The position numbers were made by a program, and so were the translations under genes. From Oerskovia jenensis (GTDB lineage: Bacteria; Actinomycetota; Actinomycetes; Actinomycetales; Cellulomonadaceae): a stretch of DNA of 64,000 nucleotides. Below the pieces are notes generated by a model. It worked only from the letters and a program-made list of their open reading frames with translations. It was not told the origin of the DNA and ran no database searches. Position 1 is the stretch's first letter; every line of letters starts with the position of its first letter. The stretch covers positions 1,798,001 to 1,862,000 of the forward strand of contig NZ_JAFBBO010000001.1 in the NCBI RefSeq assembly GCF_016907235.1, in the 5' to 3' direction. Below are positions 1-64,000 of the stretch, one piece after another.

Positions 1-1042
1 CACCACGGTCACGACGACCTTCACCGACGACGCGCGGATCAACCTCGCCGAGGAGAAGCTGCCGGGTGCCTACGTCGTCGTGCAGGACGGGCTCATCGTC
101 AGCTCGGCGCTCCCCCTTCCGGAGACCACAGGCACTCTCGCCCCAGAGCCGGGGTCGTCGATCTCCTGGGAGATGAGTATCGACTCGTTCGCGTCCTGCG
201 ACCCCGAAGGGCTCGACGACCACTCGCCCTCGATGCTGCCCGGCGACTACCAGCTGTTCGCGCTGTACCGGTTCCAGCTCGACTCCTGGGCGCACATCCA
301 GCCCGACGGCTCCGTGGGGCCGGAGACGACAGGGTCGCTGTTCGACGGCTGGCTCGTATCGGAGCCCGTCCCCTTGACGGTTACTGCCGAGCCCGACCCC
401 GCTCCGATCGAGGTCCGTGACGTGATCGGCGACGACGACTCGGCGGTCTTCGAGGCCCTCCGAGGTGCGGCGACGACGGGCGTCCCGGCCGCCGTGGACC
501 TCGCATTCGTCGTGACCTCGGACTGGCAGGTCGTCGAGGTCGTCGAACAGGGCGAGACCCGACGACTGACGCTGCCCGCCAAGGCTGAAGACCTCGGCCG
601 CGATCGCACCACCAGCGACGACGGCTGGGCCATGGAAGTGCACGGCGGCTCGCTCTTCTCCGACGCGTTCACGAGCTCCTGGCCGTCCAACCGCCTCGTC
701 GGGACATACGAGGTGGTGCTCGACGAATCGGGAGACCAGCCGACCTTCACCCTCCGAGTCCTCGACGGCGGGACCCCAGCCACGGCTCCTCCCACGAGAG
801 ACGGCGAGATCTGCGAGGCCATCACCGAGTCGGTCACGACCCGCTCTGCCTATCCGGCCGACCTGGCCGCCGATCTCCGGTATCTCGTCGATCACCCCGT
901 ACCGGGCGACAGGTCCCCCCGGCACGACGAGATCCGGGCACGGTGGATCGACTCGCCGCGGGTCTGGTGGGCGATGCAGATCGATGTGGCGACCCGGAGC
1001 ATCGACCCGGTCCCGCTCGCCAAGATCCTGCAGGTCTGCTAG
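1..1042 (+). CDS. 3' part of a secreted-type protein of unknown function (5' end outside window)
   Basis: The frame that is open at the left edge (first full codon at base 2) runs to a TAG at 1040-1042, so this is a gene lacking its start; the GTG at 80 is only an internal codon. The first ~115 residues visible (TTVTTTFTDD..., QDGLIVSS, PGDYQLFALYRF, WLVSEPVPLTV) match the layout of the C-terminus of the gene at 1717-3105 (TVTVELTQ, KDGLIVANG, PGDYLLSAYKPY, ALVAEPIPFTI), so the two are paralogues. The remaining ~215 residues have no counterpart there and I do not recognise them. A likely role as partner of another sigma factor to the left is inference. Confidence 0.75.
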   Translation, partial: TTVTTTFTDDARINLAEEKLPGAYVVVQDGLIVSSALPLPETTGTLAPEPGSSISWEMSIDSFASCDPEGLDDHSPSMLPGDYQLFALYRFQLDSWAHIQPDGSVGPETTGSLFDGWLVSEPVPLTVTAEPDPAPIEVRDVIGDDDSAVFEALRGAATTGVPAAVDLAFVVTSDWQVVEVVEQGETRRLTLPAKAEDLGRDRTTSDDGWAMEVHGGSLFSDAFTSSWPSNRLVGTYEVVLDESGDQPTFTLRVLDGGTPATAPPTRDGEICEAITESVTTRSAYPADLAADLRYLVDHPVPGDRSPRHDEIRARWIDSPRVWWAMQIDVATRSIDPVPLAKILQVC

Positions 1043-1054
1043 CCGTGGCCGGAG

Positions 1055-1087
1055 GGCCGTGCGTTGCTTGCACAGCGGCGCACGGCC
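1055..1087 (+). terminator. stem-loop after the first gene
   Basis: Arms GGCCGTGCG (1055-1063) and CGCACGGCC (1079-1087) are perfect complements around a 15-nt loop, 13 bases after the stop codon. There is no U-tract, as is usual in very GC-rich actinobacteria. It may equally protect the 3' end of the mRNA. Confidence 0.45.
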
Positions 1088-1171
1088 CCGCTCCGGCTTC
1101 ACCCCAACGTTTCGTCGGTGGTGCTCGTTGAGAGCGGTGACAGGGCACGCTGATCGACGCAGGAGGACTTC

Positions 1172-1720
1172 ATGGCCCGTTGGGAACAGGTGCTGGACGA
1201 GATCGTCCGCACCCGTCGGAGAGCGCTCGTGGGGTACGCGTACCTCCTGTGCGGCGACCTGCGGGAGTCGGAGGACCTCGTCCAGGAAGGACTCGTGCGC
1301 ACGTTCCGGCGCGGACGTGCCGCGATCGACTTCCAGCTCGCCGAGAGCTACGTCCGCAAGGCGATCCTCACGACCTACCTCGACGGGTTCCGACGACGAC
1401 GCCACTGGGAAGGCGTCCGACACCTGTTCACCGGGTCGGACGAGCCCGAGACGACCGGCCCCGGAACCCCCGCCGCCACGGACGCCCGCCTCGACGTGCA
1501 GAAAGCACTCATGACGCTCTCACCCCGCGAACGCGCATGCGTCGTCCTGCGCTTCTACTCCGACCTCACGGTCCGCCAGGTCGCCGACCAGCTCTCCCTC
1601 AGCGAAGGCACCGTCAAGCGCTACCTGAGCGACGCGAACAGCAAGCTCGCAGCCTGCCTCGGCCCGATCGACACGCCGTCCGACGACCTCGACGTCACTC
1701 CCCTGGGAGGAGCCCGATGA
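1172..1720 (+). CDS. ECF RNA polymerase sigma factor, SigE-family type
   Basis: A 182-residue sigma-70 family protein of extracytoplasmic-function size. Region 2 is at about residues 15-75 (LVGYAYLLCGDLRESEDLVQ, then QEGLVRTFRR), and region 4 with its helix-turn-helix at about 110-160 (LSPRERACVVLRFYSDLTV, then LSLSEGTVKRYL). An AGGAGG at 1161-1166 sits 5 nt before the ATG and fixes the start. The stop overlaps the next start as ATGA, so the sigma factor and the following membrane protein should be translated together, the usual arrangement of a sigma factor and its controller. Target promoters are not visible. Confidence 0.9.
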   Translation: MARWEQVLDEIVRTRRRALVGYAYLLCGDLRESEDLVQEGLVRTFRRGRAAIDFQLAESYVRKAILTTYLDGFRRRRHWEGVRHLFTGSDEPETTGPGTPAATDARLDVQKALMTLSPRERACVVLRFYSDLTVRQVADQLSLSEGTVKRYLSDANSKLAACLGPIDTPSDDLDVTPLGGAR

Positions 1721-3105
1721 ACGACAAGCACCTGCCACCGACTCCCCTGCACCTCGACACCGCCTTCTCCGACATCGCCGCCAGCGCGGGCGCCGCCGCC
1801 ACCGACGGAACCACCGGGACCCTCGAGGTCCGCCGCCTCGTCAAGCGATCCCGCCGCCAGCGCGCCACCGCCCTGGGAGCGAGCGGATTCGTCGTCCTGG
1901 GCCTCGCAGGCATCGGACTCTCCGGACTCCTCACCCCGGCACCCATCGAGATCCTCCCCGCTCCCCCGATCACCCCCTCACCCACGACGAGCGTCGAACC
2001 CCTCAGCGGGACCTTCGCACCCGTGTGCGGTGACGACCTCTCGGAGGTCCTCGCCACCACCACCCCCCTGACGCTCGCGCCCAACGGCGCGACGAGCCGG
2101 CCCTTCGACCTGGCCAGCACGAGCGACTCCGCTCTCACGATCGGCTCCCCCGGCCGCGTCGCCGTCCACCTGATCGACGCCGAGGGCGACGTCGTCGCGA
2201 TCCCCACGACCGACGAGGCACCGGCCGAGGAGTCCCCGGCTCGTCTCGACCTGGACCCCGGCGAGACGGCCGACCTGTGGCCGTCCGACGTCGCGGCGTG
2301 CGACACCGCACCCCTCGCGGCCGGGACGTACTCGGCCATCGGCACCGTGACGGCCGAGATCACGCCCGCGCACGGGACCCCGGCGGCGGCGACCGTCGTC
2401 GGCGGCCCCTGGACCGTCACGATCGACGACACCGGCAGGCTCACGAGCATCGCCGGGGTCGCGATCGACGACGAGCCCACGACGAGCCCGCCCCCGACGG
2501 CCACCGACGCCGAGCCCCCCGCAGGCCCCGTCAACCCTGGCGGCTTCGCGTCACCCACGTTCACCTTCCCCGGTCTTCTGGGGGCGCCGGAGGATGAGTA
2601 CCAGGATGTCGGCATGTGCCTCGCCCCCGCGCTCACACCCACCAAGGGTGAGGCGCTGGGACAGCTGAAGTTCGGCCAACCCGATGTGACGGTCGTGAGC
2701 GGTTCGACCGTGACCGTGGAGTTGACTCAGTCAGCAGTGCCCAATGCCAGGGTCGACGACGCCGAGTTCGGGGGGCTGGTCTTCTGGAGCCTCACGAAGG
2801 ACGGACTGATTGTCGCCAACGGCATGCGAATCGATGACCAGCGGCGGAACACTCACCTCGACGAGCAGACGCCCGTCAGGGAACAATTCGAGGTCGTTCC
2901 TCGATCGTGCGCCACGCCGGACAGCCCGAACCTGCCACCGGGTGACTACCTGCTCTCTGCCTACAAGCCCTACAGGGTGTCGGCCTACTCGCTCCGTCTT
3001 CAGGACGGCACGTGGGGGCCCGTCAACAGCGCCATGCAGTCCAGTCCACCCTTCTTCTTCGACGGGGCACTCGTGGCCGAACCCATCCCCTTCACGATCA
3101 GGTAG
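1717..3105 (+). CDS. single-pass membrane protein, probable sigma-factor partner with large extracytoplasmic part
   Basis: The ATG at 1717 lies in the ATGA overlap with the sigma gene; 462 residues. The layout is a ~50-residue basic cytoplasmic part ending LVKRSRRQRA, one hydrophobic segment (about 51-72, GFVVLGLAGIGLSGLL), then a Pro/Thr-rich outer region of nearly 390 residues. No zinc anti-sigma HxxxCxxC motif is present, so calling it an anti-sigma factor rests on position and topology only. The last ~110 residues are paralogous to the truncated gene at 1-1042. Longer frames upstream of 1717 overlap the sigma factor and are not used. Confidence 0.75.
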   Translation: MNDKHLPPTPLHLDTAFSDIAASAGAAATDGTTGTLEVRRLVKRSRRQRATALGASGFVVLGLAGIGLSGLLTPAPIEILPAPPITPSPTTSVEPLSGTFAPVCGDDLSEVLATTTPLTLAPNGATSRPFDLASTSDSALTIGSPGRVAVHLIDAEGDVVAIPTTDEAPAEESPARLDLDPGETADLWPSDVAACDTAPLAAGTYSAIGTVTAEITPAHGTPAAATVVGGPWTVTIDDTGRLTSIAGVAIDDEPTTSPPPTATDAEPPAGPVNPGGFASPTFTFPGLLGAPEDEYQDVGMCLAPALTPTKGEALGQLKFGQPDVTVVSGSTVTVELTQSAVPNARVDDAEFGGLVFWSLTKDGLIVANGMRIDDQRRNTHLDEQTPVREQFEVVPRSCATPDSPNLPPGDYLLSAYKPYRVSAYSLRLQDGTWGPVNSAMQSSPPFFFDGALVAEPIPFTIR

Positions 3106-3153
3106 AGGTCGTGAAGGCGACCTCTCTGTGAGGTCCACAGGAGAGCCCGCATG

Positions 3154-3186
3154 ACCGTGACGGCCCCGATCGGGGGTCGTCACGGT
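3154..3186 (+). terminator. stem-loop after the sigma/partner operon
   Basis: Outer arms ACCGTGAC and GTCACGGT enclose a second self-complementary core CCCCGATCGGGG, about 50 bases after the stop at 3105. It separates the operon from lysX. Confidence 0.5.
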
Positions 3187-3302
3187 CGCGTTCGCAGGAG
3201 CGCCTCTGCCGGGACGCGCCGGGCGCGCCCGTCCCGCTCCACCTCTCGCATCCCCCGCTCCTGCGCTTGAATGAGTGCACCGACCTGCACCAAGGAGCAC
3301 GC

Positions 3303-6300
3303 ATGCCCCGCTCGACCTCCCTCTCCCGCACCTCCGCCCCTCCCTGGGCGGAGACCGTCGCCTCGTGGGCGGGGAGGATCGTGCAGGCCGTGGCCTTCTG
3401 GCTCGTGCTCGCGCTGATCCTGCTGCTGTTCGCCCCCGGGTTCGTCCGGACCGTCAGCGACTGGCTGGCGGTCCTGAACATCCCCACCTTCCCGAGCGTG
3501 TTCTCGGTGGTCCTGGTCGGGGTGATCGCGAGCGGGCTGCTGCGGCGCCAGCGCGCCGCCCTGTGGTTCGTCGTGATCGTGTGGCAGTTCCCGGTCGCGG
3601 TGCTGGGGCTCGCGGTGGGCCTGCTGTGGGTCTTCGACGAGGACAAGCAGGCACTGCGCTCGGACGGCCTGGTCCTGACGCCGTTGGAGATCGCGTCCTG
3701 GATCGTCGCCGTCGCGGCCGTGATCCTGCTGATCGCGGCCCGCTCCGCGTTCCCTGCCAGGGTCAGCAAGGGCGCGTGGTGGCGGGCGATCCTCGTGCTC
3801 GTGGGCGGCGTCGCGGTGTCGGCCTTCCTGACGCTCCTTCTGCTGGAGGTCTTCCCGCACACGTTGCACGGGATGCGCAACCGGGTGAACTGGAGCCTGT
3901 CGGTCGCTCTCGGCCTCAAGCCCAGCGACTACCCGCTGCACGCCGACGGCTCGGGTCCCGGGTGGCTCGCGCTCGTCGCGGGCCTGATCTCGGCGCTCGC
4001 CCTGGTGCTCGCGATCGCGGTCTTCATGCGCTCGGCCCCGCACGACGCCAAGGTCGAGGCGGCCGACGAGCTCGCGGTGCGCAAGCTCCTGCTCGAGTTC
4101 CCGAGCGACGACTCGCTCGAGTACTTCGCGACGCGCTGGGACCGCAGCGCGATCTTCTCGCACGACCAGCGGGCCGCGATCTCCTACCGCGTCATCTCGG
4201 GCGTGTGCCTCGCGGCGGGCGACCCGATCGGGGACAAGGCGAGCTGGCCCGACGCGATCGAGCAGTGGCGCGCGCACGCCCGACGCTTCGGCTGGGTGCC
4301 CGCCGTCCTGTCGACGAGCGAGCTGGGCGCCAAGGCGTTCCAGGCCGTGGACCTGCACCCGATCGCGCTGGGCGACGAGGCGATCATCAACACGCGGACG
4401 TTCACGCTCGAGGGGCCGGCGATGCGGTCGGTGCGGCACGCGGTCGCGCGCCCCGAGCGTGAGGGCTACCGGGTGCTGGTCCGGCGCCAGGCCGAGATCC
4501 CGGTCGACGAGCTCGCGACCCTGGTCGCCGCGGCCGACGAGTGGCGGCACGGCGAGGAGCGCGGCTTCTCGATGTCGCTCAGCCGTCTCGGGGACGCGGC
4601 CGACCCGCGCGAGATGATCGTCTCCGCGCACGACGCCGACGGGAACCCTCGCGGGCTCCTCGCGTTCGTGCCGTGGGGTCGTCGCGGTCTGTCGCTCGAC
4701 GTGATGCGCCGCCACCCGGAGGCCGTCAGCGGCGTCACCGAGCTCATGGTGACCGAGCTCGTCAAGGCCGGCCGCGGCGCGGGCGTCGACCGCATCTCGA
4801 TGAACTTCGCGATGTTCCGTGGCTCGTTCGAGCAGGGGGCGCGTATCGGCGCGACGCCGATCCAGCGCTTCAACCGCCGCGTGCTGCTCATCGCGTCGCG
4901 GTTCTGGCAGCTCGACTCGCTGTACAAGTCGAACGAGAAGTACCTGCCGGACTGGAAGCCGCGCCTGCTGTGCTTCCAGAACGCGGGCCAGCTCACGCAG
5001 GTCATCTTCGCGGTGGGCCAGGCCGAGGGCTTCCTGCCGAACACCCCGAACCTCTTCCACCGCCGCGACCGCTCGCCGGACCTGCACCGGCCCGAGGTCT
5101 CCGCAGCCTTCGCAGAGGCCGTGCGAGCCCAGGAGACCGCGCTGCTCACGGTCTCGGCGCCCACGCGTCGCCTGACCGAGCAGCAGGCCACGCGTCACGC
5201 CAAGCTCGGCGTGCTGCGCGCGGCGGGTATGGAGCCCTACCCCGTCTCGGTCCCGCGCACGGTCTCGATCGGCGAGGCGGTGCGCCAGGGCGTGTCGCTC
5301 GGCCCGGCACGCACCACCTCGGGGCACGACGGCGCCGCACCGGCCGGGGCGAGCGCGTCGCCTGGCGACGTGACCACCCCGGGCGACCTGTCCGTCGTCG
5401 GGCGCGTGGTGCGGCTGCGCGACCACGGCGGCGTGATCTTCGCGGACCTGCGCGAGGGGACGGACGAGATCCAGGTCATGTTCACGGCGGACCGCCCCGG
5501 GCCGGACCTCGCGCTCTGGCGACGCGCGGTCGACCTGGGCGACCAGGTGAGCGTCACGGGGGACCTGACCCGCAGCCGCCGTGGCGAGCTGTCGCTGCAC
5601 GCGAGCGCCTGGCAGATGGCGTCCAAGGCCCTGACGTCGCCGCCCGACAAGCACCGCGGCCTCGCCGACGCCGAGGCCAAGGTCCGGCTCAAGCACATGG
5701 AGCTGGCCCTCGACACCCGGACCGCGCAGATCCTGCGCGGACGCAGCAAGGCCGTGAAGTCCCTGCGCGACTCGCTCGCGGCCCGCGACTTCATCGAGGT
5801 CGAGACCCCCATCCTGCAGCGCGTGCACGGCGGCGCGAACGCCCGGCCCTTCACGACGCACATCAACGCGTACGACCTCGACCTGTACCTGCGCATCGCA
5901 CCCGAGCTGTTCCTCAAGCGGCTCGCGATCGGCGGCGTCGGGCGGGTCTTCGAGCTGGGCCGCAACTTCCGCAACGAGGGCGTCGACGCGACCCACAACC
6001 CCGAGTTCACGTCGCTCGAGGCGTACCAGGCGTACGGCGACTACACGACCATGCGCGAGCTCACGCGCGACCTCATCGTCGAGGCCGCGATCGCGGTGCA
6101 CGGCGAACCGGTCTCCCGCCGGGCGGACGGGACCGTGGTCCGGCTCGACGGCGAGTGGCCCGTCCGTACCGTGCACGGGGCCGTGTCCGAGGCCGTGGGC
6201 CAGGAGGTCACCCCGGACACCCCGATGGCCACGCTGCAGGCGATCTGCGAGGACAAGGGCGTCCACTTCACGCCGGACATGACGCACGGGGCGATCGTGA

Positions 6301-6704
6301 CCGAGCTCTACGACGCGTTCGTCGAGGGGCAGACCGTCGAGCCGACGTTCTACACCGACTTCCCGCTCGAGACCTCGCCCCTGACGCGCACGCACCGCCG
6401 CGACCCGCGGCTCGCCGAGCGCTGGGACCTCGTGGCGTTCGGCGCCGAGCTGGGCACCGCCTACTCGGAGCTCATCGACCCCGTGGACCAGCGCGACCGG
6501 CTCACGCAGCAGTCGCTGCTCGCGGCCGCGGGGGACCCCGAGGCCATGGAGGTCGACGAGGAGTTCCTGTCCGCCCTGGAGTTCGCGATGCCGCCCACGG
6601 GCGGGCTCGGGATCGGGGTGGACCGCGTCTACATGATGCTCATCGGGGCGAGCATCCGCGAGACGCTCGCGTTCCCGTTCGTCCGCCCTTCGGCCCGCGG
6701 CTGA
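3303..6704 (+). CDS. lysX: bifunctional lysylphosphatidylglycerol synthetase / lysyl-tRNA synthetase (LysX)
   Basis: 1,133 residues, close to mycobacterial LysX. The N-terminal third has several membrane spans (about residues 20-230). A DUF2156/MprF-like lysyl transferase domain follows (about 250-560). The C-terminal half is a class II lysyl-tRNA synthetase: OB-fold anticodon domain from about 697 (VVGRVVRLRDHGGVIF), motif 2 at about 878 (FELGRNFRNEG) and motif 3 at about 1100 (GLGIGVDRVYMML). The fused enzyme charges tRNA with lysine and transfers lysine to phosphatidylglycerol, lowering membrane charge and giving resistance to cationic peptides. The start is the ATG 5 nt after AAGGAG (3292-3297). 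It is a single gene between two stem-loops. Confidence 0.95.
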   Translation: MPRSTSLSRTSAPPWAETVASWAGRIVQAVAFWLVLALILLLFAPGFVRTVSDWLAVLNIPTFPSVFSVVLVGVIASGLLRRQRAALWFVVIVWQFPVAVLGLAVGLLWVFDEDKQALRSDGLVLTPLEIASWIVAVAAVILLIAARSAFPARVSKGAWWRAILVLVGGVAVSAFLTLLLLEVFPHTLHGMRNRVNWSLSVALGLKPSDYPLHADGSGPGWLALVAGLISALALVLAIAVFMRSAPHDAKVEAADELAVRKLLLEFPSDDSLEYFATRWDRSAIFSHDQRAAISYRVISGVCLAAGDPIGDKASWPDAIEQWRAHARRFGWVPAVLSTSELGAKAFQAVDLHPIALGDEAIINTRTFTLEGPAMRSVRHAVARPEREGYRVLVRRQAEIPVDELATLVAAADEWRHGEERGFSMSLSRLGDAADPREMIVSAHDADGNPRGLLAFVPWGRRGLSLDVMRRHPEAVSGVTELMVTELVKAGRGAGVDRISMNFAMFRGSFEQGARIGATPIQRFNRRVLLIASRFWQLDSLYKSNEKYLPDWKPRLLCFQNAGQLTQVIFAVGQAEGFLPNTPNLFHRRDRSPDLHRPEVSAAFAEAVRAQETALLTVSAPTRRLTEQQATRHAKLGVLRAAGMEPYPVSVPRTVSIGEAVRQGVSLGPARTTSGHDGAAPAGASASPGDVTTPGDLSVVGRVVRLRDHGGVIFADLREGTDEIQVMFTADRPGPDLALWRRAVDLGDQVSVTGDLTRSRRGELSLHASAWQMASKALTSPPDKHRGLADAEAKVRLKHMELALDTRTAQILRGRSKAVKSLRDSLAARDFIEVETPILQRVHGGANARPFTTHINAYDLDLYLRIAPELFLKRLAIGGVGRVFELGRNFRNEGVDATHNPEFTSLEAYQAYGDYTTMRELTRDLIVEAAIAVHGEPVSRRADGTVVRLDGEWPVRTVHGAVSEAVGQEVTPDTPMATLQAICEDKGVHFTPDMTHGAIVTELYDAFVEGQTVEPTFYTDFPLETSPLTRTHRRDPRLAERWDLVAFGAELGTAYSELIDPVDQRDRLTQQSLLAAAGDPEAMEVDEEFLSALEFAMPPTGGLGIGVDRVYMMLIGASIRETLAFPFVRPSARG

Positions 6705-6721
6705 CGCCGGTCCGGCCCGCC

Positions 6722-6785
6722 GTGCCGACCTCGAGGTTCGTCAGGCAGGCTCGCGTGGTTGCCTGACGAACCTCGGGTCCGGCAC
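6722..6785. repeat. palindromic element, family 2 (GTGCCG...CGGCAC), convergent stem-loop
   Basis: Two 26-base arms, left 6722-6747 and right 6760-6785, pair almost perfectly (left begins GTGCCGACCTCGAGG, ends CAGGCA) around a 12-nt loop. It lies between convergent lysX and the small membrane gene and could terminate both. Both arms are closely similar to the element at 18714-18776. Confidence 0.8.
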
Positions 6786-6811
6786 GTGGCGTCCGCAGGC
6801 GGCGGAGCCGG

Positions 6812-7042
6812 TCAGCGCTGCGAGGCCCGTCGGAGCAGCGTGGCGAGCAGCATCCCGAGGGGCAGCGAGAGGATCGCGGCCGAGACCGCGTAGGGCGCGT
6901 CCGTCACCGCGCCGAAGGCTCCACCCCCGGCCCCGGTGGCGAGCACGAGCGCGACCATCGCGGTCGTCGCCCGCTCCCGCTTGAGGTGGTCGAGGACCAC
7001 TCCTGTCGCGGCTCCGAACACCACGGCGAACAGGTACAGCAT
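6812..7042 (-). CDS. small hydrophobic membrane protein, unknown
   Basis: 76 residues with two or three predicted membrane spans (about 1-17, 28-46, 53-70) and a basic tail RRASQR. The reverse ATG at 7042 has a GAGG-containing leader about 8 nt upstream. No family is recognised; DUF1269-like or phage-shock-type small proteins are possible but unsupported. It converges on lysX and is divergent from the M15 peptidase gene. Confidence 0.6.
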   Translation of the reverse strand: MLYLFAVVFGAATGVVLDHLKRERATTAMVALVLATGAGGGAFGAVTDAPYAVSAAILSLPLGMLLATLLRRASQR

Positions 7043-7328
7043 GATCGTCCCTCATTCCTGTCGGTGGTCGACCGCACCAACCATGACGTACCGGACAGCC
7101 CTCGGCGAGCCGGGGTTCGGGACCGCGTCGGGATCGGACGAGTTTTCCGCACCACCGTGCGGCCCCGACAGGATCGGCGACGGACGGGGTTCCGCGCATC
7201 GATAACGAACGAGTAACGTAGGCCGCGATCGGGCGCACGACGGACGGCAACGACCACTGGCTCCCGCACCACGCAGTCAGTGCCGACCTCCCGCCGGAGG
7301 CCGTCCCAGAGCACAGGAGTCACGTCAG

Positions 7329-8906
7329 GTGGAAACGTCCGCACCGGTCCAGCAGCGCCCGCACGGCGCCGCGCCGACCCCCACGCGGCGTCAACGTCAG
7401 GCCGAGCTTCGCGCGCGTGAGCTCGCCGCAGCCGGACTCGAAGGACGCCCCCACGTCGACCACCTGCAGGTCGAGCACCGGCACACCGGCGCTCCCCGCC
7501 CCGTGACGTCCGCCATGCAGCAGGTCCTGGTCGCGGCTCGCCCAGCCGCTCTCGCCCCCCTCCGGGTGCCGACGGCGGCCACCCCGGCCACCGCCCCCGC
7601 CCTGCATGCCCCGGCCCCGGCGGCAGCCGTCGCCGCTGCCCCGCGCACCGCCCTCTTCCCGCCGACCGGCATCCGGCGTGCAGCCGTCGAGGCCGTGGCG
7701 CCGCTCCAGACCCCGTCGGGAGAGATCCCGGTCGTCATGGTCCCCGCGCCGACCCCCCTGCGCTCGACGCCGACGCCCGTCGTCGCCGCCGACCCGGCTG
7801 TGGCCGACCCGACGCCCGTGCTCGTCGACCCGGTCTTCCCGCCCCTGAGCCGACGCGAGCGCAAGTCGGGCGCCCCCGCGACCGCCGCCACCCCGGTGGC
7901 CGCCCCCGCGACCCCGGCACGCGGCACGCTGTTCGGCTCGCGTCTCGTGGCCCGTGCCGCGACGGGTGCGGCGTTCGTCGGCGCCCTGGCGTGCGTGCCC
8001 ATGTTCATCCCCGGCACCGCGTCGGGCGACCTGGCCCCCGGTGGGCAGCGGGCAGACCTCGCCGACGGCGAGGGCGGCAGCACGCAGGCAGACGCCGGCA
8101 AGGACGAGATGATCGCCAAGGCGGAGGCCCTGCTGGCCCGTGCAGAGGCGTCCTCGAGCTCCACGCACGAGCTCGAGACCGCGCGTGCCGAGCTCCTCGC
8201 GCTCAAGGAGTCGATCCTCGCCGAGCGCAGCGAGGGCTCGCAGCGGGCTTCGCGCTCGAACGAGCGCACCTCGCTCGCGGACAGCACCGAGGTCGCCGAC
8301 ACGACGGCCACCCAGGACGAGGTGGCGACAGGCCCGGTCACGTCTGCGGACCTCGGCCAGGCGATGGACAAGATGGCCATGGAGCTCAACGACTTCGGCG
8401 AGCCGTCCAGGTCGGTCGTCACCCCGGCGCCCGCGACCCCGGCCGAGCTCGCGGCCGAGCGCCGTGTCCGTGCCGCGACCCTGCTCGACCAGTGCGGGTC
8501 GACCAACTTCGCCAACGGCAAGATCCCCGCGTCGGCGCTCACGTCGTTGTCGTTCGCCCCGAGCCACTCGCTGCGCTGCGACGCGGCAGCGATGCTCGAG
8601 GAGCTGTCCTCGGCGTACGCGCAGCGGTTCGGCTCGGCGATCCCCATGACGGACTCGTACCGCTCCTACCGGGAGCAGGTCTCGACCCGCGCCGCCAAGC
8701 CCGGCCTCGCGGCCGTCCCTGGAACGTCGAACCACGGCTGGGGCCTCGCGATCGACCTCGCGGCCCCGGCGTCGAGCCCGGGCTCGGCCCAGTACAAGTG
8801 GTTGCGCGCCAACGCCCCGCTGTACGGGTGGGACAACCCCGCGTGGGCTCGGCCGAACGGTTCGAAGCCCGAGCCCTGGCACTTCGAGTACGCGGCCGGC
8901 TGGTAG
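7329..8906 (+). CDS. membrane-anchored D-alanyl-D-alanine carboxypeptidase, VanY/M15 family
   Basis: 525 residues. A long Ala/Pro-rich cytoplasmic part (1-195) leads to one membrane span (about 200-222, AATGAAFVGALACVPMF) and a short coiled segment (about 258-300). The C-terminal M15B peptidase domain has the zinc signature SNHGWGLAIDL (His469, Asp476) and PWHFEY (His518). It would trim the terminal D-Ala of peptidoglycan stem peptides outside the membrane. The GTG at 7329 follows AGGAG (7315-7319) by 9 nt. The long low-complexity N-terminus is typical of actinobacterial members. Confidence 0.85.
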   Translation: METSAPVQQRPHGAAPTPTRRQRQAELRARELAAAGLEGRPHVDHLQVEHRHTGAPRPVTSAMQQVLVAARPAALAPLRVPTAATPATAPALHAPAPAAAVAAAPRTALFPPTGIRRAAVEAVAPLQTPSGEIPVVMVPAPTPLRSTPTPVVAADPAVADPTPVLVDPVFPPLSRRERKSGAPATAATPVAAPATPARGTLFGSRLVARAATGAAFVGALACVPMFIPGTASGDLAPGGQRADLADGEGGSTQADAGKDEMIAKAEALLARAEASSSSTHELETARAELLALKESILAERSEGSQRASRSNERTSLADSTEVADTTATQDEVATGPVTSADLGQAMDKMAMELNDFGEPSRSVVTPAPATPAELAAERRVRAATLLDQCGSTNFANGKIPASALTSLSFAPSHSLRCDAAAMLEELSSAYAQRFGSAIPMTDSYRSYREQVSTRAAKPGLAAVPGTSNHGWGLAIDLAAPASSPGSAQYKWLRANAPLYGWDNPAWARPNGSKPEPWHFEYAAGW

Positions 8907-8916
8907 CCGGCAGCCT

Positions 8917-9771
8917 TCACCGGAAGGCCGCCTCCACGTCGGGGGCGAGCGCCCCCTCGGGGATCTCTCCACGCAGGACCTGCGCGACGACGTCGGGCCT
9001 CGTGAGCGGGAACATGTGTCCCTCGCCCGGCAGACCGTAGACGCGCGCTCCCAGGCGCGCCCCGAGCTCACGCTCCTCCCGCAGGAACGGGCCCTGCCCG
9101 CGTCGTCCCCACCCGACGAGCTGGACGGGCCGGACCGGCAGGCGGTCGAGCGCCGCGGCGTTGCGCGCGAAGAGCTCGGTCACGCGCTCGGCCTGCGACC
9201 AGCTCTGCTCGTACTGCCCCACCAGGAGGCGCCACGCCTCGGGCGTGCCGTAGCGTCGGGCCGCCTCGGCGTCGGGCATGGGGTCCGGGCGGTGGGTCCC
9301 GTCGTACCACGCCCGACGGCGCAGCGCGGGTCCGCGCCTCGTCACCGCTCCGCAGCGCGAGAGCAGGGTGCCGCTCGCGTGGAGCAGCCTCTCGGCGAAC
9401 AGCGTCGCGCCGACCGGGGCGGGCCGCTCGGGACGTCGCGGCAGGAACGGAGCCGTCGGGTCGAGGAGCACGACGGCTCCGAGCTCCTCGGGGTGCGTCA
9501 GGGCCCACTCGATCGCGGCGAGCCCGCCGACGCTGTGCCCCACGAGGCCGATGCTCGCGGGCTGGTGCGACCCGGTCAGGCCGAGCGACGCCCGGATCGC
9601 GGCGACCGGCGCGGTCACCGCCGTCTCCCACGAGTCGAGCACGAGCACGGTCGCGGCCGGGAACTGCTCACGCACGACGCGCGCGAGCGGCTCCATGTCG
9701 GAAGGGGCGAGCAGCAGGCCGGGCAGGACGACCCACGTGGTGGGGGGCGGGGTCGCGGTCACCGTCGTCAT
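8917..9771 (-). CDS. alpha/beta hydrolase
   Basis: 284 residues. The nucleophile elbow GHSVGG has Ser80, an oxyanion region LPGLLLAPSDM lies near the N-terminus (about 16-26), and the probable catalytic His is in GEGHMFPL near residue 258. Substrate unknown; the fold covers esterases, lipases and thioesterases. The ATG at 9771 is chosen because upstream codons are not hydrolase-like. Only 10 bases separate it from the M15 peptidase stop, so the two converge. Confidence 0.8.
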   Translation of the reverse strand: MTTVTATPPPTTWVVLPGLLLAPSDMEPLARVVREQFPAATVLVLDSWETAVTAPVAAIRASLGLTGSHQPASIGLVGHSVGGLAAIEWALTHPEELGAVVLLDPTAPFLPRRPERPAPVGATLFAERLLHASGTLLSRCGAVTRRGPALRRRAWYDGTHRPDPMPDAEAARRYGTPEAWRLLVGQYEQSWSQAERVTELFARNAAALDRLPVRPVQLVGWGRRGQGPFLREERELGARLGARVYGLPGEGHMFPLTRPDVVAQVLRGEIPEGALAPDVEAAFR

Positions 9772-9784
9772 GAGCCCCAGTTCA

Positions 9785-10579
9785 TCACGCGTCCCTGAGA
9801 GCCGCCTCGGAGGAGCCTGGGGATGCCGACGTCGGGTCTGCCGCACGGTCCTCTCTGGACCGTCGCCCGTGCTGCGGGATCCTCAGGACCTGCACCGCCA
9901 GGACCAGGACGACCGAGAAGGCCACGATCTGGATCCGCTGCGCGATGCCCGTGCCGAGCGGCAGCGGGCTGCCGAACATGCCGATCGCCCCGGTCACGAT
10001 CCCCAGGAACGGTCCGAGGGCACCCGCGAGGCGGGCCGAGGACCCGAGGAGGGTGCGTCGTCGGGCGCGTGCAAGCCACACGATCCCCGCGCTCGCCACG
10101 AACGAGCTGATGCCCGACGTGACGCTCGAGAACGTGTGGGCCTGGTGGGCGGGGCTCAGCGTCCCCGCGTCCTCGCGCGCGGCGCAGTCCCCGACGGACA
10201 GCGCGCAGTCGAGGGGCAGCAGAGCGTCGGCCATGGTCGCGAGGCCGAACGTCCCCAGCGCCCAGAACGTCACGTGCTGGACGAGGGGCGCGGCCGGGTG
10301 CCCCGCCGCACGGCGACGGCGGTGGGCGACTCCCAGGGCCGTGAGCCCCGCGACCACGAGCGCCCCGGCGGCGAGGTCGGTGCTGCGGAACAGCGCGGAC
10401 GTCGGCTGGTCGAGCGCGGCGAGCTCGGACAGGTAGGACCGGGCCGGATCGAGGGGCCACCCGGCGGCGGCCTCCAGGACCACGCCCACGTAGAGGATCC
10501 CCGCGAGCGTCAGGAGGACCTGCGCGGTCGTGACGAGGGCGTTCCTGGGGTCGGTCCGGGCGGCGGGGGGCCACCTCAC
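9785..10579 (-). CDS. DUF998 family multi-pass membrane protein
   Basis: 264 residues with about six hydrophobic segments (VLLTLAGILYVGVVLEAA, VVAGLTALGV, FWALGTFGLATMADALL, GILG-type segments to VLVLAVQVL), the DUF998 pattern with the first extracellular loop SYLSELAAL. Function in the family is unknown. The GTG at 10579 overlaps the TetR stop as GTGA, so it is translationally coupled to its likely regulator. The charged tail (RRSREDRAADP...) is cytoplasmic. Confidence 0.75.
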   Translation of the reverse strand: MRWPPAARTDPRNALVTTAQVLLTLAGILYVGVVLEAAAGWPLDPARSYLSELAALDQPTSALFRSTDLAAGALVVAGLTALGVAHRRRRAAGHPAAPLVQHVTFWALGTFGLATMADALLPLDCALSVGDCAAREDAGTLSPAHQAHTFSSVTSGISSFVASAGIVWLARARRRTLLGSSARLAGALGPFLGIVTGAIGMFGSPLPLGTGIAQRIQIVAFSVVLVLAVQVLRIPQHGRRSREDRAADPTSASPGSSEAALRDA

Positions 10580-11355
10580 GCGACCAGCGCCTGCACGCCC
10601 GCGACGATGCGCTCGATCCCGAACTCCAGCTCGGCCTCGGCCGAGTACGCGGACTGCTGCGCCTCGCCGACCGTGGCGCCCACCCGCCCGGCCACGGCGA
10701 ACGTGCTCATCTCGCTGATCCGCGCGAGGAGCGGGGCGTTCTGCGTCCACCACTCGTCGTCGGTCTGCCCGCTCTCCTCGTGCGCGAGACGGGCCGCGCG
10801 GGCCCGGCGTGCCGCGGTGGTCGCCTGCCCGACGACGAGCGTCACGGTCGCGTCCATCGCGACGTCGCCGAGCCCGATTCCGTCGATCGCCCGCAGCTCG
10901 ACGTCGTACTTGCGGGTCTCGCCCGGGCCGAGGACGGGGCGCGCGAGGTCGATGTCGAGGAGCCACGGGTGCGCCGCGAACAGGTCCCAGTTGGCGCGGG
11001 CCACCGCGCGCAGCCGCTCCTGCCAGGTGCTTCCCGGCGCCTCGCCCTGCGGGTAGAGCTCGCCGTACGCGCGGTCGACCACGAGGTCGACGAGGTCGTC
11101 CTTGTTCTGCACGTACGTGTAGAGCGACATGGTGCCGATCCCCAGCTCGGCGGCCACCTTGCGCATGGACAGCCCGGTGAGCGCCCCCTCGGAGTCCGCG
11201 AGCCCGACGGCGGCGCTCGCCACCTCGGCGGGCGTCCGGGACTGCTGGGGTCCTCGCGCGCCACGGTCGGCGTGCAGGCCCCACAGGAGCGCGAGGGTGC
11301 GTGCGGGGTCGCGCTGGGGTGCGGCGGGTGGTGCGGGAGCCGTCGGGGTCGGCAC
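10576..11355 (-). CDS. TetR family transcriptional regulator (TetR_C_1 type)
   Basis: 259 residues. The N-terminal helix-turn-helix at about 45-91 includes LSMRKVAAELGIGTMSLYTY, the class with a tetracycline-repressor-like C-terminal ligand domain. A GTG at 11355 follows GAGGAGG by about 7 nt. It precedes the DUF998 gene with a 4-base overlap and probably controls that operon and itself through a site in the divergent gap to the SNF2 gene. Ligand unknown. Confidence 0.88.
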   Translation of the reverse strand: MPTPTAPAPPAAPQRDPARTLALLWGLHADRGARGPQQSRTPAEVASAAVGLADSEGALTGLSMRKVAAELGIGTMSLYTYVQNKDDLVDLVVDRAYGELYPQGEAPGSTWQERLRAVARANWDLFAAHPWLLDIDLARPVLGPGETRKYDVELRAIDGIGLGDVAMDATVTLVVGQATTAARRARAARLAHEESGQTDDEWWTQNAPLLARISEMSTFAVAGRVGATVGEAQQSAYSAEAELEFGIERIVAGVQALVA

Positions 11356-11429
11356 GGACTGCCTCCTCGGGAGGGATCGGGGATCATCGAGGGGGCTCGA
11401 CGAACGCCCGACCTGTCGGGAATGATCTG

Positions 11430-11442
11430 CGTACATCGTACG
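11430..11442. promoter_or_regulatory. candidate TetR operator
   Basis: CGTAC-ATC-GTACG is a perfect 5-bp inverted repeat in the gap between tetR (starts 11355, minus) and the SNF2 gene (starts 11490, plus), with flanking GATC on both sides. Its position fits autorepression; no experimental support. Confidence 0.4.
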
Positions 11443-11489
11443 TTGATCGCTCGGAAGATGGCCGTACGACGCACCAGGAAAGAGGTCCC

Positions 11490-14402
11490 GTGCCGCGACG
11501 AGCGCCACACCCGACCACCGGCTCCCCGTCGGACGGCGACGCCCCGTCACGGATCGACGCGCTGCTCGACGCCTGGACGGCGGGCGACGGCGCCCCCGCC
11601 GACGTGTTCTGGGGCGCGGTGTGCGCCGAGGCGCTCGGGCACGTCGCGGCCGGTCGCCTCGTGCCCGTGGTCGACCCGGGCCGCACGGGCTGGCGGGTCG
11701 GCCCGCTCGACGGCGCCGCCCTCGACCGCGTGGACGCCCTCGCCGACGCGATGCCCGACGGGACCGACGACGGGGCGAGGCCCGCACCGGCGACGCGCAC
11801 CGACAGGGTGCGGGCGGCCATGGACACGGTCGCGACCGTCTGGGTCCGGCGCTCCGCGGCGATCGCGGGTGCGCCCGAGGGCCCCGCACGGCTGCTGGTC
11901 GAAGCAGGCGCCTCCGACGCACCGACCGAGGACCCGGACCGCGACGACCTCGCCGCCTGGGCCCACGACGTCGCCGCGCTGCTCGACCCGCGCGTCACGG
12001 TGAGCCTGCGGCTCGAACCCCTGCCGGGCTCCGTCGACGGTGACCGGTCCCCGGTCGAGGGAGCCCGCCGTCCCGCCGAGGGCGACGCAGACCTCCCCGA
12101 CGTAGACGCTCCCACCGACGACGACCTCGCGAGCCGCGACTGGCTCGCGACGGTGGTCGTGCGCGGCCGGGACGGCGCGCGGACCGCCGACGAGCTGTGG
12201 GCCTCCGCCCGCACCGACCCGGGCGCGCGCGAGGCGATCGGGGACGTCCTGGTGCGGCTGCGCGCGGGGGCCCACGCGTGGCCCGCGCTCGACGGTCTGC
12301 TCGACCAACCGGTCCCCGGTGCCCTCGTCCTCGCCCCGGCCGACGTGCGCGAGCTCCTCGCCGAAGGGGCTGCGGCGCTCGGCGCGAGCGGGATCGAGGT
12401 CGAGTGGCCCGCGAGCCTCGCCGGCCAGGTCCGGTCCGTCGCGGTCTTCTCGCCGACCGAGGCCCCGGCCGGTCCCGCCGGAGCGCTCCCCGCGCTGCTG
12501 CGGCTCGGCGCGCACGGGGGCGCCTCCGCCTCGTCCGGCTCCCTGTCGAGCCCCATGACGCTCACGCACGACCTGACGCTCGACGGGGTCCGCCTCACCG
12601 CGGCCGAGCGTGAGCACCTCGCGCGCGTCCATGCCGAGGGGCGCTCCGCCGTCGTGCGGCTGCGGGGGCGGTGGGTGCTCGCCGATCCTGCTGCGACGCA
12701 GGCCGCGACGCGACGGACGTCCCAGCCCGTCTCGGCGTTCGACGCCGTCGCGGCCGCCCTCACGGGCGTGGTCCGTGCGGGCGACCAGGACCTGGTCGTG
12801 ACGCCGACGCCGTGGCTCGACCGGCTCCGCGCCGAGCTCGAGGACCCCGCCCCGGCGCGCGACGTCGTCGTGCCGGACGGGCTCGACGCCTCGCTGCGCG
12901 ACTACCAGCTCGACGGCCTGCGCTGGCTCGCGCGGCTGACCGGGCTGGGGCTCGGCGCGTGCCTCGCGGACGACATGGGCCTCGGCAAGACGATCACGCT
13001 CATCGCGCTGCACCTGCACCGCTCCCGGCCCGACGGCGCCGGCCGACCGTCGGCGGTCGGCGCCGACACCGGGCCCACCCTGGTCGTGTGCCCGGCCTCG
13101 CTCCTGGGCAACTGGGAGCAGGAGATCCGCCGGTTCGCGCCGGGGGTCGCGGTGCGCCGCTTCCACGGTGCGTCGCGCGACCTGCGCGGGGTCGACGACG
13201 GGTTCGTGCTGACGACGTACGGGACGGTCCTGTCGGACTCCTCGCGGAGTGCCCCCGTGCTCGGTGCGCACCGCTGGGGCCTGGTCGTCGCGGACGAGGC
13301 ACAGCACGTCAAGAACCCGGGGTCGGGCACCGCGAAGGCGCTGCGGACGATCCCCGCCGAGGCGCGCGTGGCGCTGTCCGGGACGCCCGTGGAGAACAAC
13401 CTCACCGAGCTGTGGGCCGTCATGGACTGGCTCAACCCGGGCCTGCTGGGCACGCGCGGGCAGTTCCGGCGCCGCTGGGCGGACCCGATCGAGGGGACCC
13501 GCGACCCCGTCCTGGCCGAACGCCTCTCGCGCCTGGTGCGGCCCTTCCTGCTGCGGCGACGCAAGTCCGACCCGGGGATCGCTCCCGAGCTGCCGCCCAA
13601 GACCGTGACCGACCAGGTCGTGCCGCTCACGGCCGAGCAGGTCGGGCTCTACGAGGACGCCGTGCGATCGGCGCTCGAGGACATCGACCGCGCCGAGGGC
13701 ATGGGGCGCCGCGCCATGATCGGCGGCCTGCTCACGCACCTCAAGCAGATCTGCAACCACCCGGCCCAGTACCTGCACGAGGAGGACCCCCGGCTGGCGG
13801 GACGCTCGGGCAAGCTCGACGCGTTCACCGAGCTCGTCACGACCGTCCGGGCCGAGGAGGGCGCGATCCTCGTGTTCACGCAGTACGTCGCGATGGCCCG
13901 TCTCCTGGAGTCCTACCTCGCGCGCCGCGGCGTGCCGACGATGCTGCTGCACGGCGGGACCCCCGTGGCGCAGCGCGAGCAGATGGTCGCGCGCTTCCAG
14001 GCGACCGAAGCGATGCCGCCCGTGTTCCTGCTGTCCCTCAAGGCCGCGGGGACGGGCCTCAACCTCACGCGAGCCGACCACGTCATCCACTTCGACCGCT
14101 GGTGGAACCCGGCCGTCGAGGAGCAGGCGACCGACCGGGCCTACCGGATCGGGCAGACACGGCCCGTCCAGGTGCACCGCCTGACCAGCGAAGGAACCAT
14201 CGAGGAGCACATCGCGCGCATGATCGAGTCGAAGAGGGAGCTCGCCGACGCCGTGCTGGGTGCCGGGGGCGTCGAGGGCGCCATCTCCGAGCTGAGCACC
14301 ACGGAGCTCGCGGAGCTGGTATCGCTGCGGAGCGCCGACGGCGACGTGCTGACCGAGGGCGAAGGCCGGTCGACCGGCGGCGACGAGAGGGGGCGCCCGT
14401 GA
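11490..14402 (+). CDS. SNF2/RapA-family DNA-dependent ATPase helicase
   Basis: 970 residues. The N-terminal half carries the SNF2-associated bacterial domain (DUF3670-like). The motor has motif I DDMGLGKTITL (about 494), motif II DEAQHVKN (about 600), SGTPVENNLTELW and the C-terminal helicase motifs AAGTGLNL and QATDRAYRIGQ (about 880). These proteins translocate on duplex DNA and remodel DNA-protein complexes. The GTG at 11490 follows AGGAAAGAGG. The stop overlaps the SWIM gene as GTGA, the usual SNF2/SWIM pair in actinobacteria. Confidence 0.92.
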   Translation: MPRRAPHPTTGSPSDGDAPSRIDALLDAWTAGDGAPADVFWGAVCAEALGHVAAGRLVPVVDPGRTGWRVGPLDGAALDRVDALADAMPDGTDDGARPAPATRTDRVRAAMDTVATVWVRRSAAIAGAPEGPARLLVEAGASDAPTEDPDRDDLAAWAHDVAALLDPRVTVSLRLEPLPGSVDGDRSPVEGARRPAEGDADLPDVDAPTDDDLASRDWLATVVVRGRDGARTADELWASARTDPGAREAIGDVLVRLRAGAHAWPALDGLLDQPVPGALVLAPADVRELLAEGAAALGASGIEVEWPASLAGQVRSVAVFSPTEAPAGPAGALPALLRLGAHGGASASSGSLSSPMTLTHDLTLDGVRLTAAEREHLARVHAEGRSAVVRLRGRWVLADPAATQAATRRTSQPVSAFDAVAAALTGVVRAGDQDLVVTPTPWLDRLRAELEDPAPARDVVVPDGLDASLRDYQLDGLRWLARLTGLGLGACLADDMGLGKTITLIALHLHRSRPDGAGRPSAVGADTGPTLVVCPASLLGNWEQEIRRFAPGVAVRRFHGASRDLRGVDDGFVLTTYGTVLSDSSRSAPVLGAHRWGLVVADEAQHVKNPGSGTAKALRTIPAEARVALSGTPVENNLTELWAVMDWLNPGLLGTRGQFRRRWADPIEGTRDPVLAERLSRLVRPFLLRRRKSDPGIAPELPPKTVTDQVVPLTAEQVGLYEDAVRSALEDIDRAEGMGRRAMIGGLLTHLKQICNHPAQYLHEEDPRLAGRSGKLDAFTELVTTVRAEEGAILVFTQYVAMARLLESYLARRGVPTMLLHGGTPVAQREQMVARFQATEAMPPVFLLSLKAAGTGLNLTRADHVIHFDRWWNPAVEEQATDRAYRIGQTRPVQVHRLTSEGTIEEHIARMIESKRELADAVLGAGGVEGAISELSTTELAELVSLRSADGDVLTEGEGRSTGGDERGRP

Positions 14403-15259
14403 GCGCCGTGGGGTTCCCCGCCTTCCCCCCGACGGGCACGGCGACCAAGGGTGCCGTCCGTCGTGGCCAGTCGTGGTGGGCACGCGCCTGGGTCCGGGCG
14501 ATGGAGGAGTTCGCCCTGGACGCGGGGCCGCTCAAGAAGGGACGCGCCTACGCCCGGACAGGGCGCGTGGGGTCGATCACGGTCAGCCCGGGAGCCGTAC
14601 AAGCACGTGTACAAGACGATGATGGCGAGATGTACCACACGGTCGTCTCGCTCGAACCGCTGACCGACGAGGAGTGGGACCGCTTCCTGCGCACCCTCGC
14701 ATCGCGGTCCGGGCGGCTCGCCGCACTGCTCACGGGCGAGATGCCCCGCGACGTCGTGGCCGCCGCGGTCGACGCCGACGTCACCCTGCTCCCGGGGATC
14801 GGCGACCTCGAGCCCGAGTGCGACTGCCCCACCTGGGACCTCCCCTGCCTGCACGCGGCGGCGCTCAGCTACCAGGCGGGCTGGCTGCTCGACGCCGACC
14901 CCTTCGTGCTCTTCCTCCTGCGCGGACGATCCCGCGAGCAGGTCCTCGACGCGCTGCGCGGGCTGTCGTCGCCGGACCCGGCTCCCGCTCCGTCACCCCC
15001 GCCGGCGGGGGCCGCACCCGACCCGGCCGACGCCGCGGCGAGCGACGAGGGAACGGGAGCTGCGCCGTCGGGCGTGCGGGTCCTCGGCGAGCTGCCCCCA
15101 CCACCCGACGTCCCCGAACCTCCTGCCGCCACCGAGCTCCTGCCCGGCGTGCCCGACCGCACGGCGGACGGGACAGCCGTCGACCTCGACGGCCTGCGGG
15201 CCGTGCTCGCCGCAGCAGCCCTCGCGGCGGCCGAGAGGCTCACCGCCCTGGACCGCTGA
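14399..15259 (+). CDS. SWIM zinc-finger protein
   Basis: 286 residues; the SWIM motif is Cys141-x-Cys143-x6-Cys150-x-His152 (CDCPTWDLPCLH), which binds zinc and is thought to mediate DNA or protein contact. The GTG overlaps the SNF2 stop and has GAGAGGGG upstream within the helicase gene. The C-terminal third (about 197-260) is a Pro/Ala-rich linker. It probably works with the SNF2 protein. It converges on rlmC with a 24-base gap. Confidence 0.88.
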   Translation: MSAVGFPAFPPTGTATKGAVRRGQSWWARAWVRAMEEFALDAGPLKKGRAYARTGRVGSITVSPGAVQARVQDDDGEMYHTVVSLEPLTDEEWDRFLRTLASRSGRLAALLTGEMPRDVVAAAVDADVTLLPGIGDLEPECDCPTWDLPCLHAAALSYQAGWLLDADPFVLFLLRGRSREQVLDALRGLSSPDPAPAPSPPPAGAAPDPADAAASDEGTGAAPSGVRVLGELPPPPDVPEPPAATELLPGVPDRTADGTAVDLDGLRAVLAAAALAAAERLTALDR

Positions 15260-15283
15260 ACCGCCCCGTTCTCGTCGGGCGGC

Positions 15284-16411
15284 TCAGGCCGCACGCTCGA
15301 GCAGGACCATGACCTCGTAGTGCGTCGTCTGCGGGAACATGTCGAGCACCCGACCACGCACGGGGCGCAGCGACGGCATGGCCGCGAGGTCTCGCGCCAA
15401 CGACACCGCGTTGCAGCTCGAGTAGACGACGCGCTGCACCGACGAGGACTCGAGCCAGCCCGCGAGCTCGGCTCCGATCCCGCGCCGCGGCGGGTTCACG
15501 ATCACGAGGTCAGGGGCGTGCTGGGCCGCGAGGGCGAACGCCGTGGCGTCGCCGGCCTCGAACGTCACGTCGTCGAGCCCGGCCTGGGCCGCGCTGCGCT
15601 CGGCGCTCACGATCGCCTCGCGGCTCGACTCGATCCCGACCACCTGACGTCCCGGCGTCGCACAGTGCAGCGCGAAACCGCCCACGCCGCAGTACAGGTC
15701 CCAGACGCTCGCCGGCGCGGCCTCGTCGACCCACTCGCGCCCCTGGCGGTACAGGGCCGCGGCGACCTCGGTGTTCGTCTGGAAGAAGCTCTGCTGACGC
15801 AGGTGCATCTCGATGCCGTTGACCCGCATGGTCAGGGTGTCGGCCTCGGTCAGCAGGATCTCCTGCTCGCCCTCGAGCGCAGCCTTGTGCTCGGGCAGGA
15901 TGTTGACCGACACCACGCGGGCCTGCGGCAGCTCGTCGAGCAGGCTCGGCAGGTGCTTGCGCAGGCGCGAGACCGGCTCCTGCGAACGGAGCACGAACCG
16001 CACCATGAGCTCGCCGTCCGGGGACTGCGTGACCAGAAGGTTCTTGAGCTCGCCGCGCCGGGTGGCCACGTCGTAGGGCGTGAGGCCCGCCCGCGTGACG
16101 AAGTCCGCGAGGACGGGGAAGACGGCCTGGAGGTCGGCCGGGTACAGGCCGCAGTCCTGGAGGTCCACACCGCGGCCGCCCGCGTCGAGGATGCCGAGCG
16201 TCGGGCGCTCGACCGTGCCGGCCACGACCATCTTGGCCTTGTTGCGGAAGCCCGACTCGCGGCTCGCGACCGGCCGCTCCCACCGCAGGTCCGCGTGCGC
16301 CGCGAGGAGCTCGCCCGCGTGCCGCTGCTTGTCGGCGAGCTGCGCGGCGTAGCCCTGGCCCATGAGGGTGCACGAACGGCACTCGTGGGCGTCGAAGTGG
16401 GGGCACTGCAT
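15284..16411 (-). CDS. rlmC: 23S rRNA (uracil-C5) methyltransferase RlmC
   Basis: 375 residues. The start MQCPHFDAHECRSC matches the RlmC N-terminus (E. coli RumB) rather than RlmD, because no TRAM domain precedes the iron-sulfur cysteines (Cys3, Cys11, Cys14, Cys87). SAM motif DLYCGVGGFALHC, NPPRRG and the catalytic Cys333 in YSSCNAVSL follow. It methylates a 23S rRNA uridine (U747 in E. coli). A reverse TAGGAT box ends 7 nt before the ATG, suggesting a leaderless message. Confidence 0.9.
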   Translation of the reverse strand: MQCPHFDAHECRSCTLMGQGYAAQLADKQRHAGELLAAHADLRWERPVASRESGFRNKAKMVVAGTVERPTLGILDAGGRGVDLQDCGLYPADLQAVFPVLADFVTRAGLTPYDVATRRGELKNLLVTQSPDGELMVRFVLRSQEPVSRLRKHLPSLLDELPQARVVSVNILPEHKAALEGEQEILLTEADTLTMRVNGIEMHLRQQSFFQTNTEVAAALYRQGREWVDEAAPASVWDLYCGVGGFALHCATPGRQVVGIESSREAIVSAERSAAQAGLDDVTFEAGDATAFALAAQHAPDLVIVNPPRRGIGAELAGWLESSSVQRVVYSSCNAVSLARDLAAMPSLRPVRGRVLDMFPQTTHYEVMVLLERAA

Positions 16412-16418
16412 TCCCCCG

Positions 16419-16424
16419 ATCCTA
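16419..16424 (-). promoter_or_regulatory. leaderless -10 box of rlmC
   Basis: TAGGAT read on the minus strand fits the actinobacterial TANNNT consensus and lies 7 nt from the rlmC ATG, so transcription would start at or next to the start codon. No clear -35 was seen. Confidence 0.45.
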
Positions 16425-16462
16425 CGGGGCGGGCCTGGGCGGGCCGGCCCCGTCACGGGACG

Positions 16463-17221
16463 CTACGGCTTCTCGCCGATCACGACCGTCGCCCCGAGCT
16501 CGTCGTCGGTCTCGACGCGCGCCTGAAGTCCCGCGCGCTCGAAGAGCCCGACCGCGACCGGTGCCTGCCGCTCGCTCGTCTCGATCAGGAGGTGGCCGCG
16601 TGGTGCCAGCCAGGCCGCCGCGTCCGCGGCGACGCGGCGATGCACGTCGAGGCCGTCGTGGCCGCCGTCGAGCGCGACCCGCGCCTCGTGGACCCTCGCC
16701 TCGGGCGGCATGGTCTCGATCGCGGCGGTCGGGACGTAGGGAGCGTTCACGACGAGGACGTCGACGATCCCGTGCAGACGGGCCGGCAGGGCGTTGTACA
16801 AGTCCCCCTCGTGCACTTGTCCGTGGAGGTTCCGGCGGGCGCAGCGCACTGCGGCGGGATCGATGTCGGCCGCGTGCAGGTCGATGCCCGGGTGCGCCGC
16901 GAGCAGCGCCGCCCCCAGCGCGCCCGTGCCGCAGCACAGGTCCACGACCGTCGCGTGCTCCGCCGTGAGCCCGCTCGCGAGCGCGGCGAGGACCTCCGTG
17001 CGTCGTCGCGGCACGAACACCGTGGGCTCAACCAGGATGCGCAGCCCGCAGAACTCCGCCCAGCCGAGAACCTGCTCCAGGGGCAGTCCCGCGACCCGGC
17101 TCGCCACCATCGCGTCCAGCTCTGCTGCGGACGTCGCGGCCGCACGGAGGAGGTCGGCCTCCTCCTCGGCGAACACGCACCCCGCAGCACGCAGGGTGGA
17201 CACGACGTCTGACGGGCTCAT
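16463..17221 (-). CDS. PrmC/HemK-like N5-glutamine methyltransferase family protein
   Basis: 252 residues from the ATG at 17221 (a GTG at 17233 would add four). The SAM-binding motif VVDLCCGTGALGAALL is at about 92-107. The catalytic NPPY of PrmC appears here as NAPY (159-162) in VVNAPYVP. That A-for-P change and the missing full N-terminal PrmC domain suggest a side branch rather than the true release-factor methyltransferase. Substrate cannot be read. It shares the divergent gap with the M18 peptidase. Confidence 0.75.
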   Translation of the reverse strand: MSPSDVVSTLRAAGCVFAEEEADLLRAAATSAAELDAMVASRVAGLPLEQVLGWAEFCGLRILVEPTVFVPRRRTEVLAALASGLTAEHATVVDLCCGTGALGAALLAAHPGIDLHAADIDPAAVRCARRNLHGQVHEGDLYNALPARLHGIVDVLVVNAPYVPTAAIETMPPEARVHEARVALDGGHDGLDVHRRVAADAAAWLAPRGHLLIETSERQAPVAVGLFERAGLQARVETDDELGATVVIGEKP

Positions 17222-17304
17222 GGCGGGACTCACGCTACTACCCGGCCCCGCGCACGGACGGGCGACCCGGCGAGCCGAGACGCGCACGGGCGGACAATGG
17301 ACCC

Positions 17305-18702
17305 ATGCCCGACGACGCAGCCCCCGCCCCCGCCCGTCCCACCTCCCCCGTGGTCGCCACCCCACGGGGCCCGTCCCCGCAGGCGCGAGCCCACGCGGAG
17401 GACCTCGCGCGATTCGTCGAGACGTCGCCCTCGTCCTTCCACGCGGCCCACGAGGTCGCACGCCGCGCCGTCGAGGCAGGCTTCACGCTGCTCGACGAGG
17501 CCGACCCCTGGCCGCAACGGGCCGCCGGGGGCCGCTACGTCGTCGTACGGGACGGTGCGGTCATCGCATGGGTCACACCCGCCGGGGCAGGCCCGACGAC
17601 GCCCTTCGCGATCCTCGGAGCGCACACCGACTCCCCCGGCTTCAAGCTCAAGCCCACGCCCACCACGGGACGCGAGGGCTGGTGGCAGGCCGGCGTCGAG
17701 GTCTACGGCGGACCCCTGCTCAACTCGTGGCTCGACCGCGAGCTCGAGCTCGCCGGACGGCTCGTGACGCTCGACGGCCGCAGCCACCTCGTGCGCACCG
17801 GGCCCCTGCTGCGCATCCCGCAGCTCGCGATCCACCTCGACCGCGCCGCGAACGACGGCCTGAAGCTCGACAAGCAGCGCCACACGCAGCCCGTGTGGGG
17901 CCTCGGCGCGCTCGGCGCCCCGGACGCCGACCTGCTCGCGCTCCTCGCCGAGCACGCGGGGGTCCGGGCCGCGGAGGTCGGCGGGTACGACCTCGTCGTG
18001 GCCGACACGCAGGCGCCGCGGATCTTCGGCGCGCACGAGGAGCTGCTCGCCTCGGGACGGCTCGACAACCTGCTCTCGGTCCATGCGGGGCTCGTCGCGC
18101 TGCTGGAGGTGTCGGCCGGGAACCCGGCCGACGAGGGCGGTCCCGGCCACCCCGTCGGCCCGAGCGGCCAGGCACCGATCGCCGTCCTCGCGGCGTTCGA
18201 CCACGAGGAGATCGGCAGCGAGACCCGCTCGGGGGCCAGCGGGCCGTTCCTCGCGGACGTCCTGTCGCGCATCGGCGACGGGTTCGGGGCGAGCAACGAG
18301 GACCGGCACCGGGCGCTCGCGGGGTCGCTGTGCGTGTCGAGCGACGTCGGGCACTCGGTCCACCCCAACTATCCCGAGCGTCACGACCCGGCGAACCGCC
18401 CCGTGGCGGGCGGCGGGCCCATCCTCAAGATCAACGCCAACCAGCGGTACGCGACCGACGCCCACGGCGCCGCCGCCTGGGCAGCTGCCTGTGCGGCGGC
18501 CGGGGTGCCGAGCCAGGAGTTCGTCTCGGAGAACACGGTGCCGTGCGGGTCGACGATCGGGCCGCTGACCGCGACCCGCCTCGGCATCCGGACGGTCGAC
18601 GTCGGCGCGCCGATCCTCTCGATGCACTCCGCGCGCGAGCTCACGGCGGTCGCGGACCCGTACTACCTGTCCCGCGCGATCGGGCGGGTGCTCGCGGGCT
18701 GA
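17305..18702 (+). CDS. M18 family metalloaminopeptidase
   Basis: 465 residues, dinuclear zinc aminopeptidase of the aspartyl-aminopeptidase type. Metal-site motifs include GAHTDSPGFKLKP (His107, Asp109), FDHEEIGSETRSGA (about 296) and SMHSARE near the C-terminus. It removes N-terminal residues from peptides in the cytoplasm. No ribosome-binding site is seen; a GACAAT lies 6 nt before the ATG, so this may be another leaderless message with a weaker -10. Confidence 0.9.
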   Translation: MPDDAAPAPARPTSPVVATPRGPSPQARAHAEDLARFVETSPSSFHAAHEVARRAVEAGFTLLDEADPWPQRAAGGRYVVVRDGAVIAWVTPAGAGPTTPFAILGAHTDSPGFKLKPTPTTGREGWWQAGVEVYGGPLLNSWLDRELELAGRLVTLDGRSHLVRTGPLLRIPQLAIHLDRAANDGLKLDKQRHTQPVWGLGALGAPDADLLALLAEHAGVRAAEVGGYDLVVADTQAPRIFGAHEELLASGRLDNLLSVHAGLVALLEVSAGNPADEGGPGHPVGPSGQAPIAVLAAFDHEEIGSETRSGASGPFLADVLSRIGDGFGASNEDRHRALAGSLCVSSDVGHSVHPNYPERHDPANRPVAGGGPILKINANQRYATDAHGAAAWAAACAAAGVPSQEFVSENTVPCGSTIGPLTATRLGIRTVDVGAPILSMHSARELTAVADPYYLSRAIGRVLAG

Positions 18703-18713
18703 GCACGGCGCCG

Positions 18714-18776
18714 GTGCCGAACCCGAGGTCGTCGGGCGACTCGTCGCAGCTGCCCGACCGACCTCGGGTTCGGCAC
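18714..18776. repeat. palindromic element, family 2, second copy
   Basis: Left arm begins GTGCCGAACCCGAGGTCG and the right arm ends CGACCTCGGGTTCGGCAC, about 24 bp of near-perfect pairing around a 13-nt loop; 63 bp overall. It follows the M18 gene stop by 11 bases and may terminate it. It shares GTGCCG and GAGGT blocks and overall size with 6722-6785. Confidence 0.8.
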
Positions 18777-18806
18777 CCGCAGGGCCCAGGTGGGAGACTC
18801 GGGGAC

Positions 18807-21656
18807 GTGCCCAGCCCGTCGCGAACCCCGGAACCGGACGCCGCGTCGGACGACTCGGCGAGCGTCTCGTCACGTTCCCGCGGCCCCGGTGCCCGCACCG
18901 ACGCGAGCGCCGGCGCACCGCCTCTCTCCGAGCGCCCCGGCGCCCTGCTCGACGTCCTGCTCGCGGGGGGCCGCCGCGCCGACCGGATGACGCACGTCGA
19001 GCACCTGCCCGGACGCCCCGGCCGCCAGGCGGACTGGCCCGTCTGGGCCGACGCCTCGCTCGTCGCGGGCTACCGCTCGATGGGCGTCGAGCGGCCCTGG
19101 GTGCACCAGGTCGAGGCGGCAGAGGCCGCCTGGTCGGGTCGGCACGTCGCACTCGCGACCTCGACCGGTTCGGGCAAGTCGCTCGCGTTCTGGCTCCCCG
19201 CGCTCAGCGCGGTGCGTGCCGACCGCGCCGCCGAGACCCTGGCCCCCGGCCGGATCGAGAGCGCCCGGACACGCGGCACGGTCCTCTACCTGAGCCCGAC
19301 CAAGGCTCTCGCAGCCGACCAGGTGAACGGTCTCCAGCGACTTCTCGACGCGTCGCGCGCGGGCGACGTCAAGGTCTCGACGTGCGACGGGGACACCTCG
19401 TTCGAGGAGCGCAAGTGGGTCCAGGAGTACGCCGACGTCGTGCTGACCAACCCCGACTTCCTGCACTTCGCGCTCCTGCCGAACCACCGGCGCTGGGCAC
19501 GGTTCCTGCGCAACCTGCGCTACGTCGTCGTCGACGAGGGGCATTCCTACCGGGGGGTGTTCGGGGCGCACGTGGCCCTGGTGCTGCGACGGCTCGCACG
19601 GCTCTCGGCGCACTACGCCCCGGCGCCCCCGTCGACTCCCGCCGGACTGTCAGAACCAGCGAGCCGTCGAGGTCACGCGCGTTCTGACAGCACCGCCACC
19701 AGGGGCCTCACGTTCGTCGTCGCGTCGGCCACGACGGCGGACCCCGCGGTCAGCGCGGGTCGGCTCATCGGGGTCCCGCCCGAGCAGATCGTGACGGTCG
19801 ATGCCGACACGAGCCCCGCCGGGCGCAGGACGTTCGCGCTGTGGCAGCCGCCCGAGGTCCTGGGCTACGAGGCCGCACGGGCTCGCGCCGCCACGGCGGA
19901 CGACCCCGCCGCCGAGTCCCTCCTGACCCCGCAGCTCACGGACCCCACGGCCCACGACGCCTCGATGCTCCCCGGCCTGACGAACGACCCCGACGAACCG
20001 GCGACCCCGGGCGACCCGCCGGAGCGCCCGCGCCGGTCGGCCACGGCAGAGGTCGCGGACCTCCTGGCCGACCTCACGGCCGCAGGCGCCCGGACCCTTG
20101 CCTTCACCCGCTCGCGTCGCGGCGCCGAGTCCGTCGCGACCCAGACCCAGGACCACCTGCGCGTCGTCTCGCCCCAGCTCGCGCGCCGCGTCGCGGCCTA
20201 TCGCGGCGGGTATCTGCCCGAGGAGCGGCGAGCGCTCGAGCAGGCGCTGCGCAGCGGTGCGATCCGGGGTCTCGCAACCACCAACGCGCTCGAGCTGGGC
20301 GTCGACATCTCGGGTCTCGACGCGGTGCTCATCGCGGGCTGGCCGGGCACGCGCATGTCGGTCTGGCAGCAGGCCGGGCGCGCGGGGCGGGCGGGGGCCG
20401 ACGGCCTGGTCGCGTTCGTCGCACGCGAGGACCCGCTCGACACCTACCTCGTGCACCACCCCGAGGCGATCTTCGCGGCTCCCCTGGAGGCGACGGTCTT
20501 CGACCCCGCCAACCCGTACGTCCTCGCGCCGCACCTGTGCGCGGCCGCCGCGGAGGTCCCCCTCCGGCAGTCGGACCTCCCCGTGTTCGGCGACCCCGCC
20601 GCGGTGACCGAGCTCCTGGGGGTGCTGGTCGCACGAGGTGCGCTGCGCCGTCGGGCGTCCGGGTGGTACTGGACCCACGCCCGGTCCGCCGCCGCGATGA
20701 CGGACCTGCGGGGCTCGGGCGGCTCGCCCGTGCGCGTCGTCGAGACCGGCACGGGCCGCCTGCTCGGCACCGTCGACGCCGGGTCCGCCGACGGCTCGGT
20801 CCACGACGGTGCGGTCTACGTGCACCAGGGCGTGAGCTACGTCGTGGAGTCGCTCGACCTGCGCGACGGGGTCGCGCTCGTGGCGCGCCGCGACGTCGAC
20901 TTCGGGACGTGGTCGCGCTCGGTCACGGAGATCACGATCCACGGCATCCGCGACGAGGAGCCGGGCGAGGACCCGGCTGCGGTCCCCGGTGGGGAGCCCC
21001 CGAGCGACGGCCCGACGGCGGAGCCCACCCCGGGCGACCAGCCGCCCGTCCCGCAGGGCACGGCCCCGAACGACACCGCGCACCCCGCGATCCACCGCTG
21101 GTGGGGGCCGATCGGCTGGGGGTTCGGGCCGGTCGAGGTGACGAACCAGGTCGTGAGCTTCCAGCGGCGACGACTGCCCGACCTGCAGATCCTGGGCACC
21201 GAACCGCTCGACCTGCCCGAGCACACCCTCCCGACCACGGCCGTCTGGTGGACGGTCCCCGCCGAGGTCCTCGACGCGGCGGGCATCGACGCCGACACGG
21301 CGCCGGGCGCTCTGCACGCGGCCGAGCACGCGTCGATCGGGCTCCTCCCCCTGCTCGCGACCTGCGACCGCTGGGACCTGGGCGGGGTGTCGACCGCGAT
21401 GCACGTCGACACCGAGCAGGCCACGGTCTTCGTGTACGACGCGTACCCGGGCGGCGCGGGCTTCGCCGAGCGCGGTTTCCACCTGGGCGCGACGTGGCTG
21501 CGTGCGACGCGGGCCGCGATCTCGCGCTGCCCGTGCGCGGACGGCTGCCCCGCGTGCGTGCAGTCGCCCAAGTGCGGCAACTTCAACCACCCGCTCGACA
21601 AGGCTGCGGCGGTCCGCCTGCTCGACGCGGTGCTCGCGTACGCGCCGTCCGAGTGA
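18807..21656 (+). CDS. DEAD/DEAH-box helicase with C-terminal zinc cluster (helicase/secretion neighbourhood type, DUF1998)
   Basis: 949 residues. Motor motifs: STGSGKSLAFWLPAL (about 117), DEGHSYRGV (about 243), ASATT, and a second RecA-like domain (LELGVDISGLDAV, WQQAGRAGRAG). The C-terminal DUF1998 part has a four-cysteine cluster CPCADGCPACVQSPKC near 907. It belongs to the helicase always found beside actinobacterial Tad genes and to the MrfA/YprA-like repair helicases. The GTG at 18807 is preceded by GGGAGA. A 42-bp palindrome (19648-19689) is read through in frame between motifs II and III, adding about 14 residues (SEPAS...GHARSDS). Confidence 0.9.
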   Translation: MPSPSRTPEPDAASDDSASVSSRSRGPGARTDASAGAPPLSERPGALLDVLLAGGRRADRMTHVEHLPGRPGRQADWPVWADASLVAGYRSMGVERPWVHQVEAAEAAWSGRHVALATSTGSGKSLAFWLPALSAVRADRAAETLAPGRIESARTRGTVLYLSPTKALAADQVNGLQRLLDASRAGDVKVSTCDGDTSFEERKWVQEYADVVLTNPDFLHFALLPNHRRWARFLRNLRYVVVDEGHSYRGVFGAHVALVLRRLARLSAHYAPAPPSTPAGLSEPASRRGHARSDSTATRGLTFVVASATTADPAVSAGRLIGVPPEQIVTVDADTSPAGRRTFALWQPPEVLGYEAARARAATADDPAAESLLTPQLTDPTAHDASMLPGLTNDPDEPATPGDPPERPRRSATAEVADLLADLTAAGARTLAFTRSRRGAESVATQTQDHLRVVSPQLARRVAAYRGGYLPEERRALEQALRSGAIRGLATTNALELGVDISGLDAVLIAGWPGTRMSVWQQAGRAGRAGADGLVAFVAREDPLDTYLVHHPEAIFAAPLEATVFDPANPYVLAPHLCAAAAEVPLRQSDLPVFGDPAAVTELLGVLVARGALRRRASGWYWTHARSAAAMTDLRGSGGSPVRVVETGTGRLLGTVDAGSADGSVHDGAVYVHQGVSYVVESLDLRDGVALVARRDVDFGTWSRSVTEITIHGIRDEEPGEDPAAVPGGEPPSDGPTAEPTPGDQPPVPQGTAPNDTAHPAIHRWWGPIGWGFGPVEVTNQVVSFQRRRLPDLQILGTEPLDLPEHTLPTTAVWWTVPAEVLDAAGIDADTAPGALHAAEHASIGLLPLLATCDRWDLGGVSTAMHVDTEQATVFVYDAYPGGAGFAERGFHLGATWLRATRAAISRCPCADGCPACVQSPKCGNFNHPLDKAAAVRLLDAVLAYAPSE
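19648..19689. repeat. 42-bp palindrome, family 1, inside a helicase gene
   Basis: Ends TGTCAGAAC and GTTCTGACA; the inside is diverged (CAGCGAGCCG and GGTCACGCGC). It keeps the helicase frame and encodes a Ser/Arg/Ala-rich loop. Confidence 0.85.
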
Positions 21657-21668
21657 CTGCTCGCCCCC

Positions 21669-22022
21669 TCACCGCGCCGACGCCGGTCCCGCGCGTGCTG
21701 CCGCACGTGCCGTGCCCAGCGCTCCGCCCCACCCCGTCGCCTCGCGCGTGACGTCGACTCTGACCACCCCGCCGCCCTGCTCGACGCACGCCACGACCAC
21801 AGCGCCGTTGCGCTCTGCGGTCTCCTGCGCCGTCGGGCAGGCCTCCCACCCTTGCTGGAGGGCGGTCGCCGCGGCGAGCGCTGCGAGGTCGGCCGCCGCC
21901 TGCGCCCTGCCGCGGGCCCCCTGGGCCGAGGCGAGTGCCGCGAGGGCGAGCCCCAGGACGAGCACCACGGCGACGAGTCCGAGCGCGAGCACGGTCCCCG
22001 ACCCGCGGTCGCGAGGGCTCAC
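21669..22022 (-). CDS. TadE/TadF-like minor pilin (helicase-neighbourhood type)
   Basis: 117 residues. After a short basic start (SPRDRGSGTV) comes one long hydrophobic segment (about 9-30, LALGLVAVVLVLGLALAAL), then a Gln/Ala-rich helix with two cysteines (Cys in WEACPT and VVACVEQ). This is the small TadE-like protein next to the helicase in actinobacterial Tad loci. The GTG overlaps the tadE stop as GTGA. The gene converges on the helicase with 12 bases between stops. Confidence 0.8.
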   Translation of the reverse strand: MSPRDRGSGTVLALGLVAVVLVLGLALAALASAQGARGRAQAAADLAALAAATALQQGWEACPTAQETAERNGAVVVACVEQGGGVVRVDVTREATGWGGALGTARAAARAGPASAR

Positions 22023-22405
22023 GGCTCGGACCACGCGACCGCGGCCCCGCGTGCCTGGAGCGGAGAGCGCGACAACCAGCCACCCACCACCGGTCTGGCG
22101 ACCCGCACCTCGACCCACGGGTCGCCGCGCGTGACGGTCACCGTGGCGTCGGCCCCGGCCACCTGCCCCACGACGGCGCGCACCGCCGCGTCGTCCTCGC
22201 CGATCGCGACGGCCCGGGCTGCGGCGCGCGCGGCGTCGGCGGCCTGGAGCTGCGCGTTCGCCGCCGCGGCGAGCGTGAGGACGGCCACCAGCACGAGGAC
22301 GACCGCTGGCAGCGCGAGCGCGAGCTCGGCGGTCACGGTGCCGCGCTCACGGTCGCGGAACCTGCGCCCGAGCCGCCACCGCACGCTGATGGCCGTCACG
22401 CTCAC
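22019..22405 (-). CDS. TadE-like pilus assembly protein
   Basis: 128 residues: basic N-terminus (RWRLGRRFRDRERG), then ERGTVTAELALALPAVVLV, the TadE signature with the pseudopilin-like Gly-Thr-x-x-x-Glu processing region, and one membrane helix. The GTG overlaps the stop of the Flp-like gene as GTGA. It is a minor pilin or platform component of the Tad pilus. Confidence 0.85.
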   Translation of the reverse strand: MSVTAISVRWRLGRRFRDRERGTVTAELALALPAVVLVLVAVLTLAAAANAQLQAADAARAAARAVAIGEDDAAVRAVVGQVAGADATVTVTRGDPWVEVRVARPVVGGWLSRSPLQARGAAVAWSEP

Positions 22406-22614
22406 CCGATCGACAGGGCGCGCTGGATGATGCCGAGCAGCATCTCGCGCACCTCGCCGCTCTTGAGGATCGCGATGAGCAGGCCGGCGAACCCGACCGC
22501 CGCGATGGTGGCCACCGCGTACTCGGCGGTCGCGAGACCGGCCTCCGGGTCCTCGCCGCGGACGCGGGCGAGCAACCCCGCCCACCCCGCTCTCGCTCCG
22601 TGCACAGCCTGCAT
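22402..22614 (-). CDS. Flp-like pilin, DUF4244 family
   Basis: 70 residues. The core AGLATAEYAVATIAAVGFAG is the Flp/DUF4244 pilin pattern: a short leader, a cleavage region before the helix with Glu at the +5-like position, then a hydrophobic helix. The ATG at 22614 has an AGGAGGAGG leader, the strongest ribosome-binding site of the pilus genes, as expected for the major subunit. It heads the three-gene unit flp-tadE-tadF. Confidence 0.85.
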   Translation of the reverse strand: MQAVHGARAGWAGLLARVRGEDPEAGLATAEYAVATIAAVGFAGLLIAILKSGEVREMLLGIIQRALSIG

Positions 22615-22836
22615 GGGTGCCTCCTCCTTCTCGTGGCCCGCCCGTCGCGCGCCGTGCCGCCCACTGTGGCGAGCACCGGCACCGGTGCGCTCGGACGAAG
22701 GTCGCCGCTGTGGAGCGGTGCTCCGCAGCGGCGACCTGTGGACGGCCCGCACCGGCGTCCGCTCCCCACGACGCCTTCCACGCGCGACCGCGTCCCGGTC
22801 GACGGGTCCGCGACCGTCAACCGCCGCGGGCTGTCG

Positions 22837-23793
22837 CTAGGCGTCCTGCTTCTCCAGCCAGGTGAGGATCGCGCGGTTCGTCTCGTCGGGCAGCTCCTGC
22901 TGGATCCAGTGACCGCAGTCCAGGGTGACCACCTCCACGTCGGGCACGAACTCCGCCAGGCTCTCGGACCTGGCGACCAGGTCCCGGTCGCCGTAGACCA
23001 TGAGCGCGGGCTGCTTGACGACCGGGTCCGCGTCCGCCAGCAGGTGCCAGTTGCGGTCGAGGTTCCGGTACCAGTTGACGCTTCCCGTGAACCCCGTCGA
23101 CTCGAAGGAGGAGGCGAGGACGGCCAGCTCGCCGTCGCTCAGGACGGGATCACCGAGCGGCGTCGTCGCTCTGGCGAGATCGATGAGCGCCATGCCCGGC
23201 CGGGGCTCGGTGGGGGGCTCGTTCTTCCGGTAGAGGTTGCGCAGGAACTGGTGGGGGTTCTCGTCGAACACGGCGTCCGCGACGCCTGGTCGGCGGTTGA
23301 AGTGGACGAAGTAGAAGTCGCCGCCCAGCACGGCCTCCATGACCTCGATCCAGGGCCTCTCTCCGCGCTCCTGGTAGGGCAGGCTCAGGTTGATCACCCT
23401 GCTGACGCGCTCCGGGTGCAGCAGGGTCAGTCCCCAGACGACGAAGGCCCCCCAGTCGTGACCGACGAAGATGGCGTCCTCGTAGCCGTAGTGGTCGAGG
23501 AGCCCGACGAGGTCGCCCGACAGGTGCTCGATGTCGTACTCCGTCACGTCGGTCGGACACGACGAGCCGCCGTAGCCGCGCTGGTTCGGGACGATGACGT
23601 GGTAGCCCGCTGCCGCCAGAGCGGACATCTGGTGGCGCCAGGAGATGGCGTGACCCGGCCAGCCATGACACAGCACGACGGCCCGTCCAGCGTCGCGCCG
23701 TCCTGCTTCGAAGACTTCGAGCTCCACGCCGTTGACGGCTACCAGGGTGGGTTCGGGGAAGTCGGGGAGACTGTGGCTCGTCGGTGGGTTCAT
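22837..23793 (-). CDS. epoxide-hydrolase-like alpha/beta hydrolase
   Basis: 318 residues. The oxyanion motif is HGWPG (43-47), the nucleophile elbow GHDWGA has Asp113 in place of Ser as in epoxide hydrolases and haloalkane dehalogenases, and the His is in DCGHWIQQELP. Opens epoxides or related substrates; specificity unknown. The ATG at 23793 is used since upstream sequence is not hydrolase-like. It stands, with the following sigma module, inside the Tad locus. Confidence 0.85.
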   Translation of the reverse strand: MNPPTSHSLPDFPEPTLVAVNGVELEVFEAGRRDAGRAVVLCHGWPGHAISWRHQMSALAAAGYHVIVPNQRGYGGSSCPTDVTEYDIEHLSGDLVGLLDHYGYEDAIFVGHDWGAFVVWGLTLLHPERVSRVINLSLPYQERGERPWIEVMEAVLGGDFYFVHFNRRPGVADAVFDENPHQFLRNLYRKNEPPTEPRPGMALIDLARATTPLGDPVLSDGELAVLASSFESTGFTGSVNWYRNLDRNWHLLADADPVVKQPALMVYGDRDLVARSESLAEFVPDVEVVTLDCGHWIQQELPDETNRAILTWLEKQDA

Positions 23794-23950
23794 GCCGCAA
23801 TGGTGCGCACCGGTACCGGTCAACCCGTGTCCGGTTCTCCTCGCGTCCACCACGTCTTCCCACGAAACTGGTCGTCAGCGGCTGTCGATTCCGTCGGTGG
23901 TCACGCGTCAACGTGATGAAGGACCCACCACCCACTCATCTGGAGGAATC

Positions 23951-24358
23951 ATGAGCACCGAGTACGCGATCCTGATCCACGCCCCCGAGGACGGCACCCC
24001 TGCCATGCGTCCGGACCTGGCCGCGGAGATCATGGCCCAGCACGACGAGTTCTCGCGCCGCGTCGTGGCCGAGGGCCACCGGATCTCGGGCGGGGTCGAG
24101 CTCGAGGCCGCCGGGACGGCGACCCTGGTCCGCCCGGGCGTCGGCACGACCGAGGGCCCGTTCACCGAGCTCGCCGAGCAGATCGGCGGCCTCTACCTGG
24201 TCGTGAGCGACGACCTGCCCGGGCTCGCGACGATCATCGACGAGGTCTTCGCGGGGGACGGCTGCACGTACGAGATCCGCCCCACGGTCGACCACGGCGG
24301 GTCCGACGACACGGCCGACCCCGCGTCGGTCGCCTCGTCCGCCGGCGCGGAGGTCTGA
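23951..24358 (+). CDS. YCII/DGPF-domain protein
   Basis: 135 residues, with a ferredoxin-like YCII fold: MSTEYAILIHAPEDG at the start, EGPFTELAEQIGGLYLV, IRP near the end. GGAGG at 23942-23946 is 4 nt before the ATG. These proteins are constant partners of ECF42-type sigma factors; their role is uncertain. Three bases separate it from the next YCII gene. The C-terminal 20 residues are an Asp/Ala-rich tail. Confidence 0.85.
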   Translation: MSTEYAILIHAPEDGTPAMRPDLAAEIMAQHDEFSRRVVAEGHRISGGVELEAAGTATLVRPGVGTTEGPFTELAEQIGGLYLVVSDDLPGLATIIDEVFAGDGCTYEIRPTVDHGGSDDTADPASVASSAGAEV

Positions 24359-24361
24359 CCC

Positions 24362-24709
24362 GTGAAGGTCATGTTCCTGCTGTACGAGGACGAGCGGGTC
24401 TGGGCCGCCGCCTCCGCGGACGAGAGGTCGCGCTACATGGTGCAGCACGACGACTTCGCGGCGTTCCTCCGTGAGCGCGGGACGCTGGAGTCCGCCGAGG
24501 CGTTGAGCACGGTCGCCGCGGCGACCACGGTGCGGCGCCGTGGCGGCGAGGTCGTGGTGACCGAGGGTCCGTACGCCGAGCTCACCGAGCAGCTCGGCGG
24601 GTTCTACCTCGCGGACCTGCCGAGCATCGACACCGCGATCGAGGCCGTCGCTCTCCTGCCGCAGTACCCGGTCGAGCTGCGCCCGGTCGTGGACGTGGGC
24701 GACCTGTGA
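24362..24709 (+). CDS. YCII/DGPF-domain protein, second copy
   Basis: 115 residues, KVMFLLYEDER at the start, TEGPYAELTEQLGGFYLADL in the middle and VELRPVVDV at the end. It is a paralogue of the preceding gene and lies in the same operon with the sigma gene 22 bases downstream. The GTG directly follows the first YCII stop, so coupling is likely. Confidence 0.85.
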   Translation: MKVMFLLYEDERVWAAASADERSRYMVQHDDFAAFLRERGTLESAEALSTVAAATTVRRRGGEVVVTEGPYAELTEQLGGFYLADLPSIDTAIEAVALLPQYPVELRPVVDVGDL

Positions 24710-24731
24710 GCCGACGCCTCGGAGACCACGG

Positions 24732-26012
24732 GTGACGGAGGCGGACGACGCGCTCTCGGCCGCCTGGCGGGAGCACTGGGCGCGGTTGCTCGCGATGCTC
24801 ATCGCGCGCTACCGCCGCCCGGACCTCGCCGAGGACGCGCTCGCGGACGCGTTCGCCGCCGCGGCCCGCACGTGGCCCGTCGACGGCGTGCCCGACTCGC
24901 CCGCCGCCTGGCTGCGCACCGCGGCCGGGCGGCGGGTCCTCGACCGGCTGCGCGCCGAGGCGGTCGCCGTCCAGAAGGCGCCGCTCATGGTCGTCGAGGC
25001 GAGGTCCGCGGCGGCCGCCTCGGACGCAGTGCCCGGCCCGCCCGACGACGGCGCGCACCTGCCCGACGACCGGCTCCGTCTCGTCTTCTCGTGCTGCCAC
25101 CCTGCCCTGTCGGTCGAGGCACGTGCGGCGCTGACGCTGCGGTTCGTCGCGGGCCTGCCCGTCCCGGACATCGCGCGGCTCTTCCTGGTCCAGGACTCGA
25201 CCATGGCCGCCCGCCTGACGCGCGCGAAGAAGCGCCTGGTCGCGGCGGGCATCCCGTTCGAGGTCCCGCCGCCGGCACGCCTGGGCGATCGGCTCGACGA
25301 CGTCGCCTCGGTCCTGTACCTGACCTTCACGGCGGGCTACGCGCCGGGCACGGGGCCCGACGTCCTGCGGGTCGCTCTCGCGGGCGAGGCGGTCCGGCTG
25401 GGGCGGCTGCTCGACGAGCTGCTGCCGGGACGCCCGGTGGTGCGCGCGCTGCTCGCCCTCATGGTGCTCCAGCACTCGCGCCGGGACGCGCGGACCACGC
25501 CCGACGGCTCGCTCGTGCTGCTCGCGGACCAGGACAGGTCACGGTGGCACGGCCAGGAGATCGCGTCGGGCCTCGCGCTGCTGGCGTCCGTGCCCGACGA
25601 CGTCACGGGCCTCGCGGACGAGTACCGCCTCCAGGCGTCGATCGCCGCCGCACACGCTGTCGCGGGACGCGCCGCCGACACGGACTGGGGTGCGATCGCC
25701 GACCTGTACGCGGACCTGGAGGTGGCCACGGGCTCGGCGATGGTGCGGCTCGCGCGGTCGGTCGCGGTCGCCGAGTCCCAGGGGCCGGTCGCTGCCCTCG
25801 CCCTGATCGACGACTTCGAGGGGATCGAGGAGGTCCTGCGGACCAGTCACCGACTGCCCGCGACGCGTGCCGAGCTGTTGTGGCGGGCCGACCGACCGGC
25901 CGAGGCGGCGGTGTTCTTCGAGGAAGCGGTCCGGCGCTGCGGCAACACGGCCGAGCGCGAGCACCTGGCGCGACGGCTGGCCGAGGTGCACGCGGCGGCC
26001 GCGCGCCGGTGA
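24732..26012 (+). CDS. ECF42-type RNA polymerase sigma factor with long C-terminal domain
   Basis: 426 residues, over twice the size of a usual ECF factor. Region 2 is at about 10-75 (RPDLAEDALADAF), region 4 at about 125-180 (ARAALTLRFVAGLPVPDIA), followed by a ~240-residue helical TPR-like/DUF6596 domain including YLTFTAGYAPGTG. In this group the C-terminal domain and the YCII partner take the place of an anti-sigma factor. The GTG at 24732 follows GGAG (24721-24724). Confidence 0.9.
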   Translation: MTEADDALSAAWREHWARLLAMLIARYRRPDLAEDALADAFAAAARTWPVDGVPDSPAAWLRTAAGRRVLDRLRAEAVAVQKAPLMVVEARSAAAASDAVPGPPDDGAHLPDDRLRLVFSCCHPALSVEARAALTLRFVAGLPVPDIARLFLVQDSTMAARLTRAKKRLVAAGIPFEVPPPARLGDRLDDVASVLYLTFTAGYAPGTGPDVLRVALAGEAVRLGRLLDELLPGRPVVRALLALMVLQHSRRDARTTPDGSLVLLADQDRSRWHGQEIASGLALLASVPDDVTGLADEYRLQASIAAAHAVAGRAADTDWGAIADLYADLEVATGSAMVRLARSVAVAESQGPVAALALIDDFEGIEEVLRTSHRLPATRAELLWRADRPAEAAVFFEEAVRRCGNTAEREHLARRLAEVHAAAARR

Positions 26013-26318
26013 TCCCTGCGCCTCCGACACTCCCGAGGCTCTCCCGTTGCTCTCCAGCGGCTCTCCCGTGGCTCACCCCGGCGTTCCCCGGAACGGTCTC
26101 CCTGTGGACAGCCGCCGCTCCCGCCGGTCGTCGGGCCACCATGGAGGCGACCGGACGCCCGACGATCCAGGTGACCGACGCAGGAACGACGACCAGCACT
26201 GTTCGCTGAGCGAAACCTCCACCCGCTGAGCGAACACCGATTCCGATCCCCACACCTCTGCGAGCACACATGCCTGCTACCCCGCCCCCGTGGCAGGACA
26301 GCGACCAGGACTCCGGCC
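26013..26318. other. 306-bp gap with possible operators for the downstream XRE gene
   Basis: No coding region is credible here. The only structure is at 26201-26236: the perfect palindrome TTCGC-TGA-GCGAA (26202-26214) and a second copy CGCTGAGCGAA (26224-26234), which together form a larger inverted repeat TGTTCGCT...AGCGAACA. The rest is unremarkable CT-rich sequence. Confidence 0.5.
26202..26234. promoter_or_regulatory. paired palindromic operator candidate
   Basis: Two copies of CGCTGAGCGAA, 22 bp apart start to start, about 85-115 bp before the XRE gene start. The spacing of two helical turns and the symmetry fit a dimeric helix-turn-helix repressor such as the adjacent one. Confidence 0.4.
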
Positions 26319-26636
26319 ATGCCGTTCGGTGACGACCCGCACCGGAGCGACGACCAGCACCGGAGTGACGACCCGCGCCGGAGCGACGACCGCTGGGACG
26401 GCGGCCCGGTCCCGCTCAGCCGGATCGCCGCAGGAGCCGTCCGGCTCGAGTCGGCCCGGCGGGACATCACGCAGGAGGATCTCGCCGAGCTCCTCGGCAG
26501 GTCGCGCAGCGCCGTCTCCCAGCGCTTCACGGGCAAGGTCGCGTGGTCGCTCGACGACCTCGGCACCATCGCGGCCGCGTTCGGCTGCCCTGTCGCGCAC
26601 CTGCTGGACGACGGCCCTCCCGGGCACCGCCGCTAG
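26319..26636 (+). CDS. small XRE-type helix-turn-helix regulator
   Basis: 105 residues. The helix-turn-helix at about 45-95 contains DITQEDLAELLGRSRSAVSQ and a typical tail AAFGCPVAHLLDDG. The N-terminus holds three 6-residue repeats (HRSDD type) encoded by an 18-bp tandem repeat at 26337-26390. No strong ribosome-binding site. It converges on tadC. Confidence 0.75.
   Translation: MPFGDDPHRSDDQHRSDDPRRSDDRWDGGPVPLSRIAAGAVRLESARRDITQEDLAELLGRSRSAVSQRFTGKVAWSLDDLGTIAAAFGCPVAHLLDDGPPGHRR
26337..26390 (+). repeat. 18-bp tandem repeat, three units, in XRE gene
   Basis: Units encode P/Q-H/R-R-S-D-D three times (CACCGGAGCGACGAC core with small changes). The copy number changes length in frame, so the acidic/basic N-terminal arm may vary between strains. 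Confidence 0.8.
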
Positions 26637-26667
26637 CACCGGCGACCGACCGCGAGCACTCGGCCGC

Positions 26668-27264
26668 TCAGTCCCCCAGCACCCCGCCGCCCAGGGACAG
26701 CAGCACGGGCAGCAGGCCGATGAGGACGAAGGCCGGCAGGAAGCAGACCCCGAGCGGCAGCACGAGGTGCACCGCGAGCCGGGCCGCGGCCTGACGCGCC
26801 GCGGCCTGCTGGTCGCTGCGCAGCTGTTCACCCGCTGCGCGCAGCGCCTCCCCGGGGGCCGCGCCCTGCTCCCACGCGAGTCCCAGCGCGGAACGCACCA
26901 CCGCGAGCCGGGCGGGCGCACCGGACCACGCCTCGGCCCAGCCGGCCCCGAGCACGACCGCCGCCCCGGCGCGGGCGAGCGCGGCGCCGTCGGGGCCTCC
27001 GATCGCCTGCCCCACGGCCTCGAGCGCACGCGGGACGCTCGTCCCTGCGCGGACCGCAGCCCCGAGCAGCTCGAGCAGGACGCCGATCTCGACCTGCCCG
27101 GCCGGTCCCGGCGCACGACCCACGACACGCACGGCCTGCGTGAGCGCGACGAGACGTGCCCGCACCCCCGCCCGCGCGGCCCACCACGGAGCGAGCGCGA
27201 CGGCGACCCCGCACCCGACCGCCCCGACCACGAACCGGTCGACACCCGCCAACCAGTCGCTCAC
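26668..27264 (-). CDS. tadC: TadC-like type II/IV secretion inner-membrane platform protein
   Basis: 198 residues. Type II secretion F domain with a membrane span at the N-terminus, central helices (LLELLGAAVRAGTSVPRALE, GDALRAAG-like) and a C-terminal hydrophobic pair (LVLPLGVCFLPAFVLIGLLP). The GTG overlaps tadB as GTGA. It is the last gene of the cpaE-tadA-tadB-tadC operon, which then stops 32 bases before the XRE gene. Confidence 0.85.
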   Translation of the reverse strand: MSDWLAGVDRFVVGAVGCGVAVALAPWWAARAGVRARLVALTQAVRVVGRAPGPAGQVEIGVLLELLGAAVRAGTSVPRALEAVGQAIGGPDGAALARAGAAVVLGAGWAEAWSGAPARLAVVRSALGLAWEQGAAPGEALRAAGEQLRSDQQAAARQAAARLAVHLVLPLGVCFLPAFVLIGLLPVLLSLGGGVLGD

Positions 27265-27917
27265 GACGGTGCCCCGGCGGCGCGGGCCCGCGCCACGAGC
27301 CGCCCCGACCACCGTCGGCCGACCAGCAGGAGCAGACCACCGGCGAGCAGCCCGGCGGACCCCACGCCGCCACCCAGCGCCGTCGCCAGCGGGTCGACGC
27401 CCAGCACCACCCCGAGCAGCACCCCGACGAGCGGCAGCCAGAGCAGCACCCGTGCGGTCGCGGCGGGCCCCGCGAGCGACGCCTCGCGGTCTGCGCGGGC
27501 CTCGGACTCGGCCGCGAGCGCCCGCGCGATCGACTCCAGGACCTCGCCGAGCGGCGCGCCCACGTCGGCGGCCAGTCGGCTCGCCGCCACGACCGCGGCG
27601 ACCTGCCCCTGCCCCTCGGCCGATCCACGAGCGCCCACCACGGCGAGCAGGTCGTCGCGGTCCGGCACCCCCTGCTGGTCGACCCGTACCCCGGCGGCCG
27701 AGACCCAGGCGGGGCCGGGAGCCGCGCCGGCCCGGAGCAGCGAGGCCACGTCCGCGACGACCATGCGCACCGAGGACGGCGGAGCGGACCGGTGTCGCCC
27801 GGTCCACCGTCGCCCCGGCGGGCGCCCGGCCGCGACCGGGCCGACCTCCGTCGCAGGCCGCCCCGACGGTGCGACCGCCGTCCACACGGCGCACGTGACC
27901 AGGAGGCCGAGGATCAC
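27261..27917 (-). CDS. tadB: TadB-like secretion platform protein
   Basis: 218 residues from the GTG at 27917 that overlaps the tadA stop (GTGA). An N-terminal span (ILGLLVTCAVWTAV), the T2SF core with DVGAPLGEVLESIARAL, and two C-terminal spans (LLWLPLVGVLLGVVLGV, AGLLAGGLLLLVG). It pairs with TadC in the membrane as the platform on which the ATPase acts. A GTG at 27950 would also be open but would overlap tadA further. Confidence 0.85.
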   Translation of the reverse strand: MILGLLVTCAVWTAVAPSGRPATEVGPVAAGRPPGRRWTGRHRSAPPSSVRMVVADVASLLRAGAAPGPAWVSAAGVRVDQQGVPDRDDLLAVVGARGSAEGQGQVAAVVAASRLAADVGAPLGEVLESIARALAAESEARADREASLAGPAATARVLLWLPLVGVLLGVVLGVDPLATALGGGVGSAGLLAGGLLLLVGRRWSGRLVARARAAGAPS

Positions 27918-29071
27918 GCCCCGCCCCAACGGTCCACGAACGCGTCCCACCCGACCCCGTAGACCGGGTCCTGGACCCGGTCCCAGGTCGCGACCGGGTC
28001 GACCACGAGCTCGCCGCGCGCGTCACGCCGTACGACCCCGATCTCCGCGAGGTACCGCACCCGCCCGGACCGCCGCAGGTGCAGGACCACGTCGAGCGCC
28101 CCGGCGGCCTGGGCCGCGACCGCATCGCGCGGCATGCCCGCGAGCGCTGCGAGCGCCTCGAGCCGCGCGGGGACCACGGCTGCCGCGTTGGCGTGGAGCG
28201 TCGCGAGGCCGCCGTCGTGGCCCGTGTTGAGCGCCATGAGCACCTCGCGGACCTCGGCGCCGCGGCACTCGCCCAGGACGATGCGGTCGGGTCGCATGCG
28301 CAGGGCGTTGCGGACGAGGACCGCGAGGTCGATGGCGCCTGCCCCTTCGACGTTGGGTCGGCGGGCGGTGAGCGGCACGACGTGCGGATGGTCGGGCACG
28401 AGCTCGCGGGCCTCCTCGACGCAGACGATGCGTTCGTGCCCGGGGACCAGGGACAGGAGCGCGGCGAGCAGGGTCGTCTTGCCCGTCCCGGTGCCCCCCG
28501 AGACGAGCATGTTGGCGCGTTCCGCCACGAGGCGTCGGAGCACGGGCGCCCAGCACCCGTGCAGGCCGCCCGAGTCGACGAGCTCGTCGAGCGTGAAGGC
28601 CCGGGAGCGGAGCACGCGCAGCGAGATGACGGCGCCGGACTCGCACACGGGCGCGATCGCGGCGTGCAGGCGTGTGCCGTCGGGCAGGCGGGCGTCGACG
28701 AGCGGGCTCGCGTCGTCGAGCCGTTGCCCGCCTGCTGCGGCCAGCCGGACCGCGAGCGCCCGCACCTGCGCGGGGCTCCCGAGGTGCAGGGGGACCCGTT
28801 CGAGCCCGGCGCCCCGGTCGACCCACACCTCCGCCGGGGAGTTGACCAGGACGTCGGTGACCTCGGGGTCGTCGAGCAGCGGCTGGAGCGGACCCGCGCC
28901 GTAGAGCTCGGCGCGGGCGCGCCGGGTCAGGTCCGCGAGCGCGTCGCTGCCGAGCACCCGCCCGGACCCGCGCAGGGCCGCGTGGAGCTGGGCGTCGTCG
29001 GCCGGGGCGCCGCCGACGAGCTGCCCGCGCACCTCGGCGAGCAGGGCGTCGTCGAGCGCGTCACCGCTCAT
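27914..29071 (-). CDS. tadA: TadA/CpaF family pilus assembly ATPase
   Basis: 385 residues. An N-terminal domain precedes the secretion ATPase core: Walker A GGTGTGKTT (192-200), Asp box CVEEARELVPDH (217-), Walker B RIVLGECRG (263-271), and the His box GHDGGLATLHANA (284-296). It powers Tad pilus polymerisation. The ATG at 29071 overlaps the cpaE stop (ATGA). Confidence 0.92.
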   Translation of the reverse strand: MSGDALDDALLAEVRGQLVGGAPADDAQLHAALRGSGRVLGSDALADLTRRARAELYGAGPLQPLLDDPEVTDVLVNSPAEVWVDRGAGLERVPLHLGSPAQVRALAVRLAAAGGQRLDDASPLVDARLPDGTRLHAAIAPVCESGAVISLRVLRSRAFTLDELVDSGGLHGCWAPVLRRLVAERANMLVSGGTGTGKTTLLAALLSLVPGHERIVCVEEARELVPDHPHVVPLTARRPNVEGAGAIDLAVLVRNALRMRPDRIVLGECRGAEVREVLMALNTGHDGGLATLHANAAAVVPARLEALAALAGMPRDAVAAQAAGALDVVLHLRRSGRVRYLAEIGVVRRDARGELVVDPVATWDRVQDPVYGVGWDAFVDRWGGA

Positions 29072-29871
29072 GCGACACCTCGGACCGGGGCTGCGCCGAC
29101 GGCTCCTCCGAGGCCGCCGACGATCGCGGCCAGGCCCGCACCGGCGCGTCCCAGGGGACGCCGAGCCCGGACGTCGGGCCCTTCTCCGCGGTCGACGCGC
29201 GCGGCGTGGCCCCGGTCCCAGGGCACGACCCCGGCGAGCGGCAGCCCGACGACGTCGCTCACCTCCCAGGGGTCGAGGCGACCGGGTGCGGGTCGCCGTG
29301 CCACGAGCCGCAGCGCGCGTCCGGCGCCGTGCCGGGTCGCGAGCGCCGCGGTCGCGACGGCCCCGGCGACCGAGGGCAGGTCGAGCGGGGTCACGAGCAG
29401 GAGGGTGTCGCAGGCCCCCACGAGGGCCGCGTGCCCGGCGCCCCCTGTGCCCCCGGGACCGGCGGCACCTTCAGCACCGTCCAGCACGGACCGGGGCAGG
29501 TCGAGGACCAGGACGTCGCACGCGTCCGCGAGGGCCGAGCAGACGTCCACGACCACGCCGTCGTCGAGGGTCACGGGGTCGGTGCGGTGCGCGCTGAGGA
29601 CGGGCACGTGCCGCCAGGCGGGGAGGAGCCCGGCGAGCGCCTGCCCGTCGACGGCGCCGCGCGCGTCGCGAAGGTCGGGCCATCGCGGACCGTCCCGGTG
29701 GTCGATGCCGAGCAGCACGTCGATGCCGCCGCCGCGTGTCTCGAGGTCCACGAGCACGGCGCGCCGGCCGGTGCGGCGCAGCCCGTCCGCGAGCGTGGCG
29801 GCCACCGTGCTCGTCCCCGCTCCGCCGCGTGCGCCGATCGCACCCACCACGGCTGCCACTGCCCTGCCCAT
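29068..29871 (-). CDS. cpaE: CpaE-like MinD/ParA-family pilus localisation protein
   Basis: 267 residues. The deviant Walker A is GAIGARGGAGTST (residues about 11-23), without the usual lysines, typical of actinobacterial CpaE homologues. A later VLVLDLPRS fits a Walker B. It heads the tad operon. The ATG at 29871 is preferred over one at 29877 because AAGGGGG is then at normal spacing. Confidence 0.85.
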   Translation of the reverse strand: MGRAVAAVVGAIGARGGAGTSTVAATLADGLRRTGRRAVLVDLETRGGGIDVLLGIDHRDGPRWPDLRDARGAVDGQALAGLLPAWRHVPVLSAHRTDPVTLDDGVVVDVCSALADACDVLVLDLPRSVLDGAEGAAGPGGTGGAGHAALVGACDTLLLVTPLDLPSVAGAVATAALATRHGAGRALRLVARRPAPGRLDPWEVSDVVGLPLAGVVPWDRGHAARVDRGEGPDVRARRPLGRAGAGLAAIVGGLGGAVGAAPVRGVA

Positions 29872-30013
29872 GAACATCCCCCTTGTCGGCGGCCCGGGAC
29901 CGGGCCAGGTCCATCCTGGGGGGAGACGCGAGCGCGTGGGGGCTGCGTCGTCGGGCCTGTGGACAACCCGCGCCGCACGGTGCCTGTGGACGACCGCCCA
30001 GGCCGCCCCCGAC

Positions 30014-31639
30014 TCAGTGTCCGAGCGCGAGGTACTGGTGCGCGTACGCGATCGCCATCCCGCCCTCACCGACCCCCGCCGCGACCCTCTTGACCGACCC
30101 CGAGCGCACGTCGCCGATCGCGAACACGCCCGGCGCGCTCGTCTCGAGCGCGAACGGCCGCCGGTCGGCCGTCCACTGCGGCGCGGCCGCCGCGTCCCCG
30201 CCCGTGAGGACGAATCCGTGCGTGTCGCGCGCGACCTCGGGCGGGAGCCAGCCCGTGACCGCGTCCGCACCGATCATGACGAACACGACCGGCAGCGCAC
30301 GCCGGGTCGTGGTCCCCGTCGCGGAGTCCAGCACGTCGAGGGACTCGAGCGCGCCGTCGCCGTGCAGCTCGGTGATCTGGTGCCGCGTCTCGACGCGGAT
30401 GCCGGGGTTCGCGCCGATCTGGTCGATCAGGTAGCGCGACATGCTCGCCGCGAGGGAGGGCCCGCGCACCAGCATCGTGACCGACCGGGCGTGGCGCGAG
30501 AAGAAGATCGCGGCCTGGCCGGCGGAGTTGCCCGCCCCGACGATGCAGACGTCCTGCCCCTGCGCGAGCGCGGCGTCGCTGCGTGCGGCCCCGTAGTACA
30601 GGCCGTTGCCAAGGAAGCGGTCGACCGACGGCAACGCGAGCGAGCGCCACTCGACGCCCGTCGCGACGATGACCACGGGCGCCCGCAGGGTCTCGCCGCC
30701 GTCGAGGAGGACCTCGTGCGCGACCGGTTCGATCGCCCGGACGGTACGTGTCACGACGATCTCCGCCCCGAGGCGCTGCGCCTGCGTGAGCGCGCGGCTC
30801 GCGAGGTCGTCCCCCGAGATGCCGTACGGGAAGCCCGTGTAGTTCTCGATGCGGGTCGAGGTCCCGGCCTGGCCGCCCGGCGCCAGGCTCTCGACGACCA
30901 GCGTGCGCAGCCCCTCGGCGGCCGCGTTGACCGCCGCGGTCAGCCCCGCGGGACCGGCGCCCAGGACGACCACGTCGTACTCGCCGTGCGCCGGTTCGAC
31001 GGCGAGCCCCACCGCCCGCGCGACGTCCCGCATCGCGGGGTCGGCGAGCCGGGACCCGTCGCGGAGCTCGAGCACGGGGTGCGCGCCGCCGTCGGGCCCG
31101 TCCTCCGGCTCGCTCACGACCCGGTCGAACGGGACGTGGTTGCGCGTCAGGAACGTCGCGAGGTCACGGACCCTCGCGTCGAACCGGGGGCCGATCACGC
31201 ACGCCTCCGCGACGGGCTTCTGCGACGCGTGCGCCTGGAGCGCGTCGAGGTACGAGCGGGCGAGGCTCGCCACGTGGTCGGGCACCGAGGGGGCCATCGC
31301 CGCGAGGGTGTAGAAGACGGGAGCCTCGAGCTTGATGATGCGCGACGCCTCGGTCGCGCGGCCGCTCGCCGGGAACGCCGTGCTCAGCGTCATGGGGACC
31401 TCGCCGAAGAACATGCCGGGCGTGCGCACCCCGATCACGCGCTCGGCCCCCGCCACCATCTTGGTGATCTCGGCCCTGCCCTCGATCACGACGAAGAACG
31501 CGCGCTCGTCGCCCTCGTGCGCGAAGTACTCCCCGGGCAGGAGGTGGATGTCCTCGACCGCGCCCACGAGGAACTCGAGCGGCTCGGGTGGCAGCGGCTC
31601 GAACATCGAGATGGCACGGAGCTCGTCGAGCGTGATCAT
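30014..31639 (-). CDS. cyclic-nucleotide-binding-domain + thioredoxin-reductase-like flavoprotein
   Basis: 541 residues. The N-terminal ~135 residues are a CNMP/CRP-like sensor domain (LLPGEYFAHEGDERAFFVVI, GMFFGEVPM). The rest is a two-Rossmann pyridine nucleotide disulfide oxidoreductase: FAD motif GAGPAGLTAA (about 219), NAD(P) motif GAGNSAGQAA (about 364), and GVFAIGDVR near the end. Where thioredoxin reductase has CxxC the sequence reads YYGAARSD, so no redox disulfide exists. GGAGG is 6 nt before the ATG. Electron partner unknown. Confidence 0.88.
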   Translation of the reverse strand: MITLDELRAISMFEPLPPEPLEFLVGAVEDIHLLPGEYFAHEGDERAFFVVIEGRAEITKMVAGAERVIGVRTPGMFFGEVPMTLSTAFPASGRATEASRIIKLEAPVFYTLAAMAPSVPDHVASLARSYLDALQAHASQKPVAEACVIGPRFDARVRDLATFLTRNHVPFDRVVSEPEDGPDGGAHPVLELRDGSRLADPAMRDVARAVGLAVEPAHGEYDVVVLGAGPAGLTAAVNAAAEGLRTLVVESLAPGGQAGTSTRIENYTGFPYGISGDDLASRALTQAQRLGAEIVVTRTVRAIEPVAHEVLLDGGETLRAPVVIVATGVEWRSLALPSVDRFLGNGLYYGAARSDAALAQGQDVCIVGAGNSAGQAAIFFSRHARSVTMLVRGPSLAASMSRYLIDQIGANPGIRVETRHQITELHGDGALESLDVLDSATGTTTRRALPVVFVMIGADAVTGWLPPEVARDTHGFVLTGGDAAAAPQWTADRRPFALETSAPGVFAIGDVRSGSVKRVAAGVGEGGMAIAYAHQYLALGH

Positions 31640-31800
31640 GAGTGCCTCCGGCGGACTGGGTCGCAGCGACGGGCCGCCGGAGCCCCGGTGCCGCGGCTGG
31701 TCCCCGGCGAACGTACCGCGCGCTCGCGCGTTCGACATCCGCACGCTCCCGAGCGTCCCGGAACCGGGACATACCCACCCCACCCGCCGCCGGTTGCGGC

Positions 31801-31806
31801 TAGGCT
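31801..31806 (+). promoter_or_regulatory. leaderless -10 box of the HAD gene
   Basis: TAGGCT, a TANNNT -10, ends exactly 6 nt before the GTG at 31813, so the transcript would begin at the start codon. The gene has no ribosome-binding site. Confidence 0.55.
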
Positions 31807-31812
31807 CGCCGG

Positions 31813-32688
31813 GTGACCCATCCCCAGGACTCACCGCAGACCGGCCCCCGCCCCACGACCGGTGCCCCTGAGGGGCGCCCGCGGAAGGTCGCCGCGTTCT
31901 TCGACCTGGACAAGACGATCATCGCGACGTCGTCGACCGCGGCCTTCTCCAAGCCGTTCTACGCGGGCGGCCTCATCAGCCGTGGCGACGTGCTGCGCAG
32001 CGCCTACGCCCACTTCCTGTACATGGTGGGTGGTGCGGACGCGGACCAGACCGAGCGCATGCGCGCGCACCTGAGCGCGCTCGTGACGGGCTGGGACGTG
32101 CGGACCGTCTCGCAGATCGTCGAGGAGACGCTGCACGAGTACATCGACCCGGTCGTGTACGCCGAGGCCGTCGAGCTCATCGTGAGCCACCACGACCGGG
32201 GGCACGACGTCGTGATCGTCTCGGCCTCGGGGTCGGAGGTCGTCGAACCCATCGCGGCCGTCCTGGGCGCCGACCACTACGTCGCGACCCGCATGGAGAT
32301 CGTCGACGGACGGTACACGGGCGAGATCGACTTCTACGCGTACGGCGAGAACAAGGCCATCGCGATCCGCGAGCTCGCCGAGGCCCACGGCTACGACCTC
32401 GACGCCTCCTACGCCTACTCCGACTCGATCACGGACGCCCCGATGCTCGCCGAGGTCGGGCACGGCTTCGCGGTCAACCCGGACCGGACGCTGCGGCGTC
32501 TCGCGGGCGAGAGCGGCTGGGGCACCCTCACGTTCACCCGTCCGGTCACGCTGCGCACCCAGCTCTCCCCGCCGCGGACCGCGGCCGTGGTCGGTGGCGC
32601 CGTGACGGTCGCGGTCGTCGCGTGGCTCGTGTGGCGGTCCGTGCGCCGGCGGTCGGGCGGCGGAGCGCCGGGCGGCACCAGCGCGTAG
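31813..32688 (+). CDS. HAD-IB family phosphatase (SerB-like) with C-terminal membrane anchor
   Basis: 291 residues. Motif I FFDLDKT (Asp31, Asp33), motif II VIVSASGS, and motif III/IV AYAYSDSITDAPML. A hydrophobic segment (about 257-275, VGGAVTVAVVAWLVW) and a basic tail anchor it. This phosphatase lies next to the Tad ATPase cluster in other actinobacteria too (Rv3661 beside Rv3660c in M. tuberculosis), so its place is conserved. Substrate unknown; phosphoserine-like. Confidence 0.88.
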   Translation: MTHPQDSPQTGPRPTTGAPEGRPRKVAAFFDLDKTIIATSSTAAFSKPFYAGGLISRGDVLRSAYAHFLYMVGGADADQTERMRAHLSALVTGWDVRTVSQIVEETLHEYIDPVVYAEAVELIVSHHDRGHDVVIVSASGSEVVEPIAAVLGADHYVATRMEIVDGRYTGEIDFYAYGENKAIAIRELAEAHGYDLDASYAYSDSITDAPMLAEVGHGFAVNPDRTLRRLAGESGWGTLTFTRPVTLRTQLSPPRTAAVVGGAVTVAVVAWLVWRSVRRRSGGGAPGGTSA

Positions 32689-32850
32689 GGAGCCGCCCGG
32701 ACCGCCGGAGCGTCCGCCACCCGGTCCTCTCGCCACCCGCCGCCCCGCGACAGCGGCGTTCGAACCAGGTCCTCGTTGTCCGGGTCCTCCCGGCTCGGGA
32801 TCGAACACCTCGTGGAGGTTCCGCCGTTCCGGCCCGTCCCTCTTGTGCGG

Positions 32851-33026
32851 CTCCTGGGACAGGAGTATCACTGAGGAACAACAGCATCAGGGGCGGGCGG
32901 AACCCACGCGCGAGAAGTCCACGCATAGGACTGGCTGACCGGGCTTGACCCGTTGCAGCACTACCCTCGCAGCACGCCTGTTAACCCTCGCCCCGCTGGC
33001 GAGCACGGCGCCCCTCCGGGGCGCCG
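32851..33026 (+). ncRNA. candidate riboswitch or small RNA (ydaO/yuaA-like or 6C-like), unproven
   Basis: In order: hairpin CTCCT/AGGAG (32851-32865); purine-rich GGGGCGGGCGGAACCCA (32890-32906); hairpin AGTCC/GGACT (32916-32932) leading into TGGCTGACC; hairpin CGGG/CCCG (32940-32952); then CAGCACTACCCTCGCAGC from 32956; hairpin CTCGCC/GGCGAG (32987-33003); and a GC-rich hairpin GGCGCCCC/GGGGCGCC (33007-33025). The AACCCA...TGG pairing and the CAGC..ACC-CTCG tail recall the c-di-AMP (ydaO/yuaA) riboswitch. The two final hairpins recall the actinobacterial 6C RNA, which in M. tuberculosis lies beside the same HAD gene. Similarity is by eye only. Confidence 0.35.
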
Positions 33027-33163
33027 TTCCCGTGTCCGGGCCACCTTCCACACCGCCACGACCGGTGGATGGACGCTCTCACCGCTGACGAGTGCACCCA
33101 GCTCCTGACCATCTCGTCACCGGTTCGCCCGCTCGCGTGCACCAGCCCCGTGCGCCCGCCGAA

Positions 33164-33169
33164 TACGCT
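33164..33169 (+). promoter_or_regulatory. leaderless -10 box of malic enzyme gene
   Basis: TACGCT fits TANNNT and is 6 nt before the ATG at 33176, the same distance as for the HAD gene. No ribosome-binding site is present. Confidence 0.55.
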
Positions 33170-33175
33170 GACCCC

Positions 33176-34585
<1,410 letters not shown>

Positions 34586-34626
34586 GCGGTTGCCCGGCCC
34601 GGCTGGACCGTCAAGAGAGCGTGAGG

Positions 34627-34658
34627 TGCCCGACGGCGCCGCGCACCGCCGTCGGGCA
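34627..34658. terminator. bidirectional terminator between malic enzyme and ABC operon
   Basis: TGCCCGACGGCG and CGCCGTCGGGCA form a perfect 12-bp stem around an 8-nt loop in the 114-bp convergent gap. Confidence 0.65.
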
Positions 34659-34699
34659 GGGACCCTCTCCCCCGGTCGCCCCGCCCGGGCGGGGACCGC

Positions 34700-35362
34700 T
34701 CAGTGCTGGGCCGGCTCCCGCCGCAGGTCCGCGAGCGCGTCGACCCGCGCGCAGCACGCGGCGAGCAGCTCCTCGTCGTGGCTGATGAGGAGCACCCCCA
34801 CGCCCTGGTCGGCGGCCTCGGCCTCGACGAGGCGCACGAGCGTCGCGGTCGTCGCGGCGTCGAGCATCGCGGTCGCCTCGTCGCAGATCAGGTAGCGGGG
34901 CTGCTGCGCGAGCGCCCGGGCGAGGCACGCCCGCTGGAGCTGGCCGTCCGAGACCTGGTGGGGCCTGCGCGTGAGCAGGTCGGGGGTCAGGCCCACACGC
35001 GCCGCGACCCCCTCGACGTCGACCGGGCGGCGCGCGACCTCGGCGGGCTGCGCGATGATCGAGCGCAACGTCAGCCGCGGGTCGGTCGACGCGCGGGGCG
35101 ACTGGAAGAGCATCGCCACGGACCCTCGCAGCTCCCCCTGGACCGCGAACCGCGTGCCCGTCGCGACCTGGTCGTCGATGCTCACGGACCCGGCGCGCGG
35201 TGCGTCGAGCAGCGCCAGGACCCGGGCGAGAGTGGTCTTGCCCGTGCCCGAGGGGCCGCAGAGCCCCACGATCGTGCCCGCCGGGACGCTGATCGAGACG
35301 TCGGTCAGGACCGGGGGCTTGCGGCGGTAGCCCGCCACGACGCCGCGCGCCTCGAGGCTCAT
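34700..35362 (-). CDS. peptide ABC transporter ATP-binding protein (DppF-like)
   Basis: 220 residues, short for the family because the C-terminal oligopeptide domain is missing. Walker A GPSGTGKTT, signature VSDGQLQRA (LSGGQ diverged), Walker B YLICDEATAMLD, H-loop LLISHDEEL. The ATG overlaps the previous stop (TGATG). Last gene of the five-gene importer operon. Confidence 0.88.
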   Translation of the reverse strand: MSLEARGVVAGYRRKPPVLTDVSISVPAGTIVGLCGPSGTGKTTLARVLALLDAPRAGSVSIDDQVATGTRFAVQGELRGSVAMLFQSPRASTDPRLTLRSIIAQPAEVARRPVDVEGVAARVGLTPDLLTRRPHQVSDGQLQRACLARALAQQPRYLICDEATAMLDAATTATLVRLVEAEAADQGVGVLLISHDEELLAACCARVDALADLRREPAQH

Positions 35363-36309
35363 CAGGCCACCTCGCGCAGCGTGCGGTAGGCGCGGTCGCC
35401 GACCTGGACCAGGATCGTCGGGCCGCCCGACTGCCGGGTCTCGGGGCGGCGCAGGTGGTAGACGCAGTCGTCGGGCAGGTCGGTGAGCTGCGGCGGCGAG
35501 CCCGGCAGCGGGTGCAGCCCGCGCGAGGGCAGCGCGCCCAGGAGGTCGCGCGTGTAGTCGTGCAGCGGGTCCTCGAAGACCTCGCCGGCCGGGCCCGTCT
35601 CCATGATCCGCGAGGCGTACATGACCGCGAGCCGGTCGGCCACGCCCGTGCGCACCAGGGACGCGAGGTCGTGCGTGATGAGCAGGACCGCCGCGCCGTC
35701 GTCGGCGCACTCGCGCAGCAGCCCCAGGATCCGGTCGGTCAGGGCGCGGTCGAGGCTCGCCGTGGGCTCGTCCGCGACGATCACCGAGGGGTCGCCCGCG
35801 AGCGCCCCCGCGACGGCCACCCGCTGGGCCATGCCGCCCGAGAGCTCGTGCGGGTAGCAGTCGAGGGCCGACGGGTCGAGGCCCACCCGGACGGCCAGGT
35901 CGTCGCTCGTGCGCGTCGAGCCGAGCGTCGCGATCGTCTCGTCGAGCTGCGAGCGCGCGGTGCGCACGGGCGTGAGGTGCGTGGCCGCGGACTGCGGGAC
36001 GAGCGCGGCGTGCAGGCCCCGGAAGGGTGCGCCCGCGAACACGTCCAGCACGCCCTTCGGGGTCGTGATCGTGATCGACCCCGTGCGACGTGCCCCCGCC
36101 GGGAGCTGGTCCATGACGGCCGAGGCGAGGATCGACTTGCCGCAGCCCGACTCGCCCACGAGGGCAGTGATCGTGCCTCGCGGGACGTCGAGGCTCACGT
36201 CGCTCGCGGCGTGCACGACCGACCCGTTCGGCAGGGGCAGGCGGACGGTCAGGTGCTCGATGCGCAGGCTCGCGGCGTTCGCAGCGTTCATGGTGTTCAC
36301 AGCGTTCAC
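35362..36309 (-). CDS. peptide ABC transporter ATP-binding protein (DppD-like)
   Basis: 315 residues: Walker A GESGCGKS, signature ELSGGMAQRVA, Walker B VIVADEPTASLD, and the C-terminal oligopeptide/zinc region ending with a ~50-residue extension around PDDCVYHLRRPE. The GTG at 36309 (GTGA overlap with the permease, good GGAG/GAGG upstream) is chosen. In-frame GTG (36300) and ATG (36291) follow in a 9-bp repeat ladder, so initiation may be multiple. Confidence 0.88.
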   Translation of the reverse strand: MNAVNTMNAANAASLRIEHLTVRLPLPNGSVVHAASDVSLDVPRGTITALVGESGCGKSILASAVMDQLPAGARRTGSITITTPKGVLDVFAGAPFRGLHAALVPQSAATHLTPVRTARSQLDETIATLGSTRTSDDLAVRVGLDPSALDCYPHELSGGMAQRVAVAGALAGDPSVIVADEPTASLDRALTDRILGLLRECADDGAAVLLITHDLASLVRTGVADRLAVMYASRIMETGPAGEVFEDPLHDYTRDLLGALPSRGLHPLPGSPPQLTDLPDDCVYHLRRPETRQSGGPTILVQVGDRAYRTLREVA

Positions 36310-37127
36310 AGCCTCAGCTCCGAGGGTTGGGGCGGGGTGACGACCTTGCGCAGCGCCTGGCCCGCGAACGCGACCGCGAGCGTGACGACCACGAGCACCG
36401 CCGCCGGGAAGACGAGCGTCCACCACCCGCCCAGGAGCAGGGAGCTGCGCGCCTCCTCGAGGAGCGTGCCGAGGCTCGGCTCGTGCGGCGGGAGGCCGAA
36501 GCCCAGGAAGGACAGCGTGGACTCGTGCCACACCGCGTGCGGGAGCAGCAGGACCACCGCGATCAGCGCCTGCGGGGCCGTGGCCGGCACGAGGTGGCGC
36601 ACCGCGACCTGCCGGCGGCTCGCCCCCGCCAGGACGGCCGCGTCGATGTAGGGGAGCCGGCGCAGGCTGAGGATCTCCGAGCGGACGATGCGCGCGACCT
36701 GCGTCCAGTGGGTCAGGGCGATCGACAGGACGATCGCGAGGAGGCTCCCGCGGAACATCGCCACGATCACGATGCCGAGCAGCAGGTGCGGCAGGGCGTT
36801 GACCGCGTCGGTGCTGCGCATGATGATCCGGTCGGGCCACCCGCCCCAGAACCCCGCGGCGGTACCGACCACGACCCCGATCACGGTCGCGAGCAGCGCG
36901 CACAGCAGGGCCACCACGAGCGAGGTCCGGATGCCCGACGCGATGCGCACGAACAGGTCGCGGCCCGCCGAGTCGGTACCGAAAAGGTGCTCGGACGACG
37001 GCGCCTGGCGGGCCTGCGCGAAGTCCGTGACCCGGTCGTCGACGCCCGCGAGCCACGGGACCAGGACCGCGTAGAGCACCACGACCGCCAGGACCGCGCC
37101 CGCGACCACGAGGTGGCGCCTAGCCAT
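36306..37127 (-). CDS. peptide ABC transporter permease (DppC-like)
   Basis: 273 residues, six membrane spans, an N-terminal DppC pattern (HLFGTDSAGRDLFVRI) and the EAA loop (DAAVLAGASRRQVAVRHLVP). The ATG at 37127 overlaps dppB-like stop by 8 bases. It forms the channel with the neighbouring permease. Confidence 0.9.
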   Translation of the reverse strand: MARRHLVVAGAVLAVVVLYAVLVPWLAGVDDRVTDFAQARQAPSSEHLFGTDSAGRDLFVRIASGIRTSLVVALLCALLATVIGVVVGTAAGFWGGWPDRIIMRSTDAVNALPHLLLGIVIVAMFRGSLLAIVLSIALTHWTQVARIVRSEILSLRRLPYIDAAVLAGASRRQVAVRHLVPATAPQALIAVVLLLPHAVWHESTLSFLGFGLPPHEPSLGTLLEEARSSLLLGGWWTLVFPAAVLVVVTLAVAFAGQALRKVVTPPQPSELRL

Positions 37128-38235
37128 CGGTGCTCACCCGGGGGTCCATCAGGGCCACGACCACGTCCGCGAGGAGGGATCCGAGCATGACCACGACCGT
37201 GGTCCCGATCGTCAGGAACGCCAGCAGCGCCATGTCGAGGTCGCGGGCCGACGTGACGATCGCCCCAGCGACGCCCGGCCAGCTGAAGACCTCCTCGACC
37301 AGGACCGCACCCACCACGAGCTCGGGCAGCCGCACCCCCACGATGTTGACGAACGGCGCGAGCGAGGTCGGCACGATGTGGCGGCGCGTGACCGCGCGCG
37401 TCGGGATGCCGCGCGAGACGGCCCCCGCGACGAAGTCCTCCCCCTTCGACGTCACGACCGACTCGCGCACCGCGAGCAGCAGCCACGGCACCTGCGCGAC
37501 CGCGAGGACCACGACCGGCAGGACCAGGTGCCGCAGCACGCCACCGGCCGTCGGGTCGGCCCCCGCGTCCGTGAGCCCCGCCGCAGGCAACCACCCCAGC
37601 CCGAGCGCGAAGACCGCGATCGCGGCGAGCGACAGGACGAACGGCGGCAACCCCTGCACCACGACGCACAGCGCCGTGACGCCCCGGTCGAGGATCCCGC
37701 CGCTGCGCACGCCCGCCGCGATGCCCAGCGCCAGCGCGACCACGATCGCGAGCGCGAGCGCGGCCCCCGCGAGCAGCAGCGTCCACGGCAGGCGCTCGCC
37801 GACGACCTGGGCGACGGGCTGGTGGAACGACCGCGACAGGCCCAGGTCCCCGCCGAACAGGTCCCGCACCCACCCCCAGTACGTCGAGTACCAGGGCCGG
37901 TCGAACCCGAGCTGCTCCGAGATGACGGCCTTGTCCGCCTCGGTCGTGGTCATGTACCGGGTGCCCAGGTACCCGACCAGGGGGTCGAACGGCGAGTACT
38001 TCGCGGCCGCGAACAGCCCCGCGGAGACGGCCGCCGTGACCGGCACGATGAAGAGCAGGCGGCGCCCCACCATGACCCAGACGTCACGGTGGCGCCCGCG
38101 GCGCAGGTCCCGCACCGAGGGTGCGTCGTCGGGCGCGGGGCGGGAGGCGCCGTCGGGCACCGTGCCTGCCTGCCCGGCGTCCTGCCCGGGGCGCCCGGCC
38201 GAGCGCTCCCCACGTCCCGCCTGGACCGTGGTCAC
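37120..38235 (-). CDS. peptide ABC transporter permease (DppB-like)
   Basis: 371 residues. An unusual ~55-residue Gly/Asp/Arg-rich cytoplasmic lead precedes the first span (RRLLFIVPVTAAVSAG); then the DppB core with EAA motif GAVSRGIPTRAVTRRHIVP and VEEVFSWPGVAG. The GTG at 38235 overlaps the binding-protein stop as GTGA; a start at the MVGRR methionine would give the usual family length, so the true start is uncertain. Confidence 0.85.
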   Translation of the reverse strand: MTTVQAGRGERSAGRPGQDAGQAGTVPDGASRPAPDDAPSVRDLRRGRHRDVWVMVGRRLLFIVPVTAAVSAGLFAAAKYSPFDPLVGYLGTRYMTTTEADKAVISEQLGFDRPWYSTYWGWVRDLFGGDLGLSRSFHQPVAQVVGERLPWTLLLAGAALALAIVVALALGIAAGVRSGGILDRGVTALCVVVQGLPPFVLSLAAIAVFALGLGWLPAAGLTDAGADPTAGGVLRHLVLPVVVLAVAQVPWLLLAVRESVVTSKGEDFVAGAVSRGIPTRAVTRRHIVPTSLAPFVNIVGVRLPELVVGAVLVEEVFSWPGVAGAIVTSARDLDMALLAFLTIGTTVVVMLGSLLADVVVALMDPRVSTDG

Positions 38236-39866
38236 CGGTCCCGCGTCCAGGACTGGAGCGACCACCACGGACCCCACGTCACACCGTGCGCGTGCGGTTC
38301 GAGAACGGGGCCCGACATGGTCCAGCCCGTGTCCTTCGAGACGTACGTGTGGTCGAGGAACACGAGGTACACGTAGCCCGGGTCGTCGATGTACGCGTCC
38401 TGGACCTGGCGGTAGGCCGCGTCGCGCTCGGCCTGGTCGAGGCTGCGTCGCCCCACCTCCAGTGCGGCGTCGACCGTCGCGTCCTGGTAGTCGCTCGGGT
38501 TGTCGTAGATGCTGCCGACGTCGGGCTGGACGAACACCGAGCTCAGGGCGCCGTACGCCTGCGTGTCGGGGTCGAAGGGCTCGTCGCCGCCGCCCAGGAG
38601 CGTCGCGTCGGTGGTGATGCGCGGGTCGATCCGGTCCCAGGACAGCGCCTCGAGGTTCACCTCGACGCCCACCGCGAGCGCGTCGGACGCGAAGGCCTGC
38701 GCGAGGTCGCGGCGGACCGTGTCGACCGAGTTGTACATGAGCGCGATCTGCGCGCGCTGCCCGTCCTTGACCCGGATCCCGTCCGCTCCCTCGACCCAGC
38801 CCGCGTCCGTGAGGATCTGCTCGGCACGGTCCGGGTCGTACGCGAAGACCGCGCCGGGCTCGTACGCGTCGCCGTAGACCTCGGGGATGGGCGTCGCGGC
38901 CAGGCGGCCGTGCCCGCCCAGGACGTCGTCGATCATCGACTGCCGGTTCGCGGCCAGGTTGAGCGCCATGCGGACCGCGGGGTCGCCCGCGACGGGGTTG
39001 TCGGTGGGGAGCGAGAGCCCGCGCCAGTCGGCCGAGGTGTGCGCCGTGACCGTCATGCCGTCCTTGCCCTCGAACGTGTTCGCGAGCAGCGGCGGCAGGT
39101 TGGTGCCGTCGATCTCGCCCGAGGCCATGCGCTGCGCGCGCGTGTTGTCGTCGGGGACGTAGAGGAGCGTCAGCTTCTTGACCTCGGGCGCGCCGTCCCA
39201 GTAGCCCTCGTTGGCCTCGAGGACCGCACGGTCCGGGGACAGGTCCACGAGCGTGTACGGCCCGGTCCCGACCGGTGCGGTGTTGAGCGCGGACTCGGCC
39301 GCGAGGCCCGGCGTCGCGACGGCCTCCGAGGGCACCACGCCGATGAGCATCTTCGTCAGGAGCGGCGCGTACGAGTACGCGAGGTGGAACTCGACCGTGT
39401 CGTCGTCGGTCTGGACGACCTCCTCGATCATGTCGAACGACGACCTGGCCTCGGACGCGGACGCCGGGTCGAGGATCGCCTCGTACGTCGCGACCACGTC
39501 CTCGGGGCCGAACGTGCTGCCGTCGGAGAACGTGACGCCCGGACGGATCTTCACGGTCCACACGGTCGCGTCGTCGTTGGCCGTGGGGAGCTCGGCGGCG
39601 AGCGCGGGCTCGAACCCCGGCATGCCCTCGCCCCCCGTGAGGCGGACCAGGCCGTCGTACATCTTGGCCTCGCCCGCGGCCCCGAACCCGGCGACGGGGT
39701 TGTACCCGCCCAGCTCGTAACCGTCGGCGAGCACGATGCCGTCGGCCGCCGCACCCGGGCTCGCGCCGCCGGTACTCCCGCCCGGTGCGGTGCACGCGGC
39801 CAGGGCCACGATCACGCCGAGGGCGATCACCGGAAGAACAGGACGTGCTGCTCGAGATCGCGCCAC
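38232..39866 (-). CDS. peptide ABC transporter substrate-binding lipoprotein (SBP family 5)
   Basis: 544 residues with a lipoprotein signal: basic ARSRAARP, hydrophobic LPVIALGVIVALAAC and lipobox cysteine Cys26. The mature part has family 5 signatures such as GTGPYTLVDL and a ligand fold. It binds peptides or related solutes outside the membrane and heads the operon SBP-permease-permease-ATPase-ATPase. AAGGGA is about 6 nt before the GTG at 39866. Confidence 0.9.
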   Translation of the reverse strand: MARSRAARPVLPVIALGVIVALAACTAPGGSTGGASPGAAADGIVLADGYELGGYNPVAGFGAAGEAKMYDGLVRLTGGEGMPGFEPALAAELPTANDDATVWTVKIRPGVTFSDGSTFGPEDVVATYEAILDPASASEARSSFDMIEEVVQTDDDTVEFHLAYSYAPLLTKMLIGVVPSEAVATPGLAAESALNTAPVGTGPYTLVDLSPDRAVLEANEGYWDGAPEVKKLTLLYVPDDNTRAQRMASGEIDGTNLPPLLANTFEGKDGMTVTAHTSADWRGLSLPTDNPVAGDPAVRMALNLAANRQSMIDDVLGGHGRLAATPIPEVYGDAYEPGAVFAYDPDRAEQILTDAGWVEGADGIRVKDGQRAQIALMYNSVDTVRRDLAQAFASDALAVGVEVNLEALSWDRIDPRITTDATLLGGGDEPFDPDTQAYGALSSVFVQPDVGSIYDNPSDYQDATVDAALEVGRRSLDQAERDAAYRQVQDAYIDDPGYVYLVFLDHTYVSKDTGWTMSGPVLEPHAHGVTWGPWWSLQSWTRDR

Positions 39867-39881
39867 GACGTTCCCTTCGCA

Positions 39882-39899
39882 GTGCGCAGCGCTGCGCAC
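39882..39899. promoter_or_regulatory. perfect 18-bp palindrome upstream of ABC operon
   Basis: GTGCGCAGCGCTGCGCAC is fully self-complementary and lies 16 bp before the binding-protein start. It is either a repressor site or a hairpin in the short 5' leader. Confidence 0.45.
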
Positions 39900-40018
39900 C
39901 TGGTCAGTAGTTCGGGTTCCCGCCATCGTGGCACCGTTGCGACCGTGTCGCATGAGGAGCCCTGGCCCGACGACGCCGCGCACCGTTTTGTCAGCACCCT
40001 CGCCATTTTCTGGAAGCA

Positions 40019-40032
40019 GTGACGCGGGTCAC
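40019..40032. promoter_or_regulatory. CRP/GlxR-like site upstream of acs
   Basis: GTGA-CGCGGG-TCAC matches the GTGA-N6-TCAC consensus of cAMP-dependent regulators. It lies 12 bp before TAGACT (40044-40049), a good -10 candidate for acs. Regulation of acetate use by cAMP-type regulators is known in actinobacteria; here it is inferred. Confidence 0.45.
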
Positions 40033-40171
40033 CCGATGGGGTCTAGACTCGGCCCGGTCGGGGCAGGACAGGCCCCGTCGCTCGACGTGTCTCGCACCCT
40101 CCCGGCCGCTCGCAGGCGGAGGGTTCACGTCACGAGCCCCGCACCAGAGTCGATGCGCACCGGAGGTAAGA

Positions 40172-42214
40172 GTGCCTGAGAATGTGACCACCACCGAGAC
40201 GAAGGTCGACGGACAGGCCGGGACCCCGGGTCTGGAGAACCTCCTGCACGAGGAGCGCAGCTTCCCTCCCAGCCCCGAGTTCGCGGCCCAGGCCAACGCC
40301 CAGCCCGCGCTGTACGAGGAGGCCCGGGCAGACCGTCTCGCGTTCTGGGCACGCCAGGCCACCGAGCTCGTGTCGTGGCGGACCCCGTTCACCGAGACCC
40401 TCGACTGGTCGAACGCCCCCGTCGCCCGCTGGTTCGCGGACGGCACCCTCAACGCCGCGTACAACGCGGTGGACCGGCACGTCGAGGCGGGCAACGGCGA
40501 CCGCGTCGCGATCCACTTCGAGGGCGAACCGGGCGACACGCGCACCGTCACGTACGCCGACCTCCAGCGCGAGGTCTCGCGCGCCGCCAACGCCCTGAAC
40601 GCGCTGGGCGTGACCACGGGTGACCGCGTCGTCATCTACCTGCCCATGATCGTCGAGGCCGTCGTCGCGATGCTGGCCTGCGCCCGCATCGGCGCCCCGC
40701 ACTCGGTCGTGTTCGGCGGGTTCTCGGCCGACGCGCTGCGCAGCCGCATCGCCGACGCCGAGGCCAAGGTCGTCATCACGGCGGACGGCGGCTACCGCCG
40801 CGGTGCCGCGTCGGCCCTCAAGCCCGCGGTCGACGAGGCCCTCGCCCCCAAGGAGGGCGCCGAGGCCACGACCGTCCAGCACGTGCTCGTGGTGCGCCGC
40901 ACCGAGCAGGACGTCGAGTGGACGCAGGGACGCGACGTCTGGTGGCACGACGCCCTCGAGGCGGCCGACGTGCAGCACACCCCCGTGTGGGTCGAGGCCG
41001 AGCACCCGCTGTTCATCCTCTACACGTCCGGCACGACCGGGAAGCCCAAGGGCATCCTGCACACGACCGGCGGCTACCTGACGCAGGCGTCGTACACCCA
41101 CAAGAACGTGTTCGACCTCAAGGCCGAGACCGACGTCTACTGGTGCACCGCGGACATCGGCTGGGTCACGGGCCACTCCTACGTGACGTACGGCCCGCTG
41201 CTCAACGGCGCGACGCAGGTCATCTACGAGGGCACGCCCGACTCCCCGCACCAGGGCCGCTGGTGGGAGATCATCGAGAAGTACAAGGTCTCGATCTTCT
41301 ACACGGCCCCCACCGCGATCCGCGCCTGCATGAAGTGGGGCGAGGAGATCCCGAACAAGTTCGACCTCACGAGCCTGCGCGTCCTGGGCTCGGTCGGTGA
41401 GTCCATCAACCCCGAGGCGTGGATGTGGTACCGCCGCGTCGTCGGTGGCGACAAGGCACCCATCGTCGACACGTGGTGGCAGACCGAGACGGGCGCGATC
41501 ATGATCTCGCCGCTGCCGGGCGTGACCGCGACCAAGCCGGGCTCGGCCCAGGTCCCGCTGCCGGGCATCGTCGCGGACGTGGTCGACGACAACGCGCAGC
41601 CGGTGCCCAACGGCGGCGGGGGCTACCTCGTCCTGTCGGAGCCGTGGCCCTCCATGCTGCGCGGCATCTGGGGAGACCTCGAGCGCTTCAAGGACACCTA
41701 CTGGTCCCGCTTCCCGGGCATCTACTTCGCGGGTGACGGCGCCAAGAAGGACGAGGACGGCGACATCTGGCTGCTCGGCCGCGTCGACGACGTCATGAAC
41801 GTCTCGGGCCACCGCCTGTCGACCACCGAGATCGAGTCCGCGCTGGTGTCGAACCCGCTCGTGGCCGAGGCCGCGGTCGTGGGCGCCACGGACGAGCTCA
41901 CGGGTCAGGCCGTGGTCGCGTTCGTCATCCTGCGCGGCGAGCACGCGGCCCGTGCGGCGGACGCCGACGGGGCCGCGGCGGTCGAGCTCGAGCTGCGCAA
42001 CCACGTGGCCAAGGAGATCGGGCCCATCGCGAAGCCCCGCAAGATCCTCGTGGTCCCCGAGCTGCCCAAGACGCGGTCCGGCAAGATCATGCGGCGCCTG
42101 CTGCGCGACGTCGCCGAGAACCGCACGGTCGGGGACGCGACGACGCTCGCGGACTCGTCCGTCATGACGCTCATCGCGTCGGGGCTGGCGAAGCCGGCAG
42201 GCTCGGAGGACTGA
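40172..42214 (+). CDS. acs: acetyl-CoA synthetase (acetate-CoA ligase)
   Basis: 680 residues. AMP-binding core: [20 protein letters not shown] (about 283), DTWWQTETG, and the A10 motif with the acetylatable Lys in SGKIMRR (about 637). Activates acetate through acetyl-AMP to acetyl-CoA. The GTG at 40172 follows GGAGG (40162-40166) by 5 nt; a longer open frame upstream is not used. Likely monocistronic, with a stem-loop right after the stop. Confidence 0.95.
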
Positions 42215-42220
42215 GCCCGG

Positions 42221-42251
42221 CCCGGCGCGCCGAGCTGGTCGGCGCGCCGGG
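42221..42251 (+). terminator. terminator of acs
   Basis: CCCGGCGCGCCGA pairs perfectly with TCGGCGCGCCGGG around a 5-nt loop, 7 bases after the stop. A second hairpin (CGCACCCG/CGGGTGCG, 42257-42287) follows. Confidence 0.6.
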
Positions 42252-42352
42252 CGGCCCGCACCCGAGGCCTGCCGGGCCCCGGGTGCGGCCACCGCACGTG
42301 GTGCGCTCCGCCGTCGGGCCTCGTGGCCTTCCCCTGCCCTGCCGGGTGCGTC

Positions 42353-43207
42353 CTACGCAGGCTCGGCCGCCGCGTCCTTCGACGGCCCGACGCCGTCGCT
42401 CGCCTCCCCCGCCTCGGCCGCCTCGTTCGCGGGGCTCGTCGCGAGGACCACGCAGCCCGCGAGCGCGACGAGCGCCGCGACGGCGACGGCCGGGTCCCAG
42501 CCCGAGCGGATCGTGTCCCCGAGCACCGCGATGCCCACGGCCCCCGGGACGACGACCTCGACGACCGACAGGATCGCGGCGTTCGTCCCGACCTTGCCGC
42601 GCTCGAGCGAGCGCAGGTACGCGAGCGCGCCCACGACCCCGAACAGCACGATCGCGATCGCGAGCGGCTGGAGGATCGTGTCCCAGAGGTCCCCCGACGC
42701 GTGCGCACCTCGCGCCGCGACGGCCGCCCCCGAGTACCCCAGGGCCCCGATCACCGCGAGCAGCACGGGCGTCCCGGCCTTGTAGAAGACCAGCGCGACC
42801 ACCGCGAGCCCCGCGGCCACCCCGATGAGCACGGGCGCGAACCAGTCCGGCGGCACAGGGGCGGGCTGCTCACCACCCGCGATCCCGAGCACCACGAGCG
42901 CGGCCACGATGGCGGTCATGGCCGCGACGTCGATCCGACGCATGGGCACCGACAGGAACACCCGGGCGAGCAGCACCGTGACGACGAGCGAGCTCGCGAG
43001 GACGGCCTGGACCACGAACAGCGGCAGGTGGTCGAGCGCGACGAGCGAGAACAACCAGGCGACGAGGTCGACCGTGAACGCGAGGATCACGAGCGGCTGG
43101 CGCACGACCGCGAGCCCCTGTGCGCGGCGGGCCGCGACGGCCTGCATGACGGTGCTGACGCCGTAGCCGATCGCGGCGGTGATCGCGGCGAGCAGGCTGA
43201 GGAACAC
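42353..43207 (-). CDS. EamA/DMT-like transporter
   Basis: 284 residues, nine or ten membrane spans in two EamA-like halves (FLSLLAAITAAIGYGVSTVM; VLASSLVVTVLLARVFL; then GALAYLRSLERG and PGAVGIAVLGDTI). It ends with a charged tail (EASDGVGPSKDAA). Substrate unknown. AGGAGG precedes the GTG at 43207. Confidence 0.82.
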   Translation of the reverse strand: MFLSLLAAITAAIGYGVSTVMQAVAARRAQGLAVVRQPLVILAFTVDLVAWLFSLVALDHLPLFVVQAVLASSLVVTVLLARVFLSVPMRRIDVAAMTAIVAALVVLGIAGGEQPAPVPPDWFAPVLIGVAAGLAVVALVFYKAGTPVLLAVIGALGYSGAAVAARGAHASGDLWDTILQPLAIAIVLFGVVGALAYLRSLERGKVGTNAAILSVVEVVVPGAVGIAVLGDTIRSGWDPAVAVAALVALAGCVVLATSPANEAAEAGEASDGVGPSKDAAAEPA

Positions 43208-43301
43208 GGGACCTCCTGAGGATGCGCGTCGCGCACGACGCGTGGACCTTCAGTCTTCCCGGCGTCGGGGTGCGCCGCGCGGCGACCCGCCCGGGCCGTC
43301 C

Positions 43302-43343
43302 TGTCAGAACCAGCGAGGTCTGGAGGCCACGCTCGCTCTGACA
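43302..43343. repeat. 42-bp palindrome, family 1 (first of a pair)
   Basis: Ends TGTCAGAAC and CTCTGACA. Left arm is the CCAGCGAG type and the right arm the CGTGG type, so it is an imperfect hybrid. Starts 63 bp before the next copy. Confidence 0.85.
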
Positions 43344-43364
43344 CGCTCGGTCGCGCTCACGGCT

Positions 43365-43406
43365 TGTCAGAACCAGCGAGCCCCCGGGTACCCGCTGGTT
43401 CTGACA
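43365..43406. repeat. 42-bp palindrome, family 1 (second of a pair)
   Basis: TGTCAGAACCAGCG and CGCTGGTTCTGACA, 14-bp perfect arms, inner part CCCCGGGTACC. Gap to the first copy is 21 bp. Confidence 0.85.
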
Positions 43407-43505
43407 CGAGGGGCCCCGGGTGCCGCTCGCCGCTCCGTCGGACACGCCGCTCCGTCGGACACAGGGACGGCTCCTGGTGTTCACGGGACCGAAACTCGTC
43501 GTGGC

Positions 43506-43511
43506 TAGCGT
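43506..43511 (+). promoter_or_regulatory. leaderless -10 box of GNAT gene
   Basis: TAGCGT fits TANNNT and lies 7 nt before the ATG at 43519; no ribosome-binding site. Confidence 0.45.
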
Positions 43512-43518
43512 GACGGCC

Positions 43519-44235
43519 ATGCGGATCGAACCTCTCACGTTCCCCGCGCCCGGTGGTGGCGCGCTCGTCCCCTCGACCACGCGAGGTGGGACCACGGTCC
43601 GGTCAGGGCGCCCGGGAGGCTCGACCCAGGCGAGCAGGCCGGGTCGATCGGACCAGCCGGGCCGGCCCGGTTCCCCCGCCTCCGGCCGCCCGGGGCCGGC
43701 GAGCGCCCCGGCCCCGGCCGGGCTCTCGCTGCTCGACAGCCTCGCCGCCAGGACCGCCGACCTGTCCCACCTCGCGGACGTGCTGATCGACTGCGTCCAG
43801 GGCGGCGCGAGCGTCGGGTGGGTCAAGGCGCCGACCAAGGAGGCCGCGACGGCCTGGTGGTCCGCGTTCCTCGCGGACCCGGACCACCGCACGTGGGTCG
43901 GGCGCGACGACTCGGGCAGGATCGTCGCGACCGCCTCGCTCGCCCTGACCTCGAAGGACAACGGCGCGCACCGCGCCGAGGTGGTCAAGCTCCTGGTCCA
44001 CCGTCAGGCGCGGGGCAACAGGTTCGCGCCGGGTCTCATGGCGACGATCGAGCGCTTCGCCCGTGCCGAGGGGCTCACGCTCCTGATGCTCGACACCGAG
44101 ACGGGGAGTCTGGCCGAGTCCCTCTACCGGCGGTGGGGGTGGACCGAGGCGGGCTCGGTGCCGGGGTTCGCCAAGGTCGCGGGTGGCGCTCTCGTGTCGA
44201 CGACGATCTTCTACAAGCAGGTCGCCGCGCGCTGA
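43519..44235 (+). CDS. GNAT family N-acetyltransferase
   Basis: 238 residues. The first ~70 are a Gly/Pro/Arg-rich low-complexity stretch; the GNAT fold begins near 80, with the acetyl-CoA loop HRQARGNRFAPGLMA near 160 and the C-terminal YRRWGWTEAGSVPGFA. Substrate unknown. Likely leaderless. In-frame GTG at 43510 is an alternative start. Confidence 0.82.
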   Translation: MRIEPLTFPAPGGGALVPSTTRGGTTVRSGRPGGSTQASRPGRSDQPGRPGSPASGRPGPASAPAPAGLSLLDSLAARTADLSHLADVLIDCVQGGASVGWVKAPTKEAATAWWSAFLADPDHRTWVGRDDSGRIVATASLALTSKDNGAHRAEVVKLLVHRQARGNRFAPGLMATIERFARAEGLTLLMLDTETGSLAESLYRRWGWTEAGSVPGFAKVAGGALVSTTIFYKQVAAR

Positions 44236-44347
44236 CGACGCGCGCCCGACGGTCGCCACGCGCGGACGACGCGCGCCCGGCGCACGCCCGGCGCCGACCC
44301 GGACGCCCGACGCCGCGCACCAAGGGGCCGCGCACCAAGGGGCCGCG

Positions 44348-46180
44348 CTACCCCTCGGCGAGGACCTCGAGGATCGCAGCGCCGTACCGCTCGCGCTTGG
44401 CGGCACCGATCCCGCTGACGTCGGACAGGTCGTCGATCGAGGTCGGGTTGCGCTGTGCGAGCGCTCGCAGGGTCGCGTCGTGGAAGACGACGTAGGCCGG
44501 CACCCCGCTCTCCTTGGCGGTCGCTCCCCGCCAGGCGCGCAGCGTCTCCATGCGCGCCGCGGCGTCGGGCGTCAGCTCGGCGTCGGCCGCGGCCGCGGCG
44601 GGCTTGCGGGTGCGGGACGTCTTGGTCCGCACGTCCCGGCGCAGCCGGACCTCCTGCTTGCCACCGAGCACGGGGTCCGCGGCCTCGGTCAGGCTCAGCG
44701 TGCCGTACCCGTCGCTGTCGACACCGAGCAGACCCTGGGCGAGGATCTGCCGGACGACCGCGCGCCACTCGGTGGCGCTGAGATCCGCGCCGACGCCGAA
44801 GACGGGGAGCTGGTCGTGCCCGAGCGAGGTGATCCGGGGGGTCGACTTCCCGGTCAGGATGTCGACGACGTGCCCGGCGCCGTACCGCTGCCCTTGGCGT
44901 TCGAGGCGCAGGACGGTCGAGAGGATCTTCTGCGCGGCGATGGTCCCGTCCCAGGACTGGGGCGGGGCGAGGCACGTGTCGCAGTTCCCGCACGCGGGCC
45001 CGTCCTGACCGAAGTAGGCGAGGAGCTGGGCCCGGCGGCACGTGATGGTCTCGCACAGGGCGAGCATCGCGTCGAGGTTCGCCCCCATGCGGCGCTTGTG
45101 GGCGGCGTCGCCCTCGGAGGTGTCGATCATGCGGCGTTGCTGGACGACGTCCTGGAGCCCGTAGGCCAGCCAGGCGGTCGACGGCAGGCCGTCACGTCCG
45201 GCGCGGCCCGTCTCCTGGTAGTAGCCCTCGACCGACTTGGGCAGGTCGAGGTGCGCGACGAACCGGACGTCGGGCTTGTCGATGCCCATGCCGAACGCGA
45301 TGGTCGCGACCATGACGATGCCGTCCTCGCGCAGGAACCGGGACTGGTTGGCCGCGCGCGCACCGGCGGGCATGCCCGCGTGATAGGCCAGCGCCGGGAT
45401 CCCGTGCGCGTTCAGGTGCTCGGCGGTGGTCTCGACCGAGGCGCGCGAGAGGCAGTAGACGATGCCCGCGTCCCCCGCGTGCTCGGCCCGGATGAGGTCG
45501 ACGAGCTGGGTGCGCGGGGAGTCCTTGGGTGCGATGCGGTAGGTGATGTTGGGGCGGTCGAAGCTCGAGACGAAGGTGCGGGCGTCGTGCAGCTCGAGGC
45601 GTCGGACGATCTCGTCGGCGGTCTGCTGCGTCGCGGTCGCGGTGAGTGCGATCCTCGGGACGTCGGGCCACGTCTCGGCGAGCACGGTCAGCCGGAGGTA
45701 GTCGGGCCGGAAGTCGTGGCCCCAGGCCGAGACGCAGTGGGCCTCGTCGATCGCGAACAGGGCCACCTTGCCGGACTGCAGGAGGCGCACGGTCTCGGGC
45801 ACGCCGAGGCGCTCGGGGGCCAGGTACAGCAGGTCGAGCTCACCGGCGAGGAACGCGTCCTCGACCGCGCGGCGCTCGGGCACGGACTGCGTCGAGTTGA
45901 GGAACCCGGCGCGGGCCCCGAGCGCGGACAGTGCGTCGACCTGGTCCTGCATCAGGGCGATGAGGGGCGAGATGACGACGCCCGTCCCGGGCCGCAGGAG
46001 CGCGGGGATCTGGTAGCACAGCGACTTGCCGCCGCCCGTGGGCATGAGGACGAGCGCGTCGTGCCCGCGGACGACCGTGTCGATGATCTCGGCCTGGTCG
46101 CCCCGGAAGTGGTCGTACCCGAACACGGTCGACAGGACGTCGAGCGCGGTGCGGGTCTCGGGCAGGGCAGAGGCTGTCAC
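44348..46180 (-). CDS. recQ: ATP-dependent DNA helicase RecQ
   Basis: 610 residues. Walker A MPTGGGKS (46-53), [20 protein letters not shown]-type TATATQQT, motif [12 protein letters not shown], the RQC zinc site (cysteines in [10 protein letters not shown] and ACGNCDTC, about 375-405) and a C-terminal HRDC domain ([13 protein letters not shown], about 530-605). Unwinds 3'-5' in recombination repair. GTG at 46180; the upstream MFS gene ends 17 bases before. Confidence 0.93.
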
Positions 46181-46196
46181 GGGGTGGGTGCTTCCT

Positions 46197-47657
46197 TCAT
46201 GATCGGGTCGGCCGGCGTCCGGGGGATCGCGGCCCATCCTTGCGCAGGAGCCGCCCCGCGACCAGCACGAGGTACGCGACGAGCAGCGCCGCGGCGCCCC
46301 AGGAGAGCGCAGCGTAGGACGAGACCGCGATGACGATGCCCGCGAGCACCCCGCCGACCGCTCCGCCGAGGTTCATCGCGAAGTCCGAGAGCCCCTGGAC
46401 CTGCGTGCGGTCCGCGGCGGGCGTCGCGTCGATGAGCAGCGCGGACCCGGCCACGAGGCCGCACGACCAGCCCACCCCGAGCAGCACGAGCCCGACGGTC
46501 AGTCGCGCCGAGTCGTCGCTCGGCGCCCCGGCGACGATCACGGCCGAGGCGAGCAGGATCGCCCCGCCCGCCGCGAGCACGCGCGCGTGGCCGACCTTGT
46601 CCGCGGCCCACCCGATGACAGGGCTGAGCACGTACATGCCCGCGATGTGCGCGCTGATGACGATCCCGATGATCTGCAGGCTCGCGCCGCCGTGCCCCAT
46701 GTGCACGGGCGTCATGGACATGAGCCCGACCATCACGAGGTGGCTCACGACGATCGCGGCGAGCGCGAGCTGCGCGGTCGCCGAGGCGCGGATCACGGCC
46801 CACCCGGCGGCGAGTCCCGCACGGAAGCCGGGCCGTGGGGGCATCGGGACAGGGGGTGCGTCGGCCGTGCTCGGCGTGTCCACGAGGCCCGACGGCGCCG
46901 CCCCCTCGGGCGTGTGCGCGGCGGTCCCGCTCGCCGTGGGCCGGGCGGGGGCGATGCCGGCCGGCGTCGTCCCCGCCGCTGCGCGTGCCGCGGCCACGTG
47001 CAGCGGGTCGGGGCGCAGGAGCAGCCAGACGGACGTCGCGGCCGCGGCGAACGCGAAGGCCGCGACGAGCAGCGGCAGGGCCGACGTGCCGTGCGCGCCG
47101 TGCTCCCCCACCGGGCCGGGCAGGAGGCCGAGCTTCTCGGTCGCCCCGGCGAGGTTCGGTCCGAGGACCGACCCGATGGTCGTCGCCCAGATGACGACCG
47201 ACAGGTCGGTGGCCCGGCGTTCGGGGCGGGCGAGGTCGGTCGCGGTGAAGCGAGAGGCGAGGCCGGTCGCGGACCCTGCGCCGAACAGGAGCATCCCGGC
47301 GAGCAGCAGGGGCCAGGTCTGGAGCAGGGTCGCGGTCGCCGCGAGGAGCGCGCCGAGGAACGCGACGACGTACCCGGTGGCCAGGGACCGGCGTCGGCCG
47401 TGGCGTTCGGCGAGGCGCGAGAGCGGCAGGGCGACGATCGCGGCGCCCACGACGGCCGTGGTCTGGGCGAGGCCGGCGATGGCGTCGGAACCCGAGAGCT
47501 CCGACGCGATGAGGGAGCTCACCGAGATCCCCGTCGCGACCCCGATCCCGCCGAAGACCTGGCTCGCGGCGAGGACGGTGACCGTCCGTCGCTGGACGCG
47601 GTCGACGGGTGGGTCGACGATGCCGTCGGGGGGCTCGGGCAGGGCTTCGGGGGTCAC
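46197..47657 (-). CDS. major facilitator superfamily transporter
   Basis: 486 residues, 12 membrane spans split by a long hydrophilic middle loop (about 205-265, [17 protein letters not shown]). The family motif [12 protein letters not shown] is in the 2-3 loop (about 80). Efflux role is likely; substrate unknown. The GTG at 47657 overlaps the stop of the monooxygenase as GTGA, so the two are translationally coupled. Confidence 0.87.
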
Positions 47658-48898
47658 CTCGGAAGCCTAGCTGCGGGTGCCACCACCGGACTGTCAGAAC
47701 GAGCGTGACCTGGAGCGCTCGCTGGTTCTGACACGTCGCTGTCCAGCACCCGCAGCACCGCGCGCACCGCCTCGCGACCTGCCCGGTTCGCCCCGATGGT
47801 CGACGCGCTCGGCCCGTACCCGACGAGCTGGACGCGGGGGTCGGCGACCACGGTCGGACCGTCCATGACGATCCCCCCGCCGGGACCTCGCAGCCCCAGC
47901 GGCCCGAGGTGGTCGAGCGCGGCCCGGAAGCCCGTGGCCCACAGGATCACGTCGGCACCCTGGTGCGTCACGCCGTCGGCACGGACGCCGGGGTCCCACG
48001 CGACGCCGTCGGGCACGACGCGCGCGAACATCGGCAGGCGCCGCAGGACGCCCGACGCGATACCCGCCTCGTACGCGGGCGTGAGCGGCAGCCCCGTGAC
48101 CGACACGACGCTCTCCGGGGCCAGGCCCGCGCGCGTGCGCTCGTCGACGAGGGCCACCGCGTCGCGCCCTCGGTTCTCGTCGAACGGACCGCCGACCCAC
48201 ACGGGTTCGCGGCGCGTGACCCACGTGGTCGAGGCCGCGTGCGGCGCGATCTGGAGCAGGAACTGGGTCGCGGACGCGCCGCCGCCCACCACGACGACGC
48301 GCTTGCCCGCGAAGTCCTCGGCGGCACCGAAGTCGTGCGTGTGGAGCTGCGTGCCCGCGAACGTCTCGCGGCCCGGGTACGAGGGCCAGAACGGCTTGGT
48401 CCACGTACCGGTCGCGTTGACGAGCGTCCGCGCACGCCAGGTCACCGGCCCGTCGGCCGTGGTCGACCCGACGAGCAGCGCGTCCGAGCCCGGGTCGTCG
48501 CGCACCTCGCGCACCGCGACGGGCCGCAGCACCCGCAGGTCGTTGACCTGCTCGTACGCCCCGAAGTACCGCCCGACGGCGGTGCTCGCGCTCTCCTGCG
48601 GGTCACCCGCGTCGAGGGCCAGGCCGGGCAGGTCGTGCACCGCGTGCGTCTGCGCCATGGTGAGCGACGGCCACCGGAACTGCCACGCCCCGCCCGGGGC
48701 GGGCGCCGCGTCGAGCACCACGAAGGTGCGCCGCACGCCCGAGGCGGCGTCGTCGTCGGGCCCGCTCGACGGGAGACCGTCGAGGCCGAGCGGGACGAAG
48801 CCCCGGCGACGCAGGTGGAACGCGGCCGAGAGACCGGCCTGGCCCGCGCCCACCACGAGGACGTCGACGGGGTGTACCGGTGCGGACGAGGTGCTCAC
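47654..48898 (-). CDS. flavin-dependent monooxygenase/oxidoreductase
   Basis: 414 residues from the GTG at 48898 (an ATG at 48931 would add 11; neither has a clear ribosome-binding site). FAD motif GAGQAGLSAAFHL at about 17-29, NADPH motif VVVGGGASATQF near 198, and WATGFRAALDHL later, all as in flavin monooxygenases of the YhhA/CzcO type. The last ~25 residues (SEPAS..GHARSDS) are encoded by a family 1 palindrome, and the stop overlaps the MFS start (GTGA). Confidence 0.85.
   Translation of the reverse strand: MSTSSAPVHPVDVLVVGAGQAGLSAAFHLRRRGFVPLGLDGLPSSGPDDDAASGVRRTFVVLDAAPAPGGAWQFRWPSLTMAQTHAVHDLPGLALDAGDPQESASTAVGRYFGAYEQVNDLRVLRPVAVREVRDDPGSDALLVGSTTADGPVTWRARTLVNATGTWTKPFWPSYPGRETFAGTQLHTHDFGAAEDFAGKRVVVVGGGASATQFLLQIAPHAASTTWVTRREPVWVGGPFDENRGRDAVALVDERTRAGLAPESVVSVTGLPLTPAYEAGIASGVLRRLPMFARVVPDGVAWDPGVRADGVTHQGADVILWATGFRAALDHLGPLGLRGPGGGIVMDGPTVVADPRVQLVGYGPSASTIGANRAGREAVRAVLRVLDSDVSEPASAPGHARSDSPVVAPAARLPR
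47692..47733. repeat. 42-bp palindrome, family 1, in monooxygenase 3' end
   Basis: Left arm is the CGTGACC type, right arm the CCAGCGAG type. Read on the minus strand it gives SEPAS...GHARSDS, the same peptide ends as in the Tad-locus helicase. Confidence 0.85.
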
Positions 48899-49028
48899 AC
48901 CCGTACCAACCGCGCCGAGCACAGGACCCATCCGGGTCACGGCCGTGACGCGTCGCACAGCGACGCCCCGCGTGGGGACGGACTGTGGACGTCCCGTGGA
49001 CCTTGCTGCCCACCTGGAGGTTCGCCCG

Positions 49029-50354
<1,326 letters not shown>

Positions 50355-50373
50355 GGGGTCCGGCCCCACGAGC

Positions 50374-50415
50374 TGTCAGAACCAGCGAGGGGCCTGGCCC
50401 TCGCTGGTTCTGACA
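50374..50415. repeat. 42-bp palindrome, family 1
   Basis: Arms of 18 perfect bp (TGTCAGAACCAGCGAGGG) around GCCTGG; 19 bp after the esterase stop and before mshD, both genes on the plus strand. Confidence 0.9.
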
Positions 50416-50488
50416 ACCGGGTACCGCCGACCCGCCGCGACCCGCCGCCGACTCGGTGAGCACGCTCCCGACGTGATGGGATGGAGCC

Positions 50489-51475
50489 ATGCGCTCCCCC
50501 CTCGAGATCGGCCCGCTCGACCCGGCCACCGCGGACGAGGTCCGTGCCCTGGCCGCGGCCGCCCAGGAGGCCGACGGCGTCGCGCCCCTCTCCGAGCAGC
50601 CGCTCCTGCGCCTGGGCGTCGACGACGAGGACCTCACGCACGTCGTCGCGTACGACGGCGAGGGAACGGTCACGGGGTACGCCCAGGTCGACCGCGGCGG
50701 CGAGGTCGCGAGCGCCGAGCTCGTGGTGCACCCGGCCGCGCGCCGCCGTCGGACCGGCCGCATGCTGCTGCGCACCGCGCAGCGCGACGCGACCCTGCCC
50801 GCACGCTCGGGCGAGCCCGGCCAGCACGGCGGCGTCCTGCACGTGTGGGCGCACGGCGACCTGCCCGCGGCGCGCGCGTTCGCTGCCGACGCGGGGCTCG
50901 TCGTCGTGCGCGAGCTGTGGAAGATGGGCCTCGACCTGCGGTCCGGGACGTGGGCGCTCCCCGAGATCCCCACGGGCCTGCGCCTGCGCACGTTCCGCCC
51001 CGGGCCCGACGACGACGCCTGGCTCCGCGTCAACGCCCGCGCCTTCGCGCACCACCCCGAGCAGGGCCGCCTGACCCAGGCCGACCTCGACGCCCGGCTC
51101 GCCGAGGACTGGTTCGACCCCGAGGGCTTCTTCCTGCTCGAGCGCGAGGACGGCTCGTTGGCCGGCTCGCTGTGGACCAAGGTCCCCACCGACCAGGCCG
51201 GAGCGCACCGCGAGGGTGAGATCTACGTCGTGGGCGTCGACCCCGACGCCCAGGGACAGGGGCTCGGGAAGGTGCTGACCGCCGTCGGGCTCGCGCACCT
51301 CGCGGCGCTCGGCCTCGACCGCGCGGTCCTCTACGTCGACGGCGATAACGCCGCCGCGACCCGGACCTACCTCGGGGCGGGCTTCGGCAAGGACACGGTC
51401 GACGTCCAGTACGGCCCGCCGGCAGTGAACCCCGTCACCCAAAGTTCACCGAGTGATGCCACCATGAAGTCATGA
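50489..51475 (+). CDS. mshD: mycothiol synthase (two-domain GNAT)
   Basis: 328 residues with two GNAT domains (about 1-155 and 165-310). The second has the MshD-type [18 protein letters not shown] and [19 protein letters not shown]. It acetylates the cysteine amine of Cys-GlcN-Ins in mycothiol synthesis, an actinobacterial marker. TGGGAT stands 6 nt before the ATG, a weak leaderless -10. The stop overlaps ppk as ATGA. Confidence 0.92.
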
Positions 51476-53805
51476 CCGACTCCACCGTCCGTCCCGGCGT
51501 CCGGCCCCCCGCGCGCCCGGACCAGCAGCCGGACGCTTCTCGCCCAGCCGGCCCGCGAGCCACCCTCGACCCCGAGCTCGCGGCCCACATCGCCGAGCAC
51601 ATCGCCGAGGAGGAAGAGGTCACCGGCTCGATCGACGTGGAGGTGCTCACCGCCGAGCCGCTGCCCGCGAACCGGTTCGCCGACCGAGAGCTGAGCTGGC
51701 TCTCGTTCAACCAGCGCGTGCTCGAGCTCGCCGAGGACGAGTCCCAGCCCCTGCTCGAGCGCGTCCGCTACCTCGCGATCTTCGCGTCGAACCTCGACGA
51801 GTTCTTCATGGTCCGCGTCGCAGGACTCAAGCGACGCATCGCGACGGGCCTCGCGGTCACGGCGGCCTCCGGTCTCACGCCGCGCCAGGTCCTCGACGCG
51901 ATCAGCGAGCGCGCGCACGAGCTCATGGCCCGCCACGCCGCGGTCTTCTCCGACCAGGTGCAGCCCGCGCTCGCGACCGAGGGCATCTCGCTGCTGCGCT
52001 GGGACGAGCTCGACACACGCGAGCAGGAGCGCCTGCACAAGTTCTTCCGCAAGCAGATCTTCCCCGTGCTCACGCCGCTCGCCGTGGACCCCGCGCACCC
52101 GTTCCCGTACATCTCGGGGCTCTCGCTCAACCTCGCGGTCGTCGTGGTCAACCCGACGACGGGCAAGGAGCACTTCGCGCGCGTCAAGGTGCCGCCGCTG
52201 CTGCCGCGATTCATCGCGGTCGACTCGCGAGGGCGCCCGTCCGCACCCAGCTCGCAGGCCGCCGACCCGGACAAGGGCCCCACGTCGTTCGTGCCGCTCG
52301 AGGACGTCATCTCCCAGCACCTCGACCACCTGTTCCCCGGCATGGAGGTGCGCGAGCACCACACGTTCCGCGTGACGCGCAACGAGGACGTCGAGGTCGA
52401 GGAGGACGACGCCGAGAACCTGCTCCAGGCCATGGAGAAGGAGCTGCTGCGCCGCCGGTTCGGCCCGCCCGTGCGCCTCGAGATCGCCGACGGGATCAGC
52501 CCTCGCATCCGCCAGCTCCTCGTGCGCGAGCTCGACGTGGCCGACGACGAGGTCTTCAAGCTGCACGCGCCGCTCGACCTCACGGGGCTCAACCTCATCG
52601 CCGACCTCGACCGCGCGGACCTGCACTACCCGCGGTTCGTGCCGACGACCCACCGCTTCCTCGCCGAGGTCGAGAGCGCCAACCCGACCGACGTGTTCGC
52701 CGCCATCCGTGACCGCGACATCCTGCTGCACCACCCCTACGACTCGTTCTCGACGTCGGTCCAGACGTTCCTGCAGCAGGCCGCCGCGGACCCCAACGTG
52801 CTCGCGATCAAGCAGACGCTGTACCGGACGTCGGGCGACTCCCCCATCGTCGACGCGCTGATCGACGCGGCCGAGGCCGGCAAGCAGGTCCTCGCCCTGG
52901 TCGAGATCAAGGCGCGCTTCGACGAGCAGGCCAACATCTCCTGGGCCCGCAAGCTCGAGCAGGCGGGCGTGCACGTCGTGTACGGGATCGTGGGGCTCAA
53001 GACCCACTGCAAGCTCTCGCTCGTGGTCCGCCAGGAGCCCGAGGGCCTCGTGCGCTACTGCCACGTCGGCACGGGCAACTACAACCCCAAGACCGCACGC
53101 CTGTACACCGACCTCGGGCTGCTCACCGCGGACCCCGAGGTCGGCCAGGACCTCACGCGGCTGTTCAACCAGCTGAGCGGCTACGCACCCCAGTCCCGCT
53201 TCCACCGGCTCCTCGTCGCGCCCCGCTCGGTGCGCTCGGGGCTCGTCGAGCGCATCGAGCGCGAGGCCGTCGCAGCGCGCGAGGGCCGCGAGGCGTGGGT
53301 CAAGTTCAAGGTCAACTCGGTCGTCGACGAGACCATCATCGACGCCCTGTACCGGGCCTCGCAGGCCGGCGTGAAGGTCGACCTCGTGGTCCGCGGGATC
53401 TGCGCGATCCGCCCCGGGGTGCCGGGGCTCAGCGAGAACATCCGGGTGCGGTCCATCCTGGGCCGGTTCCTGGAGCACTCGCGGATCTTCGCGTTCGCCA
53501 ACTCGGGCGGGCCGGCCATCGCCGACGGCCCCGAGTCCGGGCCCGAGGTCTTCATCGGCTCGGCCGACCTCATGCACCGCAACCTCGACCGCCGTGTCGA
53601 GACGCTGGTGCGGTTGGTGGACAGCCAGCAGGTCTCGGACCTGATCGACCTCATCGACGTCTCGATGGACGATGCCACCGCGTCCTGGCACCTGCAGAGC
53701 GACGGTTCGTGGGAGCGTCATGCCGTGGGACCCGACGGGCCGCTGACCGACATCCAGTCGACGCTCATCACCCGACAACGGCGGCGGCTGGGCATGGGTC
53801 GATGA
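51472..53805 (+). CDS. ppk: polyphosphate kinase PPK1
   Basis: 777 residues. The N-terminal part has [16 protein letters not shown] and [16 protein letters not shown]; the catalytic half has HHPYDSF (His420) and the histidine in [13 protein letters not shown] (His531), and a second in [12 protein letters not shown] (His702). It makes polyphosphate from ATP. The start overlaps mshD (ATGA) and the stop overlaps mutT1 (ATGA). Confidence 0.95.
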
Positions 53806-54824
53806 GCTCGTCGTCGTTCGCCCCGCTCGTCGACTCGCTCGGCCCCACCCACGTCCCCCACGCCCCCGTGATCGAGTCCGCGGGCGGGCTCGTGTGGCGC
53901 GTGCGCGACGGCGAGCTGCAGGTCAAGCTCGTCCACCGCCCGCGCTACGACGACTGGTCGTGGCCCAAGGGCAAGCTCGACCCGGGCGAGGCCTTCCAGA
54001 CGGCCGCGGTGCGCGAGGTCGCGGAGGAGACCGGCCGACCCGTGGTCCTCGGCGTGCCCCTGCCCGGGTTGCAGTACCTCACGCCCGAGGGCCGTGTGAA
54101 GCGCGTGCACTACTGGGCTGCACGGCAGGCCAAGCGGGGTCGTGACGCAGGCCCGCTCGCTGCGCGCGCCCCCGTGCCCCCGGTGTCGGTCGACGAGATC
54201 GACGACTCCGTGTGGCTCGGCCTCGACGACGCCGCGCGGCGCGTGACCCGCAAGGCCGACCGCGGTCCGCTCGCCGCGCTGGCCGAGGAGTTCGCGCACG
54301 ACCGTCTCGCGACCCGCGTCGTCGTGATCGCACGCCACGGCAAGGCCGTGACCCGTGCGGCGTGGCACGGCACCGAGGAGGACCGGCCGCTCACGCCCGC
54401 GGGTCATGCGCAGTCGGCCGCGCTCGTCCCGGTGCTGGCCGCCTACGGCGTCAACGCGGTCGTGACGAGTCGGTGGAACCGGTGCGAGCAGACCATCTCC
54501 CCGTACGCCGAGGCCGCACGGCTGGACAGGATCTCGATCGACCACCTGTCCGAGGCCCAGCACGAGCGGTCGCCGTCGCGCGTCGCGCGCACGGTCCGCG
54601 AGCTCCTGGAGTCCGAGCGGTCGACCGTGCTGTGCACGCACCGGCCCGTGCTGCCCACGGTGCTCGACGTCCTGGGTCAGCACTCACGTCGCCCGGTCGC
54701 GAACGCCCTGCCGAGCCGGGACCCGTTCCTGGAGCCGGGCGAGATGCTCGTCGCGCACGTCGCGGACACGCCCAAGGGGCCCAGGGTGCTCGCGGCGGAG
54801 AAGGTCGCACCGCCGCTGCACTGA
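53802..54824 (+). CDS. mutT1: MutT1-type NUDIX hydrolase with histidine-phosphatase domain
   Basis: 340 residues. N-terminal NUDIX box [14 protein letters not shown] (57-70) continuing REVAEETG. The C-terminal half is a histidine phosphatase (ARHGK at about 177-181, [10 protein letters not shown]). In mycobacteria MutT1 also sits next to ppk and removes oxidised or dinucleotide polyphosphates. The ATG overlaps ppk (ATGA). Last gene of mshD-ppk-mutT1. Confidence 0.9.
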
Positions 54825-54842
54825 CGTGTTGTCGGAGGGTGT

Positions 54843-54884
54843 TGTCAGAACGAGCGTGACCCAGGGTGCTCGCTCGTTCTGACA
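54843..54884. repeat. 42-bp palindrome, family 1 (first of a pair)
   Basis: Left TGTCAGAACGAGCGTGACCC, right arm ends CGCTCGTTCTGACA, imperfect in the middle. Starts 18 bp after the mutT1 stop and 63 bp before the next copy. Confidence 0.9.
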
Positions 54885-54905
54885 CCCCTGTGGTCGGCAC
54901 CCGGT

Positions 54906-54947
54906 TGTCAGAACGAGCGTGACCTCGAGGTCACGCTCGTTCTGACA
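54906..54947. repeat. 42-bp perfect palindrome, family 1 (second of a pair)
   Basis: TGTCAGAACGAGCGTGACCT with a centre TCGA and its exact reverse complement. The right end is 3 bp from the stop of the DUF559/AbiEi-like gene. Confidence 0.92.
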
Positions 54948-54949
54948 CG

Positions 54950-55885
54950 TCAGGTGCGTCGGAGGTAGCGCTCCAGGATCCGCGCCACCCGGAGGGGCTC
55001 GATCCGGGCGGCGGCTGCGGGCAGGCGGATCGTCACCGTGCCCTCGTCCGGACCGAGCTCGGCGCCCCGCAGCAGGTCGTCGTACCAACGTGTCGCCTCC
55101 ATGTGCCCGATCCCGTCGATCTCCACGACGAGTCGCCGACCACCCGGCAGGTCCCACTCGGCGTCGAGGAACCTCCAGCGGCCGCGCGCGTCCTGCCGCC
55201 GTACCTGGCGCCGGGGCTCGGGGAACCCGTGCTCACGGCAGAGCTTCCCGAAGTCGATCTCGCTCAACGCATCTGCCCCTCCGCGGATGTCGGCGACGCT
55301 CGCCCGCATGAGGCGGTGGAACCGCACCTTCCCGACCCGGTCGAGCTGTTCCCAGAGGCGCTCCGGCGTGGTCAGCCGTTGCTGCACCACCGCGGCCAGC
55401 AGCCCGACGGCGGTGCGCGGCGAGGTCTGCCAGGCTGCGGCGTCGATCGCGCACCGCTCGACCCGGTGCACGGGAAGCCCACGGCGGTGCTCGATGTCCT
55501 CGGGCGCGGGCCGTCGCGACTCATGGACGACGACGCCCGCGAGCCGCGGTGGTCTGCTCCCCCGCCGCACGACCACATGGATCCCGGGCCGGTCCCATCC
55601 ACGAAGCCCGTGGAGCGCCAGCCCGGTCCAGGAACCGATCGCGACGGGCTCGGCGGCGGCCAGGGCGACGACCCACAGGCGCGTACCGGGGGCGAGGGGC
55701 CCTGTGTACAGCACGAGGACCTCGGGCGCGACGAGCTGCCAGCGGCGGGCGCTGAGCTGGGACCCGATGTGGAAGCGGTCGACGCCGAGGTCCGCGAGCT
55801 GCTTGCGGGTCACGGCGTGCGCTTGTCGTGCGGCGAGCCGGGCGAGGCCCGAGACGGTGCGCAGTGCGGACGAGGAGCCTGTCAT
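54950..55885 (-). CDS. DUF559/AbiEi-like protein with endonuclease-type C-terminal domain
   Basis: 311 residues from the ATG at 55885. The N-terminal part reads like an AbiEi-type winged helix (QAHAVTRKQLADLGVDRFHI, then PGTRLWVVALAAAEP). The C-terminal ~110 residues carry LSEIDFGKLCREHGFPEPR, FLDAEWDLPGGRRLVVEIDG and IGHMEA, a PD-(D/E)XK-like (DUF559/Vsr) pattern. Standalone; could act on DNA or be a defence-related factor. Bracketed on both sides by pairs of 42-bp palindromes. No ribosome-binding site is clear. Confidence 0.7.
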   Translation of the reverse strand: MTGSSSALRTVSGLARLAARQAHAVTRKQLADLGVDRFHIGSQLSARRWQLVAPEVLVLYTGPLAPGTRLWVVALAAAEPVAIGSWTGLALHGLRGWDRPGIHVVVRRGSRPPRLAGVVVHESRRPAPEDIEHRRGLPVHRVERCAIDAAAWQTSPRTAVGLLAAVVQQRLTTPERLWEQLDRVGKVRFHRLMRASVADIRGGADALSEIDFGKLCREHGFPEPRRQVRRQDARGRWRFLDAEWDLPGGRRLVVEIDGIGHMEATRWYDDLLRGAELGPDEGTVTIRLPAAAARIEPLRVARILERYLRRT

Positions 55886-55993
55886 GGGACCGAGGATGCG
55901 CCGTCGGGCGGGCGCTCGTCCCCAGGACGACCGGGCGCTGTGGACAACAGCAGGCGGACGCGCCCTGTGCACGACTCACCGCATCCACCGATG

Positions 55994-56035
55994 TGTCAGA
56001 ACCAGCGAGCACTCGAGTCCACGCTCGGTCTGACA
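55994..56035. repeat. 42-bp palindrome, family 1 (first of a pair)
   Basis: Left arm CCAGCGAG type (TGTCAGAACCAGCGAGC), right arm CACGCTCGGTCTGACA; imperfect. Starts 63 bp before the next copy. Confidence 0.88.
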
Positions 56036-56056
56036 CCCGGCACACGGCCCGCAACG

Positions 56057-56098
56057 TGTCAGAACGAGCGTGACCTCGAGGTCACGCTCGTTCTGACA
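56057..56098. repeat. 42-bp perfect palindrome, family 1 (second of a pair)
   Basis: Identical to the copies at 54906 and 62407; 16 bp from the pit stop on the far side. Confidence 0.92.
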
Positions 56099-56114
56099 TG
56101 CGTGAAAAGAGCGC

Positions 56115-57119
56115 TCAGAGCAGGATCGGCGACAGGATCCAGTACATGATCGCGGCCACGAGCGCGGCCGCCGGGATGGTCAGGACCCACGCGATGCCGA
56201 TGTTCTTGGCGACGCCCCAGCGCACCGCGGACAGGCGCTTGGTCGCGCCGACGCCCATGATCGCGGACGTGATGGTGTGCGTCGTGGAGACCGGCGCGTG
56301 CAGCGCGAACGCGTTGACGTAGAGCACGATCGCGGAGACGGACTCGGCGACGAAGCCGCGCGCCGGGTCGAGCTCGATGATCTTGCGGCCGAGGGTCCGC
56401 ATGATGCGCCAGCCACCCGAGTAGGTCCCGGCGGAGATCGCGGCGGCCGCGGCGAGCTTGACCCACAGGGGGATGCCCTCGTCGGGGCTGGCCCAGCCGA
56501 CCGTGAGCAGCGCCATGAAGATGACGCCCATGGTCTTCTGCGCGTCCTGCAGGCCGTGGCCCAGGGCCATGGCCGCGGCGGACACGGTCTGCGCGAGGCG
56601 GAAGCGGCGCGTGGTCTTGGAGGGGGCCGCGCGGCGGAACGCCCACAGCAGACCGACCATGACGACGAACGCGAGGCCGAAGCCCACGAGCGGGGAGAAG
56701 ATCATCGGCAGGACGACCTTGTCGACGATCGAGGCGCCGTAGATCGCGAGCCCGCCCGCTAGCCCGGCACCCACGAGGCCGCCGATGAGCGCGTGCGTCG
56801 AGGACGACGGGAGCCCGAACCACCACGTGATGAGGTTCCACACGATCGCGCCGACCAGGGCGCACAGCACCACGACGAGTGCCGTGTGCGGTGGCACGTC
56901 CTCGAGGTCGACGATCGAGGTCGCGATGGTCTCGGCGACCTCGGTCCCGAGGAGTGCGCCGGCGAAGTTCATGACCGCGGCCATGATGAGCGCGGCGCGC
57001 GGTGTGAGGGCCCTCGTCGAGACGGATGTGGCGATCGCGTTGGCCGCGTCGTGGAATCCGTTCGTGTAGTCGAAGCTCAGCGCGAGCGCGACGACGAGGA
57101 CGACCAGAGCGAATTCCAC
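56115..57119 (-). CDS. pit: PiT-family inorganic phosphate transporter
   Basis: 334 residues, about nine membrane spans, with the family motifs FDYTNGFHDAANAIATSVST near the N-terminus and APVSTTHTITSAIMGVGATK near the C-terminus. Takes up phosphate with a cation. The GTG at 57119 lies 5 bases after the DUF47 stop, forming a two-gene operon. Phosphate supply next to ppk is functionally sensible. Confidence 0.93.
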   Translation of the reverse strand: MEFALVVLVVALALSFDYTNGFHDAANAIATSVSTRALTPRAALIMAAVMNFAGALLGTEVAETIATSIVDLEDVPPHTALVVVLCALVGAIVWNLITWWFGLPSSSTHALIGGLVGAGLAGGLAIYGASIVDKVVLPMIFSPLVGFGLAFVVMVGLLWAFRRAAPSKTTRRFRLAQTVSAAAMALGHGLQDAQKTMGVIFMALLTVGWASPDEGIPLWVKLAAAAAISAGTYSGGWRIMRTLGRKIIELDPARGFVAESVSAIVLYVNAFALHAPVSTTHTITSAIMGVGATKRLSAVRWGVAKNIGIAWVLTIPAAALVAAIMYWILSPILL

Positions 57120-57124
57120 GGGGC

Positions 57125-57745
57125 TCAGGACTCCTTGAGCGCGATGGTCTCGACCATGTTCGCGACCTTCTCGAACGCGTCGGCGGCCTGCTCGAGGATC
57201 TCGATGACCTCCTTGAGCTTGATGAGGAGGATCGGGTCGGAGACGTTGTCGAAGAGCTCGGCGAGGAGCTTGCGGTGGATCTTGTCGGCCTGGTTCTCGA
57301 GGCGGTTGACCTCGACCCAGTACTCGGCGAGGTCGTTGAGCGAACGCAGTCGCGGCATGGCCTCGGCGGTCAGCTCGGCCGCGCGCTGCAGGACCTGGAC
57401 CTGCTCACCGACGCGAGCGGGCAGCTCCTCGATCTTGTAGAGGACGATGAGGTCCGCGGCCTCTTCCATGTAGTCCATGCAGTCGTCGAGCGCGGACGCG
57501 AGACCGTAGATGTCGTCGCGGTCGAACGGCGTGACGAAGGTCTGGTTGAGGCGTCGCATGATCGTGTGCGTCGCGTCGTCAGCCAGGTGCTCGGTCTCCG
57601 CGAGCTTCTTGGCGAGCTCCTTGCGGGTCGGGCGGTCTGCGCCGAGCAGCTCGGCCAGGAGGTTCGCCCCGGTGACCAGGTGCTGAGCGGAGTCGGCGAG
57701 GAGGTCGAAGAACGAGGTATCGCGCGGGGTGAGGCGCAAGCGCAC
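57125..57745 (-). CDS. PhoU-like DUF47 protein
   Basis: 206 residues, all-helical PhoU-like: HLADDATHTIMRRLNQTFVT and PFDRDDIYGLASALDDCMDYM; later NRLENQADKIHRKLLAELF. DUF47 partners regulate PiT transporters. The GTG at 57745 follows GGAG by 7 nt; a longer open frame upstream is not used. First gene of the operon with pit. Confidence 0.9.
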   Translation of the reverse strand: MRLRLTPRDTSFFDLLADSAQHLVTGANLLAELLGADRPTRKELAKKLAETEHLADDATHTIMRRLNQTFVTPFDRDDIYGLASALDDCMDYMEEAADLIVLYKIEELPARVGEQVQVLQRAAELTAEAMPRLRSLNDLAEYWVEVNRLENQADKIHRKLLAELFDNVSDPILLIKLKEVIEILEQAADAFEKVANMVETIALKES

Positions 57746-57879
57746 GGGAGGCTCCGAAAGGGCTGGACGCTGATGGGTTTTCACAGGCAGATGACGACCG
57801 CACGGAGCGATCGTCACCCGGATGTCACAGGTGTTCTGTTGGAAGGTGACGCTGTGGTGAGTGGCGCCGGAGGGCGCGT

Positions 57880-57903
57880 TAACGCATCTCTAACGCTCGT
57901 CAA
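57880..57903 (-). promoter_or_regulatory. candidate promoter/Pho-type box for DUF47-pit
   Basis: On the minus strand TTGACG is followed by two GCGTTA units in 11-bp register, reminiscent of Pho-box-like response-regulator sites. About 135 bp before the DUF47 start. The PHO consensus GTTCA is not matched, so specificity is uncertain. Confidence 0.35.
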
Positions 57904-58144
57904 ATGTAGCCGAACTGTCGCCTGAACGTTCAATCGCTCGCGGCGACCGGCGGGAGCGTCCGAGGGCCCTGGGTGGGCACGCCGGACGGCGCTCACGTCA
58001 TGGTGGGGGCGACGCCGGGCCGGGAGCGCCTGTCGGCGCGAAGGCCGCTCGAAGCGGCTGATGTTGGAGCCCGGGGCTACCGCGACCCGACGTCGTGAAC
58101 CATCGTACGCCCGCGTTCCGGAGGCTTCGAACCCGCAGGTCACA

Positions 58145-58171
58145 GGGCCCTTCGCGCCGCGAAGCGGGCCC
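58145..58171 (-). terminator. stem-loop downstream of the unknown gene
   Basis: GGGCCCTTCGCG and CGCGAAGCGGGCCC pair over 12-13 bases with a bulge; 37 bp after the stop of the minus-strand gene. Confidence 0.55.
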
Positions 58172-58207
58172 AGGGGACCCGGTGCGCGCCGGCCCGACGG
58201 CGTCGCG

Positions 58208-58852
58208 TCAGTCGAGCTTGTCGGCCCGCCACAGCGCGGCGGAGTGCTCGAGCTCCTCGGCCGTGCGCAGCAGCGACGAGGCGCCGCGCGTCATGCGCAG
58301 CGCGGAGTCGGGGTCGCCGGCCTCGCGCGCGTCAGCGTCGAACGCGGCGCCCGTGGCGAGGATGCGGCAGAACGCGGCGGCTCGTTCGAGGGCCACGGCG
58401 AGGTCGCCGGCGAACACCCCGGAGAGCACGGCGTCGGCGAGCTCGCGCACGTCCTCGGGACCGGGCGGGCTGACGACGCCGGCGACGACCTCCTGGACGG
58501 GGGCGGCGTCGACGCCGAGGCGGTAGCGCAGCGCCACGGTCTGCGGGTCGCGGCGCACCCACTCGCGCAGGACGTACAGGCGCCAGAGCGCGCCGGGCAG
58601 CGTCGCGGGGGCCGAGTCGGCCCAGAGGCCGGACACGACGTCGAGGCCTTCGGTCTCGACGAGGCGGATGAGGCGGTCGACGACCTCGGGGTCCTCGGCG
58701 GCGCGCGCCCCGTGCACGATCGCGGCGGCGGTCGTGTGGGCGATCTGGTCGCGCAGCGCGGGGTCGAGGTCGCCGGGGAGCTCGTCGGCCTCGCGCGGGT
58801 CGAGCATCGCGGGGCGGCGCGGGCGGTGACTGGGGGCCGGTTGTTCGCTCAC
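58208..58852 (-). CDS. conserved actinobacterial-type helical protein, unknown
   Basis: 214 residues from the GTG at 58852. Not recognised. It is rich in Ala/Arg/Glu helices (LWRLYVLREWVRRDPQTVAL, LADAVLSGVFAGDLAVALER, ASSLLRTAEELEHSAALW) with no membrane segment and one cysteine. A TACGAT (58859-58864, minus) is exactly 6 nt before the GTG, supporting this start as a leaderless message. An ATG at 58807 is the alternative. Confidence 0.7.
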   Translation of the reverse strand: MSEQPAPSHRPRRPAMLDPREADELPGDLDPALRDQIAHTTAAAIVHGARAAEDPEVVDRLIRLVETEGLDVVSGLWADSAPATLPGALWRLYVLREWVRRDPQTVALRYRLGVDAAPVQEVVAGVVSPPGPEDVRELADAVLSGVFAGDLAVALERAAAFCRILATGAAFDADAREAGDPDSALRMTRGASSLLRTAEELEHSAALWRADKLD

Positions 58853-58858
58853 CTCTCG

Positions 58859-58864
58859 ATCGTA
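58859..58864 (-). promoter_or_regulatory. leaderless -10 box of the unknown gene
   Basis: TACGAT fits TANNNT; 6 nt to the GTG, identical spacing to the HAD and malic enzyme genes. Confidence 0.5.
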
Positions 58865-58952
58865 CGCAGGGTGCCCGACGACGCGACGCCCGCGCGGCGC
58901 TCGTCTCGCCGCGAGCGGTACAGACGTCCCAAGAACGTGCTCGCTGCAACTA

Positions 58953-58986
58953 TTGCCCTCAGCAACCATTTGGGTTTATGGTTGCT
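58953..58986 (+). promoter_or_regulatory. promoter and MarR operator before the MarR-MFS genes
   Basis: TTGCCC (58953-58958) and TATGGT (58977-58982) are 18 nt apart, a good -35/-10. AGCAACCAT (58961-58969) and ATGGTTGCT (58978-58986) form a perfect 9-bp inverted repeat with 8-nt spacer lying between and over the -10. GCAAC half-sites also occur at 58946-58950 and 58991-58995. This is the classic autorepression geometry of MarR regulators. Confidence 0.65.
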
Positions 58987-59011
58987 TGCAGCAACTAAGG
59001 AGATCTCTCGC

Positions 59012-59530
59012 GTGCCCCCCTCCCTCGACGCCCCCGTCATCCCGCCCGCCGCCCCCACGGCGTCCCCCTCGACATCCACGAGCACCCCCCACGGCCACGT
59101 CCTCGACCTGCCCGTCAAGGAGCTCACGGTCGCCCTCGAGGAGCTCAACCGCGCCCAGCGCGAGGTCTCGGCCCGACTCGCCCGCGAGCTCGACTTCCCC
59201 CGGGCGTCGCTCGGAGCGCTGCGCCTCCTGCAGCGCTGCGGCCCCCTGCAGGTCACCGAGCTCGCGCACCACCTCAAGGTCGACCTGTCGGTCGCGAGCA
59301 GACAGGTCACGCACCTCGTCGACGCGGGACTGGTCGAGCGGACTGCGTGCGACGACGACCGGCGCGCCCGCAGCGTGACCCTCACGCCCGAGGGTCGGGA
59401 GAAGGTCGACGAGACGTTCCGCCTCCTCATGAGCCGCACGGCCGAGACGTTCGAGGGCTGGACCGCCGAGGACCTGCGCGCGTCGATCGACCAGCTCGGG
59501 CGTCTCACCGAGGCGCTCTCGCGCGCCTGA
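59012..59530 (+). CDS. MarR family transcriptional regulator
   Basis: 172 residues. Winged helix at about 65-125: ALRLLQRCGPLQVTELAHHL, SVASRQVTHLVDAGLV, and wing DDDRRARSVTLTPEG. The GTG at 59012 follows AAGGAG (58997-59002) by 9 nt. It likely represses itself and the MFS gene 135 bp downstream, through the palindrome at 58961-58986. Confidence 0.9.
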   Translation: MPPSLDAPVIPPAAPTASPSTSTSTPHGHVLDLPVKELTVALEELNRAQREVSARLARELDFPRASLGALRLLQRCGPLQVTELAHHLKVDLSVASRQVTHLVDAGLVERTACDDDRRARSVTLTPEGREKVDETFRLLMSRTAETFEGWTAEDLRASIDQLGRLTEALSRA

Positions 59531-59665
59531 CCGCAACGGCCCCCCGCACGCCTCGCGCCCCAGACCTACCGCCCAGGGCGACCCGCCCACCCCGCCCGGC
59601 CTCCGCCGTCGGGCACCGCCATGACGTCTCGACGACACAGCACGACCTATGAATGTGAGTCCCCT

Positions 59666-61366
59666 ATGAGCGCTACCACCACCATGACCCGCAGGGAGGT
59701 GCTGGAATCACTGTCCGGCATCCTCCTCGGGATGTTCGTCTCCATCCTCGCGACCTCCGTGGTCTCGAGCTCGCTGCCCAAGATCATCAACGACCTGAAC
59801 GGGTCGCAGTCGTCGTTCACCTGGGTCGTCACCGCGACCCTCCTGACGACCACCATCTCGACCCCCATCTGGGGCAAGCTCGCCGACCTGACGAACCGCA
59901 AGGTCCTCATCCAGCTCGCGCTGGTCGTCTCGGTCGTCGCGTCGGCCCTGGCCGGCCTGTCGCAGAACGTCGGCACCCTCATCGCGTTCCGTGCCCTCCA
60001 GGGCATCGGCGCCGGTGGGCTCATGGCGCTCGCCATGGTCCTCATCTCCGACATCATCTCCCCGCGTGAGCGCGGCAAGTACATGGGCCTCATGGGCGCG
60101 ATCATGGCCGTGAGCCAGATCGGCGGCCCCCTCCTCGGCGGCGTCCTGACCGACACCGTGAGCTGGCGCCTCAACTTCTTCGTGGGCCTGCCGTTCGCGA
60201 TCGCCGCGATCGTGGTGCTCCAGCGCACGCTGCACCTGCCGCCCATCCCCCGCCGGGTCGTGAAGATCGACTACTGGGGTGCGCTGCTCATCAGCGTCGG
60301 CGTCTCGACCCTGCTGCTGTGGGTCACGTTCGCGGGCAACAACTTCGAGTGGGTCTCGTGGCAGAGCGCCGTCATGGTGATCGGGTCGCTGCTCGCGCTG
60401 GTCGCGGCCGTCCTGGTCGAGAAGAGCGCGGTCGAGCCCATCATCCCGCTGCACCTGTTCAGGAACCGCACGTTCGTCCTCGCGGTCCTCGCGAGCGTCG
60501 CCGTCGGCGTCGCGATGTTCGGCACCGCGGTCTTCCTCAGCCAGTACATGCAGGTCGCGCGCGGCAAGACCGCGACCGAGTCGGGTCTGCTGACCATCCC
60601 GATGATCGTCGGGACGTTCGTCGCCTCGACCCTGATCGGGCAGCTCATCACGCGCACCGGCCGGTACAAGGCCTTCATGGTCACGGGCGGCGTGCTGCTC
60701 GTCGGGTCGCTCTTCGCGCTCTCGACGATCGACTACCACACGAGCTTCGTGCTCATCAGCGTCTACCTGTTCTTCCTCGGCGCGAGCATGGGCATGCTCA
60801 TGCAGAACCTCGTGCTCGCGGTCCAGAACACCCTGGACGTCTCGGAGATGGGTGCCGGCACCTCGACCGTCGCGTTCTTCCGCACGCTCGGCGGCGCGAT
60901 CGGCGTCTCCGTCCTGGGCGCGATCCTCGCGAGCAAGGTCACGTCCTCGATCCAGGAGGGCCTCGCCACGATGGGCGTGCCGACCGACGCCACGGGCGGC
61001 ACCATTCCCGACGTCTCGACGCTGCCCGCACCGATGCGCGACCTCGTCGAGCGCTCGTACGGCGAGGGCATCGCGGAGATCTTCCTCGTGGCCGTGCCCC
61101 TCGCGGTCATCGGCCTGATCTGCGTGCTGTTCCTCAAGGAGGTACCGCTCGGCACCAAGTCCGGCCTCGACGAGCGCCTCGAGCGCGAGCTCGCCGCCGG
61201 GCTGCCCGACCTGACCGACGAGATCGAGCAGGAGCACGAGGGCGACTTCGCGGCCGCCGAGGGCTCGGTCCTCGCGGGGGCGGGCGCGCCGTCGGGCAGC
61301 TCGTCGTCGCAGGGCCACGAGCACGCCGGGGACGGCCCCGCTCGTGGGGGCAGCACCTCGCGCTGA
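59666..61366 (+). CDS. DHA2-type MFS multidrug efflux transporter
   Basis: 566 residues, 14 membrane spans of the EmrB/QacA type. Motifs: NDLNGSQSSFTWVVTATLLT, GKLADLTNRK in the 2-3 loop, QGIGAGGLMALAMVLISDII (motif C region), GGPLLGGVLTD. The hydrophilic tail (about 495-566) is acidic, Gly/Ser-rich. Likely drug/proton antiporter controlled by the flanking MarR proteins. No strong ribosome-binding site at the ATG. Confidence 0.9.
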   Translation: MSATTTMTRREVLESLSGILLGMFVSILATSVVSSSLPKIINDLNGSQSSFTWVVTATLLTTTISTPIWGKLADLTNRKVLIQLALVVSVVASALAGLSQNVGTLIAFRALQGIGAGGLMALAMVLISDIISPRERGKYMGLMGAIMAVSQIGGPLLGGVLTDTVSWRLNFFVGLPFAIAAIVVLQRTLHLPPIPRRVVKIDYWGALLISVGVSTLLLWVTFAGNNFEWVSWQSAVMVIGSLLALVAAVLVEKSAVEPIIPLHLFRNRTFVLAVLASVAVGVAMFGTAVFLSQYMQVARGKTATESGLLTIPMIVGTFVASTLIGQLITRTGRYKAFMVTGGVLLVGSLFALSTIDYHTSFVLISVYLFFLGASMGMLMQNLVLAVQNTLDVSEMGAGTSTVAFFRTLGGAIGVSVLGAILASKVTSSIQEGLATMGVPTDATGGTIPDVSTLPAPMRDLVERSYGEGIAEIFLVAVPLAVIGLICVLFLKEVPLGTKSGLDERLERELAAGLPDLTDEIEQEHEGDFAAAEGSVLAGAGAPSGSSSSQGHEHAGDGPARGGSTSR

Positions 61367-61447
61367 CCTCCTTCTCGCAGGACCTCACCCGGGGCCGTCG
61401 TGGATGCGTGTTCCGCGGCGGCCCCGCCGCACGCCATGATGGGGCGT

Positions 61448-61963
61448 GTGATCCCGCCCTCGCCGTCCGACCAGCCGGAGCCGACTGTGTCCTCAACGCC
61501 CACCCCGCCCCCCGCCGACGAGTCGCCGCTCCACGCGCTCGAACGCGAGCTGCGCGTCCTGACGCGCCGAGCGGGCTCGTCCGCGAACGCGATGGCCAAG
61601 CGCATCCACCCCGACCTCGACGCGAGCGCGTACCCGCTCCTCGCCCACATCTGGGCCAACCCGGGCGTGCGCGGGTCGGACCTCGCGCAGCAGTTCGGGG
61701 TCGGTCGCGCGACGATCTCGCGCCAGCTCGCCCGGCTCGAGTCGGTCGGGATGGTGGACCGCGAGGTCGACCCCGACGACTCCCGCGGGCAGGTCATCAC
61801 GCTCACCGAGGCCGGGGCGACGCTGCTGCGGACCACGCACGAGCGTCGCGTCGACTCGATCTCCCAGGCCCTGAGCGACTGGTCGCCCGACGACGTCGCA
61901 GCCCTCGCCGGGCTGCTGCACCGGTACTCGGAGGACGTCGTGCGCTGGCAGGCGACGCGCTGA
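61448..61963 (+). CDS. MarR family transcriptional regulator (second)
   Basis: 171 residues from the GTG at 61448 (upstream ATG codons at 61436/61439 are in frame). Winged helix: YPLLAHIWANPGVRGSDLAQ, GVGRATISRQLARLESVGMV, wing DPDDSRGQVITLTEAG. A CATGAT 7 nt upstream could be a leaderless -10. The stop is followed 1 base later by the DUF2809 start. Confidence 0.88.
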   Translation: MIPPSPSDQPEPTVSSTPTPPPADESPLHALERELRVLTRRAGSSANAMAKRIHPDLDASAYPLLAHIWANPGVRGSDLAQQFGVGRATISRQLARLESVGMVDREVDPDDSRGQVITLTEAGATLLRTTHERRVDSISQALSDWSPDDVAALAGLLHRYSEDVVRWQATR

Positions 61964-61964
61964 C

Positions 61965-62423
61965 GTGAGCGCCCCGTCGGGCGACGCGTCGGTGGCGCCG
62001 TCGGGCGTCGCGCCCGGGGACCGCGCTGCCCGACGGCGCAGCCGCCCCCGCGTCCTGGCCGTCCTCGTGGTCGTGGTCGCCCTGGGCCTCGTGGTGACGA
62101 CGCAGGTCCCCGACCCCGTCGGTGACGTGGTCGGGGACCTGCTGTACGCCGTCGCGGTCTACGTGGCGCTCGTGCTCGTGGCTCCCCGGCTGCGACCGTG
62201 GGTCGCGGGGGCCGGGGTGCTCGCGTGGTGCTGGCTCGTGGAGGCCCTGCAGGCGACCCCCGTCGTGGCCGCCGTGCTGGACGTGGTGCCCGCGGCCGCG
62301 TGGGTGCTCGGGAGCACGTTCGCCGTGCGCGACCTGGTGCTGTACCTGGTGGGCGCGCTGCTCGCGGTGACCCTCGACGTGCTCGTCACCGTCCGGACCT
62401 CGCGGGTGTCAGAACGAGCGTGA
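61965..62423 (+). CDS. DUF2809 membrane protein
   Basis: 152 residues, basic N-terminus (RAARRRSRPR) and four membrane spans (VLAVLVVVVALGLVV; LLYAVAVYVALVLVA; VAGAGVLAWCWLVEALQAT; LVLYLVGALLAVTLDVL), with WCWLVEALQ and RDLVLYLVGAL as in DUF2809. Function unknown. Its last codons SERA-stop are the left arm of a family 1 palindrome. Confidence 0.82.
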   Translation: MSAPSGDASVAPSGVAPGDRAARRRSRPRVLAVLVVVVALGLVVTTQVPDPVGDVVGDLLYAVAVYVALVLVAPRLRPWVAGAGVLAWCWLVEALQATPVVAAVLDVVPAAAWVLGSTFAVRDLVLYLVGALLAVTLDVLVTVRTSRVSERA

Positions 62424-62448
62424 CCTCGAGGTCACGCTCGTTCTGACA
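62407..62448. repeat. 42-bp perfect palindrome, family 1, overlapping a stop codon
   Basis: Identical to 54906 and 56057. TCAGAACGAGCGTGA in it supplies the DUF2809 stop. It lies between convergent genes (msrB ends at 62465), so a terminator role is possible here. Confidence 0.92.
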
Positions 62449-62464
62449 GATGTCCTGCTGCTGC

Positions 62465-62914
62465 TCAGGCGCCGGCGTCCTCGAACGTCAGGCTCAGGCT
62501 GTTCATGCAGAACCGGTCGCCGGTCGGGGTCTGCGGCGCGTCGTCGAACACGTGGCCCAGGTGCGAGCCGCAGTTGGCGCACCGGACCTCGGTGCGCACC
62601 ATGCCGTGGCTGCGGTCCTGGATGAGCTCGACCGCGTCGGACTCCTTGGGCGCGTAGAAGCTCGGCCACCCGCAGTGCGAGTCGAACTTGGTGTCCGAAC
62701 GGAACAGCTCGTGCCCGCACGCCCGGCACCGGTAGATGCCCTCGCGCTTCTCGTCGAGGAGCTCCCCGGTCCAGGGGCGCTCGGTGCCCGCCTGGCGGAG
62801 CACCGCGTACTCGTCGGGAGCCAGCTCCTCGCGCCACTCGGCATCGGGCTTGGCCACCGGGTACACCTTCTGCGAGAACAGGCTTCCGGTCGTGTCGTGG
62901 GTCTCGTTGGTCAT
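62465..62914 (-). CDS. msrB: peptide-methionine (R)-S-oxide reductase MsrB
   Basis: 149 residues. Two zinc-binding CxxC pairs, Cys63/Cys66 (CRACGHELF) and Cys112/Cys115 ([10 protein letters not shown]), SHCGWPSF, and the catalytic Cys136 in RFCMNSLSL. Reduces methionine-R-sulfoxide in proteins. GGAGG precedes the ATG at 62914 at normal spacing. Confidence 0.95.
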
Positions 62915-62994
62915 GATCCACCTCCGACAGCGACAACCGTCGCCGCTCTTCAGGTGTTCCCGTGGTGCGGCGAGCCCCCCACCCGGACGCAGAA

Positions 62995-63030
62995 GGCCCC
63001 GGCGGCGATCCGAAGATCACCGCCGGGGCC
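62995..63030 (-). terminator. terminator of the DEAD-box helicase gene
   Basis: Arms GGCCCCGGCGGCGATC and GATCACCGCCGGGGCC (one mismatch) enclose CGAA, which on the minus-strand RNA is a UUCG tetraloop closed by C-G. 59 bp after the helicase stop, with a pyrimidine-rich tail. Confidence 0.7.
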
Positions 63031-63089
63031 CTGCTCTGTCTCTCACCTGCGTCCGGCGGGAAGCTCCCGTCGGGCCGGTCGGCGAAGGA

Positions 63090-64000
63090 TCAGTACGACG
63101 ACGACGAGTACACGGTCGCCGAGCCGCCACCGCGCTGAGCGCGACCGCGGCCGCCACGACGACGAGCCTGCGCACCAGCGCCGCCCTCGCCACCCTGCGC
63201 CGACTGGCCGCGACCACCCTGGGCGCGCTGCGCCGTCGGGCCGCCTGCGGACCTGGCCGGTGCCGACGTGCGCGCCGCACGCGTCCCACCGTTGCGCGAC
63301 GTCGTGCCGCGCTTTGCCTGCGTCTGCGGCGGCGTGATGTCCGCGGGGCGCACGTACTCGGCGACGTCACCGACGAGCGACGTGATGGCCGCGTCGCCCG
63401 GGGCGACCGACTGCGGCTGCGCCGTGATCTTCGCCTTGCGCGTCAGGTCCTTCACGTCGGTGCGCTGCTCGGGGAGCATGACCGTGACGACGACACCCTC
63501 GGAACCGGCGCGAGCCGTACGGCCCGAGCGGTGGAGGTACGCCTTGTGCTCGGCCGGCGGGTCGACGTGCACGACGAGCTCGATCTCGTCGACGTGGATG
63601 CCACGCGCGGCGATGTCGGTCGCGACGAGCACGCGGACGGACCCGTTCGAGAACGCCTCGAGGTTGCGCTCGCGCGCGCCCTGGCCGAGGTTGCCGTGCA
63701 GGTCGACCGAGGGGATGCCCTGCGCCGTGAGCTGCTTCGCGAGCTTCTTCGCCTGGTGCTTGGTGCGCGTGAACAGGACGCGGCGGCCCGTGCCCGACGC
63801 GAGCTGCTGCACGACGTCCTTCTTCGCGTCCGCGTCACGGACCGCGAAGATGTGGTGCGTCATGTTGGAGACGGGCGACTCGGCCGAGTCGACCGAGTGG
63901 CTCACCGGGTTGCTCAGGTACCGCTTGACGAGCTGGTCCACGCCGTTGTCGAGCGTCGCCGAGAACAGCAGGCGCTGGCCACGCGTCGGGGTCTTGTCCA
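63090..64000 (-). CDS. DEAD-box RNA helicase, C-terminal part (5' end outside window)
   Basis: About 303 codons visible; the frame is open past the right edge. The first visible residues include LLFSATLDNGVDQ (motif III SAT). The second RecA domain follows: RVLFTRTKHQAKKLAKQL, VLVATDIAARGIHVDEIELV and HRSGRTARAG (motif VI). The tail of ~100 residues is RGG-like (Arg/Gly/Ala/Gln-rich, ending SSSSY), an RNA-binding extension. Cold or ribosome-assembly helicase. Confidence 0.92.
   Translation of the reverse strand, partial: DKTPTRGQRLLFSATLDNGVDQLVKRYLSNPVSHSVDSAESPVSNMTHHIFAVRDADAKKDVVQQLASGTGRRVLFTRTKHQAKKLAKQLTAQGIPSVDLHGNLGQGARERNLEAFSNGSVRVLVATDIAARGIHVDEIELVVHVDPPAEHKAYLHRSGRTARAGSEGVVVTVMLPEQRTDVKDLTRKAKITAQPQSVAPGDAAITSLVGDVAEYVRPADITPPQTQAKRGTTSRNGGTRAARTSAPARSAGGPTAQRAQGGRGQSAQGGEGGAGAQARRRGGRGRAQRGGGSATVYSSSSY

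Follow-up and report, generated by a model that had tools for sequence, protein, structure and literature searches.

Dispersed 42-bp palindromes in Oerskovia jenensis as probable sites of an AbiEi-like protein encoded between two palindrome pairs

A 42-bp palindrome is dispersed through the genome of Oerskovia jenensis, and its copies are probably sites for the protein of a gene that lies between two palindrome pairs. This protein, a proposed nuclease, would have spread the copies in the manner of a REPtron. The window that we analysed, a 64-kb stretch of DNA, has ten copies of the palindrome TGTCAGAACSAGCGWG-N10-CWCGCTSGTTCTGACA, arranged as three tandem pairs and four singles. The pairs 54843/54906 and 55994/56057 bracket one minus-strand gene, which the first-pass annotation had missed. 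The features are listed here; palindromes and gaps are given without strand.

54843–54884: 42-bp palindrome, left member of the pair 3ʹ of the gene, palindrome score 17/21
54885–54905: 21-bp gap, with no likeness to its flanks
54906–54947: 42-bp palindrome, right member, perfect, with the stop codon of the minus-strand gene 2 nt away
54950–55885, minus strand: bracketed gene, 311 aa, with an AbiEi-like N-terminal part and an extra C-terminal domain; the ORF is open to a GTG at 55972
54953–55327, minus strand: C-terminal 125 codons, putative nuclease domain; E, D, ExD and H are invariant
55994–56035: 42-bp palindrome, left member of the pair 5ʹ of the gene, palindrome score 17/21
56036–56056: 21-bp gap
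56057–56098: perfect 42-bp palindrome, with the PHO4 stop codon 16 nt away
43302–43343: 42-bp palindrome, third pair, left member
43365–43406: 42-bp palindrome, third pair, right member
19648–19689: single copy
47692–47733: single copy that falls in a called ORF; O. turbata keeps it intact, and it is decayed in relatives that lack the gene
50374–50415: single copy, with no counterpart at this site in G002 and G003
62407–62448: single copy, perfect

The start-to-start distance is exactly 63 bp in all three window pairs, as the first-pass annotation had stated. Its view that the 21-bp gaps are unrelated sequence also holds. Compared with the left or right flank, the gaps are 19–52% identical, and they are hence not duplicated flanks. 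A further claim, that the left copy of a pair is the imperfect one, fits the three window pairs (palindrome scores out of 21, left/right: 16/18, 17/21 and 17/21), and in the first of them, 43302/43365, the right copy is imperfect as well. The claim does not extend to the 11 pairs of the whole genome, in which the left copy is the worse in six, the right in four, and one is a tie. The window has other repeats too. Adjoining the 43302/43365 pair, at 43431–43461, a 17-bp unit ending GTCGGACAC is repeated head-to-tail, with matches to TGTCCGACGGAGCG at 43431 and 43448. Two adjacent 31-bp direct repeats, 90% alike, lie at 44220–44281, and direct repeats of 18-bp period lie at 26329–26391, with at least three overlapping copies among the matches listed.

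Genome-wide (4.45 Mb, one contig) there are 86 copies, every one of them 42 bp long in a search that allowed 40–44 bp; they come from exact-arm searches followed by a mismatch scan of the stretches around the matches, and degenerate copies elsewhere would be missed. The pattern TGTCAG-N30-CTGACA counts 88. Spacings below 300 bp are 62 bp (twice), 63 bp (nine times), 74, 105, 114, 133 and 270 bp. With copies placed at random, 0.16 neighbour spacings of 43–140 bp would be expected; we observed 15, and since 11 of these are 62 or 63 bp, the other four being 74, 105, 114 and 133 bp, the period claimed from the window is a strong rule for the genome but not an absolute one. Simple tandem duplication is rejected as the source of the period, because most gaps in this genome are not duplicated flanks; the closest to its flank is that of the pair at 1673034 (left flank versus gap, 0.62). 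Some members of 62/63-bp pairs are nearly identical and in direct order, and pair members agree on average at 10.0 of 14 central positions, compared with 8.2 of 14 for all pairs of copies. Part of the pairs therefore stem from local copying that left out the gap.

Is the spacing peculiar to Oerskovia? The pattern TGTCAGAA-N20-34-TTCTGACA is present in 27 of 221 genomes of the family. The outer bases and the 42-bp length recur in nearly all matches listed (a few are 40 or 44 bp long), and the inner sequence of the palindrome differs from species to species. A pair search of these 27 genomes, with gaps of 6–36 bp allowed, gave 242 pairs in 20 genomes. Among the best 75 of the 242, which are from nine genomes, mostly of other genera and with other inner sequences, and which include near-identical G257 pairs on different contigs, 74 are spaced 60–63 bp (60 bp, nine; 61 bp, 48; 62 bp, 13; 63 bp, four) and one is spaced 72 bp. 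At G257 C1:570354, three successive units repeat the gap as well, which points to occasional duplication. Pairing is not obligatory, since five genomes of a single genus (g7) with 38–200 copies of TGTCAG-N30-CTGACA (G270, G268, G079, G088 and G266) have no pair in the range searched; among these, the gene was found only in G270. In G185, at C1:281912–281995 and again at 283008–283091, two ACGTCCG palindromes differing in inner type have a 4-nt overlap.

The N-terminal part of the bracketed gene's product resembles AbiEi. PADLOC matches residues 11–186 to AbiEi (E 2.4e-19), and a Foldseek search with an AlphaFold2 model (mean pLDDT 83) found AbiEi 6y8q (E 4.1e-5) and also Rv2827c 1zel; the Pfam family AbiEi_4 falls below its cut-off for the window protein. 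In the model, the last 125 residues form one helix, a stretch of three strands, another helix, a further strand and then two helices. Their E, D, ExD and H are kept in 32 of 32 homologues, and DUF559 (PF04480) matches nine of 27 members weakly (best E 0.0042), with the window protein below the cut-off. The C-terminal model has no PDB match at E ≤ 0.001. This domain is possibly nuclease-like. Y1_Tnp has no match in the 27 family members at E ≤ 0.1, and there is no DUF1814 toxin among the neighbouring genes tested (NUDIX/His_Phos, PHO4 and PhoU_div). A plasmid search gave no match, and a phage search only one, at 32% identity.

The positions of the copies bear on a rather unlikely alternative, in which an AbiEi-like orphan regulator acts on its own gene and on others by binding to the palindromes, without spreading them. 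AbiEi and Rv2827c are described in PMC7319586 as autoregulating through inverted repeats upstream, and upstream of the window gene there is a pair, at 108 and 171 nt. However, copies also lie downstream of the cognate gene, copy numbers differ strongly among close species, and most copies are 3ʹ of genes: a stop codon lies within 40 nt for 45 of the 53 intergenic copies that have a 3ʹ neighbour, and a start within 40 nt for only eight of 41. Sixty of the 86 copies are intergenic (34 between tandem, 19 between convergent and seven between divergent genes, as against 65, 32 and 32 intergenic gaps of at least 60 nt at the same loci) and 26 are inside called ORFs; positions were taken from a home-made trained gene caller, and an earlier caller likewise placed about 25 of 86 in ORFs. 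The copies are unevenly spread along the contig, with counts of 0, 2, 5, 7, 18, 9, 23, 14, 5 and 3 in ten equal bins. We make no claim of terminus targeting from this, because dnaA was not found at the contig start (two ORFs tested) and the bin counts thus have no origin or terminus as reference.

A 3ʹ position would also suit hairpins acting in RNA, as terminators or protectors of mRNA 3ʹ ends, that were spread by recombination, with the bracketed gene incidental. We consider this improbable. The predicted hairpins are strong (−16 to −36 kcal/mol), and at site 62407 G001, G004 and G006 have kept the palindrome through parallel changes in both arms relative to the Oerskovia consensus, as if it were kept as a hairpin. 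The 86 Oerskovia copies as a whole argue otherwise. Their 21-bp halves share one consensus and vary independently: arm positions 15–21, which played no part in finding the copies, agree in 358 of 602 cases, compared with 353.8 ± 10.8 after shuffling, and dropping identical copies leaves this result unchanged. Furthermore, the length is fixed at 42 bp, the four copies around the gene have no T-run behind them as an intrinsic terminator would, and the association with the gene is tight. Elsewhere, arm covariation is absent from the copies listed for G264 (18 of 47), G174 (18 of 21 listed, the three of another inner type being dropped) and G037 (12 of 23), borderline in G008 (nine of nine; P = 0.053) and present in G056 (18 of 37; P = 0.0002). 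The independence of the halves in Oerskovia therefore favours protein half-sites over a hairpin that must form. By the same token, the cruciform offered by the first-pass annotation finds no support in Oerskovia; G056, however, does covary. Its other suggestion, that a protein binds the pairs on one face of the helix, gains indirect support from the recurrence of 60–63-bp spacing in other genera, whose palindromes differ in inner sequence, from the independent half-sites in Oerskovia and from the AbiEi-like gene product.

The association between gene and palindromes is seen across the family. The gene was found in 31 of 221 genomes (E ≤ 1e-20), presence being scored on at most the best ten candidates per genome, which leaves absences less than firm; five of the positives are partial or split (G048, G056, G080, G086 and G254). 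Outside Cellulomonas, all 22 gene-positive genomes carry 6–200 TGTCAG-N30-CTGACA elements, compared with 17 of 190 gene-negative genomes that carry at least six (109 in G079, 97 in G268). In Cellulomonas, all nine gene-positive genomes carry 9–54 elements of another palindrome, ACGTCCG, and three of 72 gene-negative genomes have more than two (G200, 19; G046, 10; G231, 41). A profile re-search of 22 gene-negative genomes, including the 17 copy-rich ones, returned only distant, partial relatives (best E 3.2e-16).

Palindromes adjoin the gene almost wherever it occurs. Eighty homologue loci were fetched, from Cellulosimicrobium, Isoptericola, Micromonospora, Nocardioides, Knoellia and others, and 75 were scanned, five being too short. 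Palindromes lie within 500 bp on both sides of the gene at 53 loci, on one side at 16 and on neither at six. One copy upstream and one downstream have at least eight consecutive nucleotides in common at 52 of the 53 two-sided loci, as against 17% of randomly paired loci, and there are 163 palindromes beside the genes compared with 19 at a distance of 1.5–2 kb and 8.0 expected from shuffled flanks. At 30 loci of the family, palindromes starting TGTCAG (CGTCCG in Cellulomonas) adjoin nearly all genes. In alignment A1 a palindrome stands beside the gene in 26 of 27 rows; none was found alongside the gene piece of G086. The type of bracketing palindrome is clade-specific and changes with the protein clade, and palindrome likeness tracks protein likeness (Mantel r = 0.71, P = 0.0002; 26 of 27 loci), a correlation that could come partly from shared descent.

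Bracketing was also looked for around more distant genes. DUF559 fails as a general key: matched palindromes flank none of the three other PF04480 genes of O. jenensis on both sides, in windows set from the domain match, inside which the far end of a gene may fall. Among 25 weak profile matches, seven (L256, L262, L265, L269, L273, L274 and L277), which are distant AbiEi/DUF559-like genes of other genera, have matched palindromes of their own. Bracketing may therefore extend past the family of the window gene.

The locus itself has been subject to turnover. The order NUDIX/His_Phos gene, bracketed gene, PHO4 gene is kept in nine genomes, and the bracketed gene opposes its left neighbour in three (the window, O. 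turbata and Cellulosimicrobium) and runs in the same direction in six. In O. enterophila and O. merdavium, the neighbouring proteins are 90–98% identical to those of the window, compared with 57% for the bracketed gene's protein, and the gene is inverted; it has another type of palindrome, and a relic of the window type (35/42) remains beside PHO4. A starred branch (97/95) separates the two Oerskovia gene types, but a tree in which the Oerskovia genes form one clade survives the AU test (P = 0.088). In G002 the gene is absent from the locus and decayed palindromes remain. Scores out of 42 at the sites orthologous to 47692, 54906 and 62407 are 39, 41 and 42 in O. turbata; among genomes that lack the gene they are 32, 32 and 35 in G002, 27, 20 and 34 in G006, and 33, 19 and 42 in G005, where 62407 is still perfect (background median 20, 95th percentile 24). 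Site 54843 was omitted, its score in O. turbata and G002 being that of the neighbouring copy 54906. Among the compared sites, which are too diverged, none showed a clean insertion or a target duplication.

Could the gene be a passenger, or a nuclease of the homing type that settles in palindromes which a RAYT, an insertion sequence or recombination has spread? Copy-rich genomes that lack the gene, and the gene-less G002 locus with its decayed palindromes, would be expected if so. Against this, a different protein clade comes with a different bracketing palindrome, and every gene-positive genome, within Cellulomonas and outside it, holds copies; we give the idea little credence. Still less probable are cruciform or nucleoid-structuring sites, to which the helical spacing and the uneven chromosomal distribution would be suited, since the arms need not pair and the distribution has no mapped origin or terminus to be read against.

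We infer instead that the bracketed gene's protein binds the palindromes and makes the copies. Each 42-bp element would consist of two inverted 21-bp half-sites, bound by the AbiEi-like N-terminal part. Elements six helical turns apart (60–63 bp) would place the bound proteins on one face of the DNA, where they could touch. The C-terminal domain would then cut DNA, such that an element, or the gene together with its flanking palindromes, is copied, inverted or replaced. The outcome would be REPtron-like, that is, a gene with bracketing repeats together with orphan copies, mostly just 3ʹ of genes. We put forward more tentatively, as a possibility that falls somewhat short of probable, that such palindrome-spreading units occur throughout the actinomycetes, combining an AbiEi-type DNA-binding part and a nuclease-like domain of no known transposase family; that protein and palindrome coevolve; and that the cassette is swapped and inverted. 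The 63-bp period would on that reading be the footprint of the copying complex, because proteins spaced six turns apart would fix the register of the second copy.

How does this arrangement compare with known systems? It is like the REP/RAYT system (IS200/IS605-related) in several ways: the palindromes are short and dispersed, doublets have a preferred spacing, the gene has copies of the repeat on its flanks, each type of repeat goes with a type of protein, and the many copies are mainly extragenic. REP doublets of P. fluorescens have preferred spacings of 71 and 110 bp (PMC3116915). Unlike in REP/RAYT, the protein here is AbiEi-like, with Y1_Tnp unmatched, and the 42-bp palindromic unit has arms that vary independently in Oerskovia. 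The Oerskovia unit is symmetric (TGTCAG...CTGACA) and lacks a GTAG or CGTC tag, as defined in PMC3733652, at one end. REPINs, which fold into a single hairpin and are described in PMC3116915 as inverted doublets with compensatory changes, differ: in Oerskovia, pair members whose centres are alike have the same orientation, and the arms do not covary, although those of the G056 units do. CGTC-tagged REPs are likewise dispersed palindromes, reported without a dedicated transposase in the account given by PMC3733652; going by that description, they are set apart by their 8–9-bp stems with a tail. The type IV antitoxins AbiEi and Rv2827c share the N-terminal similarity, and known AbiEi proteins bind paired 23-bp inverted repeats near their own genes, according to PMC7319586. 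In contrast, the gene described here has no adjacent DUF1814 toxin, its product has an extra C-terminal domain, and its palindromes lie on both sides and are dispersed. DUF559 has a weak C-terminal similarity to some members; the window protein itself falls below the cut-off, and the PF04480 search of its genome returned three other genes. Among the freely available, published PMC papers covered, judged by title and start of abstract, none links an AbiEi- or DUF559-like gene with dispersed palindromes. This looks like a bacterial repeat system that has not been described before, with REPtron-like architecture and an unrelated protein.

If the protein spreads the palindromes, it would be a second solution to the REP problem, reached with an unrelated protein. 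The system, found in Micromonospora, Nocardioides and relatives of Cellulomonas, would then offer many matched protein–palindrome pairs in which to follow the evolution of DNA recognition. The regular spacing of repeat doublets could be put to the test as well.
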